From: Mycolicibacterium aromaticivorans JS19b1 = JCM 16368
Lineage (GTDB): Bacteria > Actinomycetota > Actinomycetes > Mycobacteriales > Mycobacteriaceae
Direction: 5' to 3'
Length of the DNA: 64,000 bases
Assembly: GCF_000559085.1 (NCBI RefSeq)
Contig: NZ_JALN02000001.1
Location: 682,001 to 746,000 of the forward strand
Below, in pieces: positions 1-64,000 of this stretch. The notes under the pieces are model-generated. The model made no database searches and was not told the origin of the DNA. It saw only the letters and a program-made list of their open reading frames with translations. The number at the start of each line of letters is the position of its first letter. Within the stretch, counting starts at the first letter, position 1. A program made the translations under genes and the position numbers.

Positions 1-683
1 GCCGCATGTCGGCGCATCTGAAGTTCGGCACGATTCACCCGAGGACGATGGCCGCCGATCTCGACTTCCGCGCCAAGGGCCCGGCCTCGTACCTGCGGGA
101 ACTGGCGTTCCGGGACTTCTACGCCGCGGTGCTCGACCAGTGGCCGGACAGCGCGTGGTGGAACTGGAACCGCAACTTCGACGCCATCGAGGTGGACACC
201 GGCCCCGAGGCAACGAAGGCGTTCGAAGCCTGGAAGGAGGGCCGCACCGGTTTTCCGATCGTCGACGCCGGAATGCGTCAGCTGCGCGACTCGGGATTCA
301 TGCACAACCGGGTGCGGATGATCGTGGCCTCCTTCCTGGTCAAGGATCTGCATCTGCCGTGGCAGTGGGGCGCCCAGTGGTTCCTCGAGCAGCTGGTCGA
401 CGGCGACATGGCCAACAATCAGCACGGCTGGCAGTGGTGTGCCGGGTCGGGGACCGACGCGGCCCCCTACTTCCGGGTGTTCAACCCGACCACCCAGGGC
501 CAGAAGTTCGATCCCGACGGGGAGTACATCCGGCGGTGGGTGCCCGAGCTGGCCGGCCCCGAACTGGCCGGCGTCGATGTGCACCGTCTGAAAGACGGCC
601 CGCCGCCCGGTTATCCGGAGCCGATCGTCGACCACGCCGCGGAGCGGGTCGAAGCGCTGCGGCGCTACGGCCAGATCGGCTGA
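1..683 (+). CDS. phr: Deoxyribodipyrimidine photolyase, C-terminal part (5' end outside window)
   Basis: This is the FAD-binding helical domain of the cryptochrome/photolyase family, which repairs UV pyrimidine dimers using blue light. The frame is already open at the window edge, and the first visible residues (HLKFGTIHPR) lie in the middle of the family fold, so the N-terminal antenna domain lies upstream. Visible family motifs include the YLRELAFRDFY helix, the stretch MHNRVRMIVASFLVKDL, and WQWCAGSGTDAAPYFRVFNP, whose Asn/Asp/Arg residues contact FAD and the lesion. The gene ends about 57 bp before the DUF2631 gene on the same strand. Family assignment is secure. CPD versus (6-4) specificity cannot be read from this part alone, but the W-x-W and FNP motifs favour a class I CPD photolyase. 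Confidence 0.93.
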   Translation, partial: RMSAHLKFGTIHPRTMAADLDFRAKGPASYLRELAFRDFYAAVLDQWPDSAWWNWNRNFDAIEVDTGPEATKAFEAWKEGRTGFPIVDAGMRQLRDSGFMHNRVRMIVASFLVKDLHLPWQWGAQWFLEQLVDGDMANNQHGWQWCAGSGTDAAPYFRVFNPTTQGQKFDPDGEYIRRWVPELAGPELAGVDVHRLKDGPPPGYPEPIVDHAAERVEALRRYGQIG

Positions 684-740
684 GCTGGCGTCGAAGCGGT
701 ATGCCAGAATTACCGCAGTTGCCGAGTGACAGGAGCCGCA

Positions 741-995
741 ATGGTCAGCACCGAGGTGGAGCGCTATTCAGAGGTCGATCCGGCCGACGTACCCTCAGCT
801 GCCTGGGGCTGGAGCAAGGTCAATCCGCGCACCTGGCACGCTCTTGGCATTTTCGTCACGGTCTTCCTGCTGGCGATGTTGAAGGGCAATCACGTCGGCC
901 ACGTCGAGGATTACGTGCTGATCGTGTTCGCGGTGCTGGTGTTCGCCGTGACCGTGCGCGACTGGTGGGGTCGCCGCCGCGGCTGGATCCGCTAG
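741..995 (+). CDS. DUF2631 small membrane protein
   Basis: An 84-aa protein of the actinobacterial DUF2631 family, function unknown. The N-terminus is polar and acidic (about residues 1-35). Two hydrophobic segments follow (roughly 35-50 and 58-75), separated by a short polar GNHVGHVED loop, and the C-terminus is basic (RRRGWIR), suggesting a two-helix inner-membrane protein. The start at 741 was chosen because AGGAG lies 5 bases upstream; an in-frame ATG 15 bases earlier lacks a ribosome site. As I recall, M. tuberculosis Rv2876 is the homologue in the same neighbourhood. No regulatory signal was recognised. Confidence 0.8.
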   Translation: MVSTEVERYSEVDPADVPSAAWGWSKVNPRTWHALGIFVTVFLLAMLKGNHVGHVEDYVLIVFAVLVFAVTVRDWWGRRRGWIR

Positions 996-1105
996 CTGTT
1001 CCTGCGCAGCAGGCTACTTTGTCCCTTCGCTCACGCGACATTGACGCTACGCAGAGGGCTACTCGCATTTCGTGTGCGTGAGTTAGATCTCGCGGCGCCT
1101 ACTCG

Positions 1106-2197
1106 TTATCCGCTGGCGGCGAGCTGACCGCATGCCGCCGCGATCTCCCGCCCGCGGGTGTCCCGCACCGTGCACGACACCCCTTGCGCCTTCACCCGGC
1201 GGACGAATTCGCGTTCCACCGGCTTCGGGCTGGCATCCCACTCACTGCCCGGCGTGGGGTTGAGCGGAATCAGGTTCACGTGGGCCAGCGGGCCGAGGGC
1301 CTGATGCAGCTTCTTGCCGAGGAGATCAGCCCGCCACGGCTGGTCGTTGACGTCGCGGATCAGCGCGTACTCGATCGACACCCGCCGGCCGGTCTGGTCG
1401 GCGTAGTACCGCGCGGCATCCAGCACCTCGCTGACCTGCCAGCGGTTGTTCACCGGCACCAGAGTCTCGCGAAGCTCATCGTCCGGGGTGTGCAGTGACA
1501 ACGCCAGCGTGACACCGAGGTGTTCGTCGGCGAGCTTGCGCATCGCCGGTGCCAGCCCTACCGTCGACACCGTGACCGACCGCGCGGAGATCCCGAAGCC
1601 ATCCGGGGGCGCCGCGGTGATGCGCTGCACGGTGGCAAGTACCCGCGAATAGTTGGCCAGCGGCTCACCCATCCCCATGAACACGACATTCGACAGGCGT
1701 TCGCCGAACTCGTCGCGCGAGATCACCGCCGCCGCCCGAACCTGCTCCAGGATCTCGGCGGTGCTCAGATTTCGGGTCAGGCCGCCCTGTCCGGTCGCGC
1801 AGAACGGACACGCCATGCCGCAGCCGGCCTGCGACGAGATGCACACCGTGTTGCGGTTCGGGTAGCGCATCAGCACCGACTCGAACGTGGCGCCATCGTG
1901 GGCGCGCCACAACGTCTTTCGAGTCTCACCCGCGTCGCACTCGATCTCTTTGGCCACCGTGAGCAGCTTCGGGAACAGCGCATCGGCGCATGCGTCGCGG
2001 ACCGCCGCGGGCAGATCGGTCATCTGCTGAGGGTCGGCGAGCAACCGCCCGTAGTACTGCTGCGCGAGTTGCTTGGCCCGAAATGCCGGCAGCCCCAATT
2101 CGGCCACCGCGGCCGCGCGGGCGTCGGCGTCCAGGTCGGCGAGATGCCGCGGCGGTAACCCACGCCGCGGCGCCTCGAAGACGAGCTTTTGTTTCAT
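1106..2197 (-). CDS. rlmN: 23S rRNA (adenine(2503)-C(2))-methyltransferase RlmN
   Basis: A 363-aa radical-SAM enzyme that methylates C2 of A2503 in 23S rRNA; family members also methylate A37 of some tRNAs. The cluster-binding motif Cx3CxxC is present at C126/C130/C133 (GCGMACPFC). A C-terminal Cys at about residue 342 ([11 protein letters not shown]) matches the conserved methyl-carrying cysteine. The glycine-rich SAM region [10 protein letters not shown] and the N-terminal RlmN accessory domain are intact, and the length is normal. It is the last gene of the leftward pyrH-frr-cdsA-rlmN run, 17 bp after cdsA, and is probably co-transcribed with it. Confidence 0.96.
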
Positions 2198-2214
2198 TGG
2201 CTCCAGTATGGCGG

Positions 2215-3081
2215 TCAGGCCAGCAGAGTCAGGACTATCCAGCCGGCGACCGCAGACGGCAGCATCGCGTCGATGCGGTCCATGATCCCGCCGTGGCCGG
2301 GCAGCAGCGTGCCCATGTCCTTGATACCGAGGTCACGCTTGACCTGGGACTCCACCAGGTCGCCGAGCACTCCGGTGATCACCAGCATCAGCCCGAGCGG
2401 CAGACCGACCCAGGCCGGCTTGTGCAGCAGGAACGTGACCGAAAGCACGGCCGCGGTGACGCCGAACAACAGCGAGCCGCCCAGGCCCTCCCAGGATTTC
2501 TTCGGGCTGATCGCCGGGGCCAGCAGATGCTTGCCGAACAGAACGCCGGCTGTGTAGCCGCCGATGTCGGCGAACACGACCGTGGCGATCACAGTGAAGA
2601 CCCGGGCGCCGCCGTTGTCCTGAAAGATCAGCAGTGCGGTGAAGCTCGCGAACAACGGGACCCAGGTGGCCAGCAGCACCGAGGCGGCGATGTCGCGAAG
2701 ATAGTTGACCGGCTGCTCGCGCAAGCCCTGACCGAGCAGGCGCCACACCATGGCGACCACGATCGTGGCGCCGTAGGCGCCCAGCGTTCCCGCCACGCCC
2801 CACGGCCACGCCAGCCAGATCATCGCCTGGCCGCCGAGCAGCAGTGGCACGACGGGCATCACATACTCGTGCTCGCGGAGCCGGCGGACTACCTCGTGGG
2901 TGGCGATCGCCATCGCGATGGCCAGTATCGGCATCCACCACTTCGGGGCGAACAGCAGGCTGCCGATCGCCATCGCGCCGAGCACGACGCCGACCGCGAT
3001 GGCGGCGGGCAGATCACGCCCTGCGCGCGAACTCTTGGGCGATGGCTGCGCGGCCGCGCCGCCGGTATCGGTTTCCGCCAC
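2215..3081 (-). CDS. cdsA: Phosphatidate cytidylyltransferase (CDP-diacylglycerol synthase)
   Basis: A 288-aa integral membrane enzyme that makes CDP-diacylglycerol from phosphatidic acid and CTP, the precursor of PI, cardiolipin, PE and PIM lipids. About eight hydrophobic helices are visible. The C-terminal CTP-transferase signature is intact, with [16 protein letters not shown] followed by [16 protein letters not shown] and the [11 protein letters not shown] Asp motif. The first ~25 residues are a polar, Ala/Ser-rich cytoplasmic tail, usual in mycobacteria. The start is a GTG codon. It lies 23 bp after frr in the leftward cluster. Confidence 0.96.
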
Positions 3082-3104
3082 TTCGATGCGTTGCTGAAAG
3101 GTGG

Positions 3105-3662
3105 CTACACCTCCAGCAATTCGCCTTCCTTGTGCTTGACCAACTCTTCGATCTGGCCGACGTAGGTGGCCGTGGCCTTGTCCAGATCCTTCTCGGCGCG
3201 CCCAACCTCGTCCTCACCGGCTTCGCCGTCCTTGCGGATGCGGTGCAGTTCCTCCATGGCACGGCGGCGCACGTTGCGCACCGACACCTTGGCGTCCTCA
3301 CCCTTGGACTTGGCCTGCTTCACCAGATCGCGGCGGCGTTCCTCGGTCAGCTGCGGGATCGACACCCGGATGATGTTGCCGTCATTGGTGGGGTTCACCC
3401 CGAGATCGGAGTGACGGATCGCGTCTTCGATCGCCCGTAGCTGCGACGCCTCGTAGGGCTTGATGACGACCATCCGCGCCTCGGGCACGTTGACGCTGCA
3501 CAGCTGCGTGATCGGCGTCGGCGACCCGTAGTAGTCGACGACGACGCGCGAGAACATACCCGGGTTGGCCCGTCCGGTCCGGATGGACGCCAAGTCGTCG
3601 CGGGCGACCGCCACGGCCTTCTCCATCTTCTCTTCGGCATCGAAGAGAGCCTCTTCGATCAT
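3105..3662 (-). CDS. frr: Ribosome recycling factor
   Basis: A 185-aa protein that dissociates post-termination ribosomes together with EF-G. It has the full family length, with the conserved [20 protein letters not shown] region, the [12 protein letters not shown] turn, and the C-terminal helix containing [10 protein letters not shown]. The start ATG at 3662 overlaps the stop of the last micro-ORF of the tandem 50-bp repeat as ATGA. An AGGAGG ribosome site within the repeat lies just upstream. This arrangement couples frr translation to pyrH through the repeat (see the repeat entry). Confidence 0.97.
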
Positions 3663-3812
3663 GCGCCGCTCCTCCTCATCGCTTCGCTCTGCATCGTCGC
3701 CGGCGGGATCATGCGCCGCTCCTCCTCATCGCTTCGCTCTGCATCGTCGCCGGCGGGATCATGCGCCGCTCCTCCTCATCGCTTCGCTCTGCATCGTCGC
3801 CGGCGGGATCAT
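3659..3812 (-). other. Chain of three 17-codon micro-ORFs linking pyrH to frr
   Basis: Reading the repeat on the minus strand, ATG codons at 3812, 3762 and 3712 each open an identical 17-residue frame ([17 protein letters not shown]). Each TGA stop overlaps the next ATG as ATGA, and the last stop overlaps the frr start. The first micro-ORF has its own GGAGG immediately after the pyrH stop. The frames are plainly visible. Whether the peptides are made, or serve only as a translational relay, is inference. Confidence 0.5.
3661..3810 (-). repeat. Three tandem 50-bp MIRU-like units between pyrH and frr
   Basis: Three perfect direct copies of a 50-bp unit occupy 3661-3710, 3711-3760 and 3761-3810. 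They fill the pyrH-frr intercistronic space apart from about 15 bp. On the minus strand each unit starts with ATGATCCCG and ends with a Shine-Dalgarno-like GAGGAGGAG just before the next ATG. The layout is that described for mycobacterial interspersed repetitive units: short, intercistronic, co-oriented with the operon, with ATGA overlaps. Identity to a named MIRU family was not checked. Confidence 0.9.
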
Positions 3813-3825
3813 GTAGTGGTCCTCC

Positions 3826-4566
3826 TCAACCGCTGACCAGAGTTCCGATCTTCTCACCTGCGACCGCCCGGGCGATATTCCCGTCGGTGAGCAGGTTGAA
3901 GACCAGGATCGGCATTCCGTTGTCCATGCACAAACTGAACGCCGTGGCATCGGCTACCTGAAGCCCGCGGTCAAGCACTTCGCGGTGGCTGATTTCGGTG
4001 ATCATCTCGGCATTCGGGTCCTGCCGTGGGTCGGCGGTGAAGACACCGTCGACCGCCTTGGCCATCAACACGATGTCGGCGCGGATCTCCAGAGCACGCT
4101 GCGCGGCGGTGGTGTCGGTGGAGAAATACGGCAGCCCCATGCCGGCGCCGAAGATCACGACGCGTCCCTTCTCCAGGTGCCGCACCGCGCGCAACGGAAT
4201 GTAGGGTTCCGCGACCTGCCCCATGGTGATGGCGGTCTGAACCCGCGTGACTATACCTTCTTTTTCCAGGAAGTCTTGCAGCGCAAGGCTGTTCATCACC
4301 GTGCCGAGCATGCCCATGTAATCGGAGCGGGTGCGTTCCATCCCCCGCTGCTGCAGCTGCGCACCGCGGAAGAAGTTCCCGCCGCCGATGACGACGGCAA
4401 CCTGGACGCCGCTGCGGACGACTTCGGCGATCTGGCGGGCCACCTGTGCGACGACATCAGGATCGAGCCCGACCGATCCGCCGCCGAACATCTCCCCGCC
4501 GAGCTTGAGTACCACCCTGTTGAAATGTGGGCGCAATTCCTGAGAATCCGTCGCCGTCTCCCCCAT
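3826..4566 (-). CDS. pyrH: UMP kinase
   Basis: A 246-aa bacterial UMP kinase of the amino acid kinase superfamily, making UDP from UMP in pyrimidine synthesis. Visible motifs are the N-terminal [10 protein letters not shown] phosphate loop, [10 protein letters not shown], the central [15 protein letters not shown] helix, and [17 protein letters not shown] of the UMP site. The start at 4566 was preferred over an upstream codon because GAGGAG lies 6 bases before it and because the N-terminus then has normal length. The stop is followed at once by the MIRU-like repeat and frr, as in other mycobacteria. Confidence 0.96.
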
Positions 4567-4691
4567 CAGACTCCTCGGACTAGTCGGGCTCCTGGCATGA
4601 GAGTGCCATCCCGGCGGCATTCGGGACGGCACTTCCATCCTGCCTCATCGCCGAAGGTGCCGATTTCCCGGGTTCTCCCCTGGTCCGCACG

Positions 4692-5045
4692 TCACCACAG
4701 CACAGCGATACTCGCTGCTGCCAGCGATAAGACCCCGACCGAGAAGAAGACCGGGCGCGGCACGGGCTCGCCGGTGCGCCGCTGCCGGGCGTTGCCCATA
4801 CCGAGCAGGCCACCGATCACCACCAGGATGGCCAGCTTGACCCCGATCTTGGGATAGTTCAAGACAATTCCGGCGGGCCACGGCGCGGCCAGCGCCAGAC
4901 CGGTGAGCAGTGACACGAGCAGTCCGTAATCCATCAACCGGGTGGTGCGGAACCTGCGGGCGGCCCCCTCGGCCGCCCACGCGCCGAACGTCACCGCGAA
5001 CCCGACGATGTGCATCAGCACAACTACGTGACGTAGTAGTTCCAT
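4692..5045 (-). CDS. Small integral membrane protein, function unknown
   Basis: A 117-aa hydrophobic protein with four predicted membrane helices (roughly residues 5-25, 42-60, 66-84 and 98-116). Short loops carry RRFRTTR and a basic NARQRRTG segment. I do not recognise a characterised family; the layout resembles small bacterial membrane proteins of the DUF2269 type, but this is a weak guess. It lies on the minus strand 125 bp upstream of pyrH and might be the first gene of that transcript. No cofactor or catalytic motif is evident. Confidence 0.6.
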   Translation of the reverse strand: MELLRHVVVLMHIVGFAVTFGAWAAEGAARRFRTTRLMDYGLLVSLLTGLALAAPWPAGIVLNYPKIGVKLAILVVIGGLLGMGNARQRRTGEPVPRPVFFSVGVLSLAAASIAVLW

Positions 5046-5087
5046 GCGGCGAAGCCTACGACACGCCGCTGCGCGCCGAAGATGGGT

Positions 5088-6231
<1,144 letters not shown>

Positions 6232-8265
6232 TCAGTCGGCGCGGATCTCGGCGTGTTCGGTGGTCTGCCACCCGCCTGCGATATCACCGTGGTGGGCATG
6301 GCAGGCCTTCGGCGGTGACGGCGGCAGGTCGAGCGCGGGGTTGCCGTCGAAGAAGCCGATCGGCTTGAGGTGGAATCCGGTGTAGGCGCACGGCATCACC
6401 GGCCAGTCCTCGGGTCGAACGATGTGGTGGGCCCCCACCGTGTACCAGAGCACCACGTCGGTGTTGTCCAGCGGTGCATCGTCGGCTATGTACTCGGGCA
6501 GCCCCTGCGCCTCGGCGCACTGATACATGTAGTCCCCGGCGGCGAACTTCTCTGCCTTGTCGTACTTCGTCACCCACAAGTTGTGCTGGACAAAGCGGGC
6601 CCGGTCATAGATGTAGGAGCCCTCCTGCACCATCACCGGCACCGGATCCCGTGGCACCAGCTTGTAACCCACCTCGGCGCCGAGTTCGTTGATCTTCGAC
6701 GGGTTGGTGACCTTCCAGTACCGCCCGGTCTGCCAGTTCCAGTCCCGCGCTCCCTCGGCCTCCGACGCCACCAGGGTGTCCCTGGTGATCCAGGCGTTGT
6801 GGTGCGGGTTGAGCGCCGGGTCGGGCTCGGCGATCGAATCCACCTCGTAGACACTGTTATCCGGACCGTCAATGGCCATGTCGAGCCGGAAACTGAAGAA
6901 GTGCTGGTGATTCGGGCCGTAGATACCAGGCGCGACGAGCTTGCCCCACCGCGGCTTCTCCCCGTCGGGAATCGACCCCGTCGTGAGCACCCCGGAGAGT
7001 TTGACCTCCATCTCGATCGATGCGTCGTTGTACAGATACCAGAAGAACCCGTACTCGTAGTTGCCGACCGTGCAGATCATCGAGATCACCAGCCGGCGCG
7101 ACCGGCGCACCTCGACCTCGCCCGTGCGGAAGTCCGTGTGCTTCCAGGAGATTCCATAGTCTTCTTCGTGCATGCAGATCGCGTTCGGGATGGTGACCGC
7201 GTTGCCGTCGGAATCGTGCACCATACCGTCGAAGTAGAAGATCTCGCCCAGACAGTCGCAACCCAGAGTCAGCGGATTCGCCGAGAAGCCCATGCCGACC
7301 TCGCCCATGTCGAACACGTTCTTGTTCCAGTGTGTCGGCGACGTGTCCCCGTACGGCACCACCATCTCCGAGAGCGCGGCCCGGTACATGATCGGCCGGA
7401 CGGTACCCCGGTCGTTGTAGGTGATCTCGTGCAACGTCAGGCCCTCACGCGGGTTGAATCCCACTCGTAGAGACCACTTCTGCCACTCGACCTTCCACCC
7501 GTCGACGGTGAAGCTCGGTCCGTCCGGCTGGGTGATCTCGATGGTCTTGACGTCGTCCCGGAACTCGGTGAAGGCCGGTCGGTTGTCGGCGTCGAACATG
7601 AACTGCGCCGAGTAGTTGCCGGCCTTGGGCGGCAACGGCACCACGCCGTGGTCTTCGACGTCGAGCACCGTCATGGAGTCGAGGTCGAAGGTCACGATCA
7701 CGCCCTCCACCGGGCGGGCGTACCCGTGCTCCGACGGCGCCGCCCGCATGAACGTCAGCGGACGACAGATCAGCGGCGAGTTCTCGTAATGGTCCTGCGC
7801 TCCGTAATAGCCGGCCGGCCACGGATCGATCATCGCCAGATCGAAATCGGTGATGCCGCGCTTACGCATCGCCTCCTGCCAGCGCGGGTCTGCTCGGACC
7901 ACCTCCTCGACGCCGGTCATGTGCTCGACGAGATACGACGGGAAGCGGCCTGGAATCGCCGTCCAGGACTCCACCACCCGGGCGCCGATGTCGACGACCG
8001 ACTCGTAGATCAGCTTTGCAGCCCCGTCGTACATCGTGCAGAACGCCCGCCGCGGAACATCGGCCATCGACTCAAACGTCAACTGTGAGTTCTTGTCCGG
8101 CTCGGCGAGCTGAATCATCACGAATTTCAGTGTCGGAGTTGCATAGTCGGACTCTTTGACAATCGAAGCCGCCATCTCGATCTCGGCGCCGCTGAGCGGG
8201 TCGAGCGGATAACAGGCTCGGTCATCGGTCGTTCCCGTGCTCAGCACGGTGCTGTCCATGGTCAT
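6232..8265 (-). CDS. Copper amine oxidase (primary-amine oxidase, TPQ cofactor)
   Basis: A 677-aa enzyme that oxidises a primary amine to aldehyde, ammonia and peroxide. The topaquinone precursor is Y403 in GNYEYG. The catalytic-base Asp is D319 (VFDMGEVGMG), 84 residues before it, as in the Arthrobacter enzymes. Copper ligands are the NHQHFFSFRLD pair (H453, H455) and a third His in AHHIVRPEDWP. No signal peptide is seen, so it is probably cytoplasmic. It lies 6 bp after an APC permease gene, which suggests uptake and breakdown of one amine, for example tyramine or phenylethylamine. The substrate is inferred only. Confidence 0.95.
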   Translation of the reverse strand: MTMDSTVLSTGTTDDRACYPLDPLSGAEIEMAASIVKESDYATPTLKFVMIQLAEPDKNSQLTFESMADVPRRAFCTMYDGAAKLIYESVVDIGARVVESWTAIPGRFPSYLVEHMTGVEEVVRADPRWQEAMRKRGITDFDLAMIDPWPAGYYGAQDHYENSPLICRPLTFMRAAPSEHGYARPVEGVIVTFDLDSMTVLDVEDHGVVPLPPKAGNYSAQFMFDADNRPAFTEFRDDVKTIEITQPDGPSFTVDGWKVEWQKWSLRVGFNPREGLTLHEITYNDRGTVRPIMYRAALSEMVVPYGDTSPTHWNKNVFDMGEVGMGFSANPLTLGCDCLGEIFYFDGMVHDSDGNAVTIPNAICMHEEDYGISWKHTDFRTGEVEVRRSRRLVISMICTVGNYEYGFFWYLYNDASIEMEVKLSGVLTTGSIPDGEKPRWGKLVAPGIYGPNHQHFFSFRLDMAIDGPDNSVYEVDSIAEPDPALNPHHNAWITRDTLVASEAEGARDWNWQTGRYWKVTNPSKINELGAEVGYKLVPRDPVPVMVQEGSYIYDRARFVQHNLWVTKYDKAEKFAAGDYMYQCAEAQGLPEYIADDAPLDNTDVVLWYTVGAHHIVRPEDWPVMPCAYTGFHLKPIGFFDGNPALDLPPSPPKACHAHHGDIAGGWQTTEHAEIRAD

Positions 8266-8271
8266 GGTCGG

Positions 8272-9792
8272 TCAAACCGCCTCAGGGCTAGGTGTTTCGG
8301 ACTTCTTGAGATCGAGCACGGCCAGATGGGCCAGTGCGTCTTCGGAGGTCATCTTGTGTGCCGAGCGCCGGCCGAAGATGTAGACGATGACGCCGAGGGC
8401 GAACATGCCGACCGCGATGCTGCCGGTCCACATCATCCAGGTGCTGTCGGGGACGTCCTTGATCCACGACTTGGCGAACGAGTAGTAGATGCCACCCAGC
8501 GTGCCCAGCGTGCCGATGGCCACGGTGATCCAGACGCCCACCGTGCCGCCGGGAATCCGCCAGAACTTCTCGGCGGCATAGCGATCGGCGTACTTCTTGC
8601 GCGCCAGGATGACCGGGAACAGGAAGAAGAACCCGGAGATCAGCCAGGCGATGGACAGGCCGCCCTGCAGGAACACAGTGACATTGGCCATGCTGCTCTG
8701 CGAGTACAACCCGACGATCAGCAGCGACGACAACACGCCCTGGATCAGCACGGCGGTGACCGGGTTACGGGTGCGCGGGTTGAGGTGGGTGAAGATTCGC
8801 GGCAGGTGACGCTCCAGACCGGAGACGAAGATCAGCCGTGAATAGGTCACCTGATAGCTCATCAGCGCGACGAACACGATGCAGGCCAGTACGACAGCCG
8901 CGACTTCCATCACGCCCTTGGGTGCGGCGGTGCCCAGCATGCCGATGACGCCGGTGACCGGGTCGACCTGGTCGGCAGGCAGCACCATCACGGTGCCGAG
9001 CGTGGTGAGCAGGTAGATCAGGATCAACGCGATCGATCCGTAGACCACCATCTTGGGGCCGCTCTTGCGTACCGAGAGGAACTCCGCGCCCATGTTGTAG
9101 GGCGTCTCGACACCGACCAGGTAGAGCAGCACGGTGCCGTAGAGGAAACCCGCACCGGCGAAATCGGGCACCAGGGCGGCGTGCGCGGTGAACGGCTGCG
9201 CGGACCCGTTCCGGAATGCGTAGACGACGCCGGCGATGAAGATGACGGCGGTCAGTGCCCAGTAGACGACGAAGACGGTGTTCATGATGCGTTGGTTGGC
9301 AGCGAGTTTGGCCAGGGCCAGGCCGATGACGGCCCACAGCAGTGCCACCTGGATGATGATGGTGAGCGTCAGGCCCAATTCGGCGTGGAAGGCCAGCAGC
9401 AGGAACTGCAGGATGATCGCCGGTGAGGACGCGGAGTTGAGGACCACCGGGATCCATGACAGGTAGCCGCCGATGAATCCCCATGTCTCGCCCATGGTTC
9501 GGGTCGCCCAGATGTAGACACCACCTTCACCGGGCCACAGGTTGCCGAGTTCGGCGACCGCCATGCCCGCGGGGATCAGGAAGGTGAGGATGCCGAGAAT
9601 CCACATCGGGATCGCGGTCCACCCGCCGGCCGCCATGATCGAAGAGCCGGTGATCCAGCAGATGATGAAGACGTAGGTGGCGGTCAGGCCGAAGGTGGTC
9701 ATCACCTTCGGCAGTACCTGCTCGGGAACGAGCTCTGTGGTCAGCAGCTTGTCACGCCCACCTGAGGTGGGCGCGTCTATTTGTTGCGTCAT
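8272..9792 (-). CDS. APC-superfamily amino acid/amine permease
   Basis: A 506-aa transporter of the amino acid-polyamine-organocation type with about 12 membrane helices. The unwound-helix signature appears near the N-terminus (ITGSSIMAAGGWTAIP), with WPGEGGVYIWATRTMG shortly after. The C-terminus is a charged cytoplasmic tail. It sits between an ABC ATPase gene upstream (24 bp) and the copper amine oxidase downstream (6 bp), all leftward. The simplest reading is import of the oxidase substrate, but the specificity cannot be read from sequence. Confidence 0.9.
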   Translation of the reverse strand: MTQQIDAPTSGGRDKLLTTELVPEQVLPKVMTTFGLTATYVFIICWITGSSIMAAGGWTAIPMWILGILTFLIPAGMAVAELGNLWPGEGGVYIWATRTMGETWGFIGGYLSWIPVVLNSASSPAIILQFLLLAFHAELGLTLTIIIQVALLWAVIGLALAKLAANQRIMNTVFVVYWALTAVIFIAGVVYAFRNGSAQPFTAHAALVPDFAGAGFLYGTVLLYLVGVETPYNMGAEFLSVRKSGPKMVVYGSIALILIYLLTTLGTVMVLPADQVDPVTGVIGMLGTAAPKGVMEVAAVVLACIVFVALMSYQVTYSRLIFVSGLERHLPRIFTHLNPRTRNPVTAVLIQGVLSSLLIVGLYSQSSMANVTVFLQGGLSIAWLISGFFFLFPVILARKKYADRYAAEKFWRIPGGTVGVWITVAIGTLGTLGGIYYSFAKSWIKDVPDSTWMMWTGSIAVGMFALGVIVYIFGRRSAHKMTSEDALAHLAVLDLKKSETPSPEAV

Positions 9793-9816
9793 ACGTAACT
9801 CCCCATCGGAGTTGGA

Positions 9817-10539
9817 TCAATTGATGATTTGTCCGTCTCTCATCCGGACGACACGGCTCGCTTCATCGGCCACCGTGGGATCGTGGGTGCTGGCAACGAC
9901 TGTCACGCCCAGCGTTGAGCACAGGTCGCGCAGCATGCGCACCACCGTCTCTCCGGTACGGTGGTCCAGATTTGCCGTCGGCTCGTCGGCAAGCACCAGC
10001 GTCGGGTTGCTGATCAGCGACCGCGCGATCGCGGTGCGCTGCTGCTCACCGCCTGACATCTTGGTCGGCTGGTGGTGCACCCGGTGGCTCAGCCCGACCA
10101 GGTCGAGCAGCTCGAGTGCGCGCTGCCGCAACGCCTTGCGGTCGTATGGCTCGAACATCAGTGGCAGCTCTACGTTCTCGACCGCGGACAGGAACGGGAT
10201 CAGGTTGTAGCTCTGGAAGATGAACCCGATGGTGTCGTGACGTAGCGCGGCGAACTGGCTTTCGGTCAGCCTGGCGGTGTCCCGGCCGGCGATCAGCACC
10301 GAACCTTTGGTGGGCCGGTCCAGGCCGCCGATGATGTTCAACAGCGTCGACTTGCCGCTCCCGCTCGGGCCCATCAGGCAGACGAATTCGCCTGGCATAA
10401 CCGTCAATTCAGCGGAGATCAGGGCTTTGACGACTTCGTCGCCCAGTTTGTGCAGCTTCCACACGTCGCTGATCTCGATCACCGGCGACGGCTCGGGAGC
10501 TGATGTGACGTCGGGGACGGCGTCTTCGACTGCGGTCAT
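9817..10539 (-). CDS. ABC transporter ATP-binding protein (MacB/LolD type)
   Basis: A 240-aa nucleotide-binding domain. Walker A is GPSGSGKST, the Q-loop is in FIFQSYNLIPFLSAVENV, the signature is MSGGEQQRTAIARSL, Walker B is LVLADEPTANLD, and the switch His is in STHDPTVAD. These features place it in the MacB/LolD branch that works with FtsX-type permeases, and the two preceding genes encode such permeases (2-bp gaps). Such systems move lipids, peptides or drugs outward by mechanotransmission, or act on envelope proteins, rather than import. Confidence 0.93.
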   Translation of the reverse strand: MTAVEDAVPDVTSAPEPSPVIEISDVWKLHKLGDEVVKALISAELTVMPGEFVCLMGPSGSGKSTLLNIIGGLDRPTKGSVLIAGRDTARLTESQFAALRHDTIGFIFQSYNLIPFLSAVENVELPLMFEPYDRKALRQRALELLDLVGLSHRVHHQPTKMSGGEQQRTAIARSLISNPTLVLADEPTANLDHRTGETVVRMLRDLCSTLGVTVVASTHDPTVADEASRVVRMRDGQIIN

Positions 10540-10541
10540 GT

Positions 10542-11105
10542 CTAACCTCCGGACGACAGGGAATGAACAGGGGGACGCGACGCCGCGTTCCAGGTGGGGA
10601 TGACGCTGGTCGCCAGGGCGGCGGCAATGCTGACCGCGACCGCGATCGCCGCGCCGAATCCGAGACCGGCCGCCGACACCTCGGTGGGCACCAAACCGAG
10701 CATGCCGAGTGCGACAGCGGCGATGATCGCAAGCACCACACCGACGATCGCTCCGAGCGTGGCCGCGACTGCCGGTTCGACGAGCAGTGCGGCGATGACA
10801 GGACGGCGCGGCACTCCGGTGGCGCCGAGCACCCCGAGCTCGCGGGTGCGGTGCGCGATCGTGCGGGTGGTCGCCACAGCCACTTCCACGACACCCACCA
10901 GCAGAACCGTGATCGCGATCAGGATGACGGCTCGGCCGATTTCGCCTGCATGACCCAGCGACGCCGACTGTTCCTGGATGCCGGCCGACATTCCGAAGAC
11001 GATGACGACGAGGAAGGCGCCCGTGGCGGTGGTGACGATCGGCAGCACCATCTCGCGGACCCGGCGTCGTGCCGCCAGCCAGCCGTAGGACAGTCCAAAC
11101 ATCAT
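10542..11105 (-). CDS. FtsX-like ABC permease, short subunit
   Basis: A 187-aa membrane protein with one FtsX-like permease domain: helices near residues 15-35, 45-70, 85-130 and 140-170. It contains the ELGVLGATGVPRRPV cytoplasmic coupling motif and ends in an NAASRPPVHSL tail typical of the family. The start at 11105 (ATGATG) lies 2 bases after the stop of the larger permease, so the two are translationally coupled. It lacks the large extracytoplasmic domain of its partner, so the transporter is probably an asymmetric heterodimer. Confidence 0.8.
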   Translation of the reverse strand: MMFGLSYGWLAARRRVREMVLPIVTTATGAFLVVIVFGMSAGIQEQSASLGHAGEIGRAVILIAITVLLVGVVEVAVATTRTIAHRTRELGVLGATGVPRRPVIAALLVEPAVAATLGAIVGVVLAIIAAVALGMLGLVPTEVSAAGLGFGAAIAVAVSIAAALATSVIPTWNAASRPPVHSLSSGG

Positions 11106-11107
11106 AA

Positions 11108-12277
11108 TCAGCGCGCTCCGAGCAGGTCGACCGGACGGTTCTGCAGTAGGCGATGTACGGGTATCAGCGCGCCGACGATCGCCATCGCGGGCAGGAATCC
11201 CGCCACCATGCCGGCCGCCTGCAGCCAGGCGATCGGGGTGGCGATGCCCGGAATCACCAGCCACACAGCGACTCCCGCGGTCAGCACACCCACCACGTAG
11301 GCCGCCACGAACACGACGGCGGATTCCACGAGGAAGAAATAGAGCACCTCGTCGGCCAGGCCGATGCTGGACATGATGCCGAATTCACGGCGGCGTTCCT
11401 GCACGGCCGCTAGGAAGGACGACACCGCGATGATGAAGCCCAGTACAAGCCCGATGATCGAGATGATGCCCAGTGTCGAGCTGGTGACCTTGCCGGAGAA
11501 CAGCGCCGAGAACTTCTGATCGAATGTCAGCGGGCCGGTTCCGCCCACCGTGTCGTAGATCAGACCCGGGCCGCCGGGGTCGGGCTTCACGGACGGATCG
11601 GAGGTGGACCGCAGACCTACCGCGTCACCGAAGGTGCTGCCGAGGCTGCGACTCTTCTCCTGACCGGTCGGCGCGTACACGGTCCACCACCCGTTGTCGC
11701 CCACCACGGTGCGTGCCAGCGGCGTCGACACCGTGACCGATTCTCCCCCGCCGCGCACCACCGCAGCGAGGCTCTGCGAGCCGACGCTGATCGGGTCACC
11801 ATCGTGCAGACCCAGTCGTCGCGCGACACCGGATCCCAAAAGTGCTTGCCCGTCCGGGATTTCGTCGTCGCCGCGCAGCGAAACCACCGTCCCGTCGATG
11901 TCGGTGGTTCCGGAAAGCGTCTTGATCGCCCGCCACCCCCCAGGGGCGTCGATCACCGGGACCGGACCATCGGCGACCAACGCCTGCACCGAGCTGTCGT
12001 AGTGGACGCCCGCGGCCGGCACCGCCCACAGTTGAGCACCGCCGAGCACATCGGTCACCGAATCGGCGCCGGTGATGGCGAAGCTCGATGAAATCGTGCG
12101 CACCACCGTCACGCAGGTGATCGCCAGTGCGATACCGAGAACCGACAGCACAAACCGTTCGGGCCGCCGGCGGATGTTCGCCCAAGCAAACCGGAGCAGA
12201 CGCACGAACGTCTTGTTTCCGGATGTTGTGGCGATCACCGATGGCCGCGAAATCGTTGTGGAGGCAGAGGTTTCCAC
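11108..12277 (-). CDS. FtsX/MacB-like ABC permease with periplasmic domain
   Basis: A 389-aa permease. After a polar N-terminus there is a helix (about residues 40-62), a large extracytoplasmic domain (about 65-260), and three C-terminal helices with the EFGIMSSIGLADEVLYFFL coupling region. It ends with PVHRLLQNRPVDLL, the usual FtsX tail. The start is GTG with no clear ribosome site. It is the first gene of a leftward five-gene run with the short permease, the ATPase, the APC permease and the amine oxidase. The 100 bp upstream separate it from amiC and probably hold the promoter. Confidence 0.85.
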   Translation of the reverse strand: METSASTTISRPSVIATTSGNKTFVRLLRFAWANIRRRPERFVLSVLGIALAITCVTVVRTISSSFAITGADSVTDVLGGAQLWAVPAAGVHYDSSVQALVADGPVPVIDAPGGWRAIKTLSGTTDIDGTVVSLRGDDEIPDGQALLGSGVARRLGLHDGDPISVGSQSLAAVVRGGGESVTVSTPLARTVVGDNGWWTVYAPTGQEKSRSLGSTFGDAVGLRSTSDPSVKPDPGGPGLIYDTVGGTGPLTFDQKFSALFSGKVTSSTLGIISIIGLVLGFIIAVSSFLAAVQERRREFGIMSSIGLADEVLYFFLVESAVVFVAAYVVGVLTAGVAVWLVIPGIATPIAWLQAAGMVAGFLPAMAIVGALIPVHRLLQNRPVDLLGAR

Positions 12278-12377
12278 ACCGAAAATGTTCGGCGTGGACT
12301 GTTTCGGCCACCGAATCCGCTGATGTCACTCGAGTTACGCGAGCACCCCGGCTGTTAAATCAAGGTGTCTGCGGCAA

Positions 12378-13805
12378 CTAATGCGTCAGCGGCTGCTGGG
12401 GTGCGCTGTCGATGCGCGGCCACGGCTGGGCCGCCTCGAGCTCGTAGGCGAGTTCCAGGAGTCGGCGTTCGTGGCCCAGCGGGCCGGCCAGCATCATGCC
12501 CACCGGCATGCCGGACGCGGATTGGGCCAGCGGCAAGGAGATTGCCGGCTCGCCGGTGGCGTTCTGCAACGGTGTGAACGCCACCCAGTCGATCAGTCGG
12601 TCCATGATCTGCCGGAAGTCCGCGGTGGGATCCAGATGACCGATGCGGGGCGTCTCGTCGGCGAGCGTGGGCATCAGGATGACGTCGTAGGTCTGGTATA
12701 GCCGGGCGGTGATTCGCCGCAGCCTGCGCAACCGCATGATGGCGATCGGCAACTTGTGCAGGTTGCGGCTGGCGTGCCGGTCGAGCCCCAGGGTGAGATT
12801 GTCGAGCTTCGTCTTGTCGAAACTCTGACCGAACGTCCGCTGCCCGGTCCGCACCAACGTCATCGCCAGAAACGCCCAGTACAACAGGAAGTCGTCCAAG
12901 AAGTAGCGCGGCACCGGCGGCTGGTCGAGGTATTCGACGCTATGACCAAGGCCGGCAAGCAATTCAGCGGTCTTCAGGGTGTGGTCACGGATACTGGGTG
13001 CAGCCTGACGAACGACCGACTGGGTGACGACGGCGATGCGCAGCCGGGCACTGCTCGGACCGGTCACCGCGCCGATCGGTGGCAGCTTGCGGTCGCGCCA
13101 GACTCGCTCGGCTTCCCGGTAGAACGCGGCGGTGTCGCGCACGCTGCGGGTCAGCACCCCGTCGTTGACGATGCGCACCGGCATCTGGCGGGTCATCTTG
13201 TCCTGCGGCAACCGACCACGCGACGGCTTCAGGCCCACCAGACCGTTGCACGCGGCGGGGATGCGGATCGACCCACCGCCGTCGTTGGCGTGGGCGATGG
13301 GCACCACGCCGGCCGCCACGAACGCACCGGAGCCCGACGACGACGCCCCGGCGGTGAAGTCGGTGTCCCAGGGATTGCGGACAGCGCCCAGCCGCGGATG
13401 CTCGGCGGAGGCGCTGAACCCGAACTCCGAGAGCTGGGTCTTGCCCAGCGGCACCAGGCCGGTGGCCAGAAAGAGGCTGGCGAACTCGCCGTGCGCGGGC
13501 TGGGGACGGGGCTCCCAGGCGTCGGTACCCTGCATCGTCGGCATGCCCTCGACATCGACGTTGTCCTTGATGAACGTCGGCACCCCGTCGAAGTATCCGC
13601 GGCCGCCGGCGTACGCGCGGGCCAGTGCCCGCTCGAACGTCTGATGGGCCAGACCGTTGAGCATGGGGTTGACCGCCTCGGTACGCGCGATGGCGGCCTC
13701 CACGAGCTCGGGGCGGGATACCTTGCCGGTGCGGAGGGCGTCGACCAGAGCGACGGCGTCCATCGTGCCGAGCGCGTCATCGCGGTAGGCGTTCACATGT
13801 TGCAT
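12378..13805 (-). CDS. amiC: Amidase signature enzyme AmiC
   Basis: A 475-aa amidase-signature hydrolase. The Ser-cisSer-Lys triad is complete: K80 in PTFIKDNVDV, S155 in TAGASSSGSG, and nucleophile S179 in NDGGGSIRIPA, with the family spacing (75 and 24 residues). The start at 13805 aligns with the mycobacterial AmiC N-terminus (MQHVNAYRDDALG); an upstream GTG at 13826 adds only seven residues. As I recall, Rv2888c is the M. tuberculosis counterpart next to tsf. The physiological amide is unknown. It is separated from tsf by a strong terminator, so it has its own promoter. Confidence 0.93.
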   Translation of the reverse strand: MQHVNAYRDDALGTMDAVALVDALRTGKVSRPELVEAAIARTEAVNPMLNGLAHQTFERALARAYAGGRGYFDGVPTFIKDNVDVEGMPTMQGTDAWEPRPQPAHGEFASLFLATGLVPLGKTQLSEFGFSASAEHPRLGAVRNPWDTDFTAGASSSGSGAFVAAGVVPIAHANDGGGSIRIPAACNGLVGLKPSRGRLPQDKMTRQMPVRIVNDGVLTRSVRDTAAFYREAERVWRDRKLPPIGAVTGPSSARLRIAVVTQSVVRQAAPSIRDHTLKTAELLAGLGHSVEYLDQPPVPRYFLDDFLLYWAFLAMTLVRTGQRTFGQSFDKTKLDNLTLGLDRHASRNLHKLPIAIMRLRRLRRITARLYQTYDVILMPTLADETPRIGHLDPTADFRQIMDRLIDWVAFTPLQNATGEPAISLPLAQSASGMPVGMMLAGPLGHERRLLELAYELEAAQPWPRIDSAPQQPLTH

Positions 13806-13855
13806 TCCGCCGACGCTAGCAGGCACGTGTTCAATAACAGCGATCCCGACATGGC

Positions 13856-13899
13856 AAAACCCCGCGCCTCCGGGATCGCCGGATGAGGCGCGGGGTTTT
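13856..13899. terminator. Strong bidirectional Rho-independent terminator after tsf
   Basis: A perfect 15-bp inverted repeat has arms AAAACCCCGCGCCTC (13856-13870) and GAGGCGCGGGGTTTT (13885-13899) around a 14-base loop. A-tracts and T-tracts flank it on both strands. In the direction of the rpsB-tsf transcript it lies about 185 bp beyond the tsf stop, after the tandem repeat. It separates that transcript from amiC. Confidence 0.93.
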
Positions 13900-13920
13900 C
13901 CAGTGGGCGGTTGGTGTTCC

Positions 13921-14082
13921 GCCCAAGTTTGATGTCGGGCCCAAGTTTGGTGTCGGGCCCAAGTTTGGTGTCGGGCCCAAGTTTGGTGTCGGGCCCAAGT
14001 TTGGTGTCGGGCCCAAGTTTGGTGTCGGGCCCAAGTTTGGTGTCGGGCCCAAGTTTGGTGTCGGGCCCAAGTTTGGTGTCGG
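13921..14082. repeat. Nine tandem copies of an 18-bp repeat downstream of tsf
   Basis: The unit GCCCAAGTTTGGTGTCGG is repeated nine times head to tail. Eight copies are identical and the copy farthest from tsf has a single change. The array begins one base beyond the tsf stop and ends about 20 bp before the terminator stem, so it forms the 3' untranslated region of the rpsB-tsf message. Because 18 is a multiple of three it stays open in several frames on both strands, but it shows no start context and is not a convincing gene. It looks like a variable-number tandem repeat locus. Confidence 0.97.
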
Positions 14083-14083
14083 G

Positions 14084-14899
14084 CTAGGCCTGACCGACCT
14101 CGAACCGGACGAACCGGGTCACGGTCACGCCGGCCTCGTCGAGCAGCGCCTTGACGGTCTTCTTGCTGTCGGACACCGACGGCTGGTCGAGCAGCACGAC
14201 GTCCTTGTAGAAGCCGGTGACCCTGCCCTCGATGATCTTGGGCAGTGCCTGCTCGGGCTTACCTTCGGCCTTGGCGGTCTCCTCCGCGATGTGGCGCTCG
14301 TTGGCCACGATGTCGGCGGGGACGTCGTCACGGGTCAGGTACTTGGCCTTCAGCGCAGCGATCTGCAGCGCCACCGAGTGCGCCGCCTCTGTGTCATCGC
14401 CGGTGTACTCGACCAGCACACCCACCGCGGGCGGCAGGTCGGCGGCACGCTTGTGCAGGTAGGCCTCGACGTTGCCGTCAAAGTACGCCGCACGGCGCAG
14501 TTCGAGCTTCTCGCCGATCTTGGCAGAGAGTTCCGCGACGGCTTCCTCGACGGTCCTGTCACCGATTTTGGCGGCCTTGAGGGCCTCCACATCGGCGGCC
14601 TTGGACTCGGCCGCGGCAGCGACCACGTCGTTGGCCAATTTCTGGAACTCGGCGTTTTTGGCGACGAAGTCGGTCTCGGAGTTGAGCTCGATCATCGCCC
14701 CGCCCTTGGCGGCGACCAGGCCTTCGGCGGTGGCGCGCTCAGCGCGCTTGCCGACGTCCTTGGCACCCTTGATGCGTAGCGCCTCGACAGCCTTGTCGAA
14801 GTCGCCGTCGCTCTCCGCCAGGGCGTTCTTGCAGTCGAGCATGCCCGCACCGGTGAGCTCCCGAAGCCGCTTGACGTCGGCAGCGGTGTAGTTAGCCAT
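14084..14899 (-). CDS. tsf: Translation elongation factor Ts
   Basis: A 271-aa nucleotide-exchange factor for EF-Tu. The N-terminal UBA-like domain ([19 protein letters not shown]) is followed by the TDFVAKN motif at about residues 78-84, which contacts EF-Tu, and by the core and dimerisation domains, with a typical C-terminus. It is 18 bp after rpsB and surely co-transcribed with it. The 3' end runs straight into the 9 x 18-bp repeat and then the terminator. Confidence 0.98.
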
Positions 14900-14917
14900 G
14901 TGGCCCTTCCCTAAGAA

Positions 14918-15757
14918 CTAAGAACCTTCAGTGGTGGTTTCGGTGGCGACCGGCCCAGCGTCGTTGGGGGCCGACGCGGTTGCGCTGGCGAGCAGCTCCT
15001 GCTCCCATTCGGCGAGCGGCTCGGCCGCGGCTCCGGAACCGGAGTCGGCCTTGTCGCCCGCATTGACACCGGAGCGTGCCTGCAGACCCTCGGCCACCGC
15101 GGAGGCGATCACCTTGGTCAGCAGCGCCGCGGAGCGGATCGCGTCGTCGTTGCCCGGGATCGGGTAGTTGACCTGATCGGGGTCGCAGTTGGTGTCCAGG
15201 ATCGCGATGACCGGGATGCCGAGCTTGATGGCCTCGCTGATCGCGAGGTGTTCCTTGTTCGTGTCGACGACCCACACCGCAGACGGCACCTTGGCCATGT
15301 CCCGGATACCGCCGAGGCTGCGCTCGAGCTTGGTCTTCTCGCGGGTCAGCATCAAGATTTCCTTCTTGGTGCGACCCTCGAAGCCACCGGTCTGCTCCAT
15401 GGCCTCGAGCTCCTTCATCCGCTGAAGGCGCTTGTGCACGGTCTGGAAGTTGGTGAGCATGCCACCCAGCCAGCGCTGGTTCACGTACGGCATGCCGACG
15501 CGCGTCGCCTCTTCGGCGATGGATTCCTGGGCCTGCTTCTTGGTGCCGACGAACAGGATCGTGCCGCCGTGGGCGACGGTCTCCTTGACGAACTCGTAGG
15601 CCTGATCGATGTAGGTCAGCGTCTGCTGCAGGTCGATGATGTAGATGCCGTTGCGGTCGGTGAAGATGAACCGCTTCATCTTGGGGTTCCAGCGTCGGGT
15701 CTGGTGCCCGAAGTGCGTGCCGCTGTCAAGCAGCTGCTTCATGGTTACAACAGCCAT
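14918..15757 (-). CDS. rpsB: 30S ribosomal protein S2
   Basis: A 279-aa S2 protein. The start at 15757 gives the standard N-terminus [18 protein letters not shown], with AAGGAA upstream; the open frame extends further but has no family similarity there. Hallmarks include [11 protein letters not shown], the GTKKQAQ and [12 protein letters not shown] motifs, and [20 protein letters not shown]. The C-terminal ~45 residues are an Ala/Glu-rich extension, common in actinobacteria. A structured leader lies upstream (see next entry). Confidence 0.98.
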
Positions 15758-15780
15758 GGGTCGGCCATTCCTTATGTGTT

Positions 15781-15837
15781 GTCGGTTGTCGCCCGGCTTC
15801 GGGTGAAGCCAAGCCCTGGCGCCTGAGGCGTGCCGAC
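15781..15837 (-). promoter_or_regulatory. Possible structured 5' leader of rpsB-tsf
   Basis: The leader of the leftward transcript can fold. GGCTTC/GAAGCC (15795-15800 with 15805-15810) makes a 6-bp stem with a 4-base loop, enclosed by GTCGG/CCGAC pairing (15781-15785 with 15833-15837). S2 autoregulates its own operon in many bacteria through an rpsB leader, so a regulatory role is plausible, but I cannot match this to a named leader. The rest of the 299-bp rpsB/M23 intergenic space contains a TTGACT on the minus strand near 15930 as a possible -35 element, without a clear -10. Confidence 0.35.
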
Positions 15838-16056
15838 CCGTCGTTGTGAAACCTCGGACGAGACCAACCGGCATGCGTGGTGCAAGTGTCGACGTGGCGA
15901 ACTTGCGGAACAGGCGCGCGAAGTCAACCCGCTCGCGCGAGTTGCAGGAGAAAGTTTACACCGCTCAAAGGGGTGCTTTGTCCACAGCGCGGCGCCCGTC
16001 CACAGGATGGCCCCTGGCGGCTTTTGTCTCGGCGAATATCGCGCTGAACTGGAGCG

Positions 16057-16548
16057 ATGCGGGTCATTGCGGTGGTGGTGGCGGCGTTGCTCGTGTGCGC
16101 GGGCGCCGGCCGTGCCGACGCCGGCCGGCTGCTGTGGCCGCTACGGCCTCCGCCGTCGGTGACCAGGGCCTTCGATGCACCGTCACCGGACTGGCGGCGC
16201 GGTCACCGCGGCGTGGACCTCGCCGGGACGCCTGACCAGCCGGTTTACGCCGCAGGCCCGGCGACGGTGGTGTTCGCCGGAAGGCTGGCCGGGCGCCCGG
16301 TGGTGTCGCTGGCACATGCCGGCGGACTGCGCACCAGCTACGAACCGGTCGAGGCCTCGGTGCGGGTCGGTCAGCTCGTCGACGGGTCGACGGCGCTGGG
16401 CCGGCTGCTGCCCGGGCATGCGGGCTGCCCGGCAGCGGCGTGCCTGCATTGGGGTGCGATGTGGGGTCCGGCTTCGCGAGCCGACTACATCGATCCGCTG
16501 GGCCTGCTGGGCAGCACGCCGGTTCGGCTCAAGCCGCTGGCGGGGTGA
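16057..16548 (+). CDS. Secreted M23 family (LytM-like) peptidase domain protein
   Basis: A 163-aa protein with an N-terminal signal peptide (MRVIAVVVAALLVCAGAGRADA) followed directly by a single M23 domain. The first metal-binding motif HRGVDLAG (HxxxD) is present, with the AAGPATVVFAGRLAG and GGLRTSYEPV strands. The usual HxH near the end is only partly kept, with one His in CLHWGAMWG. Zinc binding may therefore be altered, and the protein could be a cell-wall-binding or activator type rather than an active endopeptidase. As I recall, the neighbouring Rv2891 is the tubercular counterpart. It diverges from rpsB. Confidence 0.82.
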   Translation: MRVIAVVVAALLVCAGAGRADAGRLLWPLRPPPSVTRAFDAPSPDWRRGHRGVDLAGTPDQPVYAAGPATVVFAGRLAGRPVVSLAHAGGLRTSYEPVEASVRVGQLVDGSTALGRLLPGHAGCPAAACLHWGAMWGPASRADYIDPLGLLGSTPVRLKPLAG

Positions 16549-16569
16549 GAATCCGTAGGCTGGTCGGTA

Positions 16570-18000
16570 ATGACCATCGCGCCCGACACGACCGTCGTCC
16601 TCGGCCACAGATTCGCCGCCGAGCTGCCCGAGATCGCGCTGCGCTGGCAGGCCGAAGCCGCCCCTGATCCACGGCTGCTCGTGCTCAACGAGACGCTCGC
16701 CGCCGAGCTGGGCTTTAACCCCTCCTGGCTGCGCGGTCCCGACGGAATCGGGTTGCTTGTCGGGACTGCGCTGCCCGCGGACGCCGAGCCCGTCGCGCAG
16801 GGGTATGCCGGTCACCAGTTCGGCGGCTGGGTGCCGCGGCTGGGCGACGGGCGAGCACTGCTGCTCGGTGAACTCGCCGACGCCGACGGGCGGTTACGCG
16901 ATCTCCATCTCAAAGGATCCGGCCGCACGCCGTTCGCCCGCGGCGGCGACGGCCTGGCGGCTGTCGGTCCGATGCTGCGGGAGTACCTCGTCAGCGAGGC
17001 CATGCACGCACTGGGGATTCCCACCACCCGCTCGCTGTCGGTCGTGGCCACCGGGCGCATCGCGCAGCGCGAGACCCAGCTGCATGGCGCCGTCCTGGCC
17101 CGTGTCGCGTCGAGCCATCTGCGCGTCGGCAGCTTCCAATATGTCGCGGCCGCAGGTGAACTCGAGGTGCTGCGGCGACTCGCCGATCATGCGATCGGCA
17201 GGCACTACCCCGACGCCGCCGAGGCCGACAATCCGTATCTGGCGCTGCTCGACTCGGTGATCGCCGCTCAGGCCCACCTCGTCGCGCAGTGGATGCTGGT
17301 CGGGTTCATCCATGGCGTGATGAACACCGACAACATGACGATCTCGGGTGAGACGATCGACTACGGGCCATGCGCTTTCATGGACGCCTTCGACCCCAAG
17401 ACCGTGTTCAGTTCGATCGACTCGTGGGGCCGCTACGCGTACGGCAACCAGCCTTCCGTCGCCACCTGGAACCTCGCCCGCTTCGCCGAGGCGCTACTCG
17501 GGCTCATCGATGAGGATCAGGATCGCGCTGTCGAGTTGGCGACCGAATCGCTTCAGCAGTTCGCGCCGCAGTACTCGTCGGCGTGGTTGGCGGGCATGCG
17601 CCGAAAGCTCGGACTGGGTGACGAGGTCGAGGACGCGACCGCCGGGCAACTCACCGATGATCTGGTGGAGCTACTCGAAGGCGAGCACGTCGACTACACC
17701 TCGTTCTTCCGCCGCCTGGCCGATGGTGTGATCGAGCCACCGTTCGAGGCGTGGGCAACCCGGTGGCGCGCCCTGAGCCCGGACGTCGATGGGATGCGCC
17801 GGGTCAATCCCGTGTACATCCCCCGCAACCACCTCGTCGAGGAAGCGCTGACCGCCGCCACGGAGGGCGACCTGGAGCCGTTCACGCGGCTACTGGTGGC
17901 GCTCAGCTCGCCGTACGACGAGCATGCGGGGCTCGAGCGCTATGCCGAGCCCGCGCCGGAAGACTTCGGCCGCTGCTTCCAAACATTCTGCGGCACTTAG
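16570..18000 (+). CDS. selO: SelO/YdiU family protein adenylyltransferase
   Basis: A 476-aa pseudokinase of the SelO (UPF0061) family, which transfers AMP from ATP to Ser/Thr/Tyr of redox-related proteins. Diagnostic motifs are [20 protein letters not shown], the Gly-rich [15 protein letters not shown], the [19 protein letters not shown] metal-binding stretch and [10 protein letters not shown] Cys three residues from the C-terminus (FCGT) sits where vertebrate SelO has selenocysteine. It starts about 20 bp after the M23 gene and is convergent with xerC with a 4-bp gap. The role in stress is inferred from E. coli and human homologues. Confidence 0.93.
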
Positions 18001-18004
18001 ATTC

Positions 18005-18922
18005 TCAGGCGCGCGGGTGCGCCTGATCGTGCACGGCGCGCAGGCGCGCAACCGTCACATGGGTATAGAGCTGCGTGGTGGCCAATGTTGAGTGGCCGAG
18101 GATCTCCTGGACGATGCGCAAGTCGGCGCCACCTTCGAGTAGATGGGTGGCCGCGCTGTGCCGCAGACCGTGCGGTCCGATGTCGGGTGCCCCGTCGACC
18201 GCCGACATCGTTTGGTGCACCACGGTGCGGGCCTGACGGGGGTCGAGCCGCTTGCCGCGCGTCCCGAGCAGCAGCGCGGGACCGGAGTCGGGCGTGGCCA
18301 GTTCGGGCCTGCCGTCGGTCAGCCAGGCGGTGAGCGCGGCCAGCGCCGGCGCCCCGAACGGGACCGTACGTTGTTTGTTGCCCTTGCCCAGAACGCGCAG
18401 CACCCGCCGGCCGGTGTCGACGTCGTCGATGTCCAGGCCGCACAGCTCGCTGACGCGGATGCCGGTGGCGTAAAGGAGCTCGACGATCAGCCGGTCACGC
18501 AGCGCCAGCGGGTCGCCCTGCTCGGCGCCGAGGTCGGCGGCGGCCATCGCGGCCAGCGCCTGATCCTGACGCAATACCGCGGGCAGGGTGCGACGGGCCT
18601 TGGGCAACTGGAGCCGGACCGCGGGGTCGTCGGCAAGCAGACCGCGCCGGGCGGCCCATGCGGTGAACGTCTTGACCGCCGAGGTGCGTCTGGCCAGGGT
18701 TGTGCGAGCCGCTCCGGCAGCCGATTGCGCGGCCAGCCAGGACCGCAGGACCGGAAGGGTCAGTGCGCCCAGCCCGGCGCCGGGGGCGCGCTCGTCGAGG
18801 AACGCAAACAGCAATTTCAGGTCGGTGAGGTAGGCCCGTCGGGTGTGCTCGGAGCGGGAACGCTCCAGCGCGAGGTACTCGGCGTAGTCGTCGAGGATCG
18901 CCGCGCAGTCACTCGGGTCCAC
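18005..18922 (-). CDS. xerC: Tyrosine recombinase XerC
   Basis: A 305-aa site-specific recombinase that resolves chromosome dimers at dif with XerD. The N-terminal SAM-like core-binding domain is followed by a catalytic domain with Arg in [14 protein letters not shown], Lys in [31 protein letters not shown] and the nucleophile Tyr in TQLYTHV. The GTG at 18922 was chosen because the mycobacterial protein begins near the [13 protein letters not shown] helix; further upstream the frame encodes unrelated sequence. Its position in the conserved gene order argues that this is the housekeeping enzyme and not a phage integrase. Confidence 0.94.
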
Positions 18923-19001
18923 TCCCCTACGTTCGCACCCCGGCGCACCCCGGCGCACACGGACGCTCGGCGTGTCCCGCCGTCGTGACTATTCCGTTGC
19001 G

Positions 19002-19163
19002 TCAGGACCGCTTGAACGGATTCCAGCGCGACGGCCGCTCGCTCTCGGCGTGTCCCGAGCACCACTGCCCGGCAGGCACGCCGCGACGTACTTCATCGAC
19101 GTGCATGCCACAGCCCGACCACGTCGTCTTCCCGCACACCCGACAATTCACAGCTCGGCACAT
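19002..19163 (-). CDS. 53-aa cysteine-rich small protein
   Basis: A short gene of 53 codons with a strong ribosome site (AAAGGAGAT, 4 bases before the ATG). The protein has C2, C7, C10, C18 and C35 with H21 and H38, a pattern like a small zinc-binding knuckle (CxxxxCxxC then C..H and C..H), and a basic C-terminus ending NPFKRS. I believe similar small proteins are common in actinobacteria, but I know of no assigned function. It lies 26 bp downstream of the CsoR-like repressor gene and is almost certainly co-transcribed with it, so it may act in the same metal or thiol response. Confidence 0.75.
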   Translation of the reverse strand: MCRAVNCRVCGKTTWSGCGMHVDEVRRGVPAGQWCSGHAESERPSRWNPFKRS

Positions 19164-19189
19164 CGTGATCTCCTTTCCGTAAGAGCCGG

Positions 19190-19540
<351 letters not shown>

Positions 19541-19596
19541 TACTAGATTGTTGCCGTCCACTTGTAGCGGCTTGAGTCGCGTCACACGAGAGAGAG

Positions 19597-20037
19597 ATGC
19601 CGCCAATGCTTGGCTTGCTGAAACGGTTTTGGGTGGCAGCGATAGTGGTCATCGCCCTGCTGGCCGCGGTGGCTGTGGTCGGCCGGCTTCGAACGTTCTT
19701 CGACTCCGACAAGCCCTATCACGCCGCCGCGATGCCGGCAGACGCCATCAAGCCCATCAACACCAAGCGGGTGACCTATGAGATCGTCGGTCCCGCAGAG
19801 GCCTCCGGGCGAATAAGCTACCTCGACGTCAACGGCAAGACGATAGAGGCGGCCTTCACCGCGCTGCCCTGGTCGGTGACGGTGAGCACCACCGACCCCG
19901 GCGTGCTGGCCAATGTGGTCGCCCAAGGTAACACCGACGCATTGGGCTGCCGCATCCTGGTCGACGACAAAGTCGTCGCCGAGAACTTCGCCAACGGTCG
20001 TGATGCGCAAGCCTTCTGTCTGGACAAAGCCGCATGA
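19597..20037 (+). CDS. MmpS family membrane protein
   Basis: A 146-aa MmpS protein, the small accessory partner of an MmpL exporter. It has one N-terminal membrane helix (about residues 8-28) and an extracytoplasmic beta-rich domain with the family pattern VTYEIVGPAEASGRISYLDVNG, ALPWSVTV and a late CRILVDDKVVAE strand. The GAGAGAG before the ATG is a weak ribosome site. Its last four bases overlap the mmpL start as ATGA, so the pair is coupled. Divergent from the CsoR-like repressor across an 86-bp region holding the operator. Confidence 0.92.
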   Translation: MPPMLGLLKRFWVAAIVVIALLAAVAVVGRLRTFFDSDKPYHAAAMPADAIKPINTKRVTYEIVGPAEASGRISYLDVNGKTIEAAFTALPWSVTVSTTDPGVLANVVAQGNTDALGCRILVDDKVVAENFANGRDAQAFCLDKAA

Positions 20038-23021
20038 GCGCGCACGTCGCCGGGCCGGGCCGGGCCACTCGCACGCGCATCCCCCGCACCATCCGGGCAC
20101 TCGCCGTCCCGATCATCCTGATCTGGGTGGCCGCCACCGCAGCCGTGAATCTGCTTGTCCCCCAAGTCGAGAAGGTCGGCATGGCCAACGCCGTGTCGAT
20201 GTCACCGCAGGACGCGCCCGCGGTGATCGCCGCCAAGCGGATGGGGCAGAAGTTTCAGGAGTCCACGTCGGACAGCATCGCCATGGTGGTGCTCGTCGGC
20301 GATCAACCCCTGGGCGACGTGGCGCACCGCTACTACGAGACCCTCGTCGAGAAGTTCAATGCCGACTCCAAGCACGTCGAGCACGTTCAGGACTTCTGGG
20401 GCGACATGATCACCGCCGCGGGCGTCCAGAGCAGTGACGGCAAGGCCGCCTACGTCCAGCTGAACCTGGCCGGCGACCAGGGCAGCACCGAAGGCAACCA
20501 CTCGGTGGATGCTGTGCGCAGGATCATCGACCAAACCCCGCCTCCCGCAGGGCTACACGCCTACGTCACCGGGCCCGCGCCGCTGACCACTGATTCACTC
20601 GAAGCCAGTGACCGCGGAATGATCAAGATGACCGTGGTGACGATGATCGTCATCACGATCATGCTGGCCTTGGTCTACCGATCGGTGAGCACCGTGCTGC
20701 TCATATTGGCGATCGTCGGCATCGAGATGGGTGCCGCCCGCGGCGCGGTCGCGGTGATCGGCCACCTCGGAATCATGGACTTCTCGACGTTCTCGGTACC
20801 GCTGATGACAGCACTGTCCATCGCGGCGGGCACCGACTACGCGATCTTCCTGATCGGTCGATACCACGAAGCGCGACAAAATGGCGAGGATCCGGAATCG
20901 GCCTATTACAGCGCATTCCACGGTGTCGGCCACGTCATCCTCGGCTCCGGACTGACCATCGCGGGCGCCATGCTGACGTTGCGGCTGACCCGGCTGTCCT
21001 ACTTCAACTCGCTGGCATACCCGTCGGCCATGGCCCTGATCATCGTCGTCGCCGCCGCATTGACCGTCGCCCCGGCCATCCTGGTCGTCGCCAGTCGATT
21101 CGGTCTGCTCGATCCCAAGCGGATGATGAAGACCAGGGGGTGGCGCAAGGTCGGCACCGCAACAGTCCGCTGGCCCAAACCCATTCTCGCCGCGGCAACC
21201 AGCATCGTGCTGCTCGGCCTGCTGGCCATGATCGGCTACAAGACGAGCTACGACGACCGTCGCTACATTCCCTCGGACGTGCCGGCCAACGTCGGGTACA
21301 CGGCAGCCGAAAAACACTTCAGCACAGCGCGACTCAACCCCGACATCATGACCGTCGAGTCTGACCACGACATGCGCAACCCGACCGACATGATCGTGCT
21401 CGACCGGATCGCGAAGGCGCTGTTCAGGATCAAAGGCATCGCGATGGTGCAGAGCATCACCCGGCCACTGGGCTCCCCCATCGCCCACAGCTCCATCCCC
21501 TATCAGATCAGCATGTCGTCGGTACCGATCACCCAGAACCTGCAGTTCTTGAAGCAGCGCGTCGGTGACATCAGCAAGATGAGTGACGACATGGGCGCGA
21601 TGATCGGCTCGATGACGCAGCTACAGGCGTTGATGGTGAAGTTCTCCGACGCCATGCACACCACCGTCGGTTCCGGCAACGGCATGGTGGAATCGGCCCA
21701 CCGCAGCGTCGCCGACATGGACACCATGAAGGCCACGCTGGACCAGATGCGGGATAACATCGCCAATTTCGACGACGAGGTGCGGCCGTTCCGCAACTAC
21801 TTCTACTGGGAGCCAAACTGTTTCAACATCCCAGCCTGCTTTGCGGTGCGCTCGGCGTTCGACGCCATGGACGGCGTCAACACATTCAGCGACAACATGG
21901 CGTCGCTGCAGACCGACATGACCGCGATGGTCGACGGGATGGACAAGATGGTCAAGGGCATGAACAACATCGACGCGCTGGTGCCGCAGATGGTGCAGCA
22001 GTTCGGCCCGATCATCGCGACCGCCACGACGATGCAGCACACGCTGCAGACCATCCACAGCAGCTTCGACGGGTTGATCCAGCAGATGCAGCAGATGACC
22101 GACACGGCCACCGCGATGGGTGAGGCGTTCGACGCATCCAAGAGCGACGACTACTTCTACCTGCCGCCTGAGGTGTTCGCCAACCCCGACTTCCAGAAGG
22201 GGCTCAAGCTATTCCTCTCACCGGACGGCAAAGCGGCCCGGCTGATCGTCACCCACGACGTGAATCCCGCATCGGAAGCCGGCATCTCGGTGGTCGACGA
22301 CCAGCTGACCGCAGCGCACGAGGCGATCAAGGGCACCGCGCTGGCCAATGCGGACGTGTACCTGACCGGCACCGCGGCCACCTACCGCGACGTGCAGGCG
22401 GGAGCCAAGTACGACACCATGATCGCCGCGTTCGCCGCTCTGACCCTGATCTTCATCGTGATGCTGATCATCACGCGCGCACTGGTGGCGTCGATGGTGA
22501 TCGTCGGGACGGTGGTGATCTCGCTGGGTGCCGCTTTCGGGCTGTCGGTCTTCATCTTCGAGCGGATCGTGGGCATCGAATTGAACTGGATCGTGCTGGC
22601 GTTCGCGGTGATCATCCTGATGGCCGTCGGCAGCGACTACAACCTGCTGCTGGTGTCGCGGTTCAAGGAGGAGATCGGCGCGGGTATCAACACCGGCATC
22701 ATCCGGTCGATGGGCAGTACCGGCACCGTGGTGACCGCCGCCGGACTGGTGTTCGCCTTCACGATGGGTTCGATGATCTCCGGCGACTTGCTCAACGTCG
22801 GTCAGGGCGGGATGACGATCGGGATCGGCCTGTTGCTCGACACGTTGATCGTGCGGTCCTTGATGACACCGTCGATCGCCGCGATCCTCGGGCCCTGGTT
22901 CTGGTGGCCGCTGCGGGTGCGCCAACGGCCGGCCTACAGCGAGCGGATGCGCACGGTCCCGCCACAACAGGACATCACGGCCGGACCCGAAGGTGACACC
23001 GAGGTGCTCGCCCCGGCTTAA
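20034..23021 (+). CDS. MmpL family RND transporter
   Basis: A 995-aa RND transporter of the mycobacterial MmpL type. There is one N-terminal helix, a first porter domain (about 60-200), helices 2-6 with SIAAGTDYAIFLIGRYHEAR carrying the Asp-Tyr proton-relay motif, a long second extracytoplasmic domain rich in Met/Asp helices (about 420-750), and helices 8-12 with VGSDYNLLLVSRFKEE, the second Asp-Tyr motif. MmpLs export lipids, siderophores or drugs. Pairing with an MmpS and size close to MmpL4/5 favour a siderophore or drug-type exporter, but the substrate is not evident. Confidence 0.95.
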   Translation: MSAHVAGPGRATRTRIPRTIRALAVPIILIWVAATAAVNLLVPQVEKVGMANAVSMSPQDAPAVIAAKRMGQKFQESTSDSIAMVVLVGDQPLGDVAHRYYETLVEKFNADSKHVEHVQDFWGDMITAAGVQSSDGKAAYVQLNLAGDQGSTEGNHSVDAVRRIIDQTPPPAGLHAYVTGPAPLTTDSLEASDRGMIKMTVVTMIVITIMLALVYRSVSTVLLILAIVGIEMGAARGAVAVIGHLGIMDFSTFSVPLMTALSIAAGTDYAIFLIGRYHEARQNGEDPESAYYSAFHGVGHVILGSGLTIAGAMLTLRLTRLSYFNSLAYPSAMALIIVVAAALTVAPAILVVASRFGLLDPKRMMKTRGWRKVGTATVRWPKPILAAATSIVLLGLLAMIGYKTSYDDRRYIPSDVPANVGYTAAEKHFSTARLNPDIMTVESDHDMRNPTDMIVLDRIAKALFRIKGIAMVQSITRPLGSPIAHSSIPYQISMSSVPITQNLQFLKQRVGDISKMSDDMGAMIGSMTQLQALMVKFSDAMHTTVGSGNGMVESAHRSVADMDTMKATLDQMRDNIANFDDEVRPFRNYFYWEPNCFNIPACFAVRSAFDAMDGVNTFSDNMASLQTDMTAMVDGMDKMVKGMNNIDALVPQMVQQFGPIIATATTMQHTLQTIHSSFDGLIQQMQQMTDTATAMGEAFDASKSDDYFYLPPEVFANPDFQKGLKLFLSPDGKAARLIVTHDVNPASEAGISVVDDQLTAAHEAIKGTALANADVYLTGTAATYRDVQAGAKYDTMIAAFAALTLIFIVMLIITRALVASMVIVGTVVISLGAAFGLSVFIFERIVGIELNWIVLAFAVIILMAVGSDYNLLLVSRFKEEIGAGINTGIIRSMGSTGTVVTAAGLVFAFTMGSMISGDLLNVGQGGMTIGIGLLLDTLIVRSLMTPSIAAILGPWFWWPLRVRQRPAYSERMRTVPPQQDITAGPEGDTEVLAPA

Positions 23022-23866
23022 CCCTCCCCGGCTTCGGCCTCGGCGAGTTCACGCTTCCACTGTTTGAATGTCTCTTCGGTGCGGCCGCGCCGCCAGTAGC
23101 CGGAGATGGAGGCCCACTTGGCGTCGACGCCGCGCTCCTTGCGAATGTAGGGGCGCAGGTTGTGCATGACGGCTTGGGCTTCACCGTGGATGAAGACCTG
23201 GACCTGGCCCGGTAGCCACAAGGTGGTGGTGACGGCCTGGATGAGCGGCGCGTTGTCACCGGCCCGGTCGTCGCCCACGAGGTCGGCGCGCCCGCCGCGG
23301 TAGATCCAGTTGATGGCGACGGACTCCGGTGCGTTGAGCTCGACTTCGTCCTCGGGTCCGGCGACCTCGATGAAGGCCTTGCCAACAGCGTTGGGCGGCA
23401 ACGCTTCCAGGGCAGCGCTGATGGCGGGGAGTCCCGCCTCGTCGCCGGCGAACAGATGCCAGTCGGCTGCCGGGTCGGGTGCGTACGCCCCGCCGGGCCC
23501 CATCAGGTAGACGGTGTCGCCGGGTTCGGCGGCCGCCGCCCACGGTCCGGCCACGCCGTGCTCACCATGGACCACGAAGTCGACGGTGATCTGACGAGCC
23601 TGCGGGTCGACGCGCCGCACGGTGTAGGTGCGTACGGTGGGCTGCTGTTCGGGCGGGAAGTCAGTGAAGCTGTCCAGCGTCAGCGGGTGCGGCAGCGACG
23701 CGACGTCGATGTCGTCGCGAACGAAGACGAACTTGACGTACGAGTCGGTGAACTCACCGGGCGTGAACGTGTCGAACCCGGTCCCGCCGAGGACGACGCG
23801 CACCATGTGCGGCGCCAGCTGCTCGGTACTGACGACCTGAAATGTGTGTAGTGGTCGACCCGCCAC
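23018..23866 (-). CDS. viuB: Siderophore-interacting FAD/NAD(P)H reductase (ViuB-like)
   Basis: A 282-aa siderophore-interacting protein with an N-terminal FAD-binding domain (RTYTVRRVDP, then VVHGEHGVAGPWA) and a C-terminal NAD(P)H-type domain (WHLFAGDEAGLPAISAALEA, VFIHGEAQAVMHNLRPYI). It likely reduces ferric siderophores in the cytosol to release iron. The GTG at 23866 was chosen because GGGAGG lies 5 bases upstream and the protein then begins like mycobacterial ViuB. Its stop overlaps that of convergent mmpL by 4 bp. No convincing iron box was found just upstream. Confidence 0.92.
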   Translation of the reverse strand: MAGRPLHTFQVVSTEQLAPHMVRVVLGGTGFDTFTPGEFTDSYVKFVFVRDDIDVASLPHPLTLDSFTDFPPEQQPTVRTYTVRRVDPQARQITVDFVVHGEHGVAGPWAAAAEPGDTVYLMGPGGAYAPDPAADWHLFAGDEAGLPAISAALEALPPNAVGKAFIEVAGPEDEVELNAPESVAINWIYRGGRADLVGDDRAGDNAPLIQAVTTTLWLPGQVQVFIHGEAQAVMHNLRPYIRKERGVDAKWASISGYWRRGRTEETFKQWKRELAEAEAGEG

Positions 23867-23942
23867 ATCGCCTCCCGACGAAAATCGATAGCCAACCGGC
23901 TCGACTATACGTTTCGAGGGGGTGTTCCGGCCGTCTACATCG

Positions 23943-25076
23943 TCAGGCCGGCCTGCGCACCAGCCGCCAGCAGCCGTCCTCACGGCGGGCCAGCCCCGCG
24001 ATCTCCAGCATCGCCAGCGGACCGAGCACTGCGGTCGGCGCCAGCCCGGACGCCACCGCGATCTCATCGGCGCTGCGCACCCCACGCGCCGGCAGTGCCT
24101 CGTACACCTGCTTCTCGGGGTCGCTCAGGCCATCGAGCGGTCCAACCGGATGCGGCTCCTCGTCGGCGAATTCTCCTGCCCGACCGACCAATTCGACGAC
24201 ATCTTCGGCTCGCGTCACCAGCTCGGCACCGTTGCGCAGCAGCACATGACATCCCATCGACGACGCCGACGTCACCGGACCGGGCACCGCACACACCACC
24301 CGGCCGAGCGCCCGCGCCCACGCGGCGGTGTTCGCCGCCCCGCTGCGGACACCGGCCTCCACCACCACGGTGGCCGTACCCAGCGCCGCCACCAGCCGAT
24401 TGCGGGTCAGGAAACGGTGCCGGGCGGGCCGTACACCCGGTGGGTACTCGGTGAGCAGGAGGCCGGAAGTACCGATCCGGTGCAGCAGCGACGAATGGCC
24501 GGCCGGATACAGCACGTCGACGCCGCCGGCCAGCACCGCAACCGTCTGCCCATCCGCCGCCAGCGCGGCACGGTGCGCCACCCCGTCGACGCCGTAGGCG
24601 CCGCCGGAGACCACCGTGACGTCCTGCTCGGCAAGCCCCGCGGCCAGGTCGGCGGCGACGTGCTCGCCATACCCGGAGGCCGCCCGCGTTCCCACGATGG
24701 CCGCGGCCCGCTCCGCGACGTCGTCGAGCCGGGCCGGGCCGATCGCCCAGAGTGCGACCGGTGGCCGGCCGTGCGGCTTCTCCCGCACCGCGGATCCGGA
24801 GAAGGCCGCGAACGCCAGGGTCGGCCATTCGTCGTCGTCGGGGGTGATGAGTCGGCCGCCGCGACGCTCGAGCAGAGCCAGGTCCGCCTCGGCTGCATCG
24901 ATGTCGCGGCGCGCGGCGGTGCGTTCCCGTAACGCATCACTGACCTCGCCTCCGGCGACCCGGTGGGCCGCCTCGACGGGGCCGACGTCGCCGATCAGCC
25001 CGGCGATCTCGTCGCAGGGCGGTTCGGCGACCCTGGACAGATACGCCCATGCCAGAGTCTTGGCGTAGTCCGTCAT
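23943..25076 (-). CDS. dprA: DNA-processing protein DprA
   Basis: A 377-aa DprA/Smf protein, which binds single-stranded DNA and loads RecA in competent bacteria. The Rossmann-like core is complete: IVGTRAASGYGEHVAADLA, VVSGGAYGVDGVAHRAAL, VLAGGVDVLYPAGHSSLL, and RFLTRNRLVAALGTATVVVE. A C-terminal winged-helix domain (about residues 300-377) follows. The ATG at 25076 overlaps the stop of yifB as ATGA; longer frames upstream only re-read yifB. It forms a yraN-yifB-dprA unit, usual in mycobacteria. Its role without known competence is unclear. Confidence 0.94.
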   Translation of the reverse strand: MTDYAKTLAWAYLSRVAEPPCDEIAGLIGDVGPVEAAHRVAGGEVSDALRERTAARRDIDAAEADLALLERRGGRLITPDDDEWPTLAFAAFSGSAVREKPHGRPPVALWAIGPARLDDVAERAAAIVGTRAASGYGEHVAADLAAGLAEQDVTVVSGGAYGVDGVAHRAALAADGQTVAVLAGGVDVLYPAGHSSLLHRIGTSGLLLTEYPPGVRPARHRFLTRNRLVAALGTATVVVEAGVRSGAANTAAWARALGRVVCAVPGPVTSASSMGCHVLLRNGAELVTRAEDVVELVGRAGEFADEEPHPVGPLDGLSDPEKQVYEALPARGVRSADEIAVASGLAPTAVLGPLAMLEIAGLARREDGCWRLVRRPA

Positions 25077-26584
25077 GGCTTTGCTCCTCCCTGACGGAAG
25101 CTCAGTGCCACCGCCACATCGTCGACGTTCGGTGTGATGCGTCCGGCCAAGTCCGCCAGCGTCCAGGCGACCCGCAGTGAGCGGTCGACGCCCCGGATGC
25201 TCAGCACCCCGCGCTCCAGTGCGATCTTCAGCGGCTCCATCGCGGTGGCGTCGAGCCGGAACTTCCGGCGCAGCACCGACCCGGTGACTTCGGCGTTGGT
25301 GGCGAAACCGTATCGGCGCCATCGTTCGGCGGCCGCCCCGCGCGCCTGAGCAACCCGATCCCGCACGGCAGCAGTGGGTTCCGCGGCATCGGGTGCGAAG
25401 GCACCGGCGCGCACCATGTGCATTTCGACCCGCAGGTCCACCCGATCCATCAGCGGTCCGGACAGCTTGCCGAGATAGCGGCGCTTCTCCGGCGACGTGC
25501 AGATGCAGTCTTTCGGGTCGGTTTGCGCACAGGCGCATGGGTTGGCCGCCATCACGAGCTGGAACCGCGCCGGGTAGCACGCCACCCCGTCGCGGCGGGC
25601 AAGCCGAATCTCGCCGTCTTCCAATGGCGTTCGTAGTGACTCGAGGACGCTGACCCGAATCTCGGCGCATTCGTCGAGGAAAAGCACACCACGATGAGCG
25701 CGACTGACCGCACCGGGCCGCGCCATGCCTGAGCCCCCACCGACCAACGCGGCCACACTGGACGAGTGATGCGGCGCGATGAACGGCGGACGAGTGATCA
25801 GTGGGGTGGCCTCGGACAGCATTCCGACCACCGAGTGGATTGCAGTCACCTCCAGCGCCTCACGTTCGGTGAGTTCGGGCAGCAACCCGGGAAGTCGTTG
25901 GGCCAGCATGGTTTTCCCTACACCAGGTGGGCCGGTGAGCATCAGGTGGTGCGCGCCGGCGGCGGCGACCTCGACGGCGAACCGGGCATGCGTCTGGCCC
26001 ACCACGTCAGCCAGGTCGGCAACCGAATCGGCCTGCGGCGCCGGTGTGTCCACGCGGTCGGCGAGGGCGGCCTTTCCCGTCAACCAGCCTTGCAGCTGCC
26101 GCAGTGTCTGGGCGCCAAGGACTTCGATGCCATCGACCAGGCTGGCCTCGGCGAGGTTGGCAATCGGCACCACGACCGTGGGCCAGCCTTGCCGCTTGGC
26201 CGCCAGGACGGCCGGTAGGACGCCGCGCACCGACCGAATCCGGCCGTCGAGAGCGAGCTCGCCCAGCAGCACCGTCTTCTCCAGCCGATCCCACGGCTTC
26301 TTGTGGCTTGCGGAGAGCACCGCGGCGGCGATCGCGATGTCGTACAGCGAGCCGGCCTTGGCCAACGTTGCCGGCGACAGCGCCAAGGTCAGTCGCGACA
26401 TCGGCCACTCGTTGCCGCAGTTGGTGATCGCCGCGCGCACCCGATCTCGGGACTCGCGCAGCGCGGCATCGGGCAGCCCCACCAGGTACACCCCGGGAAG
26501 CCCCGCGGTGATATCGGCCTCGATCTCGACGATCTCGCCATCGAGGCCCCGCACCGCGACCGAGTAAGCGCGCCCCAGCGCCAT
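25073..26584 (-). CDS. YifB/ComM family Mg-chelatase-like AAA+ ATPase
   Basis: A 503-aa protein with an N-terminal Lon-protease-like domain (MALGRAYSVAVRGLDGEIVE onward), a AAA+ core with Walker A GPPGVGKTMLAQ and Walker B FLDECAEI, and a C-terminal Mg-chelatase subdomain. The relative ComM is a helicase that promotes branch migration during integration of transformed DNA, which fits its coupling to dprA. The start at 26584 shares TGATG with the yraN stop. Four Cys around CACAQTDPKDCICTSPEKRR (the Mg-chelatase-like finger) are retained. Confidence 0.92.
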   Translation of the reverse strand: MALGRAYSVAVRGLDGEIVEIEADITAGLPGVYLVGLPDAALRESRDRVRAAITNCGNEWPMSRLTLALSPATLAKAGSLYDIAIAAAVLSASHKKPWDRLEKTVLLGELALDGRIRSVRGVLPAVLAAKRQGWPTVVVPIANLAEASLVDGIEVLGAQTLRQLQGWLTGKAALADRVDTPAPQADSVADLADVVGQTHARFAVEVAAAGAHHLMLTGPPGVGKTMLAQRLPGLLPELTEREALEVTAIHSVVGMLSEATPLITRPPFIAPHHSSSVAALVGGGSGMARPGAVSRAHRGVLFLDECAEIRVSVLESLRTPLEDGEIRLARRDGVACYPARFQLVMAANPCACAQTDPKDCICTSPEKRRYLGKLSGPLMDRVDLRVEMHMVRAGAFAPDAAEPTAAVRDRVAQARGAAAERWRRYGFATNAEVTGSVLRRKFRLDATAMEPLKIALERGVLSIRGVDRSLRVAWTLADLAGRITPNVDDVAVALSFRQGGAKP

Positions 26585-26949
26585 CAACCGACCCCACGCA
26601 GATGGATGATCTCCGGTGTGCGCCGGCGACCGATGCGTACCCCGATCACGTCGATGCGAACCGCGGCCCAACTCCGGTCTTGGCCGGCCAGCCAGATCCC
26701 GACCAGCCGGCGGATCCGCCGCACCTTGGCCGGGGTGACGGCGTACTCCACACCGCCGAACCCGTCACCGGTGCGGGTCTTCACCTCGACGAACACCAGC
26801 GTGCCATCGGGGGCCGCCGCGATCACGTCGAGTTCGCCGTAGCGGCAGCGCCAATTGCGAACCAGGATCCGCACACCCAGCGACTCCAGATGCTCGGTCG
26901 CCAGCTGCTCCCCCAGCGCACCGAGTTGGTTGCGCGTGAACGTCGTCAT
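26584..26949 (-). CDS. UPF0102 (YraN) family nuclease-fold protein
   Basis: A 121-aa protein of the UPF0102 family with a PD-(D/E)XK-like fold. The motif set is GxxGE (LGALGEQLATEHLE), RYGELDVIA and FVEVKTRTGDGFGG, so the catalytic-looking Asp, Glu and Lys are all present. Its substrate is not established. It is the first gene of the yraN-yifB-dprA cluster, overlapping yifB by one base. The 168 bp upstream, before the LysR gene, carries no gene and probably holds the promoter. Confidence 0.9.
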   Translation of the reverse strand: MTTFTRNQLGALGEQLATEHLESLGVRILVRNWRCRYGELDVIAAAPDGTLVFVEVKTRTGDGFGGVEYAVTPAKVRRIRRLVGIWLAGQDRSWAAVRIDVIGVRIGRRRTPEIIHLRGVG

Positions 26950-27117
26950 GCCAGCAGCGTCGGTGATCCGACCGACAACGGAAGACGGTCGAGAACCGAA
27001 TCACCGCGAAAAGGACTTACCTATCCCCAGATCCGCGCTCATCCACAGGCTGTCCCCTCGCTGAGTTCGAGCGCCTGCTCGCCGACCCGAGTTGGGGCCG
27101 CTTGCACCGCGCTGCCA

Positions 27118-28017
27118 TCAGTCGGGGTAGGCCCTGCGCAGCGCCTCGATGACGACTGCCACCGACGGCGATGGCCTGCCCGGCAACCGCGCCACCAGGA
27201 TCCGGCGACGTTCCGGGGATGCGCCCTCGACACGTACCAAGCGGACGCCTTCCGGCAGCACCTCGGCGAGCGAGGGCGAGACGGTCGTCACTCCGCAGCC
27301 CGCGGCCACCAGCTGCAATTTGGTCAGCCAGTCGCGCGCCGAATGTGCGATACGCGGCCGGCCCGCCAGGCCCGGCCACACGCCCATCAGGGACTCGTCC
27401 CTGGAGGAGGGACTGGCCACCCAGTCCACATCGCCGAGTTCGGCCACACTCACCGCATCGCGACCCGCGAAGCGCCCGTAGGCCGGAACCGCCAATTCCA
27501 AGGTCGACTCCCCCAGCCGCTCGGTCACCACGGCCGGTAGCTCGGTATCCGGGGCGGCATAGGGCGGCCGCAGTGCGATCACCGCGAGGTCCAATGCACC
27601 CGCCCGCAGCGCACGCACCAACGACGGCGTCGTCCCTTCCCTGGTGGTCAGCCGTATGTCCGGACGCCGGTCCCGCAGTGCCTGCACGGCGCGCGGCAGC
27701 AGCACGGCGCCGGCGCTGAGGAACGCACCTACTCGGACCTCGTGCACGTCGGGCAGTGTCCCGTCCAGTTCGGCTTCCGCAGCGGCTATCGCATCCAGAA
27801 CGACGCGTGCGTGACGCAGCAGGATCAAACCGGCGGAGGTCAGGCGCACACCGTCACGATTCCTCTCGAAGACCATCACACCGGTCTCGCGTTCGAGCCC
27901 GGCGACCTGCCGGGACACCGCCGACTGCGTGTAGCCGAGAGACTGTCCGGCGGCGGTGAAGGTTCCGCGCTCGGCGACCGCGCACAGCACCCGCAGCCCG
28001 GTCAATGACGGATCCAT
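27118..28017 (-). CDS. LysR-family transcriptional regulator
   Basis: A 299-aa LysR regulator with an N-terminal winged helix (TGLRVLCAVAERGTFTAAGQ, then YTQSAVSRQVAGLE) and a periplasmic-binding-like effector domain from about residue 90. It diverges from a quinone oxidoreductase-like gene with 97 bp between starts, the classic arrangement for a LysR regulator and its target. The effector is unknown. No single clear T-N11-A palindrome stands out in the shared region. Confidence 0.92.
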   Translation of the reverse strand: MDPSLTGLRVLCAVAERGTFTAAGQSLGYTQSAVSRQVAGLERETGVMVFERNRDGVRLTSAGLILLRHARVVLDAIAAAEAELDGTLPDVHEVRVGAFLSAGAVLLPRAVQALRDRRPDIRLTTREGTTPSLVRALRAGALDLAVIALRPPYAAPDTELPAVVTERLGESTLELAVPAYGRFAGRDAVSVAELGDVDWVASPSSRDESLMGVWPGLAGRPRIAHSARDWLTKLQLVAAGCGVTTVSPSLAEVLPEGVRLVRVEGASPERRRILVARLPGRPSPSVAVVIEALRRAYPD

Positions 28018-28114
28018 GAGGAAACGTCATATCACATGTGCTGAACAGTCGTAGCCGTCATGCAATGGGCCTGCGGTTGAACGCGGTTGCACAGTGCGAC
28101 GAAAGGAGCAGCAC

Positions 28115-29227
28115 ATGAAAGCCGCCCTACTGGAGGCGTTCGGATGGCCCGAGCCGCCCCTGAACATCACCGAGGTCCAGGATCCCTCGATCGGCACCGG
28201 GGAGGTGCTCGTCGACGTCCTGGCGACCTGCGTCGCGCCTTACGCGGCCGAGGTCTTCAGCGGCGCACGGCGTTACCCTCTGGAACCGCCGGTCATCTCA
28301 GGTGTCGGGGGTATCGGGCGAGTCGTCGCCGCTGGCCCCGACGCCACGCGACTCGCTCCCGGAGACCTCGTTTGGTGCGATTCCACAGTGCGCTCGCGCG
28401 ACGACGCGGTTGCACCGGACATCACCCTGCAGGGCTGGAGTTCGGCGGGCGAGGGAGGACTCAGGTTGTCCCGCCACTTTCACGATGGCCCCTTCGCCGA
28501 ACGCATGGCTGTGCCGACCGAAAACGCTGTCGCGCTCGGACGCGTTGCGGCGGAGGATCTTCCGCGATGGACGGCGCTTGGCATTCTCCTCGTGCCCTAT
28601 GGCGGTCTTCTGGCCGCCGGTTTGCAGGCCGGCGAGACGGTGCTCATCAGCGGCGCCACCGGCAACTTCGGCAGCGCCGGTGTGGCCGTCGCGTTGGCGA
28701 TGGGGGCCGCGGCCGTGGTGTGTCCGGGCCGCAATGCGGCGGTACTCGCAGACCTCGAGCGGATCTTTGGTGACCGTGTCCGGACCGTGAGGCTCACAGG
28801 CGCAGCCGATGTCGATACCGCGGCGATGCGGGCCGCAGCGCCCGATGCCGTAGACGTCGTCCTCGACCTGCTGCCGCCGAGTGCGGGCACCGCACCCGTG
28901 CGTGCGGCGGCGATGGCGGTACGGCCGTATGGCCGCGTCATTCTCATGGGCGGGGTCGGGATGCTCGGAGGCGAAGACCTTGCGCTGCCTTACCCGTGGT
29001 TGATGCGCAACTCGATCACGTTGCGGGGACAGTGGATGTACCCGCGCACGGCCAATCATCGTCTCATCCAGCTCATCCGGAGCGGCTTACTCGACCTCGG
29101 CCATGAACGGGTGACCACTTTCGGGCTCGACCGGGCCAACGAGGCCGTCGCACACGCGGCAGCCCACCCGGGCCCCTTCGACCGGACGGTGCTCATGCCC
29201 CACAACAGCTGCACCAAGGGGAGTTGA
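28115..29227 (+). CDS. Zinc-independent medium-chain alcohol dehydrogenase/quinone oxidoreductase
   Basis: A 370-aa medium-chain dehydrogenase/reductase. The GroES-like N-terminal domain lacks the catalytic zinc ligands (no GHE motif; VISGVGGIGRVV is found instead). The nucleotide-binding motif GATGNFGSAG is intact, so it is probably an NADPH-dependent quinone- or enone-reductase-type enzyme. The start at 28115 has AAAGGAG 6 bases upstream. It is divergent from the LysR gene and followed by 255 bp with no recognised gene before the metalloprotease gene. The substrate is unknown. Confidence 0.85.
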   Translation: MKAALLEAFGWPEPPLNITEVQDPSIGTGEVLVDVLATCVAPYAAEVFSGARRYPLEPPVISGVGGIGRVVAAGPDATRLAPGDLVWCDSTVRSRDDAVAPDITLQGWSSAGEGGLRLSRHFHDGPFAERMAVPTENAVALGRVAAEDLPRWTALGILLVPYGGLLAAGLQAGETVLISGATGNFGSAGVAVALAMGAAAVVCPGRNAAVLADLERIFGDRVRTVRLTGAADVDTAAMRAAAPDAVDVVLDLLPPSAGTAPVRAAAMAVRPYGRVILMGGVGMLGGEDLALPYPWLMRNSITLRGQWMYPRTANHRLIQLIRSGLLDLGHERVTTFGLDRANEAVAHAAAHPGPFDRTVLMPHNSCTKGS

Positions 29228-29482
29228 ACAGGGGACATCGGACTGTGCAGCCGACGTCGCTGCCGGATGTGGAGACTGCACCGACATCTGCTGGGCTGAT
29301 GACAATCTCGGCTACCATATCCATACCCTGCTCGCACCGCGCGTGAAACACGTTCTCTTGCAAGCGGGCGACGACTGCTCAGCTGAGGGCTCAACCCCCA
29401 ACCGAACTCGTGTAGCAGCCTGAGCAGGTTCAGAAGAAGCAGAGTTGGGCTCGCGGAGCGGGCGAATTGTCGACTCAGCGAC
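29228..29482. other. Intergenic region without a recognised gene
   Basis: This 255-bp space lies between the convergent oxidoreductase and metalloprotease genes. No conserved protein, RNA or strong terminator was recognised. A small CTCAGCTGAG palindrome occurs near 29379 but has no T-tract. Confidence 0.5.
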
Positions 29483-30439
29483 CTAGTGCTGCACCACCGT
29501 GTAGCCGAGATCCTCCAGGATGCCGAGTTCGACCGGACTCAGCACGTGAGTCTCCGGTCCGTCGGTGGCTTCGTTGCCGGAGTTCATCACTTTTCTGTTC
29601 TCGTTGGTGAAGACGTGTCCGTTAAGATGAGCGATGTTACTGACGCTCCACGGGCTATCGGTCAACAAAGGCACCGGTTTGCCGTCGTAGGCCGCCATCG
29701 CGTTCGGCCCGCCGAAGAACAGGCCGCCGTCACCGCCGGTCAGATTCGGTTCGAACGCGGTGTTGAAGGTGAAGTCGTCGTTCATCACCTTCGTCCCCTG
29801 GGCATCGACGACAAACTCGTCGAATACCGGGTGGTTCGTCACCGGCGCCGAACCAGGGCCCTGAATGTTGGTATCGAAGCCCAGCGTGTGCCCCATCTCG
29901 TGCATGATCACCGCCTTGAAGTCGGCCTGGTCCGGGGTGACGCTGTCGCCCAACGCCCAGTCGGCCTTCCAGTTGATGTCGATATCGCCGTCGGGCTCGT
30001 CGCCGTTGGCGTCCTCACCGGTGATCAGCTTCTGTTGAACCACGGTTCGGAAGTAGCCGGGTGACTCGAGGTTCACCCGATCGCTGGAAGCCTGCGCGAG
30101 ATTGTCGGGATTCTCATCAGTTCCGAGTTTGTAGGTGATGGTGACGGGTTTGGGCGCCACGATGTCGGCGACGAGGGCATTCGCGGCCTCGTGCAGTGCG
30201 GCTTTGGCCTCATCGGTCCAGTGCGGATCTCCAGGTGGGTACATGAAATCGACGGTGATGGCATTTCCCTCGCCTTGCTTCGCGCGCGCGACTTTGGCCG
30301 GCGTGGACTGCGCAACGCTCACCGCCGCCGTTGACTGCGACGCCTGCGGCTGCGGCTGCGCAGATGAACATCCTGAGGCGATTGCGCACACCGCGGCACT
30401 CGCCGCCCCGACTCGCAGCCAGACCAACGCAGCAACCAA
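29483..30439 (-). CDS. Secreted metzincin-like zinc metalloprotease, lipoprotein (paralogue 1)
   Basis: A 318-aa exported protein. The N-terminus has a hydrophobic signal with lipobox IASGC (Cys 24), then a Gln/Ser/Ala-rich linker, then a catalytic domain with H180-E181-x-x-H184 and D189 (MHEMGHTLGFD), the zinc-binding form of metzincin-type proteases. It ends in LSPVELGILEDLGYTVVQH, a C-terminal signature of such bacterial proteases. The TTG start at 30439 aligns with the ATG of the paralogue at 34707-35690, with GGGGAA before each. Substrate and role are unknown. The two paralogues bracket a phosphatase gene and an exporter operon. Confidence 0.82.
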   Translation of the reverse strand: MVAALVWLRVGAASAAVCAIASGCSSAQPQPQASQSTAAVSVAQSTPAKVARAKQGEGNAITVDFMYPPGDPHWTDEAKAALHEAANALVADIVAPKPVTITYKLGTDENPDNLAQASSDRVNLESPGYFRTVVQQKLITGEDANGDEPDGDIDINWKADWALGDSVTPDQADFKAVIMHEMGHTLGFDTNIQGPGSAPVTNHPVFDEFVVDAQGTKVMNDDFTFNTAFEPNLTGGDGGLFFGGPNAMAAYDGKPVPLLTDSPWSVSNIAHLNGHVFTNENRKVMNSGNEATDGPETHVLSPVELGILEDLGYTVVQH

Positions 30440-30538
30440 TTCCCCTGGCCTTTCACCCTGTGCCGCAGCGCTGTTTGGTGATGACCACCGCGCGCAGCGA
30501 ACCCCATGAGAGGCTACAGGCAGAACGAGATCGGCGCG

Positions 30539-31312
30539 TCAGATCAGCTCGATCGCGTCGGCGATAGACGGCAACACCCGCGCCGGCCGGAACGGGTAGC
30601 GCTCGATGTCCTCGACCGTCGTCGAACCGGTAAGCACGAGAATCGTTTCCAGCCCGGCCTCGATCCCGGCCACCACGTCGGTGTCCATCCGGTCACCGAC
30701 CATGACCGTGCTCTCCGAATGGGCCTCGATCCGGTTCAGCGCACTGCGGAACATCATCGGGTTGGGCTTGCCCACGAAATACGGTTCACGCCCGGTCGCC
30801 TTGGTGATCATTGCGGCCACCGACCCCGTCGCCGGCAGCGGCCCCTCCGCCGAGGGCCCGGTGACGTCGGGGTTGGTGGCGATAAACCGGGCGCCCTGGC
30901 CGATCAGCCGGACCGCCTTGGTGATCGCCTCGAAGGAGTAGGTGCGCGTCTCGCCGAGCACCACGAAGTCCGGACCGGTATCGGTCAGCGTGTAGCCCGC
31001 CTCGTGCAGTGCGGTTGTCAGCCCCGCCTCGCCGATCACATACGCCGACCCGCCCGGCAACTGATCATTCAGAAAGGCCGCGGTGGCCAGCGCCGAGGTC
31101 CAGATCGCCGACTCCGGCACGTCGAGCCCCGAGCGCGCCAGCCGCGCCGCGAGGTCACGCGGGGTGTATATCGAGTTGTTGGTCAGCACCAGGAATCGTC
31201 GCCGCTTTTCGATCAGGCACTGCAGGAACTCGGCGGCCCCCGGTAGCGCGTGATCCTCGCGGACCAGGACGCCGTCCATATCGGTCAGCCAGCACTGCGG
31301 TGTCGCGCGCAC
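30539..31312 (-). CDS. HAD-IIA family phosphatase (NagD-like)
   Basis: A 257-aa haloacid dehalogenase-type phosphatase of subclass IIA. Motif I is [11 protein letters not shown], motif II is LTNNSIY, motif III is the Lys in [11 protein letters not shown], and motif IV is [13 protein letters not shown], so all catalytic residues are present. The GTG at 31312 has GGAGGA 3-4 bases upstream; in-frame codons further 5' lack family similarity. Relatives hydrolyse 2-phosphoglycolate, nucleotides or sugar phosphates, so the substrate is open. The same strand carries the exporter operon ending 77 bp upstream. Confidence 0.9.
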
Positions 31313-31389
31313 GGTCCTCCCTTCGGGGACGTTGTGTCCATCAGTGTTCCCCGCCGACGGATGACAGATACCGTGATCGAGCAGGACCG

Positions 31390-31998
31390 TCATGATGCGA
31401 TGTGTGCGGTCTGCTGGTGTTGTACTATTCGCCCTGCTCCCGGGTAGGTCCGGGTGAACGTCGCGACCGGCGTTGTCCGCAGGGTTTCGTCCACCATGAC
31501 ACTCGGAACGCTCTGGCGAACAGATGATTCCGGCCCGAACAGGACACTCCAGTCCACCGAGCCGTTGCCGTCGGAATGCGCGACCAGAACGGTGTCCCGC
31601 GCCGACATCTGGTCCAGCAGTGTTTCGAGCGCATAGTCTGGTTCGGCCAGCACGACAACCGGTTCGGCGCCCATCGCGGCCAGCCGCACCACTTCCTCGC
31701 GCAGCCCGGTCCGCTCGGTCAGCAGAATCTGCAGCAGCATCCGATCGCTGGACGTATCCCTATGCACCGCACCGACTTTGGTGCGCACACAAATGCCGCC
31801 CACCGAACCCTCGATGTGCTCGACGATCGGCGGCAGGGCGCGACGGTCCACGTGCAGCCGGGCTGACAGGCAGGTCCGGTAGGACGCACGGGCCTCGGCC
31901 ATCGTGTTGGCTCCGCCCGCGCAGCCACTGGGAACGCCGCGGAAGGTCAGCTGAGGTTGCTGGTCGGGGTCGTGGCGAAAGATCACGTGTTCGGCCAT
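31390..31998 (-). CDS. Hypothetical protein, third gene of the exporter operon
   Basis: A 202-aa protein of unknown function. The start at 31998 has an excellent GGAGGTGAT ribosome site and shares TGATG with the stop of the 42-aa gene, so it is translationally coupled. The N-terminal ~45 residues ([18 protein letters not shown]...) vaguely recall the small HicB/DUF1902 fold, but this is a guess. The rest is alpha/beta with no catalytic motif that I recognise. No signal peptide or membrane helix is seen. Its position behind an MFS exporter and micro-gene suggests a linked role. Confidence 0.6.
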
Positions 31999-32126
31999 CA
32001 GATCACCTCCTGGCAGGCGGCCCGCTGCCCGACGACAATCGTGACACGTTGCCGCGCAGGCAGATACAGATCCACACACACCGGCGCCCGCCGCTTCAAG
32101 AGAAATGCCAGCATGACGCGGATCAT
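31998..32126 (-). CDS. 42-aa peptide gene coupled between exporter and hypothetical protein
   Basis: A 43-codon frame whose ATG overlaps the MFS gene stop (ATGA) and whose TGA overlaps the next start (TGATG). The peptide has a short hydrophobic N-terminus (MIRVMLAFLL), a basic KRR, and two Cys (C17, C38). No family is recognised. The exact overlaps on both sides argue that it is translated; the alternative is that it only serves to pass ribosomes to the downstream gene. Confidence 0.5.
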   Translation of the reverse strand: MIRVMLAFLLKRRAPVCVDLYLPARQRVTIVVGQRAACQEVI

Positions 32127-33343
32127 GAGGACACCGCTACAGATCGACGCTGCAGAGCAACCGAGACGCTCAGCACCACCAGCCCGACGACCGCCAGCCC
32201 CGCCCCCGCGGCGGCCGGTGCTGTGTAGCCATATCCCGCAGCGATCACCAGTCCGCCGATCCACGCCCCCGAAGCGTTGGCGATGTTCAAGGCCGAATGG
32301 TTCAGCGCGGCGGCCAGCGTCTGCGCCTCAGCGGCGACGTCCATCAGCCGGGTTTGCAACGCGGGTGCGATCGCGGCTCCGCCGGCACCGATGCCGAACA
32401 GCAGCACCATCGCGGTGAACGGGTTGTGCGCACCTGCCACGAAAGCCGCGAGCACCAGCGCTAGGGCAGTCATCGACACGTACAGACCGCGGATCACCGA
32501 CCGGTCCGCCATCCGGCCGCCGGCCAGATTGCCGACCACCATGCCCGCACCGAACACCATCAGCCCCAACGGAACCCACGAGCGGGAAACACCGGTCACG
32601 TCGGTAAGCGTCGTTGCGATGTAGGTGTAGACGGCGAACATGCCGCCGAAGCCCACCATGCCGATCGCCAGTGCGAGCCAGACCTGCGGACGTCGCAGCG
32701 CGCCGAGTTCGGCACGGGTACTGGTGCTGCTGGTCGCGGTCAAATCGGGAAGCCACACCCAGATCGCAGCCAACGTCACCAGTCCGACGACCACGACAAG
32801 CACGAACGCGCTTCGCCACCCGAGCAATTGCCCGAGCCAGGACGCCAGCGGCACTCCGATCACGGTCGCCACGGTCAGGCCGGTCATCACTTGCGCGACA
32901 GCCTTGGCCCGCCGTTCGGGCCCGAGCAATTGCGCAGCCACCAGTGCCGCGACACCGAAGAATGCGCCGTGCGGAAGGCCCGCGAGGAAGCGGGCGGCGA
33001 TCAGGACTCCGTAGCTCGGCGCCAGCACGGTCAACACGTTGCCGACGGCGAACAACGCCATCAGAGCCATCAACACGACCTTGCGATTGAATTTCGCGGT
33101 CAGCGCGGCGATGACCGGCGCACCGACCACGACGCCGAGCGCGTAGGCGGAGATGATGTGGCCCGCGGTCGGCTCAGAGATCCGCAGGCCGCCGGCGATC
33201 TCGGGCAACAGGCCCATCGCGACGAATTCGTTGGTACCGATGCCGAAGGAACCGAGCGCCAGGGCAAGAATGCCCAGCCCAGTTCTGGTCGGGCAGAGCG
33301 CGGGAGACGCCGCCGGTGCGGCGGGTCGGAGCGTGAGGGTCAC
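32123..33343 (-). CDS. MFS transporter of the DHA1 (AraJ-like) type
   Basis: A 406-aa major facilitator with 12 membrane helices. The DHA1 pattern is seen in FGIGTNEFVAMGLLPEIAGG, the cytoplasmic loop after helix 2 (ALTAKFNRKVVLM) and RFLAGLPHGAFFGVAALVAA, matching the AraJ/YdhP arabinose- and drug-efflux group. The GTG start is used. It is divergent from a ROK-family regulator with 178 bp between, which fits control by a sugar-sensing repressor. Two coupled small genes follow. Confidence 0.9.
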   Translation of the reverse strand: MTLTLRPAAPAASPALCPTRTGLGILALALGSFGIGTNEFVAMGLLPEIAGGLRISEPTAGHIISAYALGVVVGAPVIAALTAKFNRKVVLMALMALFAVGNVLTVLAPSYGVLIAARFLAGLPHGAFFGVAALVAAQLLGPERRAKAVAQVMTGLTVATVIGVPLASWLGQLLGWRSAFVLVVVVGLVTLAAIWVWLPDLTATSSTSTRAELGALRRPQVWLALAIGMVGFGGMFAVYTYIATTLTDVTGVSRSWVPLGLMVFGAGMVVGNLAGGRMADRSVIRGLYVSMTALALVLAAFVAGAHNPFTAMVLLFGIGAGGAAIAPALQTRLMDVAAEAQTLAAALNHSALNIANASGAWIGGLVIAAGYGYTAPAAAGAGLAVVGLVVLSVSVALQRRSVAVSS

Positions 33344-33498
33344 GGGTGCTATCGACTTTCTGTGCGGTGGCGGATGCTGCCGCGGTGCAGCGCTCGGTCC
33401 CTATCCGCCGAGCCTACCGCCACTTAAACCACACAACCAACCGACTTTTGCCTAAATTCGTTCAAAGTGATGGGTGTCTCCATTGCTTTGCGTCACCG

Positions 33499-33515
33499 AT
33501 TGAACTTGGTTCAAT
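33499..33515. promoter_or_regulatory. Palindrome just upstream of the ROK regulator start
   Basis: ATTGAAC-N3-GTTCAAT is a perfect 7-bp inverted repeat ending 6 bp before the ROK start codon. It is AT-rich and sits where an autorepressor would bind. It could also affect the divergent MFS promoter. Binding by the ROK protein is inference. Confidence 0.55.
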
Positions 33516-33521
33516 GGAAAG

Positions 33522-34700
33522 ATGCCGGTAACCAGGCGTTCCGCTGCCCCCGCGACAACGGGGGATGTTTTCGCGCTGATACGTGCCGGTACCGCCACCA
33601 CCCGAACCGAGGTCCGGGAGCTGACCGGCCTGTCCCGAACGGCGGTCGGCAGCCGCATCGCGGCTCTGGCCCGCCGCGGGCTGGTCTCCGAGGGCGAGGA
33701 GGGACCGTCGACCGGCGGTCGCCCGCCGGCGCTGGTGCGGTTCAACGCCGAAGCGGGTGTGGTCCTGTCGGCGGCGATCGGCCGCAGCCGCACCCGGCTC
33801 GCGGTGTGCAACCTGGCCGGCGACATCCACGCCCTGGCCGATATGGACTCCGAGATTCGCCTCGGACCCGATGATCTGATGCCCGACCTGGTCAAGCGCC
33901 TCGAAGTCCTGCTCGACGAGAGCGGCCGGCCCGCGGGCGATGTGCTCGGCGTCGGGGTGTCGCTACCCGGCACGGTCGACCAGGAGCGCGGCTGCAGCCT
34001 GGCGTCGCCGGTGATGAGCGGTTGGGACGGCGTTCCGCTGGAGCCGTACTTCCGGAAGCTGACGGCGGCGCCGATCGTGCTCGACAACGACACCAACGTC
34101 CAGGCGCTCTCGGAACGACGCGGGCCCTTGAGAATTCACGACAACCTGCTGCTGATCAAGGCGTCCACCGGCCTCGGCGCGGGGATCGTGTGCGGCGGTG
34201 TACTCCAGCGCGGCGCTGTCGGCGCGGCCGGAGAGTTCGGCCACAACAAGACGGTCGCGGCCGCGGGCATGCCGTGCCGATGCGGCGACACCGGCTGCCT
34301 GGAGGCGATCGCCGGTGGATGGGCCGTGGTGCGCACACTGCAGGAGCAGGGCCGGCAGGTCCACCACATCCGCGACGTCGTCGAACTGGCCAACCACGGC
34401 GACGGCGAGGCGCGGCGACTGCTGCGGGAAAGTGGCCGCCACGTGGGTGAAGTGATCGCCGCCGCGGTGAACCTGCTCAACCCCGAGGTTCTCGTCGTCG
34501 GCGGTGACATGTCCGGCGCATACGACGTGTTTGTCGCCGGGTTGCGAGAAACGTTGTACGGCAACGCAACCGCACTGGCTACCCGGCACCTTCAGGTGGT
34601 CCCGTCCACGTACGGAGACCGGGCAGGCAACATCGGCAGCGCGATGCTGGTGTTGGAGAAGATCTTGTCGCCCGGCGCCATCGACACATCGCTGCGCTGA
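33522..34700 (+). CDS. ROK-family transcriptional regulator
   Basis: A 392-aa regulator with an N-terminal winged helix (about 10-70, VRELTGLSRTAVGSRIAALA) and a C-terminal ROK domain. The ROK zinc site PCRCGDTGCLEAIAGG is intact, and the ATP-loop-like IKASTGLGAGIVCGGV is present. Such NagC/XylR-type proteins repress sugar genes and respond to a sugar or sugar phosphate. The gene is preceded by a palindrome and faces the MFS operon. It ends 6 bp before the convergent second metalloprotease gene. Confidence 0.92.
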   Translation: MPVTRRSAAPATTGDVFALIRAGTATTRTEVRELTGLSRTAVGSRIAALARRGLVSEGEEGPSTGGRPPALVRFNAEAGVVLSAAIGRSRTRLAVCNLAGDIHALADMDSEIRLGPDDLMPDLVKRLEVLLDESGRPAGDVLGVGVSLPGTVDQERGCSLASPVMSGWDGVPLEPYFRKLTAAPIVLDNDTNVQALSERRGPLRIHDNLLLIKASTGLGAGIVCGGVLQRGAVGAAGEFGHNKTVAAAGMPCRCGDTGCLEAIAGGWAVVRTLQEQGRQVHHIRDVVELANHGDGEARRLLRESGRHVGEVIAAAVNLLNPEVLVVGGDMSGAYDVFVAGLRETLYGNATALATRHLQVVPSTYGDRAGNIGSAMLVLEKILSPGAIDTSLR

Positions 34701-34706
34701 CAAAAG

Positions 34707-35690
34707 CTAGCGCTGCACCACCGTGTAGCCCAGGTCTTCCAGGATGCCGAGTTCGACCGGGCTCAGGGTCCGCACTTCCGCGCCGTCACCGTCGTCGCCG
34801 GGGTTCATCATCTTCTTGTTCTCGCCGGTGAAGACGTGGCCATTCAGGTGCGCGATGTTACTGGTACTCCACGTGGGGTCGGTCAGCAGAGGCACCGGTT
34901 TACCGTCGTAGGCCGCCATCGCGTGCGGGCCGCCGAAGAACAGACCGCCGTCACCGCCGGTGAGGTTGGGTTCGAACGCGGTGTTGAACGTGTAGTCGTC
35001 GTTGATCACCTTCGCCCCGTCGGCGTTGACGACGAAGCTGTCGAACGTCGGGTGGTTCTTCGTCGGTGCGGAACCCGGGGCCGAGATGCCGGTGTCGAAG
35101 CCCAGCGTGTGCACCAACTCGTGCATGATCGTCGCCTTGAAGTCGTCCTGGCTCGGGGTGCCGGCGTCGTCGCCCCCCTTGGCGACGTCATCACCCAACG
35201 CCCAGTTGGCGTTCCAGTTCACGTCGATATCACCGTCGGGCTTATCGCCGTTGGCGTCCTCGCCGGTGATCAGCTTCTGCTGCACCACCGTGCGGAAGTA
35301 GCCAGCTGATTCGTCGTCGACCCGGTCGCTGCTCGCCTGCGCCAGGTGGTTGGGCTCGTTGTCGTCCGCGATCTTGTAGGTGAGGGTGACCGGTTTGGGA
35401 GCCACGATGTATGCGGCGATGGCGTTGGCGGCGTCGTTCAGTGACGCTTTGGCTTCATCGGTCCAGTGTTGATCCCCGTCGGGGTAGATGAAGTCGAAGG
35501 TGATGGCGTTGCCGCTGCCCTCTTTGAGGCGGGCGGGCTTGTCCGGGCCGGCCGCCGCGACACTCGAGGCCGCTGAAGTCTCGGCCGCTGTCGGCTGCGC
35601 CTGCGGCTGATTCGACGAACATCCCGACACGACGGCACCGATGGCCGCACCTGCTGCCCCGACCCGCAACCATGCGTTGGCAGCAGCCAT
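34707..35690 (-). CDS. Secreted metzincin-like zinc metalloprotease, lipoprotein (paralogue 2)
   Basis: A 327-aa paralogue of the protein at 29483-30439, with matching blocks along the full length. The lipobox is VVSGC (Cys 24), the linker is Ala/Gln-rich, and the zinc motif is HELVHTLGFD. The block GGDGGLFFGGPHAMAAYDGK and the C-terminal LSPVELGILEDLGYTVVQ are shared. A short Gly/Asp-rich insertion (DDVAKGGDDAGTPSQ) before the zinc motif is the main difference. The start at 35690 has GGGGGAA just upstream. The 245 bp before it, up to the DUF2469 gene, carry nothing recognisable besides a likely promoter. Confidence 0.83.
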   Translation of the reverse strand: MAAANAWLRVGAAGAAIGAVVSGCSSNQPQAQPTAAETSAASSVAAAGPDKPARLKEGSGNAITFDFIYPDGDQHWTDEAKASLNDAANAIAAYIVAPKPVTLTYKIADDNEPNHLAQASSDRVDDESAGYFRTVVQQKLITGEDANGDKPDGDIDVNWNANWALGDDVAKGGDDAGTPSQDDFKATIMHELVHTLGFDTGISAPGSAPTKNHPTFDSFVVNADGAKVINDDYTFNTAFEPNLTGGDGGLFFGGPHAMAAYDGKPVPLLTDPTWSTSNIAHLNGHVFTGENKKMMNPGDDGDGAEVRTLSPVELGILEDLGYTVVQR

Positions 35691-35935
35691 GTTCCCCCGA
35701 TCTCGTCGATGAGTCGCACCACCGCGGCGCCACCGCGAGCTGCGAACTACCGAGAAAGCGTACGTCAGCAATTGACGACGAGAAGGCGATTCCGATAAAG
35801 ACACGCGTCAGCGACGTCCGATGCACAGGCAAATACGTTGCGCTGGAGCAGATATCGGGAGGGCCTGCGTCAATTACCTCAAGCCGGCGAATGAGGCGGC
35901 CACGGCGTGCGCAAACATGACGCGCCGATCCCGAC

Positions 35936-36241
35936 CTATTCGGGCAGCCGCAGCTCGGGCTTCTCGACCTCTTCGATGTTGACGTCCTTGAACGTGATCA
36001 CCCGGACCTGCTTGACGAATCGTGCCGGACGGTACATGTCCCACACCCACGCATCGGACAGGCGCAGCTCGAAGTAGACCTCACCGTCGGTGTTGCGCGG
36101 CACCAACTCCACGCTGTTGGCCAGGTAGAAGCGGCGCTCGGTCTCCACGACGTAGCTGAACTGCCCCACGATGTCCTTGTATTCGCGGTACAGCGAGAGC
36201 TCCATCTCGGTCTCGTATTTTTCGAGATCTTCGGCACTCAT
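35936..36241 (-). CDS. DUF2469 protein
   Basis: A 101-aa acidic protein of the actinobacterial DUF2469 family, conserved beside rnhB. It begins MSAEDLEKYETEMELSLYRE, with a central FSYVVETERRFYLANSVE and a C-terminal ITFKDVNIEEVEKPELRLPE. No enzymatic motif or membrane segment is present and the function is unknown. The start at 36241 matches the normal family N-terminus; longer upstream frames are not conserved. It is the last gene of the leftward rplS-lepB-rnhB run. Confidence 0.9.
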   Translation of the reverse strand: MSAEDLEKYETEMELSLYREYKDIVGQFSYVVETERRFYLANSVELVPRNTDGEVYFELRLSDAWVWDMYRPARFVKQVRVITFKDVNIEEVEKPELRLPE

Positions 36242-36288
36242 CGGTTCAGCTGTCCTCTTTGTCTTGTCGTGGTGCTGTCCATCTTGAC

Positions 36289-37002
36289 TCACACCTGATC
36301 GTCGCGCTGCGGGGGTGGGCACTCCATCACCATCTCGGTACCACCGGAACGTGCCACCCGCCGGACATTGATGTAGGAAAACCGGTGCTGACGGCACGGC
36401 CCCAGGTCGGTCAGCGCCGCACTGTGCGCCGGGGTGCTGTACCCCTTGTGGTCGGCGAAGCCGTAGCCGGGATGCTCGTCATCCATGGCCACCATCAGCC
36501 GATCGCGGCTGACCTTCGCCAGCACACTGGCCGCGGCGATACAGGCCGCCGCTGCGTCCCCGCCGATCACCGGTAACGACGGCATCGGCAGTCCCGGCAC
36601 CCGGAACCCGTCGGACAACACATAGCCCGGCCGTACCGACAGCCCCGCCACCGCACGCCGCATCCCCTCGATGTTGGCCACGTGCACGCCGCGACGGTCG
36701 ACTTCGGGGGCCGGGATGAACACCACGTGATACGCCAGCGCGTAGCGCCTGATGATCGGGAACAGTTCCTCGCGAGCCTTCTCGGTGAGCTTCTTGGAGT
36801 CGTCAAGGGCCGCCAGGCTCTCCATCCGGTTGGGCCCCAGCACGCAGGCCGCCACCACGAGCGGGCCCGCACACGCGCCTCGGCCCACTTCATCGACCCC
36901 GGCTACCGGCCCCAAACCGCTTCTATACAAAGCCGATTCGAGCGTTCGCAGACCCGATGATTTGCGAATCACCGTCCGCGGCGGCCATGTCATCGCCGGC
37001 AC
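36289..37002 (-). CDS. rnhB: Ribonuclease HII
   Basis: A 237-aa RNase HII that cuts the RNA strand of RNA-DNA hybrids and removes misincorporated ribonucleotides. The active-site acidic residues are visible in [20 protein letters not shown] (the DE pair), SDGF, and [20 protein letters not shown]. The start may be GTG 37002 or ATG 36993; both give a normal N-terminus ([11 protein letters not shown]). It begins 3 bases after the lepB stop. The C-terminal ~25 residues are variable, as in the family. Confidence 0.95.
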
Positions 37003-37005
37003 AGA

Positions 37006-37860
37006 TCAACCCTGCTGTGGGTCGAACGAGGACACACCACCCCACCGAGACGGCGGCCACGCGATGAACCGCGCCTTGCCGATGACGTTGCTCACCGGCA
37101 CGGTGCCGGCCATCGGATCGCCGGTGCAGAGAATGCCCTTTTGCGCATCGGCGGGGGTGCTGGTGCAGTGTGCGCGGGAGTCCGCCGAATGAGTGCGGTT
37201 GTCACCCATCACCCACAACCGGCCGTCGGGCACCTTCACCGGACCGAACTCGTTGCCCAGGCACGGGTAGACGGCAGGATCGGCCATCATCGTCTGGGCG
37301 TTGAGGTACGGCTCGGTGAGCGGCTTGCCGTCGACGGTCAGTCCGGTGTCCGCACGGCATTGCACCGTCTGGCCTCCGGTGGCGATGACACGCTTGACCA
37401 AGTCGTTCTCGTCGGGCGGCACGAAACCGACCACCGACAAGGCGTTCTCGATGTAGCGCACCGCGGCGTTGCTGGATCGGATGGACTTGTATCCGACGTT
37501 CCAGTTCGGCGGGCCCTTGAAGACGATGACGTCACCCGGCCGCGGGTCCCCGAACCGATAGGTGACCTTGTCGACCATGATCCGGTCGCCGACGCAGCCG
37601 GGGCAGCCGTGCAGCGTCGGTTCCATCGATTCGGAGGGAATCAGGTACGGCCGCGCGATGAACGTCAGCATCACGTAGTACAGGACTATCGCGATGGCGA
37701 CGAGGGTCGCGCCTTCGCGCAGCGCCGACTTCTTCTTTTCGCCGGTGTCCGGGTCCTTTGCCCCGGTCTCCGGGGCCGCGTCGGCGGGACTGTCGTCCAC
37801 CCCGTCCGTCGCGGTGAGGTTGTCCGGCGTGGAATCGTTCGAGCCCGTGTTGTCGGTCAC
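37006..37860 (-). CDS. lepB: Signal peptidase I
   Basis: A 284-aa membrane protease that removes Sec/Tat signal peptides. An acidic Asp/Ser-rich cytoplasmic N-terminus (about 1-45) precedes one membrane helix (about 50-70). The nucleophile is S78 in IPSESMEPTL, and the general base is K156 in DLVKRVIATGGQ. The conserved VMGDNRTHSADSR box is present near residue 215. It is close to rnhB (3-bp gap) and follows rplS by about 50 bp. The N-terminal extension is typical of mycobacterial LepB. Confidence 0.96.
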   Translation of the reverse strand: MTDNTGSNDSTPDNLTATDGVDDSPADAAPETGAKDPDTGEKKKSALREGATLVAIAIVLYYVMLTFIARPYLIPSESMEPTLHGCPGCVGDRIMVDKVTYRFGDPRPGDVIVFKGPPNWNVGYKSIRSSNAAVRYIENALSVVGFVPPDENDLVKRVIATGGQTVQCRADTGLTVDGKPLTEPYLNAQTMMADPAVYPCLGNEFGPVKVPDGRLWVMGDNRTHSADSRAHCTSTPADAQKGILCTGDPMAGTVPVSNVIGKARFIAWPPSRWGGVSSFDPQQG

Positions 37861-37913
37861 GTCGTCAGCGTAGTCAGACCGGCTGATCGGTCAGCGACTC
37901 CCACAGTCGAAGC

Positions 37914-38255
37914 TCAGCGCTTTTCCTTGATCTTGGCCTTCTTGCCCCGCAGCTCGCGCAGGTAGTACAGCTTGGCGCGCCGCACGTCGCCGCGGGTCAG
38001 CACCTCGATGTGGTCGATGTTGGGCGAATGCACCGGGAAGGTGCGCTCGACACCGACGCCGTAGCTTTCCTTGCGCACGGTGAAGGTCTCGCGAATGCCA
38101 CCGCCCGAACGGCGGAGCACAACGCCCTTGAAGACCTGAACGCGCTGCTTGTTGCCCTCGATGACCTTCACGTGGACATTGATGGTGTCCCCGGGGCTGA
38201 AGGTCGGGATATCGTCGCGCAGCGACGCCTGGTCGACGAAGTCCAGCGTGTTCAT
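37914..38255 (-). CDS. rplS: 50S ribosomal protein L19
   Basis: A 113-aa L19 with the conserved [40 protein letters not shown] and the basic C-terminus [12 protein letters not shown]. The ATG at 38255 (MNTLDFVDQ) was preferred over a GTG three codons upstream because it matches other mycobacterial L19 and has AAGGAA 9 bases before. It heads the leftward rplS-lepB-rnhB-DUF2469 run. Confidence 0.97.
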
Positions 38256-38565
38256 CGGTGACACTTCCTTGCGGTTCGCGGCGCAGCCACCTGCCTGCGC
38301 GGAAAGCGCTGGCGATCGCCGGGCCGATGGATTCGGGCACGTGATGTTTGGCGCAGCAGGCGGAAAAGTCCCAGCCCGCGCGGCAACTGCTCAATTGTGC
38401 CAGATGCACCGCGAGCAGTGAAATCGCACGACCCGCCGAGGCGCCGCCGATGTGTCGACGAACTGAACACGCGGTGTAGAAAAGGTACCGTTAACCTGGA
38501 CCAAGATCGGGCGGCAACGCGGCACCCCGGAGCTCAGTGTTCCACCGGTTTCCGAGGAGATGGAC
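38256..38565. promoter_or_regulatory. Divergent rplS / LppW-like promoter region
   Basis: This 310-bp space has no gene. On the plus strand a TACCGT hexamer at 38486-38491 could serve as a -10 box for the LppW-like gene. The rplS side should carry that operon's promoter, but no clear consensus was picked out. Confidence 0.35.
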
Positions 38566-39498
38566 ATGCGACGGCATCTGTCGATGCTGGTCACCGGCAC
38601 CGCGGCGGCAGTGATAGGCGTTCTGGTAGCCGCCTCCTCCGCTCAGGTGAACGCCGGCCCGAGCGACCCAGCGGCCCGCCCGGTGAACCTGCTGTCCGCT
38701 GATCCGAACGCCATCGCGCAGGCCCCCGCCCTCGGTCCGCTGCCCGACGTGCCGCCTGACGCCTCGACCAGTCTGGATTTACGCGCCAAAGAAGCGACCT
38801 CCGAGGCCGCGCAGGACGGCGCGGACATCAGTTTCACCTTGCTCGACCGCACCACCGGACGGGTCCTCAAGGGCGGTGACGACGCTCCCTTCCCGGTGGC
38901 GTCGGTGAGCAAACTGTTCATCGCCGACGATCTACTGCTGCAGGTGGCCAAAGGCCAGCGCCAGCTCACCACGGACGAGCAGCAGTCCTTCGACGCCATG
39001 TTGCGGTCCTCCGACGACAGCGCCGCCGAAGTGTTCTGGGGCGAGGGCGGCGGCAGCGCGATCATCAGCAGGGTCACCGCGCGATACGGGCTGACCTCGA
39101 CCAGCGTGCCGTATGACGGGAACTGGTGGAACACCATGAGCACCACCGCCGACCTGGTGCGGTACTACGACATGCTGCTCGACGGTGCAGGCGGCCTGCC
39201 CGCCTCGCAGGCCTCGGTCATCCTCGGCGACCTGTCGGCGTCCACCCCCACCGGTGTCGACGGCTACCCGCAGCGGTTCGGCATCCCCGACGGGCTGTTC
39301 GCGGAACCCGTTGCGGTCAAGCAGGGTTGGATGTGCTGCTGGAACGGCGGCAACTGGCTGCACATGTCTACCGGGGTGATCGGACCGGATCGGCGTTTCG
39401 TGCTTGCCATGGCCTCACTGCAGCCGGTTGACGACGCGACCGCGCGCAACACGATGACCCAAGCCGTCAAGACGATGTTCCCCAGCGGGCGGATCTGA
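38566..39498 (+). CDS. Secreted serine hydrolase/beta-lactamase-like protein related to LppW
   Basis: A 310-aa exported protein resembling mycobacterial LppW, which has a penicillin-binding/beta-lactamase-like fold. The SxxK motif is SVSK (about residues 113-116), followed by MLRSSDDSAAEVFW and VKQGWMCCWNGGNWLHMSTGV near the end. The signal segment lacks a Cys lipobox (VLVAASSAQVNAG), so unlike LppW proper it is probably freely secreted. The start at 38566 has GAGGAG 6 bases before; the ATG two codons earlier overlaps that site. It is flanked by rplS and trmD as in M. tuberculosis (from memory). Activity is not known. Confidence 0.82.
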   Translation: MRRHLSMLVTGTAAAVIGVLVAASSAQVNAGPSDPAARPVNLLSADPNAIAQAPALGPLPDVPPDASTSLDLRAKEATSEAAQDGADISFTLLDRTTGRVLKGGDDAPFPVASVSKLFIADDLLLQVAKGQRQLTTDEQQSFDAMLRSSDDSAAEVFWGEGGGSAIISRVTARYGLTSTSVPYDGNWWNTMSTTADLVRYYDMLLDGAGGLPASQASVILGDLSASTPTGVDGYPQRFGIPDGLFAEPVAVKQGWMCCWNGGNWLHMSTGVIGPDRRFVLAMASLQPVDDATARNTMTQAVKTMFPSGRI

Positions 39499-39511
39499 CT
39501 GCGCCCCGCCG

Positions 39512-41716
39512 TCAACGACGCGGCGGTCCCGGCGGCGGCTGACGGAATTCAGCCCGAGCACGGAATGGCCGTGTCGGTTCATTGCCGACGGTCGCTGCCA
39601 CCGCGGTCGCGTTCGCCATCGGGCTGGCGAGCCGCGTCGTCGGCGCGGTCGGGCTGGCGGCGCGGCGCGGTCCGAGCACCAACGGGCGGGTTGCCTGGGC
39701 ACTCTCGTCGTCGTTCTGTTCGAGCACACTGCGGGCGATCCGCTCGATCGCGCCCTGCACCTGCATGCGGTCGGGGCGGCCCTCGAATGCAGGCGACCGG
39801 GTGAGCGTGTCGGTGATCCAGCTCGCGAGCATGTTGCGGGCGTGATTCACTTCCGCGGCGCCGGCCGGGGTGAGCCAGAGCTGATCGCCGCTGCGCTGGG
39901 CGTAGCCGTTCGCGACCAGCCGGTCGAACGTCGGCTCGAGGATCTCGACCGGCACCCGGTGATGGGCGGCCACGGCACTGAGGTCCGCTGTGCCGGCCAC
40001 CTGCGCATGCCGGTAAATCCGCAACGCGGCCCACATCAACGGGACGTCGAGGCGGGTGCCCCCCGCCCGGGCCAGGGCGGGCAGATGCTGCCCGCGGCTT
40101 TCGCGCAGCAATCGACTGACGGCCACCTCCAGCACCTTCTCCGCCGGTTCGGTGGTGGGCATACCGAAACCCTCGCCGAGGTCGGTGCTGCCGGTGGCGG
40201 CCGCGTCGCGCAGCGGCACCTGCTTGAGGAACAGCGCCAGCACGAACCCGACGATCGCCACCGGCGCCGCGAACAAGAACACCTTGCTCAGCGAGTCTGC
40301 GTAGGCGTCGACGATCGGGGCAGCCGCTGCGGGCGAGAGCTTGTGCAGCGCCTGCGGTGACTGCGCGACCTCGGGAGAAACACCGCTGGCGGCCAGGGCC
40401 GAAGGCAGCCGGTCGGCCAGGAAATTACTGAACAGCGAGCCGAAGATCGCAGCGCCGAACGAACTACCGATGGTGCGGAAGAACGTGACACCCGAGGTGG
40501 CCACGCCCAGGTCGGTGAAGTCGACGGTGTTCTGCACGGTCAGGATCAGAACCTGCATGCTCAGCCCGATCCCGGCACCCAGGACCAGCAGGTCCAGAGA
40601 CTGGACGAGCGTCGAGGTGTGCGCGTCCATCAGCGACAGCAGGATGAAGCCGACCGCCATCGTCGCGGTGCCCGCGATCGGAAAGATCTTGTAGCGCCCG
40701 GTGCGGCCGACGATCACGCCACTGGTCAGCGACGTGGCCAGCAGGCCGGCGACCATCGGCAGGGTGTGCAGGCCGGAGACGGTCGCCGACACCCCGTCGA
40801 CGAATTGCATGTAGGTCGGCAGGAACGTCAGCGCCCCGAGCATCGCGAATCCGACGACGAACGACAGCACGCAGCACACCGTGAACACCGGATCGGCGAA
40901 CAGCCGGATCGGCAAAATCGGCTCGGCCGCCCGCTTTTCGACGAACACGAAGGCCACCAGGATCGCCACGGAGCCGACGAACAGTCCGATGATCGTCGGC
41001 GAACCCCACGGATACGTGGTGCCACCCCAGCTTGTCGCAAGGGTCAGACCGGCCGCGCCTAGACCCACCAGAACGATGCCCGGATAGTCGATGACCGGCC
41101 GGGCGGTACGACCCAGCGCCGGAATCGCCACCGCCGCCACCGCGAGCACCACCACCGCGACGGGCACGTTGACCCAGAACGCCCACCGCCATCCGAGGTG
41201 GTCGGTGAACAGCCCGCCCAGCAGCGGGCCCACCACCGTGGTGACGCCGAACACGGCACCCAGCGCGCCCTGGTAGCGGCCCCGTTCGCGCAGCGGTATC
41301 ACTTCACCGATGACCGCGACCGCGGTGACGGTGATGGCTCCGCCGCCGATGCCCTGCAGGGCGCGCGAGGCGACCAGCATCGACATCGATCCGGCCAAGC
41401 CACACAGCACCGAGCCGGCGAGGAAGAACAGCACGGCGGCTTGAAAAACCGGTTTGCGGCCGAATGTGTCACCGAGCTTGCCGACGACCGCGGTCACAAT
41501 CGTCGACGCCAGCAGGTAGCTGGTGACGACCCATGACTGGTGACCAGCACCCCCGAGGTCGGCGACGACCGTGGGCAGTGCGGTCGCGACGATGGTCTGG
41601 TCGAGGGCGGCCAGCAGCATGCCGAGCACCACAGCGAGGAAGACGAAGTTGCGCTGCCGGCCCGTCACCTGCGCAGCCGCCGGTGCTGGCGGAGCGCCGG
41701 TGGATGGACGAGTCAC
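39512..41716 (-). CDS. DHA2-type MFS multidrug exporter with C-terminal winged-helix-like extension
   Basis: A 734-aa transporter of the 14-helix DHA2 (EmrB/QacA) group. The first ~510 residues carry VVLGMLLAALDQTIVATALPTVV, then LGDTFGRKPVFQ (loop 2-3), then RALQGIGGGAITVTAVAVIG (motif C-like). An extra ~220-residue cytoplasmic tail follows. Its first part (about 560-640) resembles a winged helix (LSAVAAHHRVPVEILEPTFDRLVANGYA), and the rest is Ala/Pro/Arg-rich and disordered. Such tails occur on some mycobacterial exporters. The GTG start lies about 53 bp from the trmD stop. The substrate is unknown. Confidence 0.88.
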   Translation of the reverse strand: MTRPSTGAPPAPAAAQVTGRQRNFVFLAVVLGMLLAALDQTIVATALPTVVADLGGAGHQSWVVTSYLLASTIVTAVVGKLGDTFGRKPVFQAAVLFFLAGSVLCGLAGSMSMLVASRALQGIGGGAITVTAVAVIGEVIPLRERGRYQGALGAVFGVTTVVGPLLGGLFTDHLGWRWAFWVNVPVAVVVLAVAAVAIPALGRTARPVIDYPGIVLVGLGAAGLTLATSWGGTTYPWGSPTIIGLFVGSVAILVAFVFVEKRAAEPILPIRLFADPVFTVCCVLSFVVGFAMLGALTFLPTYMQFVDGVSATVSGLHTLPMVAGLLATSLTSGVIVGRTGRYKIFPIAGTATMAVGFILLSLMDAHTSTLVQSLDLLVLGAGIGLSMQVLILTVQNTVDFTDLGVATSGVTFFRTIGSSFGAAIFGSLFSNFLADRLPSALAASGVSPEVAQSPQALHKLSPAAAAPIVDAYADSLSKVFLFAAPVAIVGFVLALFLKQVPLRDAAATGSTDLGEGFGMPTTEPAEKVLEVAVSRLLRESRGQHLPALARAGGTRLDVPLMWAALRIYRHAQVAGTADLSAVAAHHRVPVEILEPTFDRLVANGYAQRSGDQLWLTPAGAAEVNHARNMLASWITDTLTRSPAFEGRPDRMQVQGAIERIARSVLEQNDDESAQATRPLVLGPRRAASPTAPTTRLASPMANATAVAATVGNEPTRPFRARAEFRQPPPGPPRR

Positions 41717-41769
41717 GCTGTTCTCAATACCCTGCCGCGAGGTTCGGTAACCTGCGCCGCGCCGTGCTC

Positions 41770-42480
41770 TCAGTCACCGAGCAGGTCGGGCAGATCCTCG
41801 AGCAGGTCCGGCCGACGCTCCCGCGTCCGCTGCAGCGCCTGTTCGCGGCGCCACGCCGCGACCTTGCCGTGGTCACCGGAGAGCAGTACGTCCGGGACCT
41901 GCAACTCGCGCCAGGTGGGCGGACGCGTGTAGCTCGGTCCTTCGAGCAGACCGTCTTTTTCCGGCGAGTGCGAATCGTCCTGGTGCGAGCGCGGATTGCC
42001 CATTACGTTGGGTAGCAACCGGACCACCGCCTCGATCATCACCAGCGCCGCGACCTCACCACCGGCCAGCACGTAGTCCCCGATCGAGACCTCCTCGACC
42101 CGCATCCGCCGCCGTGCGTCCTCGGCGACCCGCTGGTCGATGCCTTCGTAACGGCCGCAGGCAAACACCAGATGCCGCTCCCCCGTCCAGGCTTGGGCGT
42201 CGTTCTGGGTGAACAGCCGACCCGCCGGCGTCGGGATCACGAGAACGGTGTCTTGGGCGCAGATCTCGTCGAGCGCCTCACCCCAGACCGGGGCCTTCAT
42301 CACCATGCCGGGGCCGCCGCCGTACGGGGCATCGTCTACCGAGTGGTGCACGTCGTGGGTCCAGCGACGCAGATCGTGCGCGGCGAAGTCCACGATGCGG
42401 GACTCGATCGCCTTGCCGGGCAACGACTGTCGTACCGGGTCGAGATACTCGGGGAAGATCGAGATGACGTCAATCCGCAC
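41770..42480 (-). CDS. trmD: tRNA (guanine37-N1)-methyltransferase
   Basis: A 236-aa SPOUT methyltransferase that forms m1G37 in tRNA and prevents frameshifting. The N-terminus [12 protein letters not shown], the [12 protein letters not shown] loop and the knotted SAM site [17 protein letters not shown] are intact, and the C-terminal domain has the [19 protein letters not shown] segment. It is the last gene of the leftward rpsP-khpA-rimM-trmD operon, 10 bp after rimM. Confidence 0.97.
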
Positions 42481-42490
42481 GGCTGCGCAC

Positions 42491-43021
42491 CTATTCCAGG
42501 CCGTCCAGATCCAAAAGCCCGTCGGGAGGATCGATTTCGACGATCTTGTCGGCCAGCGACACCGACACCACGATCGCGCCGACGAACGGCACCAGCACTT
42601 CGGTTCCGTCAGCTCCGCGCACCGCCAGCAGTTCCGCGCCCGCGGTGTGCAGCACCTCGGTGATCGAGCCGACGACGCGGCCGTCGACGGTCCGCACCGT
42701 CAGCCCTTCGAGCTGATGATCGTAGAACTCGTCGGGATCCTCGATGGGAGGCAGTTCCGCGGAGTCGACGACGAACAGATGGCCGCGCAATGCGTCGGCC
42801 GCATTGCGGTCGGACACCCCGCGCAGCCGTACCAGCAGACGCCCGCCGTGCGGCCGAACCGCCTCGACGACAACATCTTGGCCGCCGTCACCGCGAGAGG
42901 GCCGCAGCCGCAACAGGTTTCCCACGGCGAACCGCTCTTCAGGGTCATCGGTGCGGACGTCGACCACCAGTTCCCCGGTGATCCCGTGAGCCTTGGCAAC
43001 ACGTCCGGCGACGAGTTCCAT
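42491..43021 (-). CDS. rimM: Ribosome maturation factor RimM
   Basis: A 176-aa 16S rRNA processing factor. The N-terminal RimM domain ([22 protein letters not shown]) and the C-terminal PRC barrel ([37 protein letters not shown]) are both present. It works in maturation of the 30S head near S19. It lies 12 bp downstream of khpA and 10 bp before trmD in the translation operon. Confidence 0.96.
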
Positions 43022-43033
43022 CGAGCTATCGAC

Positions 43034-43276
43034 TTACTGGTCGGTGTCCACCACGTCGACGCGGATACCTCGGCCACCGATACCGGCGACCAGGGTGCGC
43101 AACGCGGTCGCGGTGCGACCGCCACGGCCGATCACCTTGCCGAGATCCTCGGGGTGGACGTGGACCTCAACCGTGCGCCCCCGTCGGTTGGTGACCATGT
43201 CGACGCGGACGTCGTCAGGATTGTCGACGATCCCGCGGACCAGATGCTCCACGGCGTCGACGACGACCGAACTCAT
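43034..43276 (-). CDS. khpA: KH-domain RNA-binding protein KhpA
   Basis: An 80-aa single KH domain protein (UPF0109). The RNA-binding GxxG loop is in [20 protein letters not shown], followed by a short C-terminal helix. KhpA, often with KhpB, binds RNA and influences cell-wall growth in Gram-positives. Its start overlaps the rpsP stop by 4 bp, so the two are coupled, as usual in this operon. Confidence 0.95.
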
Positions 43277-43758
43277 TCTGCGGCGGCCTCAGTGGACTCG
43301 GCAGCCTCGGCGGCCGGCTCAGCGGCCTCAGCGGCGGGCTCGGCCTCAGCGGCGTCGGCCTTCTTGGCCGGGGCCTTCTTCTTCTTGGCGTGGGTGGCTT
43401 CGCCACCCGGCGCGCCATCGGCCTCGGCCAGCGCGGCGTTGAAGAGGTCCAGCTTGCTGGGCTTGGGCTCCTTGACCTTCAGCGTGCCCTCGGCACCGGG
43501 CAGGCCCTTGAACTTCTGCCAGTCACCGGTGATCTTCAGCAGGTTGAGAACCGGCTCGGTGGGCTGGGCGCCAACAGACAGCCAGTACTGAGCGCGCTCG
43601 GAGTCGATCTCGATCAGGCTCGGATCTTCCTTGGGGTGGTAGCGGCCGATGACCTCGATCGAGCGGCCGTCGCGGCGGGTGCGTGCGTCGGCGACAGCGA
43701 TGCGGTACTGGGGGTTGCGGATCTTGCCAAGCCGAGTGAGCTTGATCTTGACAGCCAT
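43273..43758 (-). CDS. rpsP: 30S ribosomal protein S16
   Basis: A 161-aa S16. The first ~115 residues are the ribosomal core ([40 protein letters not shown]). The last ~45 residues are a low-complexity Lys/Ala/Glu-rich extension ([20 protein letters not shown]) common in mycobacteria. It is the first gene of the rpsP-khpA-rimM-trmD operon. About 180 bp upstream contain no other gene and probably carry the promoter and leader. Confidence 0.97.
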
Positions 43759-43942
43759 GAACTAACTCCTGTGGGTATCACGCTGCAATTCAGCGATGCC
43801 GGCGGATTGCCGGATCCGGTTTTGCCTCGCGTGCGTGACCAGCCGGCGGCCCATCCATTACGGAAGCCGCGGTCGGACAGCCACCGATTGTGCCAGACGG
43901 CCCTGGTCAGGTGTTAATCGCGCGATCTGCCGCCCGGCCGGA

Positions 43943-44359
43943 TCAGACGATCTTCTGGATGCACTTCTGCTCGACGCGCCGCGTCATCCGCCAGCCGTCG
44001 GAGGTACGGACGAACGCGTCGTCGTACCAAAGTCCGCAGAACATGATCTGGCCGTCGTCGCCGAGCGCCATCGGGTTGAACAAGATGGTCCGCGAGGTCG
44101 CGGTGTCGCCGTCAAGGCGGATGTCGAAGTTTCCGAGCATGTGGAAGTAGGCGGGGAAATTCGGCAGCACCTCGGCCAGCCAGGCTTTGACGTCGGGAAA
44201 GGTGCCCGCGATCCCGCCCAGTTCGGTGTAGTCGATATGGGCGTCCGGCGTGAAAACACGATCGAGGTCGTCGAAGCGGCGGCTGTCGATCGCCGTCGAG
44301 TAGTCGACCAGCAGCTGCTGGATCTCCATCCGATCCGACATCTCTTCAAGGCTCAGCAT
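43943..44359 (-). CDS. SnoaL/NTF2-like domain protein
   Basis: A 138-aa cone-fold protein of the SnoaL/NTF2 superfamily. The N-terminal helices (DRMEIQQLLVDYSTAIDSRRF) and LDRVFTPDAHIDYTELGG strands fit small isomerase/cyclase or ketosteroid-type domains, but no specific catalytic set can be named. It ends in a Cys-containing VEQKCIQKIV. As I recall, M. tuberculosis Rv2910c is the homologue beside rpsP. Function unknown. The divergent diflavin reductase gene starts about 100 bp upstream. Confidence 0.85.
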   Translation of the reverse strand: MLSLEEMSDRMEIQQLLVDYSTAIDSRRFDDLDRVFTPDAHIDYTELGGIAGTFPDVKAWLAEVLPNFPAYFHMLGNFDIRLDGDTATSRTILFNPMALGDDGQIMFCGLWYDDAFVRTSDGWRMTRRVEQKCIQKIV

Positions 44360-44426
44360 GCGCGTGATTCAACACCGGATCGGCGGGCGCGGCCGGTGTG
44401 GTCCACACCTGCGGGACACTTTCTAC

Positions 44427-44445
44427 TAAGGTTTGCCTAACCAAA
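44427..44445 (+). promoter_or_regulatory. Iron box (predicted IdeR/DtxR operator) upstream of the diflavin reductase
   Basis: TAAGGTTTGCCTAACCAAA fits the mycobacterial iron-box consensus TWAGGTWAGSCTWACCTWA at all but one position (a T at position 8) when W and S are allowed. It ends 16 bp before the GTG start, an expected place for repression by iron-loaded IdeR. Confidence 0.8.
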
Positions 44446-44461
44446 TTAGATCGGAGCAGGT

Positions 44462-46096
44462 GTGGTGGAGCGTCCCGGTTTCTCGCCGATCATCGGCTAC
44501 GCCAGCGACATGGGCACCGCCGAGTACATCGCCATGCAGCTGGCCGACGCGGTCAAAGACGCCGGGATCGACGCCACCGAGACCGAACTCAACGACGTCA
44601 CCCTCGACGAGGTCCGGGCCGCGACCCACGTGATCATGGTGGCCTCGACGTTCGGCGAGGGAGAAGTCCCCGACAACGGCACCGTGTTCTGGGAGGAGCT
44701 GGCGGCATCCGACACCCGGCTCGACGGGCTGGGATACGCGGTCCTGGCGCTGGGCGACAGCTCCTACGAGTTGTTCTGCAACGCCGGCCGGAACATCGAT
44801 GCCCGCCTCACCGAGCTGGGCGCCCACGCGCTGGCCGAGCGGGCCGAATACGACTGCTACCGGGAGGGCGACGCCCGCGAGTGGATCGCCGACATCGCCA
44901 AGATCCTCATCGAGGCGGCCGCCGCCGGACCCGCCGACGTAGAACCCACCGCCCCGAAGGCGGCACCGCACCGCCATCACGTACTCAGCCCGTGGAGCGA
45001 CGCGAATCCCGTCACCTCGACCGTCCTGGTGAACCGGCTGCTGACGGCAAAGGAGTCCGACAAAGAGGTCCGCCATATCGAGCTGGATCTCGCGGACTCG
45101 GGAATCACCTATCAGGCCGGCGATTCGGTGGCCGTGCATCCGGTCAACGATCCCGCGCTCGTCGACGCAGTGCTGGCCAAGCTCGGGGTCGACGGCGCCC
45201 ACGTCGCTGCGGGCAGCGATCGACCGCTGGGCGAACTGCTCGCCGGACACCTCGACATCTGCTCTCCGTCGCGGGCATTGCAGGCGCTGGTCGCAGCCCG
45301 TACCGACGACACCGATGCCGCGGCGGCGCTACGCTCCCCCGATCCCGCAATCGTGTCGTCCTGGTTGTACGGCCGCGACGTGCTGGACCTACTCCACCTC
45401 GCCGATCTGTCGGTCGATGAGGTACTGGAAACGTTGCGGCCCTTGCAGTTTCGCGACTACTCGATCTCCTCCAGTCCACTGGTCCATCCGGATCGGCTGC
45501 ATCTGACAGTGGCGACCGTGCGCTACCACTGCCACGGCCGCGCCCGCGGTGGCGTCGCCTCGACATTTCTGGCCGACAGAGTCCCCGCTGGGCAGTCCGT
45601 GCGAATTCACCTGCGGCCCAACCACAACTTCCGGCTACCGGCCCCGGACGTACCGATCATCATGGTCGGCCCGGGAACCGGCATCGCACCGTTCCGCGCG
45701 TTCCTGCACGAACGCCAGGCGACCGCTGCGCCGGGCAGATCCTGGTTGTTTTTCGGCGACCGGCGGCGTCACACAGATTTTCTGTATGGCGACGAGCTCA
45801 CGCGATTCCACGAATCCGGCGCACTGACCCGACTGGATCTGGCCTTCTCGCGCGAGAGTGCCCGGCCGAAAACCTACGTCCAGCATCGCATGAAGGACAA
45901 CGCGCGAGAGCTGTTCGCGTGGCTCGAAGACGGAGCGCAGCTGTATGTGTGCGGAGACGCCGAGCGGATGGCCAAAGACGTCGACGCGGCCCTGCACGAG
46001 ATCGTTGCCGAGGCCGGTGACATGGCCGCCGCCGCCGCGCACTCCTACGTGAACGAACTGATCAAAGCCCATCGGTACGCGCGCGACGTCTACTGA
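44462..46096 (+). CDS. Diflavin NADPH reductase (CysJ-like)
   Basis: A 544-aa flavoprotein with three domains: an FMN-binding flavodoxin (about 10-150; ASDMGTAEYIA, STFGEGEVPDN, ALGDSSYELFC), an FAD domain (about 170-380; RDYSISSSP and GVASTFLADRVP), and an NADPH domain (about 390-544; GPGTGIAPFRAFLHER, YVCGDAERMAKDVD), ending in Tyr as CysJ does. It passes electrons from NADPH through FAD and FMN to a partner. No sulfite reductase hemoprotein gene is nearby. The upstream iron box suggests a role in iron acquisition, such as siderophore-iron reduction. GTG codons at 44462 and 44465 are both possible starts. Confidence 0.9.
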   Translation: MVERPGFSPIIGYASDMGTAEYIAMQLADAVKDAGIDATETELNDVTLDEVRAATHVIMVASTFGEGEVPDNGTVFWEELAASDTRLDGLGYAVLALGDSSYELFCNAGRNIDARLTELGAHALAERAEYDCYREGDAREWIADIAKILIEAAAAGPADVEPTAPKAAPHRHHVLSPWSDANPVTSTVLVNRLLTAKESDKEVRHIELDLADSGITYQAGDSVAVHPVNDPALVDAVLAKLGVDGAHVAAGSDRPLGELLAGHLDICSPSRALQALVAARTDDTDAAAALRSPDPAIVSSWLYGRDVLDLLHLADLSVDEVLETLRPLQFRDYSISSSPLVHPDRLHLTVATVRYHCHGRARGGVASTFLADRVPAGQSVRIHLRPNHNFRLPAPDVPIIMVGPGTGIAPFRAFLHERQATAAPGRSWLFFGDRRRHTDFLYGDELTRFHESGALTRLDLAFSRESARPKTYVQHRMKDNARELFAWLEDGAQLYVCGDAERMAKDVDAALHEIVAEAGDMAAAAAHSYVNELIKAHRYARDVY

Positions 46097-46120
46097 CCGA
46101 GCGGGTTAGGCTCAGGGCCC

Positions 46121-46996
46121 ATGCGCAGACTTCTCGCGAGCCTGACGACGGCGCTCAGTGTTTTGACGGCGACGGCAGGGATTGCCAACGCGGACACCAT
46201 CGATCAGCCACCGGGCTCGGTGCCGATCCCCGAGGGACCCGCGCCCGCGTGGATCGTCGCCGACATGGACACCGGCCAGGTGCTGGCCGGTCGTGACATG
46301 TACGCCGCGCACCCGCCGGCCAGCACGATCAAGACACTGCTGGCTCTCACCGCACTGGACGAGCTGCCCGACCTGAATGCGACGGTGGTGGCCAACAACT
46401 CCGACACCCTCGTCGAATGCAACTGCGCCGGTGTGCGGCCCGGTCGCAGCTACACCGCCCGTCAGCTGCTCGACGGGCTGCTGCTGGTGTCAGGCAACGA
46501 CGCCGCCAACACCCTGGCCGATATGCTCGGCGGCTACCAGGCCGCGGTCGACAAGATGAACGCCAAGGCCGTCGCGATCGGGGCGACCAACACCCACGCG
46601 ACCACACCGTCCGGCCTGGACGGAGCGGGTGGCCCGGGCTGGACCACTCCGCATGACCTCGCCGCGATCTTCCGCGCCGCGATGGCCAATCCGGTGTTCG
46701 CACAGATCACTGCCCAACCGGTCGCGATGTTCCCCGGCGAGACCGGTGACAAGCCGCTGGTGAATCAGGACGAACTGCTGGCCCGCTATCCCGGTGCGAT
46801 CGGCGGCAAGACCGGCTTCACCGACGCGGCCCGCAAGACGTTCGTCGGCGCCGCCGACCGCGGCGGCCGCCGTCTGGTGATCGCGATGATGTACGGGCTG
46901 ATCCACGAAGGTGGCCCGACCTACTGGGATCAGGCGGCGGCGCTGCTGGATTGGGGTTTCGCCCAGAACCCTTCCGAGAGCGTCGCCGCGCTGTAG
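46121..46996 (+). CDS. D-alanyl-D-alanine carboxypeptidase (DacB-type)
   Basis: A 291-aa low-molecular-weight penicillin-binding protein that trims pentapeptide stems in peptidoglycan. The signal peptide is MRRLLASLTTALSVLTATAGIANA in outline (about residues 1-24). The active-site motifs are S68-T-I-K71, S124-G-N126 and K230-T-G232. There is no C-terminal amphipathic anchor, so it may be secreted. It starts 25 bp after the diflavin gene on the same strand. A paralogue lies at 47846-48694. Confidence 0.93.
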   Translation: MRRLLASLTTALSVLTATAGIANADTIDQPPGSVPIPEGPAPAWIVADMDTGQVLAGRDMYAAHPPASTIKTLLALTALDELPDLNATVVANNSDTLVECNCAGVRPGRSYTARQLLDGLLLVSGNDAANTLADMLGGYQAAVDKMNAKAVAIGATNTHATTPSGLDGAGGPGWTTPHDLAAIFRAAMANPVFAQITAQPVAMFPGETGDKPLVNQDELLARYPGAIGGKTGFTDAARKTFVGAADRGGRRLVIAMMYGLIHEGGPTYWDQAAALLDWGFAQNPSESVAAL

Positions 46997-47005
46997 TTCG
47001 GCCGG

Positions 47006-47635
47006 CTAGTGGTGGCCGCCCGCATTGAACCCGGGCTGGGCGGCATCACCTTCGGTGATTTGGTACGGCGAGGTGGCCAGATCGTTCGGGGTCGCCACAA
47101 TTGCCGAGTTGTCTCCCGACGGCGGGGCAGCGGCGGGTACCTGGTTGTCCGGCACGACCTGGAAATCCTCATCGGAATCGGGCACGACCACAGGCGCCGC
47201 GGTGCTGCCCGGGTTACCCGGCACCCAGGCCAGCAGGTCGCGGGTGCCGTCGTTGAAGACAACGCTGTTCGGTACGTCGCCCACGACGTCGAAGTAGAGC
47301 TTTCCGCCATTCGACGCGCCCCAGATAGAGGGGTAGAACTCGCCGGACTCAGCCCGGGCACCGAAGCGCTCGATGAACGGCGGGTAACTGCCCCCGAATC
47401 CGTCGATCGTCAGCTTGGCCGAATACAACGTGCCATTGTGCGGCACCGGATCCGAACTGGGCTTGAGCTTGCCCACGGCGTAGCCGATGTAGGGCAGGCC
47501 ATTGGGCCCGTTCAAGGTTTCCTGCTCGCCGAACACGCGCAAGCTGTCAGTCGCCCATGCCGGTGCGGCGCAGACGACGGAAAGGCCCAACGTGACAACG
47601 GTGGCGGAAATCCCGGCCATTTTCGCGATCTTCAC
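47006..47635 (-). CDS. MPT63/DUF1942-like secreted protein with C-terminal extension
   Basis: A 209-aa secreted protein with a signal peptide (about residues 1-28, ending AAPAWA) and an immunoglobulin-like DUF1942 domain. The segment GGKLYFDVVGDVPNSVVFND and DLLAWVPG closely follow the end of mycobacterial MPT63. The extra C-terminal ~55 residues are Pro/Ala/Asp-rich and end in GGHH. The GTG at 47635 follows GGGGAGA, and an upstream GTG/ATG frame is not signal-like. The function of MPT63-type proteins is not established. The gene lies inverted between two D,D-carboxypeptidase genes. Confidence 0.8.
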   Translation of the reverse strand: MKIAKMAGISATVVTLGLSVVCAAPAWATDSLRVFGEQETLNGPNGLPYIGYAVGKLKPSSDPVPHNGTLYSAKLTIDGFGGSYPPFIERFGARAESGEFYPSIWGASNGGKLYFDVVGDVPNSVVFNDGTRDLLAWVPGNPGSTAAPVVVPDSDEDFQVVPDNQVPAAAPPSGDNSAIVATPNDLATSPYQITEGDAAQPGFNAGGHH

Positions 47636-47845
47636 AGTCTCTCCCCAGCAAATTGGTGCCAACATCCCCGGCACGTGTGGCCGAGAGTTTACTGTGACCT
47701 TCCTCCCCACGCCTGTTTTAAACGGCATCTCCTCAATTGATCACCGCCCTCATCACCGCGCGCTAAACGGGTCGTCCGCCATCGCAATACATTCGAGACT
47801 CGCTCGCGTCGTTGCCGAGGCGGAGTCTGGTTAGCGTCGGCACTC

Positions 47846-48694
47846 ATGCCGGGCCGCCCATTCGTCGCGATGTTGGGCATCGCCATGTCCCTGGCGCTGG
47901 TCGCGCCGGCCGCGGCCGCGCCCACCCCGCAGCCGGCCGGCGCGGTGACCGCTCCCCCCGACGGTCCGGCGCGAGCCTGGCTGGTCGCCGATCTCGACAC
48001 CGGCCAGATCCTGGGCAGCCGCGAACCCTACAGCGCGCACGCGCCGGCGAGCACCATCAAGCCGCTGCTGGCGATGGTCGTGCTCGATCAGTTGGCGCCC
48101 AATGCCGCGATCCGGGCGACGGCGGCCAACACCCAAGTCGAATGCTCGTGCGTCGGGCTGGTGCCCGGCCAGATGTACACCGCGCGCCAACTGCTCGACG
48201 GGCTGCTGCTGGTGTCGGGCAACGACGCCGCCAATCTGCTCGCCGACATGCTCGGCGGACAGCTTGCGGCAGTGCAGAAAATGAATGCGAAGGCCTATCA
48301 ACTGGGCGCCCGCAGCACGCGGGCCGGATCGCCGTCCGGATTGGACGGGCCCGGGTGGGAGTCGGTGACCACACCGCACGATTTGGCGCTGATCTACCGG
48401 GAAGCGTTGCGCTATCCCCTGTTTGTGCAGATCGTTCACCAGACCTCGGCGCAATTCCCGGACCGGTCCGGGTACCGGGAGATCAAGAACCAGGATCGCC
48501 TGCTGCGCAGCTACGCCGGCTTCATCGGGGGCAAGAGCGGCTACACCGACCTGGCTCGCGAAACCTACGTCGGTATGGCGCAGCGAGGCGGGCACCGGCT
48601 GATCGTGGTGGAGATGTACGGCGACGACGATCTGTGGAATCAGGCCGCCCAACTGCTCGACTGGGGCTTCAGTCACTACCCCGGCGTGAGCTAG
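47846..48694 (+). CDS. D-alanyl-D-alanine carboxypeptidase (DacB-type), second copy
   Basis: A 282-aa paralogue of the gene at 46121-46996. A signal peptide (about residues 1-25, ending APAAAA) is followed by S69-T-I-K72, the SGNDAAN motif and GGKSGYTD, where Thr of the KTG triad is replaced by Ser as in several class C enzymes. The protein lacks an obvious C-terminal membrane anchor. The last bases overlap the stop of the convergent amidohydrolase gene. About 210 bp upstream, after the inverted MPT63-like gene, contain no gene. Confidence 0.93.
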   Translation: MPGRPFVAMLGIAMSLALVAPAAAAPTPQPAGAVTAPPDGPARAWLVADLDTGQILGSREPYSAHAPASTIKPLLAMVVLDQLAPNAAIRATAANTQVECSCVGLVPGQMYTARQLLDGLLLVSGNDAANLLADMLGGQLAAVQKMNAKAYQLGARSTRAGSPSGLDGPGWESVTTPHDLALIYREALRYPLFVQIVHQTSAQFPDRSGYREIKNQDRLLRSYAGFIGGKSGYTDLARETYVGMAQRGGHRLIVVEMYGDDDLWNQAAQLLDWGFSHYPGVS

Positions 48695-49761
48695 TACACC
48701 CGGCCGCGCAGGATCACCCGGTCGGGGTTCGACAGGATGTCGGCGCTGCCGCGCGGATCATCGGTGTAGCACACCAGGTCCGCCGGCGCGCCGTCGTCGA
48801 GAACCGGCCTGCCCAACCACCGGCGCGCGTCCCAGCACGCCGCGCCGAGTGCGTCGGTCGGGTTCATCCCGATGCGGGTGAGGGCTTCGACCTCGTCGGC
48901 GATCCGGCCGTGGACGATCGTGCTGCCTGCATCGCTGCCCGCGTAGATCGGCACGCCGGCTTCTCTGGCTGCGGCCACCCTCGGGTAGCAGCTGGCGTAG
49001 AGATCGCGCATGTGGGCGGCGTAGTTCGGGTATTTGCTTGCGGCGTCGGCGAATCCGGGGAAGTTCTCGATGTTGATCAACGTGGGCACCAGCGCGGTGC
49101 CATGCTCGACCATCATCGCGATGGTGTCATCGGTCAACCCGGTGCCGTGCTCGATGCAGTCGATACCCGCACCGATCAGTCCGGGCAGCGCGTCCTCGCT
49201 GAACACATGCGCCGTGACCCGCGCACCCTCGTCATGGACGGCGGCGATCGCCGCGCGCAGCACGTCGTCGGACCACAGCGGCGCCAGGTCCCCCACCGAG
49301 CGGTCGATCCAGTCGCCGACCAGCTTGACCCATCCGTCGCCGGCACGGGCCTGGGCCGCCAGCGCCTCTGGCAGCTGCCACTCGTCCTCGAGTTCGATGG
49401 CGAAGCCGCGGGAATATCGCTTGGGGCGGGCCAGATGTCGCCCGGCCCGGATGATCCGTGGCAGGTCGTGGTGATCGTCGAGGCTGCGGGTGTCGGTCGG
49501 AGATCCGCAGTCGCGCAACAACAGCGCGCCGACCTCGCGTTCACGCTCGGCTTGGGCGACAGCCTCGTCCAGCGGAATCTCGCCGTGCTCCCCCAGCCCG
49601 ACGTGGCAGTGCGCGTCCACCAGACCGGGCAGGATCCAGCCACCGTCAAAAACGGTCTCCGCATCGGCGACCTGCTCGGCGCGCAAGACACCGTCGACGA
49701 TCCACCACTCCACCAGCTCGCCGTCGGGCAGACCCCGGCCCCGAACGTGGAGAGCCGGCAC
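48691..49761 (-). CDS. Metal-dependent amidohydrolase family protein
   Basis: A 356-aa member of the amidohydrolase superfamily (imidazolonepropionase/prolidase-like group). The first metal motif HxH is in VDAHCHVGLGEHG. A Lys in GWVKLVGDW, the AHVFSEDALPG and EHGTGLTDDT His residues and the YAGSDAGSTIVHG Asp complete a plausible metal site. The substrate is unknown. The GTG start overlaps the ffh stop by one base (TAGTG), so it is coupled to ffh. As I recall, Rv2915c is the homologue. Confidence 0.88.
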   Translation of the reverse strand: MPALHVRGRGLPDGELVEWWIVDGVLRAEQVADAETVFDGGWILPGLVDAHCHVGLGEHGEIPLDEAVAQAEREREVGALLLRDCGSPTDTRSLDDHHDLPRIIRAGRHLARPKRYSRGFAIELEDEWQLPEALAAQARAGDGWVKLVGDWIDRSVGDLAPLWSDDVLRAAIAAVHDEGARVTAHVFSEDALPGLIGAGIDCIEHGTGLTDDTIAMMVEHGTALVPTLINIENFPGFADAASKYPNYAAHMRDLYASCYPRVAAAREAGVPIYAGSDAGSTIVHGRIADEVEALTRIGMNPTDALGAACWDARRWLGRPVLDDGAPADLVCYTDDPRGSADILSNPDRVILRGRVY

Positions 49762-51326
49762 TAGTTCTTGCCCGGGAACTTCAATTTGGACAGGTCGAAA
49801 TCGGCCAAGCCGGGCGGCAACTCGTTGAGGCCCTCAGGCATTCCGGACAGATCCGGGAAGCCGCCGGGCATGGCGCCGGCGAGCAATGGGTTGGCCTTCG
49901 GCGGCGTCGGGCCCCTGCCGCCCTTCTTCTTGCCCGCCTGCTTGTTCTTGCCCTTGGCCGATTTCTTCGATGACCGCCGGCCGAACGGCATGCCCATCGC
50001 ACCGGCCATCTGCGACATCATCTTTCGCGCCTCGAAGAAGCGGTCGACGAGCTGGTTGACCTCGGAGACGTTGACACCGGAGCCGTTGGCGATGCGCAGC
50101 CGCCGCGAGGCGTTGATGATCTTGGGGTCGGCCCGCTCCTGCGGGGTCATGCCCCGGATGATCGCCTGCAGCCGGTCGAGCTGCTTGTCATCGACGGTGG
50201 CCAGCGCGTCCTTCATCTGGCCCGCGCCGGGCAACATGCCCAGCAGGTTGCCGATCGGCCCCATCTTGCGGATCATCAGCATCTGCTCGAGGAAGTCCTC
50301 CAGCGTGAGCTCGCCCGAGCCGATCTTGGCGGCGGCTTCCTCGGCCTTCTGCTGATCGAAGACCTGCTCGGCCTGCTCGATCAGGCTGAGCACGTCGCCC
50401 ATGCCGAGGATCCGGCTGGCCATCCGGTCGGGATGGAAGACGTCGAAGTCCTCGAGCTTCTCACCGGTCGACGCAAACAGGATCGGCACGCCGGTCACCT
50501 CGCGGACCGACAGGGCTGCACCACCGCGGGCGTCGCCGTCGAGCTTGGTCAGCACGACGCCGGTGAACCCGACACCGGACCCGAACGCCTCCGCGGTGGC
50601 CACCGCGTCCTGACCGATCATCGCGTCGAGGACGAACAGCGTCTCGTCGGGGTGCACGGCGTCGCGGATGGCGGCGGCCTGTTCCATCAGCACCTCGTCG
50701 ATGCCCAACCGGCCCGCGGTGTCGACGACCACGACATCGAAGTGCTTGCTCTGTGCCTCTGCCAGGCCGGCGGCGGCGACGGCGACCGGATCACCGGGGC
50801 CGGCGCCCTCGGTGTCCGCGGCATCGGGCGCGGTGCCCGGATGGGGGGCGAAGACGTTGACGCCGGCCCGCTCGCCGACGATTTTGAGCTGGTTGACCGC
50901 GCCGGGGCGCTGCAGATCGCACGCCACCAGCAGCGGGGTGTGGCCCTGGCCCTTGAGCCACTTGGCCAGCTTGCCGGCGAGCGTCGTCTTACCGGCGCCT
51001 TGCAGGCCGGCCAGCATGATGACGGTCGGCGGGTTCTTGGCGAAGGCCAGTTGACGGGTCTCCCCGCCGAGGATGCCGATCAGCTCCTCATTGACGATCT
51101 TGACGACCTGCTGGGCGGGGTTGAGCGCACCGGATACCTCGGCGCCGCGCGCGCGCTCCTTGATGCGGTTGACGAAGGCACGCACGACCGGCAGGGAGAC
51201 GTCGGCCTCGAGCAGCGCCAGCCTGATCTCGCGTGTTGTGGCGTCGATGTCGGCGTCGGTCAGCCGACCTTTGCCGCGCAGGCCCGAGAGCGCACCGGTC
51301 AACCGGTCGGACAGGGATTCAAACAC
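49761..51326 (-). CDS. ffh: Signal recognition particle protein Ffh
   Basis: A 521-aa SRP GTPase that targets nascent membrane proteins. The N domain is followed by the G domain with GLQGAGKTTLAGKLA, the DTAGRLG motif and VLTKLDGDARGG. The Met-rich M domain (about 320-440) ends with MAGAMGMPFG. A basic, low-complexity C-terminus (KKSAKGKNKQAGKKKGGRG, then Pro/Gly-rich) is typical of actinobacteria. The start is GTG. It works with the FtsY receptor at 55880-57250. Confidence 0.97.
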   Translation of the reverse strand: MFESLSDRLTGALSGLRGKGRLTDADIDATTREIRLALLEADVSLPVVRAFVNRIKERARGAEVSGALNPAQQVVKIVNEELIGILGGETRQLAFAKNPPTVIMLAGLQGAGKTTLAGKLAKWLKGQGHTPLLVACDLQRPGAVNQLKIVGERAGVNVFAPHPGTAPDAADTEGAGPGDPVAVAAAGLAEAQSKHFDVVVVDTAGRLGIDEVLMEQAAAIRDAVHPDETLFVLDAMIGQDAVATAEAFGSGVGFTGVVLTKLDGDARGGAALSVREVTGVPILFASTGEKLEDFDVFHPDRMASRILGMGDVLSLIEQAEQVFDQQKAEEAAAKIGSGELTLEDFLEQMLMIRKMGPIGNLLGMLPGAGQMKDALATVDDKQLDRLQAIIRGMTPQERADPKIINASRRLRIANGSGVNVSEVNQLVDRFFEARKMMSQMAGAMGMPFGRRSSKKSAKGKNKQAGKKKGGRGPTPPKANPLLAGAMPGGFPDLSGMPEGLNELPPGLADFDLSKLKFPGKN

Positions 51327-51421
51327 GCAGTAAGCCTAGCTGGCGACGTCGGGCGCCGAGATCGACGCCATGGTCGCGCCCCCTTCGCCAACCACGACCG
51401 TGGTGTCGGTTTCGCGTCGGG

Positions 51422-53905
51422 CTAACCGGCTTCCTCGGCCGGCTTCGCCGGCGGCGGAGTCGGAAGCACCGCGTAGAGGTCGCTCTCCAGCTTCGTGCGG
51501 GTCTCGTCGAGCGATACCGACGTCGGGACCGTGATTCCGAACGCGTCGACCACCGACGAGCCCAGCGTGGTGATCTTGGCCCAGGCGATGTCCGCGCCGG
51601 TTCGCTCCAACACGCCGGTGAGCGTCGCGAGCAGCCCGGTGCGGTCGGTGGTGCGGATCTCGACGATCAGCTGACCCTCACTGCTGCCGTCGTGCCACAG
51701 GATGCGCGGCGGGGCCGGCACGGCGTTGATCGGCACGGCCGGCTTGTGCTCCCCCACCCTGCCGGTGCCGTGCTGCGCGGCGTCGGCGTCGCGCTTCTCC
51801 AGAGCCGACATCACATCGAGCTCGCCGCTGAGCGCGAGGATGAACTGCTGGCGGAGAAGCTCGGCGGCAGGCGGGGCACCGAAGCGCGGTGACACCACGA
51901 AAGTGTTGATCGCCGCACCGCCGGTGCTGTTCACCGACGCCGAATGCACCCGCAGTGAGTTGAGCGCCAGCACCCCGGCCGCCTTCGACAACAAGCCGCG
52001 CCGGTCCGGTGCGATCATCGTGACGTTGAAGGTGTGCACGCTGTCCCCCGGCGTCATCTCGACGTGCACGCCGCCGTCAGCCGCCAGTGAAAGATGTTGA
52101 GGATCAATCGGATCCGCATGCGGCTGCGGCTCGCCGGCCAACATCAACCGGCAACGCCGGACCAGGTCGCCGATCAGCGAAGCTTTCCAGTCCCCCCACA
52201 CCCCGGGCCCGGTCGCCAGCGAATCCGCCTCGGCCAGCGCATCGAGCAACTCGAGCAGCACCGGGTCGCCACCGAGTGCGTCGATGACACCGGAGATGGT
52301 CTTGGGATCTTGCAGGTCCCGCCGCGTCGCGACGTCGGGCAGCAGCAGGTGGTAGCGCACGATCGCCGACAGCACGTCGATATCGGACGGCCAAAGGCCC
52401 AGCCGGGTTCCGACCTGCACGGCCAGCTCGGCACCGATCACACTGTGGTCCCCGCCGCGGCCCTTGCCGATGTCGTGCAGCAGTGCGCCCAGCACCAGCA
52501 GGTCGGGACGGGACACCCGGGTGGTTAATGTGCTTGCCTGCGAGACCGTCTCGACGAGATGGCGATCGACTGTCCAGATGTGGACGACGTCGCGTGGCGG
52601 CAGGTCGCGCACCGCTCCCCACTCGGGGAACAACCGTCCCCACAATCCGGTGCGGTCGAGGGCCTCGATGGTGGCCACCGTCGTCGGGCCTGCGGCCAGC
52701 AGCACCAGCAGGTCCTTGAGCGCATCGCGCGGCCAGGGCGTGCGCAGCTCGGGAGCCGACGCGGCCAGCCTGTTCAGCGTCGACGCCGACATCGGCAGTC
52801 CCGTGTTGGCCGACGCGGCCGCCACCCGCAGGATCAGACCCGGATCGCGTTCGGGGCGGGCGTCACGAGCCAGGATCACCTCGCCGGCGAATTCCACCAC
52901 CCCTTCGTCCAGCGGGCGGCGGGTCGGTCGGCGCAGCACCGAAAGTCCGCGTTTGGGAAGGGCATTGGCCGCCGTGCGTAGGCCGGCATCGACGTAGTAG
53001 CTGATCGTGCGTGCCGCATCGGAGAGCACCCGGGCCAGATCGAAGCGGTCACCGATGCGCAGCGCGGCGCCGATCTCGTCGGCGAACTGTGCCAGCAGTT
53101 GGTCACGGCCGCGCTTGGACGACCGGTGTAGTTCGGTGCGCACGTTGAGCAGCGCGAGGTGCGCGTCGCCGAGTGAGCCGGTCGGCGACACCAGCGAGTG
53201 GCTCGGGTACACGTCCGCCAGTTGGGCGATCGCCAACGCATTCAGCAGCTGAACGTCGCGCAGCCCGCCCCGACCGCATTTGAGGTCCGGTTCCGCGCGG
53301 TGCGCAATCTGCCCGCTGCGCTGCCAGCGCGCCTGGGTGAGCTCGACGAGTTCCTCGAAACGGGTACCGATTCCGGTCCGCCATTGCCGTCGCGCCCCGC
53401 CGATCAACAGCTGGGACAGTTCGGCATCTCCGGCGATGTGTCGCGCCTCCAGCATCGCGAGCCCGGCCGAGATGTCTTCGTTGGCCACCGTGAGCGCCTC
53501 GGGCACCGTGCGGACACTATGGTCCAGTCGAATGTTGGCGTCCCACAGGGGGTACCACAGCAACTCGGCCACCTGGGTGACGATCTCGGTGGGCATGTTG
53601 TCGTGCAGCAGCATCAGGTCGAGGTCGGAGTACGGCACGAACTCGCGGCGGCCCAATCCGCCGGTGGCCACGATGGCGAACCCGCTGGTGGCCGTGATAC
53701 CGATCTCGGTAGCCTTGGTGGTCAGCCAGAATTCGTGGAGATCCAGCAGCGCGTCGCGCAGTGCCGCCGAATCCAGGTGGCGCTGACCGCCTTCCAGCAG
53801 TTGCTTGTTCGCGGCGGCCAGATCTTTCGCGGGTTTCGACGAACCCGCCGCCGGTGCCTCCCATCGGGAGGCGCCGGCGGCGGAATCTTTTGATTGCTTT
53901 GTCAT
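51422..53905 (-). CDS. glnD: PII uridylyltransferase/uridylyl-removing enzyme
   Basis: An 827-aa GlnD, which modifies PII according to nitrogen status. The N-terminal nucleotidyltransferase motif is [19 protein letters not shown], the HD phosphohydrolase domain has [14 protein letters not shown] (about 485-500), and two C-terminal ACT domains sense glutamine. In mycobacteria GlnD may adenylylate rather than uridylylate GlnK-type PII; this cannot be told here. It lies 73 bp after glnB in the amt-glnB-glnD run, and 95 bp before ffh. Confidence 0.96.
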
Positions 53906-53978
53906 CTCAGTCCTCCAACGGCCGACGCTCGACTAACGCTCATTCGGTGCGGCCGCGAAGAACCTCACAACGTCTGCG

Positions 53979-55702
<1,724 letters not shown>

Positions 55703-55772
55703 TCGCAGTTTCTCCTTCACCCATGCCACGGTTAGGCACCGTTGACCTAGGCCAAGACAATGCGCAGTGGTT

Positions 55773-55842
55773 GTTTCAGCGGAGACGCCTAGGTGTTTCG
55801 CGGATGTGAACGGATCGGCAGTCTGCGTTTCGCGGGTGTTAC
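55773..55842 (-). promoter_or_regulatory. Predicted GlnR boxes upstream of amt
   Basis: On the minus strand the order TTCAC-N6-GAAAC-N6-GCGTC-N6-GAAAC spans 55810 to 55773, matching the actinobacterial GlnR layout gTnAC-N6-GaAAc repeated, with 11-bp periodicity (one half-site degenerate). An extra perfect GTAAC-N6-GAAAC lies further upstream at 55842-55827. The sites are about 70-140 bp before the amt start, suiting GlnR activation under nitrogen limitation. Confidence 0.75.
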
Positions 55843-55879
55843 ATCCCGCAATTCGCGCCGCTCAGAACGATTTCCGGGG

Positions 55880-57250
55880 CTATCCGAGCAGCGCGTCGAC
55901 GAACGCGGCCGGCTCGAACGGTGCGAGATCGTCGGGGCCTTCGCCCAATCCGACAAGCTTCACCGGCACACCGAGTTCCTGTTGAACGCGGAAGACGATG
56001 CCGCCCTTGGCGGTGCCGTCGAGTTTGGTGAGTACCAGCCCGGTGATGTCGACGACCTCGGCGAAGACCCGGGCCTGCGCCAGACCGTTCTGGCCGATCG
56101 TCGCGTCGAGCACCAGCAGCACCTCGTCGACCGCCGCACGTTTGCTCACCACCCGCTTGACCTTGCCGAGTTCGTCCATCAGGCCGGTTTTGGTGTGCAG
56201 TCGCCCGGCGGTGTCGATGACGACGACGTCGGCGCCGGCTTCGATTCCTTTGTCCACCGAATCGAATGCCACCGATGCCGGGTCGGCGCCCTCCGGGCCG
56301 CGGACGACGTCGGCACCGACCCGCGACGCCCAGCTCTGCAATTGGTCGGCGGCGGCCGCGCGGAACGTGTCGGCCGCGCCGAGGACCACCCGGCGCCCGT
56401 CGGCGACCAGGACGCGGGCCAGCTTGCCCACCGTGGTCGTCTTGCCTGTTCCGTTCACGCCGACGACCAACAGCACCGACGGCTTGTCGGCATGTGGCAG
56501 CGCCTTGATCGAGCGGTCCAGCGCCGGGTTGAGTTCGGCGATCAGCACGTCGCGCAGAACAGCGCGGGCGTCGGCCTCGGTGCGCACGGTGGTAGCGGCC
56601 AGCCGGCTGCGGAGCTGCTGGATCACCGAGCTGGTCACCACCGGTCCGAGGTCGGCGATCAGCAGGGTGTCCTCGACCTCTTCCCAGGACTCCTCGTCGA
56701 GATCGCCGCCGCCGAGCAGACCGAGCATGCTGCGCCCCAGCGCGTTCTGCGACTTGGCGAGTCGCCCGCGGAGACGCTCGAGGCGGCCTTCGGTAGGCGC
56801 AATGCCGCTGAGGTCAGGAGCGGACGGCGTGACCGCGGCCGGCACGGGAGCCTCGTCGACGGCAGGCTCTTCGACGACCGGCGCGGCAGCCGCGGGCGCT
56901 TCGGCCACCGGCGGTTCGGCCACCGGCGGTTCGGGCAGCCGCACATCCTCGATCGGCCGTTTGACGGAGTCTCGCGGCAGCGCCGCATCGTCACCGACCC
57001 CGGGCAGTCCGGTGGTGTCGATGGTCGGCGGCGCCGCGGGCGCTTTGGGGGGCGCTGTCGTTGCTGACGATTGTGTGAACGAAATGCCGCTCGACGCGCT
57101 GTAGCCGCCGGATCGGTCAATTGGTGTGGGACTCTCTGAGCTGCGGCGCAGACTGATTTGGCGCCGCCGATAGCGGACCAGACCGATGATGACTGCAGCG
57201 ACGACCAGGACGGCGATGACCGCGATAGCGATCCAGAGACCCTCTGACAC
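55880..57250 (-). CDS. ftsY: Signal recognition particle receptor FtsY
   Basis: A 456-aa SRP receptor. It has an N-terminal membrane helix (about 5-25), a basic stretch ([12 protein letters not shown]), a long acidic Pro/Ala-rich linker (about 50-150), and the NG GTPase domain with [15 protein letters not shown], the [18 protein letters not shown] motif and [12 protein letters not shown]. The membrane helix at the N-terminus is typical for high-GC actinobacteria. It normally sits next to smc, but here four unrelated genes separate the two. Confidence 0.96.
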
Positions 57251-57322
57251 CGTGCCATTGTTTCAGGGCGCGGGGATCGGCCGCGCCACCCCTGGGGTGT
57301 GGGGTATCTCGTGGTGATGGAA

Positions 57323-57426
57323 GACCCGGGAATGGGATCCGGCGGGCAGGAGCGCAGCGACCCGGGAATGGGATCCGGCGGGCAGGAGCGCAGCGACCCG
57401 GGCATGGGATCCGGCGGGCAGGAGCG
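57323..57426 (+). repeat. Three tandem 36-bp repeats upstream of fni
   Basis: A 36-bp unit starting GACCCGGGAATGGGATCC is repeated at 57323, 57359 and 57395, the last copy ending after 32 bp. Each unit holds an ATG and AGGAG. The units are in frame ([12 protein letters not shown]) with the downstream IPP isomerase gene, so they could be translated as an N-terminal extension. More likely they form an upstream leader repeat, of the same style as the 50-bp repeat before frr. Confidence 0.9.
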
Positions 57427-57439
57427 TGAACTGGGTGCC

Positions 57440-58444
57440 ATGGCGAGCCGCAAGCTCCGCCATATCGACGCATGCCTTCACGGGCCGGTGCAATACGAGA
57501 CGGTGACCACCGGCTTCGAGCGCTATCGCCTTCCCTACAACGCCCTGACCCAGACCAACCTCAGCACCGTCGACCTCAGCACCGGCTTCCTCGGCGCGCC
57601 GCTTCGCGCCCCGGTCCTGATCGGGGCCATGACAGGCGGGGCCGAGCTGTCCCGCACCATCAACCGCAATCTCGCCGAGGCCGCGCAGAAGCTCGGGATC
57701 GGCATGATGCTCGGTTCGCAACGCATCATGCTCGACGATGAGGTGGCGGCCGCCAGCTTCGACGTTCGTGACCTCGCACCCGACGTCCTGCTGGTCGGCA
57801 ACATCGGCCTGGCTCAACTCTCGGAATCCGCGATCCCCAAGATCGCCGCGGCAATGGACCGGATCGGCGCTGACGCGCTGGCCGTGCACACCAATCCGCT
57901 CCAGGAGGCGATGCAGGCCAACGGCGACACCGACTTCAGCGGGTCGCTGGACCGGTTGCGCAGGCTGGCCGGGGCGCTGCCCTACCCGATCCTGGTCAAG
58001 GAGGTCGGCCACGGTATCGGCGCCGCGGCCGCCGAGCGGCTGCGGGACCTGCCGATCGCCGCGGTCGACGTCGCGGGCGCCGGTGGTACGTCGTGGGCCC
58101 GGGTCGAACAGCTGGTGCGCTACGGCGAGGTGCGCTACCCGGCCGTCGCCGAATGGGGGGTGCCGACCGCACAGGCACTCACCGAAGTTCGGGCTACCTT
58201 GCCGGGCATGCCGCTGGTGGCCTCCGGGGGAATCCGCACCGGGGTCGATGCCGCCACGGCGCTGGCGCTGGGTGCCGATGTGGTGGCCCTGGCCCGTCCG
58301 CTGCTGGCCCCGGCGATCGAGTCCCCGGCCGCCGCGTTGGACGCGCTGCACGGCTTCATCGAAGAGCTGCGTGTCTGCCTGCACGGCTGCGGTGCGGATG
58401 ACCTGCCCGCGCTGAAACGCCTGGACCTCACGCGCCTCGGCTGA
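57440..58444 (+). CDS. fni: Type 2 isopentenyl-diphosphate delta-isomerase (FMN-dependent)
   Basis: A 334-aa Fni enzyme, interconverting IPP and DMAPP with FMN and NADPH. The N-terminal [10 protein letters not shown] is the usual RK..H motif. The FMN and substrate regions are in [63 protein letters not shown] and ASGGIRTG. The ATG at 57440 gives a normal N-terminus; in-frame starts within the 36-bp repeats would add about 40 repeat residues. Its 3' end overlaps the convergent STAS gene by 17 bp. It may feed carotenoid or other isoprenoid synthesis. Confidence 0.93.
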
Positions 58445-58784
58445 ATCGGTCGACCGCGATCTGCAAGGACGCGACGACGTCGAAGACCTCCGTCAGTCCG
58501 ATCAGCTTCAGCGGCCTGCTGGTGCCAGGCCCGTCGGCAACCACCGCGAATCCGATGTCCGGGGATGCCGCCTCGTAGGCGTCGACAAGCACCTGCATCC
58601 CGGCCGAGCCGAGGAAGGCCACATCGGTCAGGTCCACGATCAGGGCATCCGGGCGCTGCTCGAGTGTGCTGGTGACGAGTTGCTCGAGACGCGGCGCCGT
58701 CAGCAGATCGAGTGCCCCGGAAGCACTGACGACGGCGGTTCTTCCCAGCCAGTACTGGCGGGAATCGTAAACGTCCAAAGCCAC
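58428..58784 (-). CDS. STAS-domain anti-sigma factor antagonist
   Basis: A 118-aa single STAS domain protein of the SpoIIAA/RsbV type. The phosphorylation site is Ser60 in [13 protein letters not shown], preceded by the IVDLTDV strand. It would bind and block an anti-sigma kinase in the dephosphorylated state. The GTG start is divergent from the SpoIIE-type phosphatase gene, its likely activator, across about 146 bp. No kinase (RsbW-like) gene is visible in the window, so the partner must be encoded elsewhere. Its 3' end overlaps fni. Confidence 0.88.
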
Positions 58785-58930
58785 CCTTCGACGATCGGTG
58801 CCCGGCCGGCGGGCGACAACTATCGGAAGGCTGCTGCTTGAACCTCGGCGAACAGATTAGCTCACGCCGCCGGCTCGCTCTAACGGCCAGGCCTGGCCCT
58901 GCGACGACGATCCCCGCTAGCGTGGAGGCA

Positions 58931-60181
58931 ATGGCAAACCAGTTCGCGCCCGATGTCGCGCACCGCGACGTCGAGACCGCGATGAACGGCTCGCTGAATC
59001 TTCGGCGCACTGTCCTGAACCTGCTGAGTGCGGTCCAGCCGCGCCTGGCGGACTGGGCGGTACTGGCCATGCCGGATCACCGGACGGGTGGACTGACCGT
59101 CTACGGCGGGGCCAATGTCGGATTCTCCGATGTCATCGCCCGGTCGTCGCCGTCCGAGCGCGGCCTGGATCAGGTGCTGCGCACCGGCCAGCGACTTCAT
59201 GGCCACGTCGGTCAGGACATGTCCCTCGCCGAGATCGGCACCCGCCTGCGGCATCGGGCCCTGGCCGAGGAACTCGCCGCATTGCGCCCAGCTGACGTGC
59301 TGACCCTGCCGCTGACCGCCCGGGGCACGACGTTGGGCGTGTTCGTTCTGGCTCGTACGGCGGGGCGGCTGTTCGACGAGGACACCATCGAGGAGGCCGA
59401 GCGGGTGGGCGCGACCGCGGCTGTGGCGCTGGATTCGGCTCGGCTCTACGAGGAGCGCGGACAACTGGCCGCGGCGTTGCAGCGCAGCCTCCGGCCGCCG
59501 AAACTTCCTCAGGCCACTGGATTTTCGGTCGCGGCGCGGTATCGGCCTGCTGTGGAGCATCTCGAGATCGGCGGTGATTTCTACGATGTCGTCGGTAGCG
59601 GCGACGACGTGGTGCTCACGTTGGGCGATGTGTGCGGAAAAGGGGTCGATTCCGCCGCGCTCACGCTGCAGGCCCGCCAAACCATCCGCACCTCCGCGCA
59701 TTTCGACCGCAGCCCCGATCGGGTTCTCGACACGCTGAACACGGTGCTGTGCGAACAGGCGGTCGGACGGTTCGTGACCACGCTGTGCGCGCGGGTGCGT
59801 GGCAGGCCTGACGGTGATTGGGCAGAAGCGCACGTCGCCGCGGCCGGACACCCCGGCCCGATCGTGGTTCGGGCCACCGGCGATATCGAACAGATCGAGG
59901 TCTCCGGGATCGCCGCCGGAGTGAAGCTCGGAGTGAACTATCGCACTGCCGCAGTGCGATTGGAGCGCGGCGACACCATGCTGATGTTCACTGACGGCGT
60001 CGAGGAGGCCCGCCGCGACGAGCGTCTGTATGGCGTGCATCGGTTGCTGGAATTGCTGCCCGCCTACGCCGGCGCCGGCGGAGAGGTGATCTGCGAGGCG
60101 GTCGAACGCGACGTCCTGGAGTATTTGGACGGTGATCCGCACGACGACATGGCATTGCTGGCGGTCACGTGCGGGAGCTGA
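58931..60181 (+). CDS. GAF domain-containing PP2C/SpoIIE-type serine phosphatase
   Basis: A 416-aa phosphatase. An N-terminal GAF sensor domain (about residues 20-170) is followed by a SpoIIE/RsbU-type catalytic domain (about 180-415). Metal-binding acidic residues are in IGGDFYDVV, LGDVCGKGVDS, MFTDGVEEARRDE and DPHDDMALL, so it should be active. Such enzymes dephosphorylate STAS antagonists. The ATG at 58931 follows GGAGG closely, and a leaderless start is possible. Its last 13 bp overlap the start of the B12-binding gene, so the two are coupled. Confidence 0.9.
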   Translation: MANQFAPDVAHRDVETAMNGSLNLRRTVLNLLSAVQPRLADWAVLAMPDHRTGGLTVYGGANVGFSDVIARSSPSERGLDQVLRTGQRLHGHVGQDMSLAEIGTRLRHRALAEELAALRPADVLTLPLTARGTTLGVFVLARTAGRLFDEDTIEEAERVGATAAVALDSARLYEERGQLAAALQRSLRPPKLPQATGFSVAARYRPAVEHLEIGGDFYDVVGSGDDVVLTLGDVCGKGVDSAALTLQARQTIRTSAHFDRSPDRVLDTLNTVLCEQAVGRFVTTLCARVRGRPDGDWAEAHVAAAGHPGPIVVRATGDIEQIEVSGIAAGVKLGVNYRTAAVRLERGDTMLMFTDGVEEARRDERLYGVHRLLELLPAYAGAGGEVICEAVERDVLEYLDGDPHDDMALLAVTCGS

Positions 60182-61173
60182 CACCGCTGGCCGACTACCA
60201 GTATGCGTTGGGGAGCAGGGACCGGGCGCAGGCCACCGGCGTTGTCACTCAATTGCTGACTGACGGTGTGGATCCCGTGACGGTGCTGACCGACGTGATA
60301 GCCACGTCGCAGCGCGAGGTCGGAATGCGCTGGCAGCGTGCCGAATGGACCGTCGCCGACGAGCACGCCGCCACCGCGATCTCGGTCGCCGCGACCGGCG
60401 CCGTCGCCGAGTATGTGACCGCAATTCCCTTGCGGGGCAAGTCGGTTCTGGTCGCGTGTGCCGAGCGGGAGTTTCACGAACTGCCCGCCATGATCATCGG
60501 GTGCGCGTTGCGCGCGCACGGCTGGGAGACCACTGTGTTGGGCGCGGCGACCTCGCCGATGCGCCTGAGCCAGCATCTCGTCGACCACGGGCACGACGCG
60601 GTGGCCATCAGCTGCTCGGTGTTGGGCGCCTTGCCGACCACCCGCCGCTTCATCGAGGCGGCCACCGCGGCGGGGGTGCCGACGTTGGTCGGGGGCCCGG
60701 CATTCGGTTACGACGACGTGCGGGCGCGCGCACTTGGCGCCACCGCGTGGGCATCCAACGCACACGACGCCGTCGCGGCGATGGAAGCGCTGCCCACGGT
60801 TTCCGTAGTGCTACCGGAGATTTCACCGGCGGCGAGCGCCGAACAGGCGCAGCTGGATCTCCACCACCGCCGGATCGTCGAGTTCCTGCGCGAACGGTGG
60901 TCGCTGACCCGTGAATCGCCGCCGAACACCGTCTTCGCCAACCTGACCCGCGACACGCTGAACCAAGCGCTGCATGCACTGTCGGCGGCACTGCTAACCG
61001 GTGACCCGCGGCCGATCGCCGAGACCGCGTGGTGGATCAAGGACGTCCTTCAGGCGCGCCATGCCGACCCCGCGTCAGTGGCCGAGCTGGCCGACCTGCT
61101 CTCCGACAGCCTCGACGACTACCCACTGGCGCGCGAGCTCGTGCGCGCGCACTTTACGATCGAATCCAGATGA
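60169..61173 (+). CDS. Cobalamin-binding sensor protein with CarH-type W-x9-EH motif
   Basis: A 334-aa protein. The N-terminal four-helix cap and B12-binding Rossmann domain (about 30-205) are recognisable. In the cap, W55-x9-E65-H66 (WQRAEWTVADEH) is the signature of adenosylcobalamin photoreceptors of the CarH/LitR type. In the Rossmann part, E101-F-H103 stands for the E/DxHxxG axial-His motif (the Gly is Pro106). The loops SCSVLGALP and GGPAFGYDD fit the cobalamin tail site. There is no MerR DNA-binding domain. The C-terminal ~130 residues are helical and unassigned. The gene overlaps the upstream phosphatase gene. The cofactor and light response are inferred. Confidence 0.8.
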   Translation: MRELTPLADYQYALGSRDRAQATGVVTQLLTDGVDPVTVLTDVIATSQREVGMRWQRAEWTVADEHAATAISVAATGAVAEYVTAIPLRGKSVLVACAEREFHELPAMIIGCALRAHGWETTVLGAATSPMRLSQHLVDHGHDAVAISCSVLGALPTTRRFIEAATAAGVPTLVGGPAFGYDDVRARALGATAWASNAHDAVAAMEALPTVSVVLPEISPAASAEQAQLDLHHRRIVEFLRERWSLTRESPPNTVFANLTRDTLNQALHALSAALLTGDPRPIAETAWWIKDVLQARHADPASVAELADLLSDSLDDYPLARELVRAHFTIESR

Positions 61174-61184
61174 GCCGCAGACGA

Positions 61185-64000
61185 TTACGGTGCCGCGCTG
61201 GCGACCAGCTCTTCGCCGCGCATCCGTTGGGAGATCACCGTGGTGATGCCGTCGCCCTGCATCGTCACGCCGTACAGCGCGTCGGCGATCTCCATGGTCG
61301 GCTTCTGGTGGGTGATGACGATCAGCTGTGACTGTGACCGTAGCTGCTCGAACAGCCCAATCAGCCTGCGCAGATTCACGTCGTCGAGGGCGGCCTCGAC
61401 CTCGTCCATGACATAGAACGGCGACGGCCGGGCCCGGAAGATCGCCACCAGCATGGCCACCGCAGTCAGCGACTTCTCGCCACCGGAGAGCAGCGAGAGC
61501 CGCTTGACCTTCTTGCCAGGCGGGCGAGCCTCCACCTCCACGCCGGTGGTCAGCAGATCACTGGGATCGGTCAGCAACAGCCGGCCTTCACCGCCCGGGA
61601 ACAACGTCGCGAAAACCTGCTCGAACTCGCGCTCGACGTCGGCGTACGCCTCGGCGAAAACCTGCAGAATGCGCGCATCGACGTCGGCGATCACGTCGAG
61701 CAGATCCTTGCGGGCGGCCTTGACGTCTTCGAGCTGGGTGGACAGGAAGTTGTAGCGCTCCTCCAGCGCTGCGAACTCTTCCAGCGCAAGCGGATTCACC
61801 CGGCCCAGTTCGGACAGCTCACGTTCGGCCCGCTTGGCCCGACGTTCCTGAGTCGGGCGGTCGAACCGCATCGGTGCCGGCGCCATGACCTGCTCGCCGC
61901 GCTCCTTGGCCTGTTCGTATTCGGCCATCTCCAGCTCCGACGGCGGCAGCGTCACCTCCGGTCCGTACTCGGCGATCAGATCGTCGGCGGACATACCGAA
62001 CTGCTCCAACACCATCTGCTCGAGCTGTTCGATGCGCAGCGACGCCTGCGCCTTGGCCACCTCGTCGCGATGCAGCGAGTCGGTGAGCGCGGCGATACGG
62101 CTGTTCAGCGCGGTGACCTCCGCACGCGCAGCGGTCATCGCGGTGGCTCGTTCCTGCCGTTCGGCGGCGAGGGCGTCCCGGCGGCGGGACGCCGCTGCCA
62201 CGACACCGCCGAGGTGCCCGGCCACCCGGCGCCCGGCTTCGGCCACCGCGGCCGCGACCGCGGCGGCGTGCTCGCGGGCCGCGCGGGCGCGCTGGGCGCG
62301 AACCCGGGCCTCCCGCTCAGCCGCAGCGGCACGCCGCAACGAATCCGCCCGCCCGCGAACGGCATTCGCACGTTCCTCGGCGGTACGCACAGCCAGCCGA
62401 ACCTCCACCTCGACGGCACGGGCTTCCTCGGCGGCGGACTGCATGTACTGGCGGTCCTCGGGCGCGTCCTCGACCTCGGTCGCCCCGTCCTGGGCAGCAG
62501 CCAACCGGTTTTCGAGCTCGGTGAGCTCCTCCACCGTGCGCAGCCGCCCGGCCTCGAGCTCGTCGCGCTGAGCCTGCTGGCGGCGCCACTCCCCCTCAGC
62601 CGCACGAGCTTCCTGCCCCAGCCTGCCGAGCTGTTCGTAGATTGCCGCGATCGCGGCGTCGGATTCGTTGAGCGCCGCCAGCGCCTGCTCGGCGGCGTCC
62701 TGGCGCTCACCCTGCTCGGTGAGCGCACCGGCCAGGGCGGCCGACAGCTCGGCGACCTGAGTCTCGGCTGCCGCGAGCTCGCGTGTGGCCTTGTCGATTT
62801 CGCCGGCGATCTCCAGTGTGCTCGGCTTGCGGTCGGAGCCGCCGGTGACCCACCCCGCACCAACCAGGTCACCTTCGAGGGTGACTGCACGCAGCGCCGG
62901 CCGCGCCGCGACCAGATCCAGTGCGGCACCCAGATCCTCGACGACGGCGACGTCGGCGAGCATCGCCGTCATGGCGCCCTGGAGTCGGCCCGGCGCATCG
63001 ATCAGATCCAGTGCCCACAACGCGCTCTCGGGTAGCGAACCGGTCTGACGCGGCGCAATCGGCCAGTCCCCCAACACGATCGCCGCCCGGCCACCGTCGG
63101 CGTCCTTGAGTGCTCGCACCGCCGAACTGGCGGCGTCGAAGTTCTCGGCGGCCACCGCGTCGGCCGCGGCGCCCAGCACCGCCGCCAACGCCGCTTCGTA
63201 GCCCGAACGCACCTTGACGAGATTGGCAATGGTCCCGAAAAGTCCTGCGCCACCACGGTTTTCCGTCAGCCAGGCCGAGCCGTCCTTGCGCTCGAGCCCG
63301 ACCGCCAACGCGTCGATGCGAGCCCGCAGGGAGGCCACCTGCCGTTCGGCGCTGCGCTCGGCGGCCTGCAATTCGGCCACCCGTTCGTCGGCCAGCCGCA
63401 GCGCGGTGATCGTACGGTCATGCTGTTCGTCGAGGCCGACCTCGCCCTGATCCAGTTCGCCGACCCGGCCCTGCACGGTCTCGAACTCGGCCCTGGCGTG
63501 CTGAGTGCGGGCGGCGGCCTCCTCGATCGCGGCGGTCAGCCGCGCGACACCCTCGTCGATCGATTCGACCCGGGCGCGCACGGTCTCGACCTGACCGGCC
63601 AGCCGGGCGAGGCCTTCCCGGCGGTCGGCCTCCGCGCGCACCGCGGCCATGTGGGCACGTTCGGCTTCGGCGGCCGCGCGTTCGCGTTCTCCGAGCTCGG
63701 CACGGGCGAACTCGAGCCGCGATTGCGCTTCGGCCAACTCTGCCAGCAGCTCCTGTTCCCGCGCGGCGACCTCGTCGGCCTCGGCTTCCAGCTCGTCGGG
63801 GTCCGGGCCGGTGCTCGCGGTGGGCTCGGTCTCGAGGTATTGCGCTCGCTCAGAAGCGATCCGGACGGTGGCGCTGACCCGTTCGGCCAGCGCCGACAGG
63901 CGGAACCAGGCCTGCTGGGCGGCGTCGGTGCGTTCGGACAGCGTGGCCACCGCGGCCTCATGTTCGGCCAGCGCCGCGCCGGCGACGTCCAGCCGTTTCG
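61185..64000 (-). CDS. smc: Chromosome partition protein SMC (N-terminus outside window)
   Basis: The last ~938 residues of SMC, the ATPase of bacterial condensin. They include the first coiled-coil arm, the hinge with [20 protein letters not shown] and the AAIVLGDW strand, the second coiled coil (Glu/Ala/Arg-rich), and the C-terminal head with signature [15 protein letters not shown] and Walker [13 protein letters not shown], plus the D-loop and [14 protein letters not shown]. The Walker A half lies beyond the right edge. The stop is 11 bp from that of the convergent B12-binding gene. Confidence 0.96.

Follow-up and report, generated by a model that had tools for sequence, protein, structure and literature searches.

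Genes for a photocobilin-like B12-binding protein and a GAF-SpoIIE phosphatase form a conserved pair between ftsY and smc in Mycolicibacterium aromaticivorans

Four genes separate ftsY from smc in Mycolicibacterium aromaticivorans JS19b1 = JCM 16368: a type 2 isopentenyl-diphosphate isomerase gene (idi), a STAS gene in the reverse orientation, a GAF-SpoIIE phosphatase gene and a B12-binding gene. A preliminary description of this DNA suggested that they might form one partner-switching module gated by B12 or light. Which of the four genes belong together, and what might the B12 protein sense and control? We analysed the window, that is, the whole stretch of 64,000 nt (NZ_JALN02000001.1, positions 682,001-746,000, forward strand). 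All four open reading frames were present between ftsY and smc as described, and their domains were confirmed with Pfam and NCBIfam. The features are as follows.

57440-58444, plus strand: idi, type 2 isopentenyl-diphosphate isomerase (TIGR02151, 345 bits against a cut-off of 281.3; reading frame open from 57299)
58428-58784, minus strand: STAS-domain protein of the anti-sigma antagonist type, 118 aa (PF01740, PF13466; TIGR00377 just above cut-off)
58785-58930, no strand: divergent intergenic region (alignment of 9 sequences)
58931-60181, plus strand: GAF-SpoIIE (PP2C-type) phosphatase, 416 aa (PF07228, 4.7e-40; PF13185 GAF_2, 1.6e-8; reading frame open from 58838, with ATG 58931 the likely start)
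60169-60181, plus strand: 13-nt overlap of the phosphatase gene and the B12 gene (read in the sequence)
60169-61173, plus strand: photocobilin-like protein, 334 aa, with a CarH-type B12-binding domain (PF02607 and PF02310) and, by homology to SasPcob, a C-terminal photoglobin domain

Relatives of the B12 protein were collected at two levels. At E 0.001, 71 of 198 Mycobacterium genomes gave a match. We sorted these into group A, the closer form (52-92% identity where the protein is whole; 32 genomes), and group B, the more distant one (31-42%; 40 genomes); 8 genomes had both forms and 64 had either, the remaining seven of the 71 matches being weak. The 61 family loci compared with their flanks comprised 8 group A loci at ftsY-smc, 23 group A loci elsewhere and 30 group B loci, of which 26 were from Mycobacterium and 4 from other genera of the family. 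One of the 32 group A genomes (G008; split, contig end), 14 of the 40 group B genomes and 10 of 52 rows from outside the genus were left out of the locus set, and duplicate loci were counted once (L058, L059 and L061-L063 equal L064, L065 and L068-L070). At class level, 57 of 345 genomes matched at 1e-30, and 40 loci were taken for neighbourhood analysis. Gene calling at the loci used a simple script, and neighbour classes were assigned by clustering.

The SpoIIE gene was directly upstream of the B12 gene and co-directional with it in 60 of the 61 family loci, the sole exception (L123) having a GGDEF gene upstream. SpoIIE was also directly upstream in 35 of the 40 class loci; among the other five, SpoIIE is the second gene upstream in L215, and GGDEF takes its place in L222 and L229; L228 is cut off by a contig end, and the scan did not recognise L226. 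Because the arrangement recurs at these frequencies and the whole window genome has six PF07228 matches, chance pairing is excluded. With script-called starts, a 13-nt overlap of the two genes was usual in group A (22 of 31 loci, the others having a 4-nt overlap in two cases and a gap in seven), and a 4-nt overlap in group B (22 of the 29 loci with SpoIIE, the other seven having a gap); gaps measured 7-62 nt. The overlap in the window, noticed before and here measured at 13 nt, is likely to couple translation of the two genes. Distances among the SpoIIE proteins correlated with those among the B12 proteins (r 0.89 for 31 group A loci and 0.85 for 29 group B loci), a level reached in none of 2000 permutations and to which shared species history may contribute. 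The window phosphatase carries the catalytic motifs GGDFYD, GDVCGKG, TDG and DDMA; among 60 relatives, TDG and DDxA were found in 60 and GGDxxD and GDxxGKG in 58. The B12 sensor and the phosphatase, together with the STAS protein in many loci, form a real and recurrent module, and the suggested coupling of a B12 domain to a SpoIIE phosphatase is borne out.

It is likely that the B12 protein controls the phosphatase. On balance we favour a fuller reading, in which the photocobilin-like protein serves as the input to a partner-switching phosphatase that acts on the neighbouring STAS protein. Synthesis of the B12 protein would keep pace with that of the GAF-SpoIIE phosphatase, and the protein would bind adenosylcobalamin (AdoCbl) base-off through H103 and dock on the phosphatase. 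A changed state of the cobalamin, with removal of the adenosyl group by light as the most probable event, would alter the quaternary structure of the B12 protein and thereby phosphatase activity; both the physical contact and the sign of this control are predicted. The phosphatase would then remove the phosphate from the Ser of its presumed substrate, the neighbouring STAS protein, which could in turn engage an RsbW-type kinase or anti-sigma factor. According to the available text of the photocobilin study (PMC10979010), photocobilins bind AdoCbl and biliverdin, and the adenosyl group is removed by light; isolated photocobilin parts modulate a separate enzyme in trans in vitro, and for the photocobilin SasPcob the sign of this trans effect depended on whether or not biliverdin was bound.

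The B12 protein matched SasPcob from Saccharothrix syringae (PDB 8j2w/8j2x) at E 2.2e-46 over residues 12-323 (8j2w) and the photocobilin AbDPcob (8j2y) at 4.8e-35; its match to CarH was far weaker (1.2e-5). The last 120 aa alone matched SasPcob at 1.3e-4, and a profile of 19 sequences matched it at 1.1e-106 over nearly the whole chain; because of these two matches, we assign the protein a bilin-type globin (photoglobin) domain at its C terminus. Judged by homology, it is a full-length relative of the standalone SasPcob, with the same order of B12 and photoglobin domains, and not a bare CarH-like domain. It shares with CarH a B12 domain with W-x9-EH, as reported earlier (here W55 and E65-H66), and the axial His; unlike CarH, it has an extra globin domain and no MerR-type DNA-binding domain, two B12 domains being the only Pfam matches above cut-off. 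The NCBIfam CarH model scored 42.4 bits against a cut-off of 400. The first description as a CarH-type B12 protein without a DNA-binding domain was thus correct in both parts, but it overlooked the photoglobin domain. A cobalamin adenosyltransferase is encoded in the window genome, and AdoCbl binding by the B12 protein is likely.

Whether this protein responds to light is a separate question. The light signature of B12 domains obtained with SignatureFinder consists of GxxW, EH, GxxH and GxxxP, according to the available text of PMC11796333. The window protein has GxxW (G52-W55), EH (E65-H66) and, as E/DxH, E101-F-H103 with H103 as the axial His. W, EH and the axial His are common to it and SasPcob, and W55, E65, H66 and H103 are kept in 31/31 group A and 30/30 group B relatives, GxxW and EH as elements likewise in 31/31 of group A. 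It differs from SasPcob at three places: RxxH stands for GxxH, GxxxS for GxxxP, and His269 for the bilin Asp270. Because two of the tested signature elements are thus changed, we class the protein as a photocobilin homologue and not as a proven light sensor. These changes are typical of group A, in which the G of GxxH is R or K in 31/31 relatives, the P of GxxxP is S, N, T or A in 29/31 (P is kept in 2/31) and the Asp270 position is His in 31/31. In group B, G and P are kept in 30/30, and the bilin position is D in 23 and E in 5 of the 30. The 41 class-level sequences keep G in 32, P in 39 and D in 28; departures from the signature are therefore found outside group A too, singly or together.

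AbDPcob also has His at the bilin Asp position, and in the available text of PMC10979010 it is still counted as a photocobilin, with weaker bilin binding. It differs from the window protein in keeping GxxH and GxxxP in the alignment and in being fused to its output enzyme, a diguanylate cyclase, the partner in the window being a separate phosphatase. Use of biliverdin by the window protein is doubtful. A profile search found no PF01126 heme oxygenase in the window genome; this enzyme was found in 65 of 198 Mycobacterium genomes (3/24 with group A only, 12/32 with group B only, 1/8 with both and 49/134 with neither). Heme oxygenase was dropped as an indicator of bilin use, since PF01126 does not track photocobilin across these 198 genomes; of these results, we count just the lack of a match in the window genome, as a point against bilin use there. 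MhuD-type enzymes are other sources of bilins.

Light as the signal for the B12 protein is plausible, and it is the weakest inference for this lineage. A possible, though less probable, alternative to the favoured reading is the same module without light, in which the B12 protein reports cobalamin form, supply or redox state to the phosphatase. This would fit the changed signature elements and bilin Asp of group A with its retained axial His, as well as the weak match of the 19-sequence profile to AerR (7te2, 3.4e-5), a cobalamin-binding regulator. It is opposed by the adenosyl-pocket residues, kept in every group A relative, and by the nearest solved relatives, SasPcob and AbDPcob, both of which respond to light (available text of PMC10979010). 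We also put forward, tentatively, an evolutionary variant: this mycobacterial branch may have re-tuned the photocobilin fold, with the AdoCbl pocket retained but the bilin channel and some of the light signature lost. With its invariant His269, the protein would respond to a different cue (the form of cobalamin, redox or some other tetrapyrrole) and would drive an anti-sigma partner switch via the separate SpoIIE phosphatase.

The next question is on what the phosphatase acts. The window STAS protein has LGSAGM at the usual phospho-acceptor site, and L[GS]SAGM is found in the STAS proteins of all eight related ftsY-smc loci. By pattern search, the Ser pattern is absent from STAS proteins at L084, L085, L097, L109, L112, L113 and L118 and, at six loci, from their second STAS protein (cluster 26). 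It is conceivable, again with less than even probability, that the SpoIIE-B12 pair is an independent unit working on another STAS protein, the local one being incidental or serving a different phosphatase. Clustering found no STAS within four genes at 12 of the 23 group A loci outside ftsY-smc, and L145, which lacks the pair, retains a STAS gene between idi and smc, both as expected if the pair is independent. Against this, a STAS gene is present in 8/8 related ftsY-smc loci, at +1 of the B12 gene in 26/26 Mycobacterium group B loci examined, overlapping it in 25 of them, and at +1 in 17/40 class loci. The association of STAS with the pair, as first proposed, is upheld by these counts, and we retain the reading in which the neighbouring STAS protein would be the substrate.

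No RsbW-type kinase or anti-sigma factor was found between ftsY and smc in the window (open reading frames and Pfam). Full STAS-kinase-SpoIIE-photocobilin rows occur at L120-L122 (L120 by Pfam) and in 5/40 class loci (L199, L217, L218, L225 and L227); at L071-L073 and L077, STAS and a gene of the kinase cluster are divergent from the SpoIIE-B12 pair (L071 kinase by Pfam). An RsbW-type kinase thus stands beside STAS in L071 and L120. The window genome encodes an RsbW2-like protein elsewhere (G000:C1:402119-402469), beside another GAF-SpoIIE gene; it shares 53% identity with the L071 kinase over 125 aa and is the best candidate kinase for the module. In the tree, the first branch to join group A (clade support modest, 83/47) is L199 (100/100), followed by L225/L227, both flagged as long branches. 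Our reading is that the window locus may derive from a full STAS-kinase-SpoIIE-photocobilin cassette that lost its linked kinase.

The M. smegmatis SigF system (RsfB, RsbW2, RsfR) resembles the module in combining a PP2C-type phosphatase with a STAS phospho-acceptor Ser (available text of PMC7693655 and PMC10950880). An RsbW2-like kinase and sigF are also present in the window genome, sigF elsewhere on C1 with an adjoining HATPase gene, a UsfX-like partner. The two systems differ in input: control of RsfR lies with a receiver domain and a histidine kinase, according to the same sources, whereas the candidate input in the window is a separate B12 protein, and a link to SigF, as to any sigma factor, is a candidate only. 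That the RsbW2-like kinase, sigF and the module belong to one pathway is something we infer. In the divergent intergenic region, GGCTGCTG (58829-58836) and GCTAGCGTG (58916-58924) are invariant across the window and eight related loci; the latter could be a promoter -10 element. A pattern scan of the window with a SigF consensus found no SigF-type promoter near the module; its single match was at 29324-29349 on the minus strand, and at least one match also occurred in 21 of 100 shuffles.

There remains the isomerase. We compared the coordinates of idi and ftsY in the 50 genomes whose idi matches ranked highest: idi adjoins ftsY in 44, of which 37 have no module at that place, it is not beside ftsY in four, and two have no listed ftsY row. 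Among 12 pair-less loci, chosen from coordinates (nine for apparent idi-ftsY adjacency and three for its absence), nine have idi between ftsY and smc, L145 among them with the row idi-STAS-smc. Conversely, idi is missing at the module-bearing locus L070, and neighbour clustering did not list it at any locus of group A2 or B. Because idi adjoins ftsY in genomes without the module, we judge it to be an older neighbour and not a module member, STAS and the pair having arrived between idi and smc. On the same adjacency we reject a carotenoid or isoprenoid role of idi within the module. A four-gene light module with the isomerase adjusting isoprenoid or carotenoid supply is thus very improbable, even though idi, STAS and the pair adjoin in the window and in 7/8 related ftsY-smc loci and the M. 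smegmatis SigF regulon includes carotenoid genes (available text of PMC7693655), since idi keeps its place beside ftsY without the module and both phytoene-synthase-type genes of the window genome lie far away.

The preliminary description knew of no described system of this composition. In its available text, PMC10979010 already raises a potential interaction of SasPcob with STAS and SpoIIE proteins, its interaction networks having been taken from STRING, so that claim does not stand. Our literature search found no published phosphatase assay or other experiment on a B12 protein-SpoIIE pair, and no published characterisation of such a B12 photoreceptor in mycobacteria; a text search of a study of transcription induced by light in M. 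kansasii found no mention of a photoreceptor, cobalamin, B12, SpoIIE, STAS or SigF. The module is real and conserved; it is new in its mycobacterial setting and as a distinct sub-lineage, and its kind had already been indicated in print. If the favoured reading is true, partner switching, which is a major switch in stress responses, would receive direct input from B12 chemistry, probably driven by light, through its phosphatase arm. Many species would be concerned, since a homologue from group A or B occurs in 64 of the 198 Mycobacterium genomes. Two sister lineages that share the partner gene, one having the canonical residues for light and bilin and the other lacking them, offer a natural experiment on what gives a B12 protein its response to light.

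A perfect-looking tandem repeat lies between ftsY and idi, the type 2 isopentenyl diphosphate isomerase gene, and the window holds other tandem repeats.

57323-57426, between ftsY and idi: 36-bp tandem repeat, 2.9 copies, 98% matches
13921-14084, abutting the stop codon of a putative tsf: 18-bp tandem repeat, 9.1 copies, 99% matches
3657-3813, just upstream of a putative frr: 50-bp tandem repeat, 3.1 copies, 100% matches

The 36-bp repeat shares the reading frame of the idi ORF, and an 18-mer taken from it occurred three times in the window and was absent from the seven related loci that were checked. The gene ending at the 18-bp repeat presumably encodes elongation factor EF-Ts, and the one following the 50-bp repeat is taken by us to encode ribosome recycling factor.

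Locus L145 had the order idi-STAS-smc, with the STAS gene present and both the SpoIIE and the B12 gene missing. At L042 (genome G142), the homologue belonging to the distant form (group B) matched as two pieces in different frames; perhaps the gene has decayed, or the assembly is faulty there. In five loci (L074, L076, L078, L081 and L082), the photocobilin gene was followed by a gene of ~1370 codons and then by STAS. The L081 copy of this large gene encodes GAF, histidine kinase, receiver, PAS, SpoIIE and RsbW-type HATPase domains. Away from the module locus, the window genome carries a frame of 1379 codons that also combines SpoIIE and HATPase domains.

Two tandem photocobilin genes, flanked by SpoIIE and STAS, were observed in L206 and L207. 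Arginine replaces the glycine of GxxH, an element of the published light signature of B12 domains, in one copy; the other copy is not among the listed departures. Directly upstream of the photocobilin gene in L123, L222 and L229 lies a GGDEF gene in place of SpoIIE, an arrangement that is a two-gene version of AbDPcob, the known photocobilin-diguanylate cyclase fusion.
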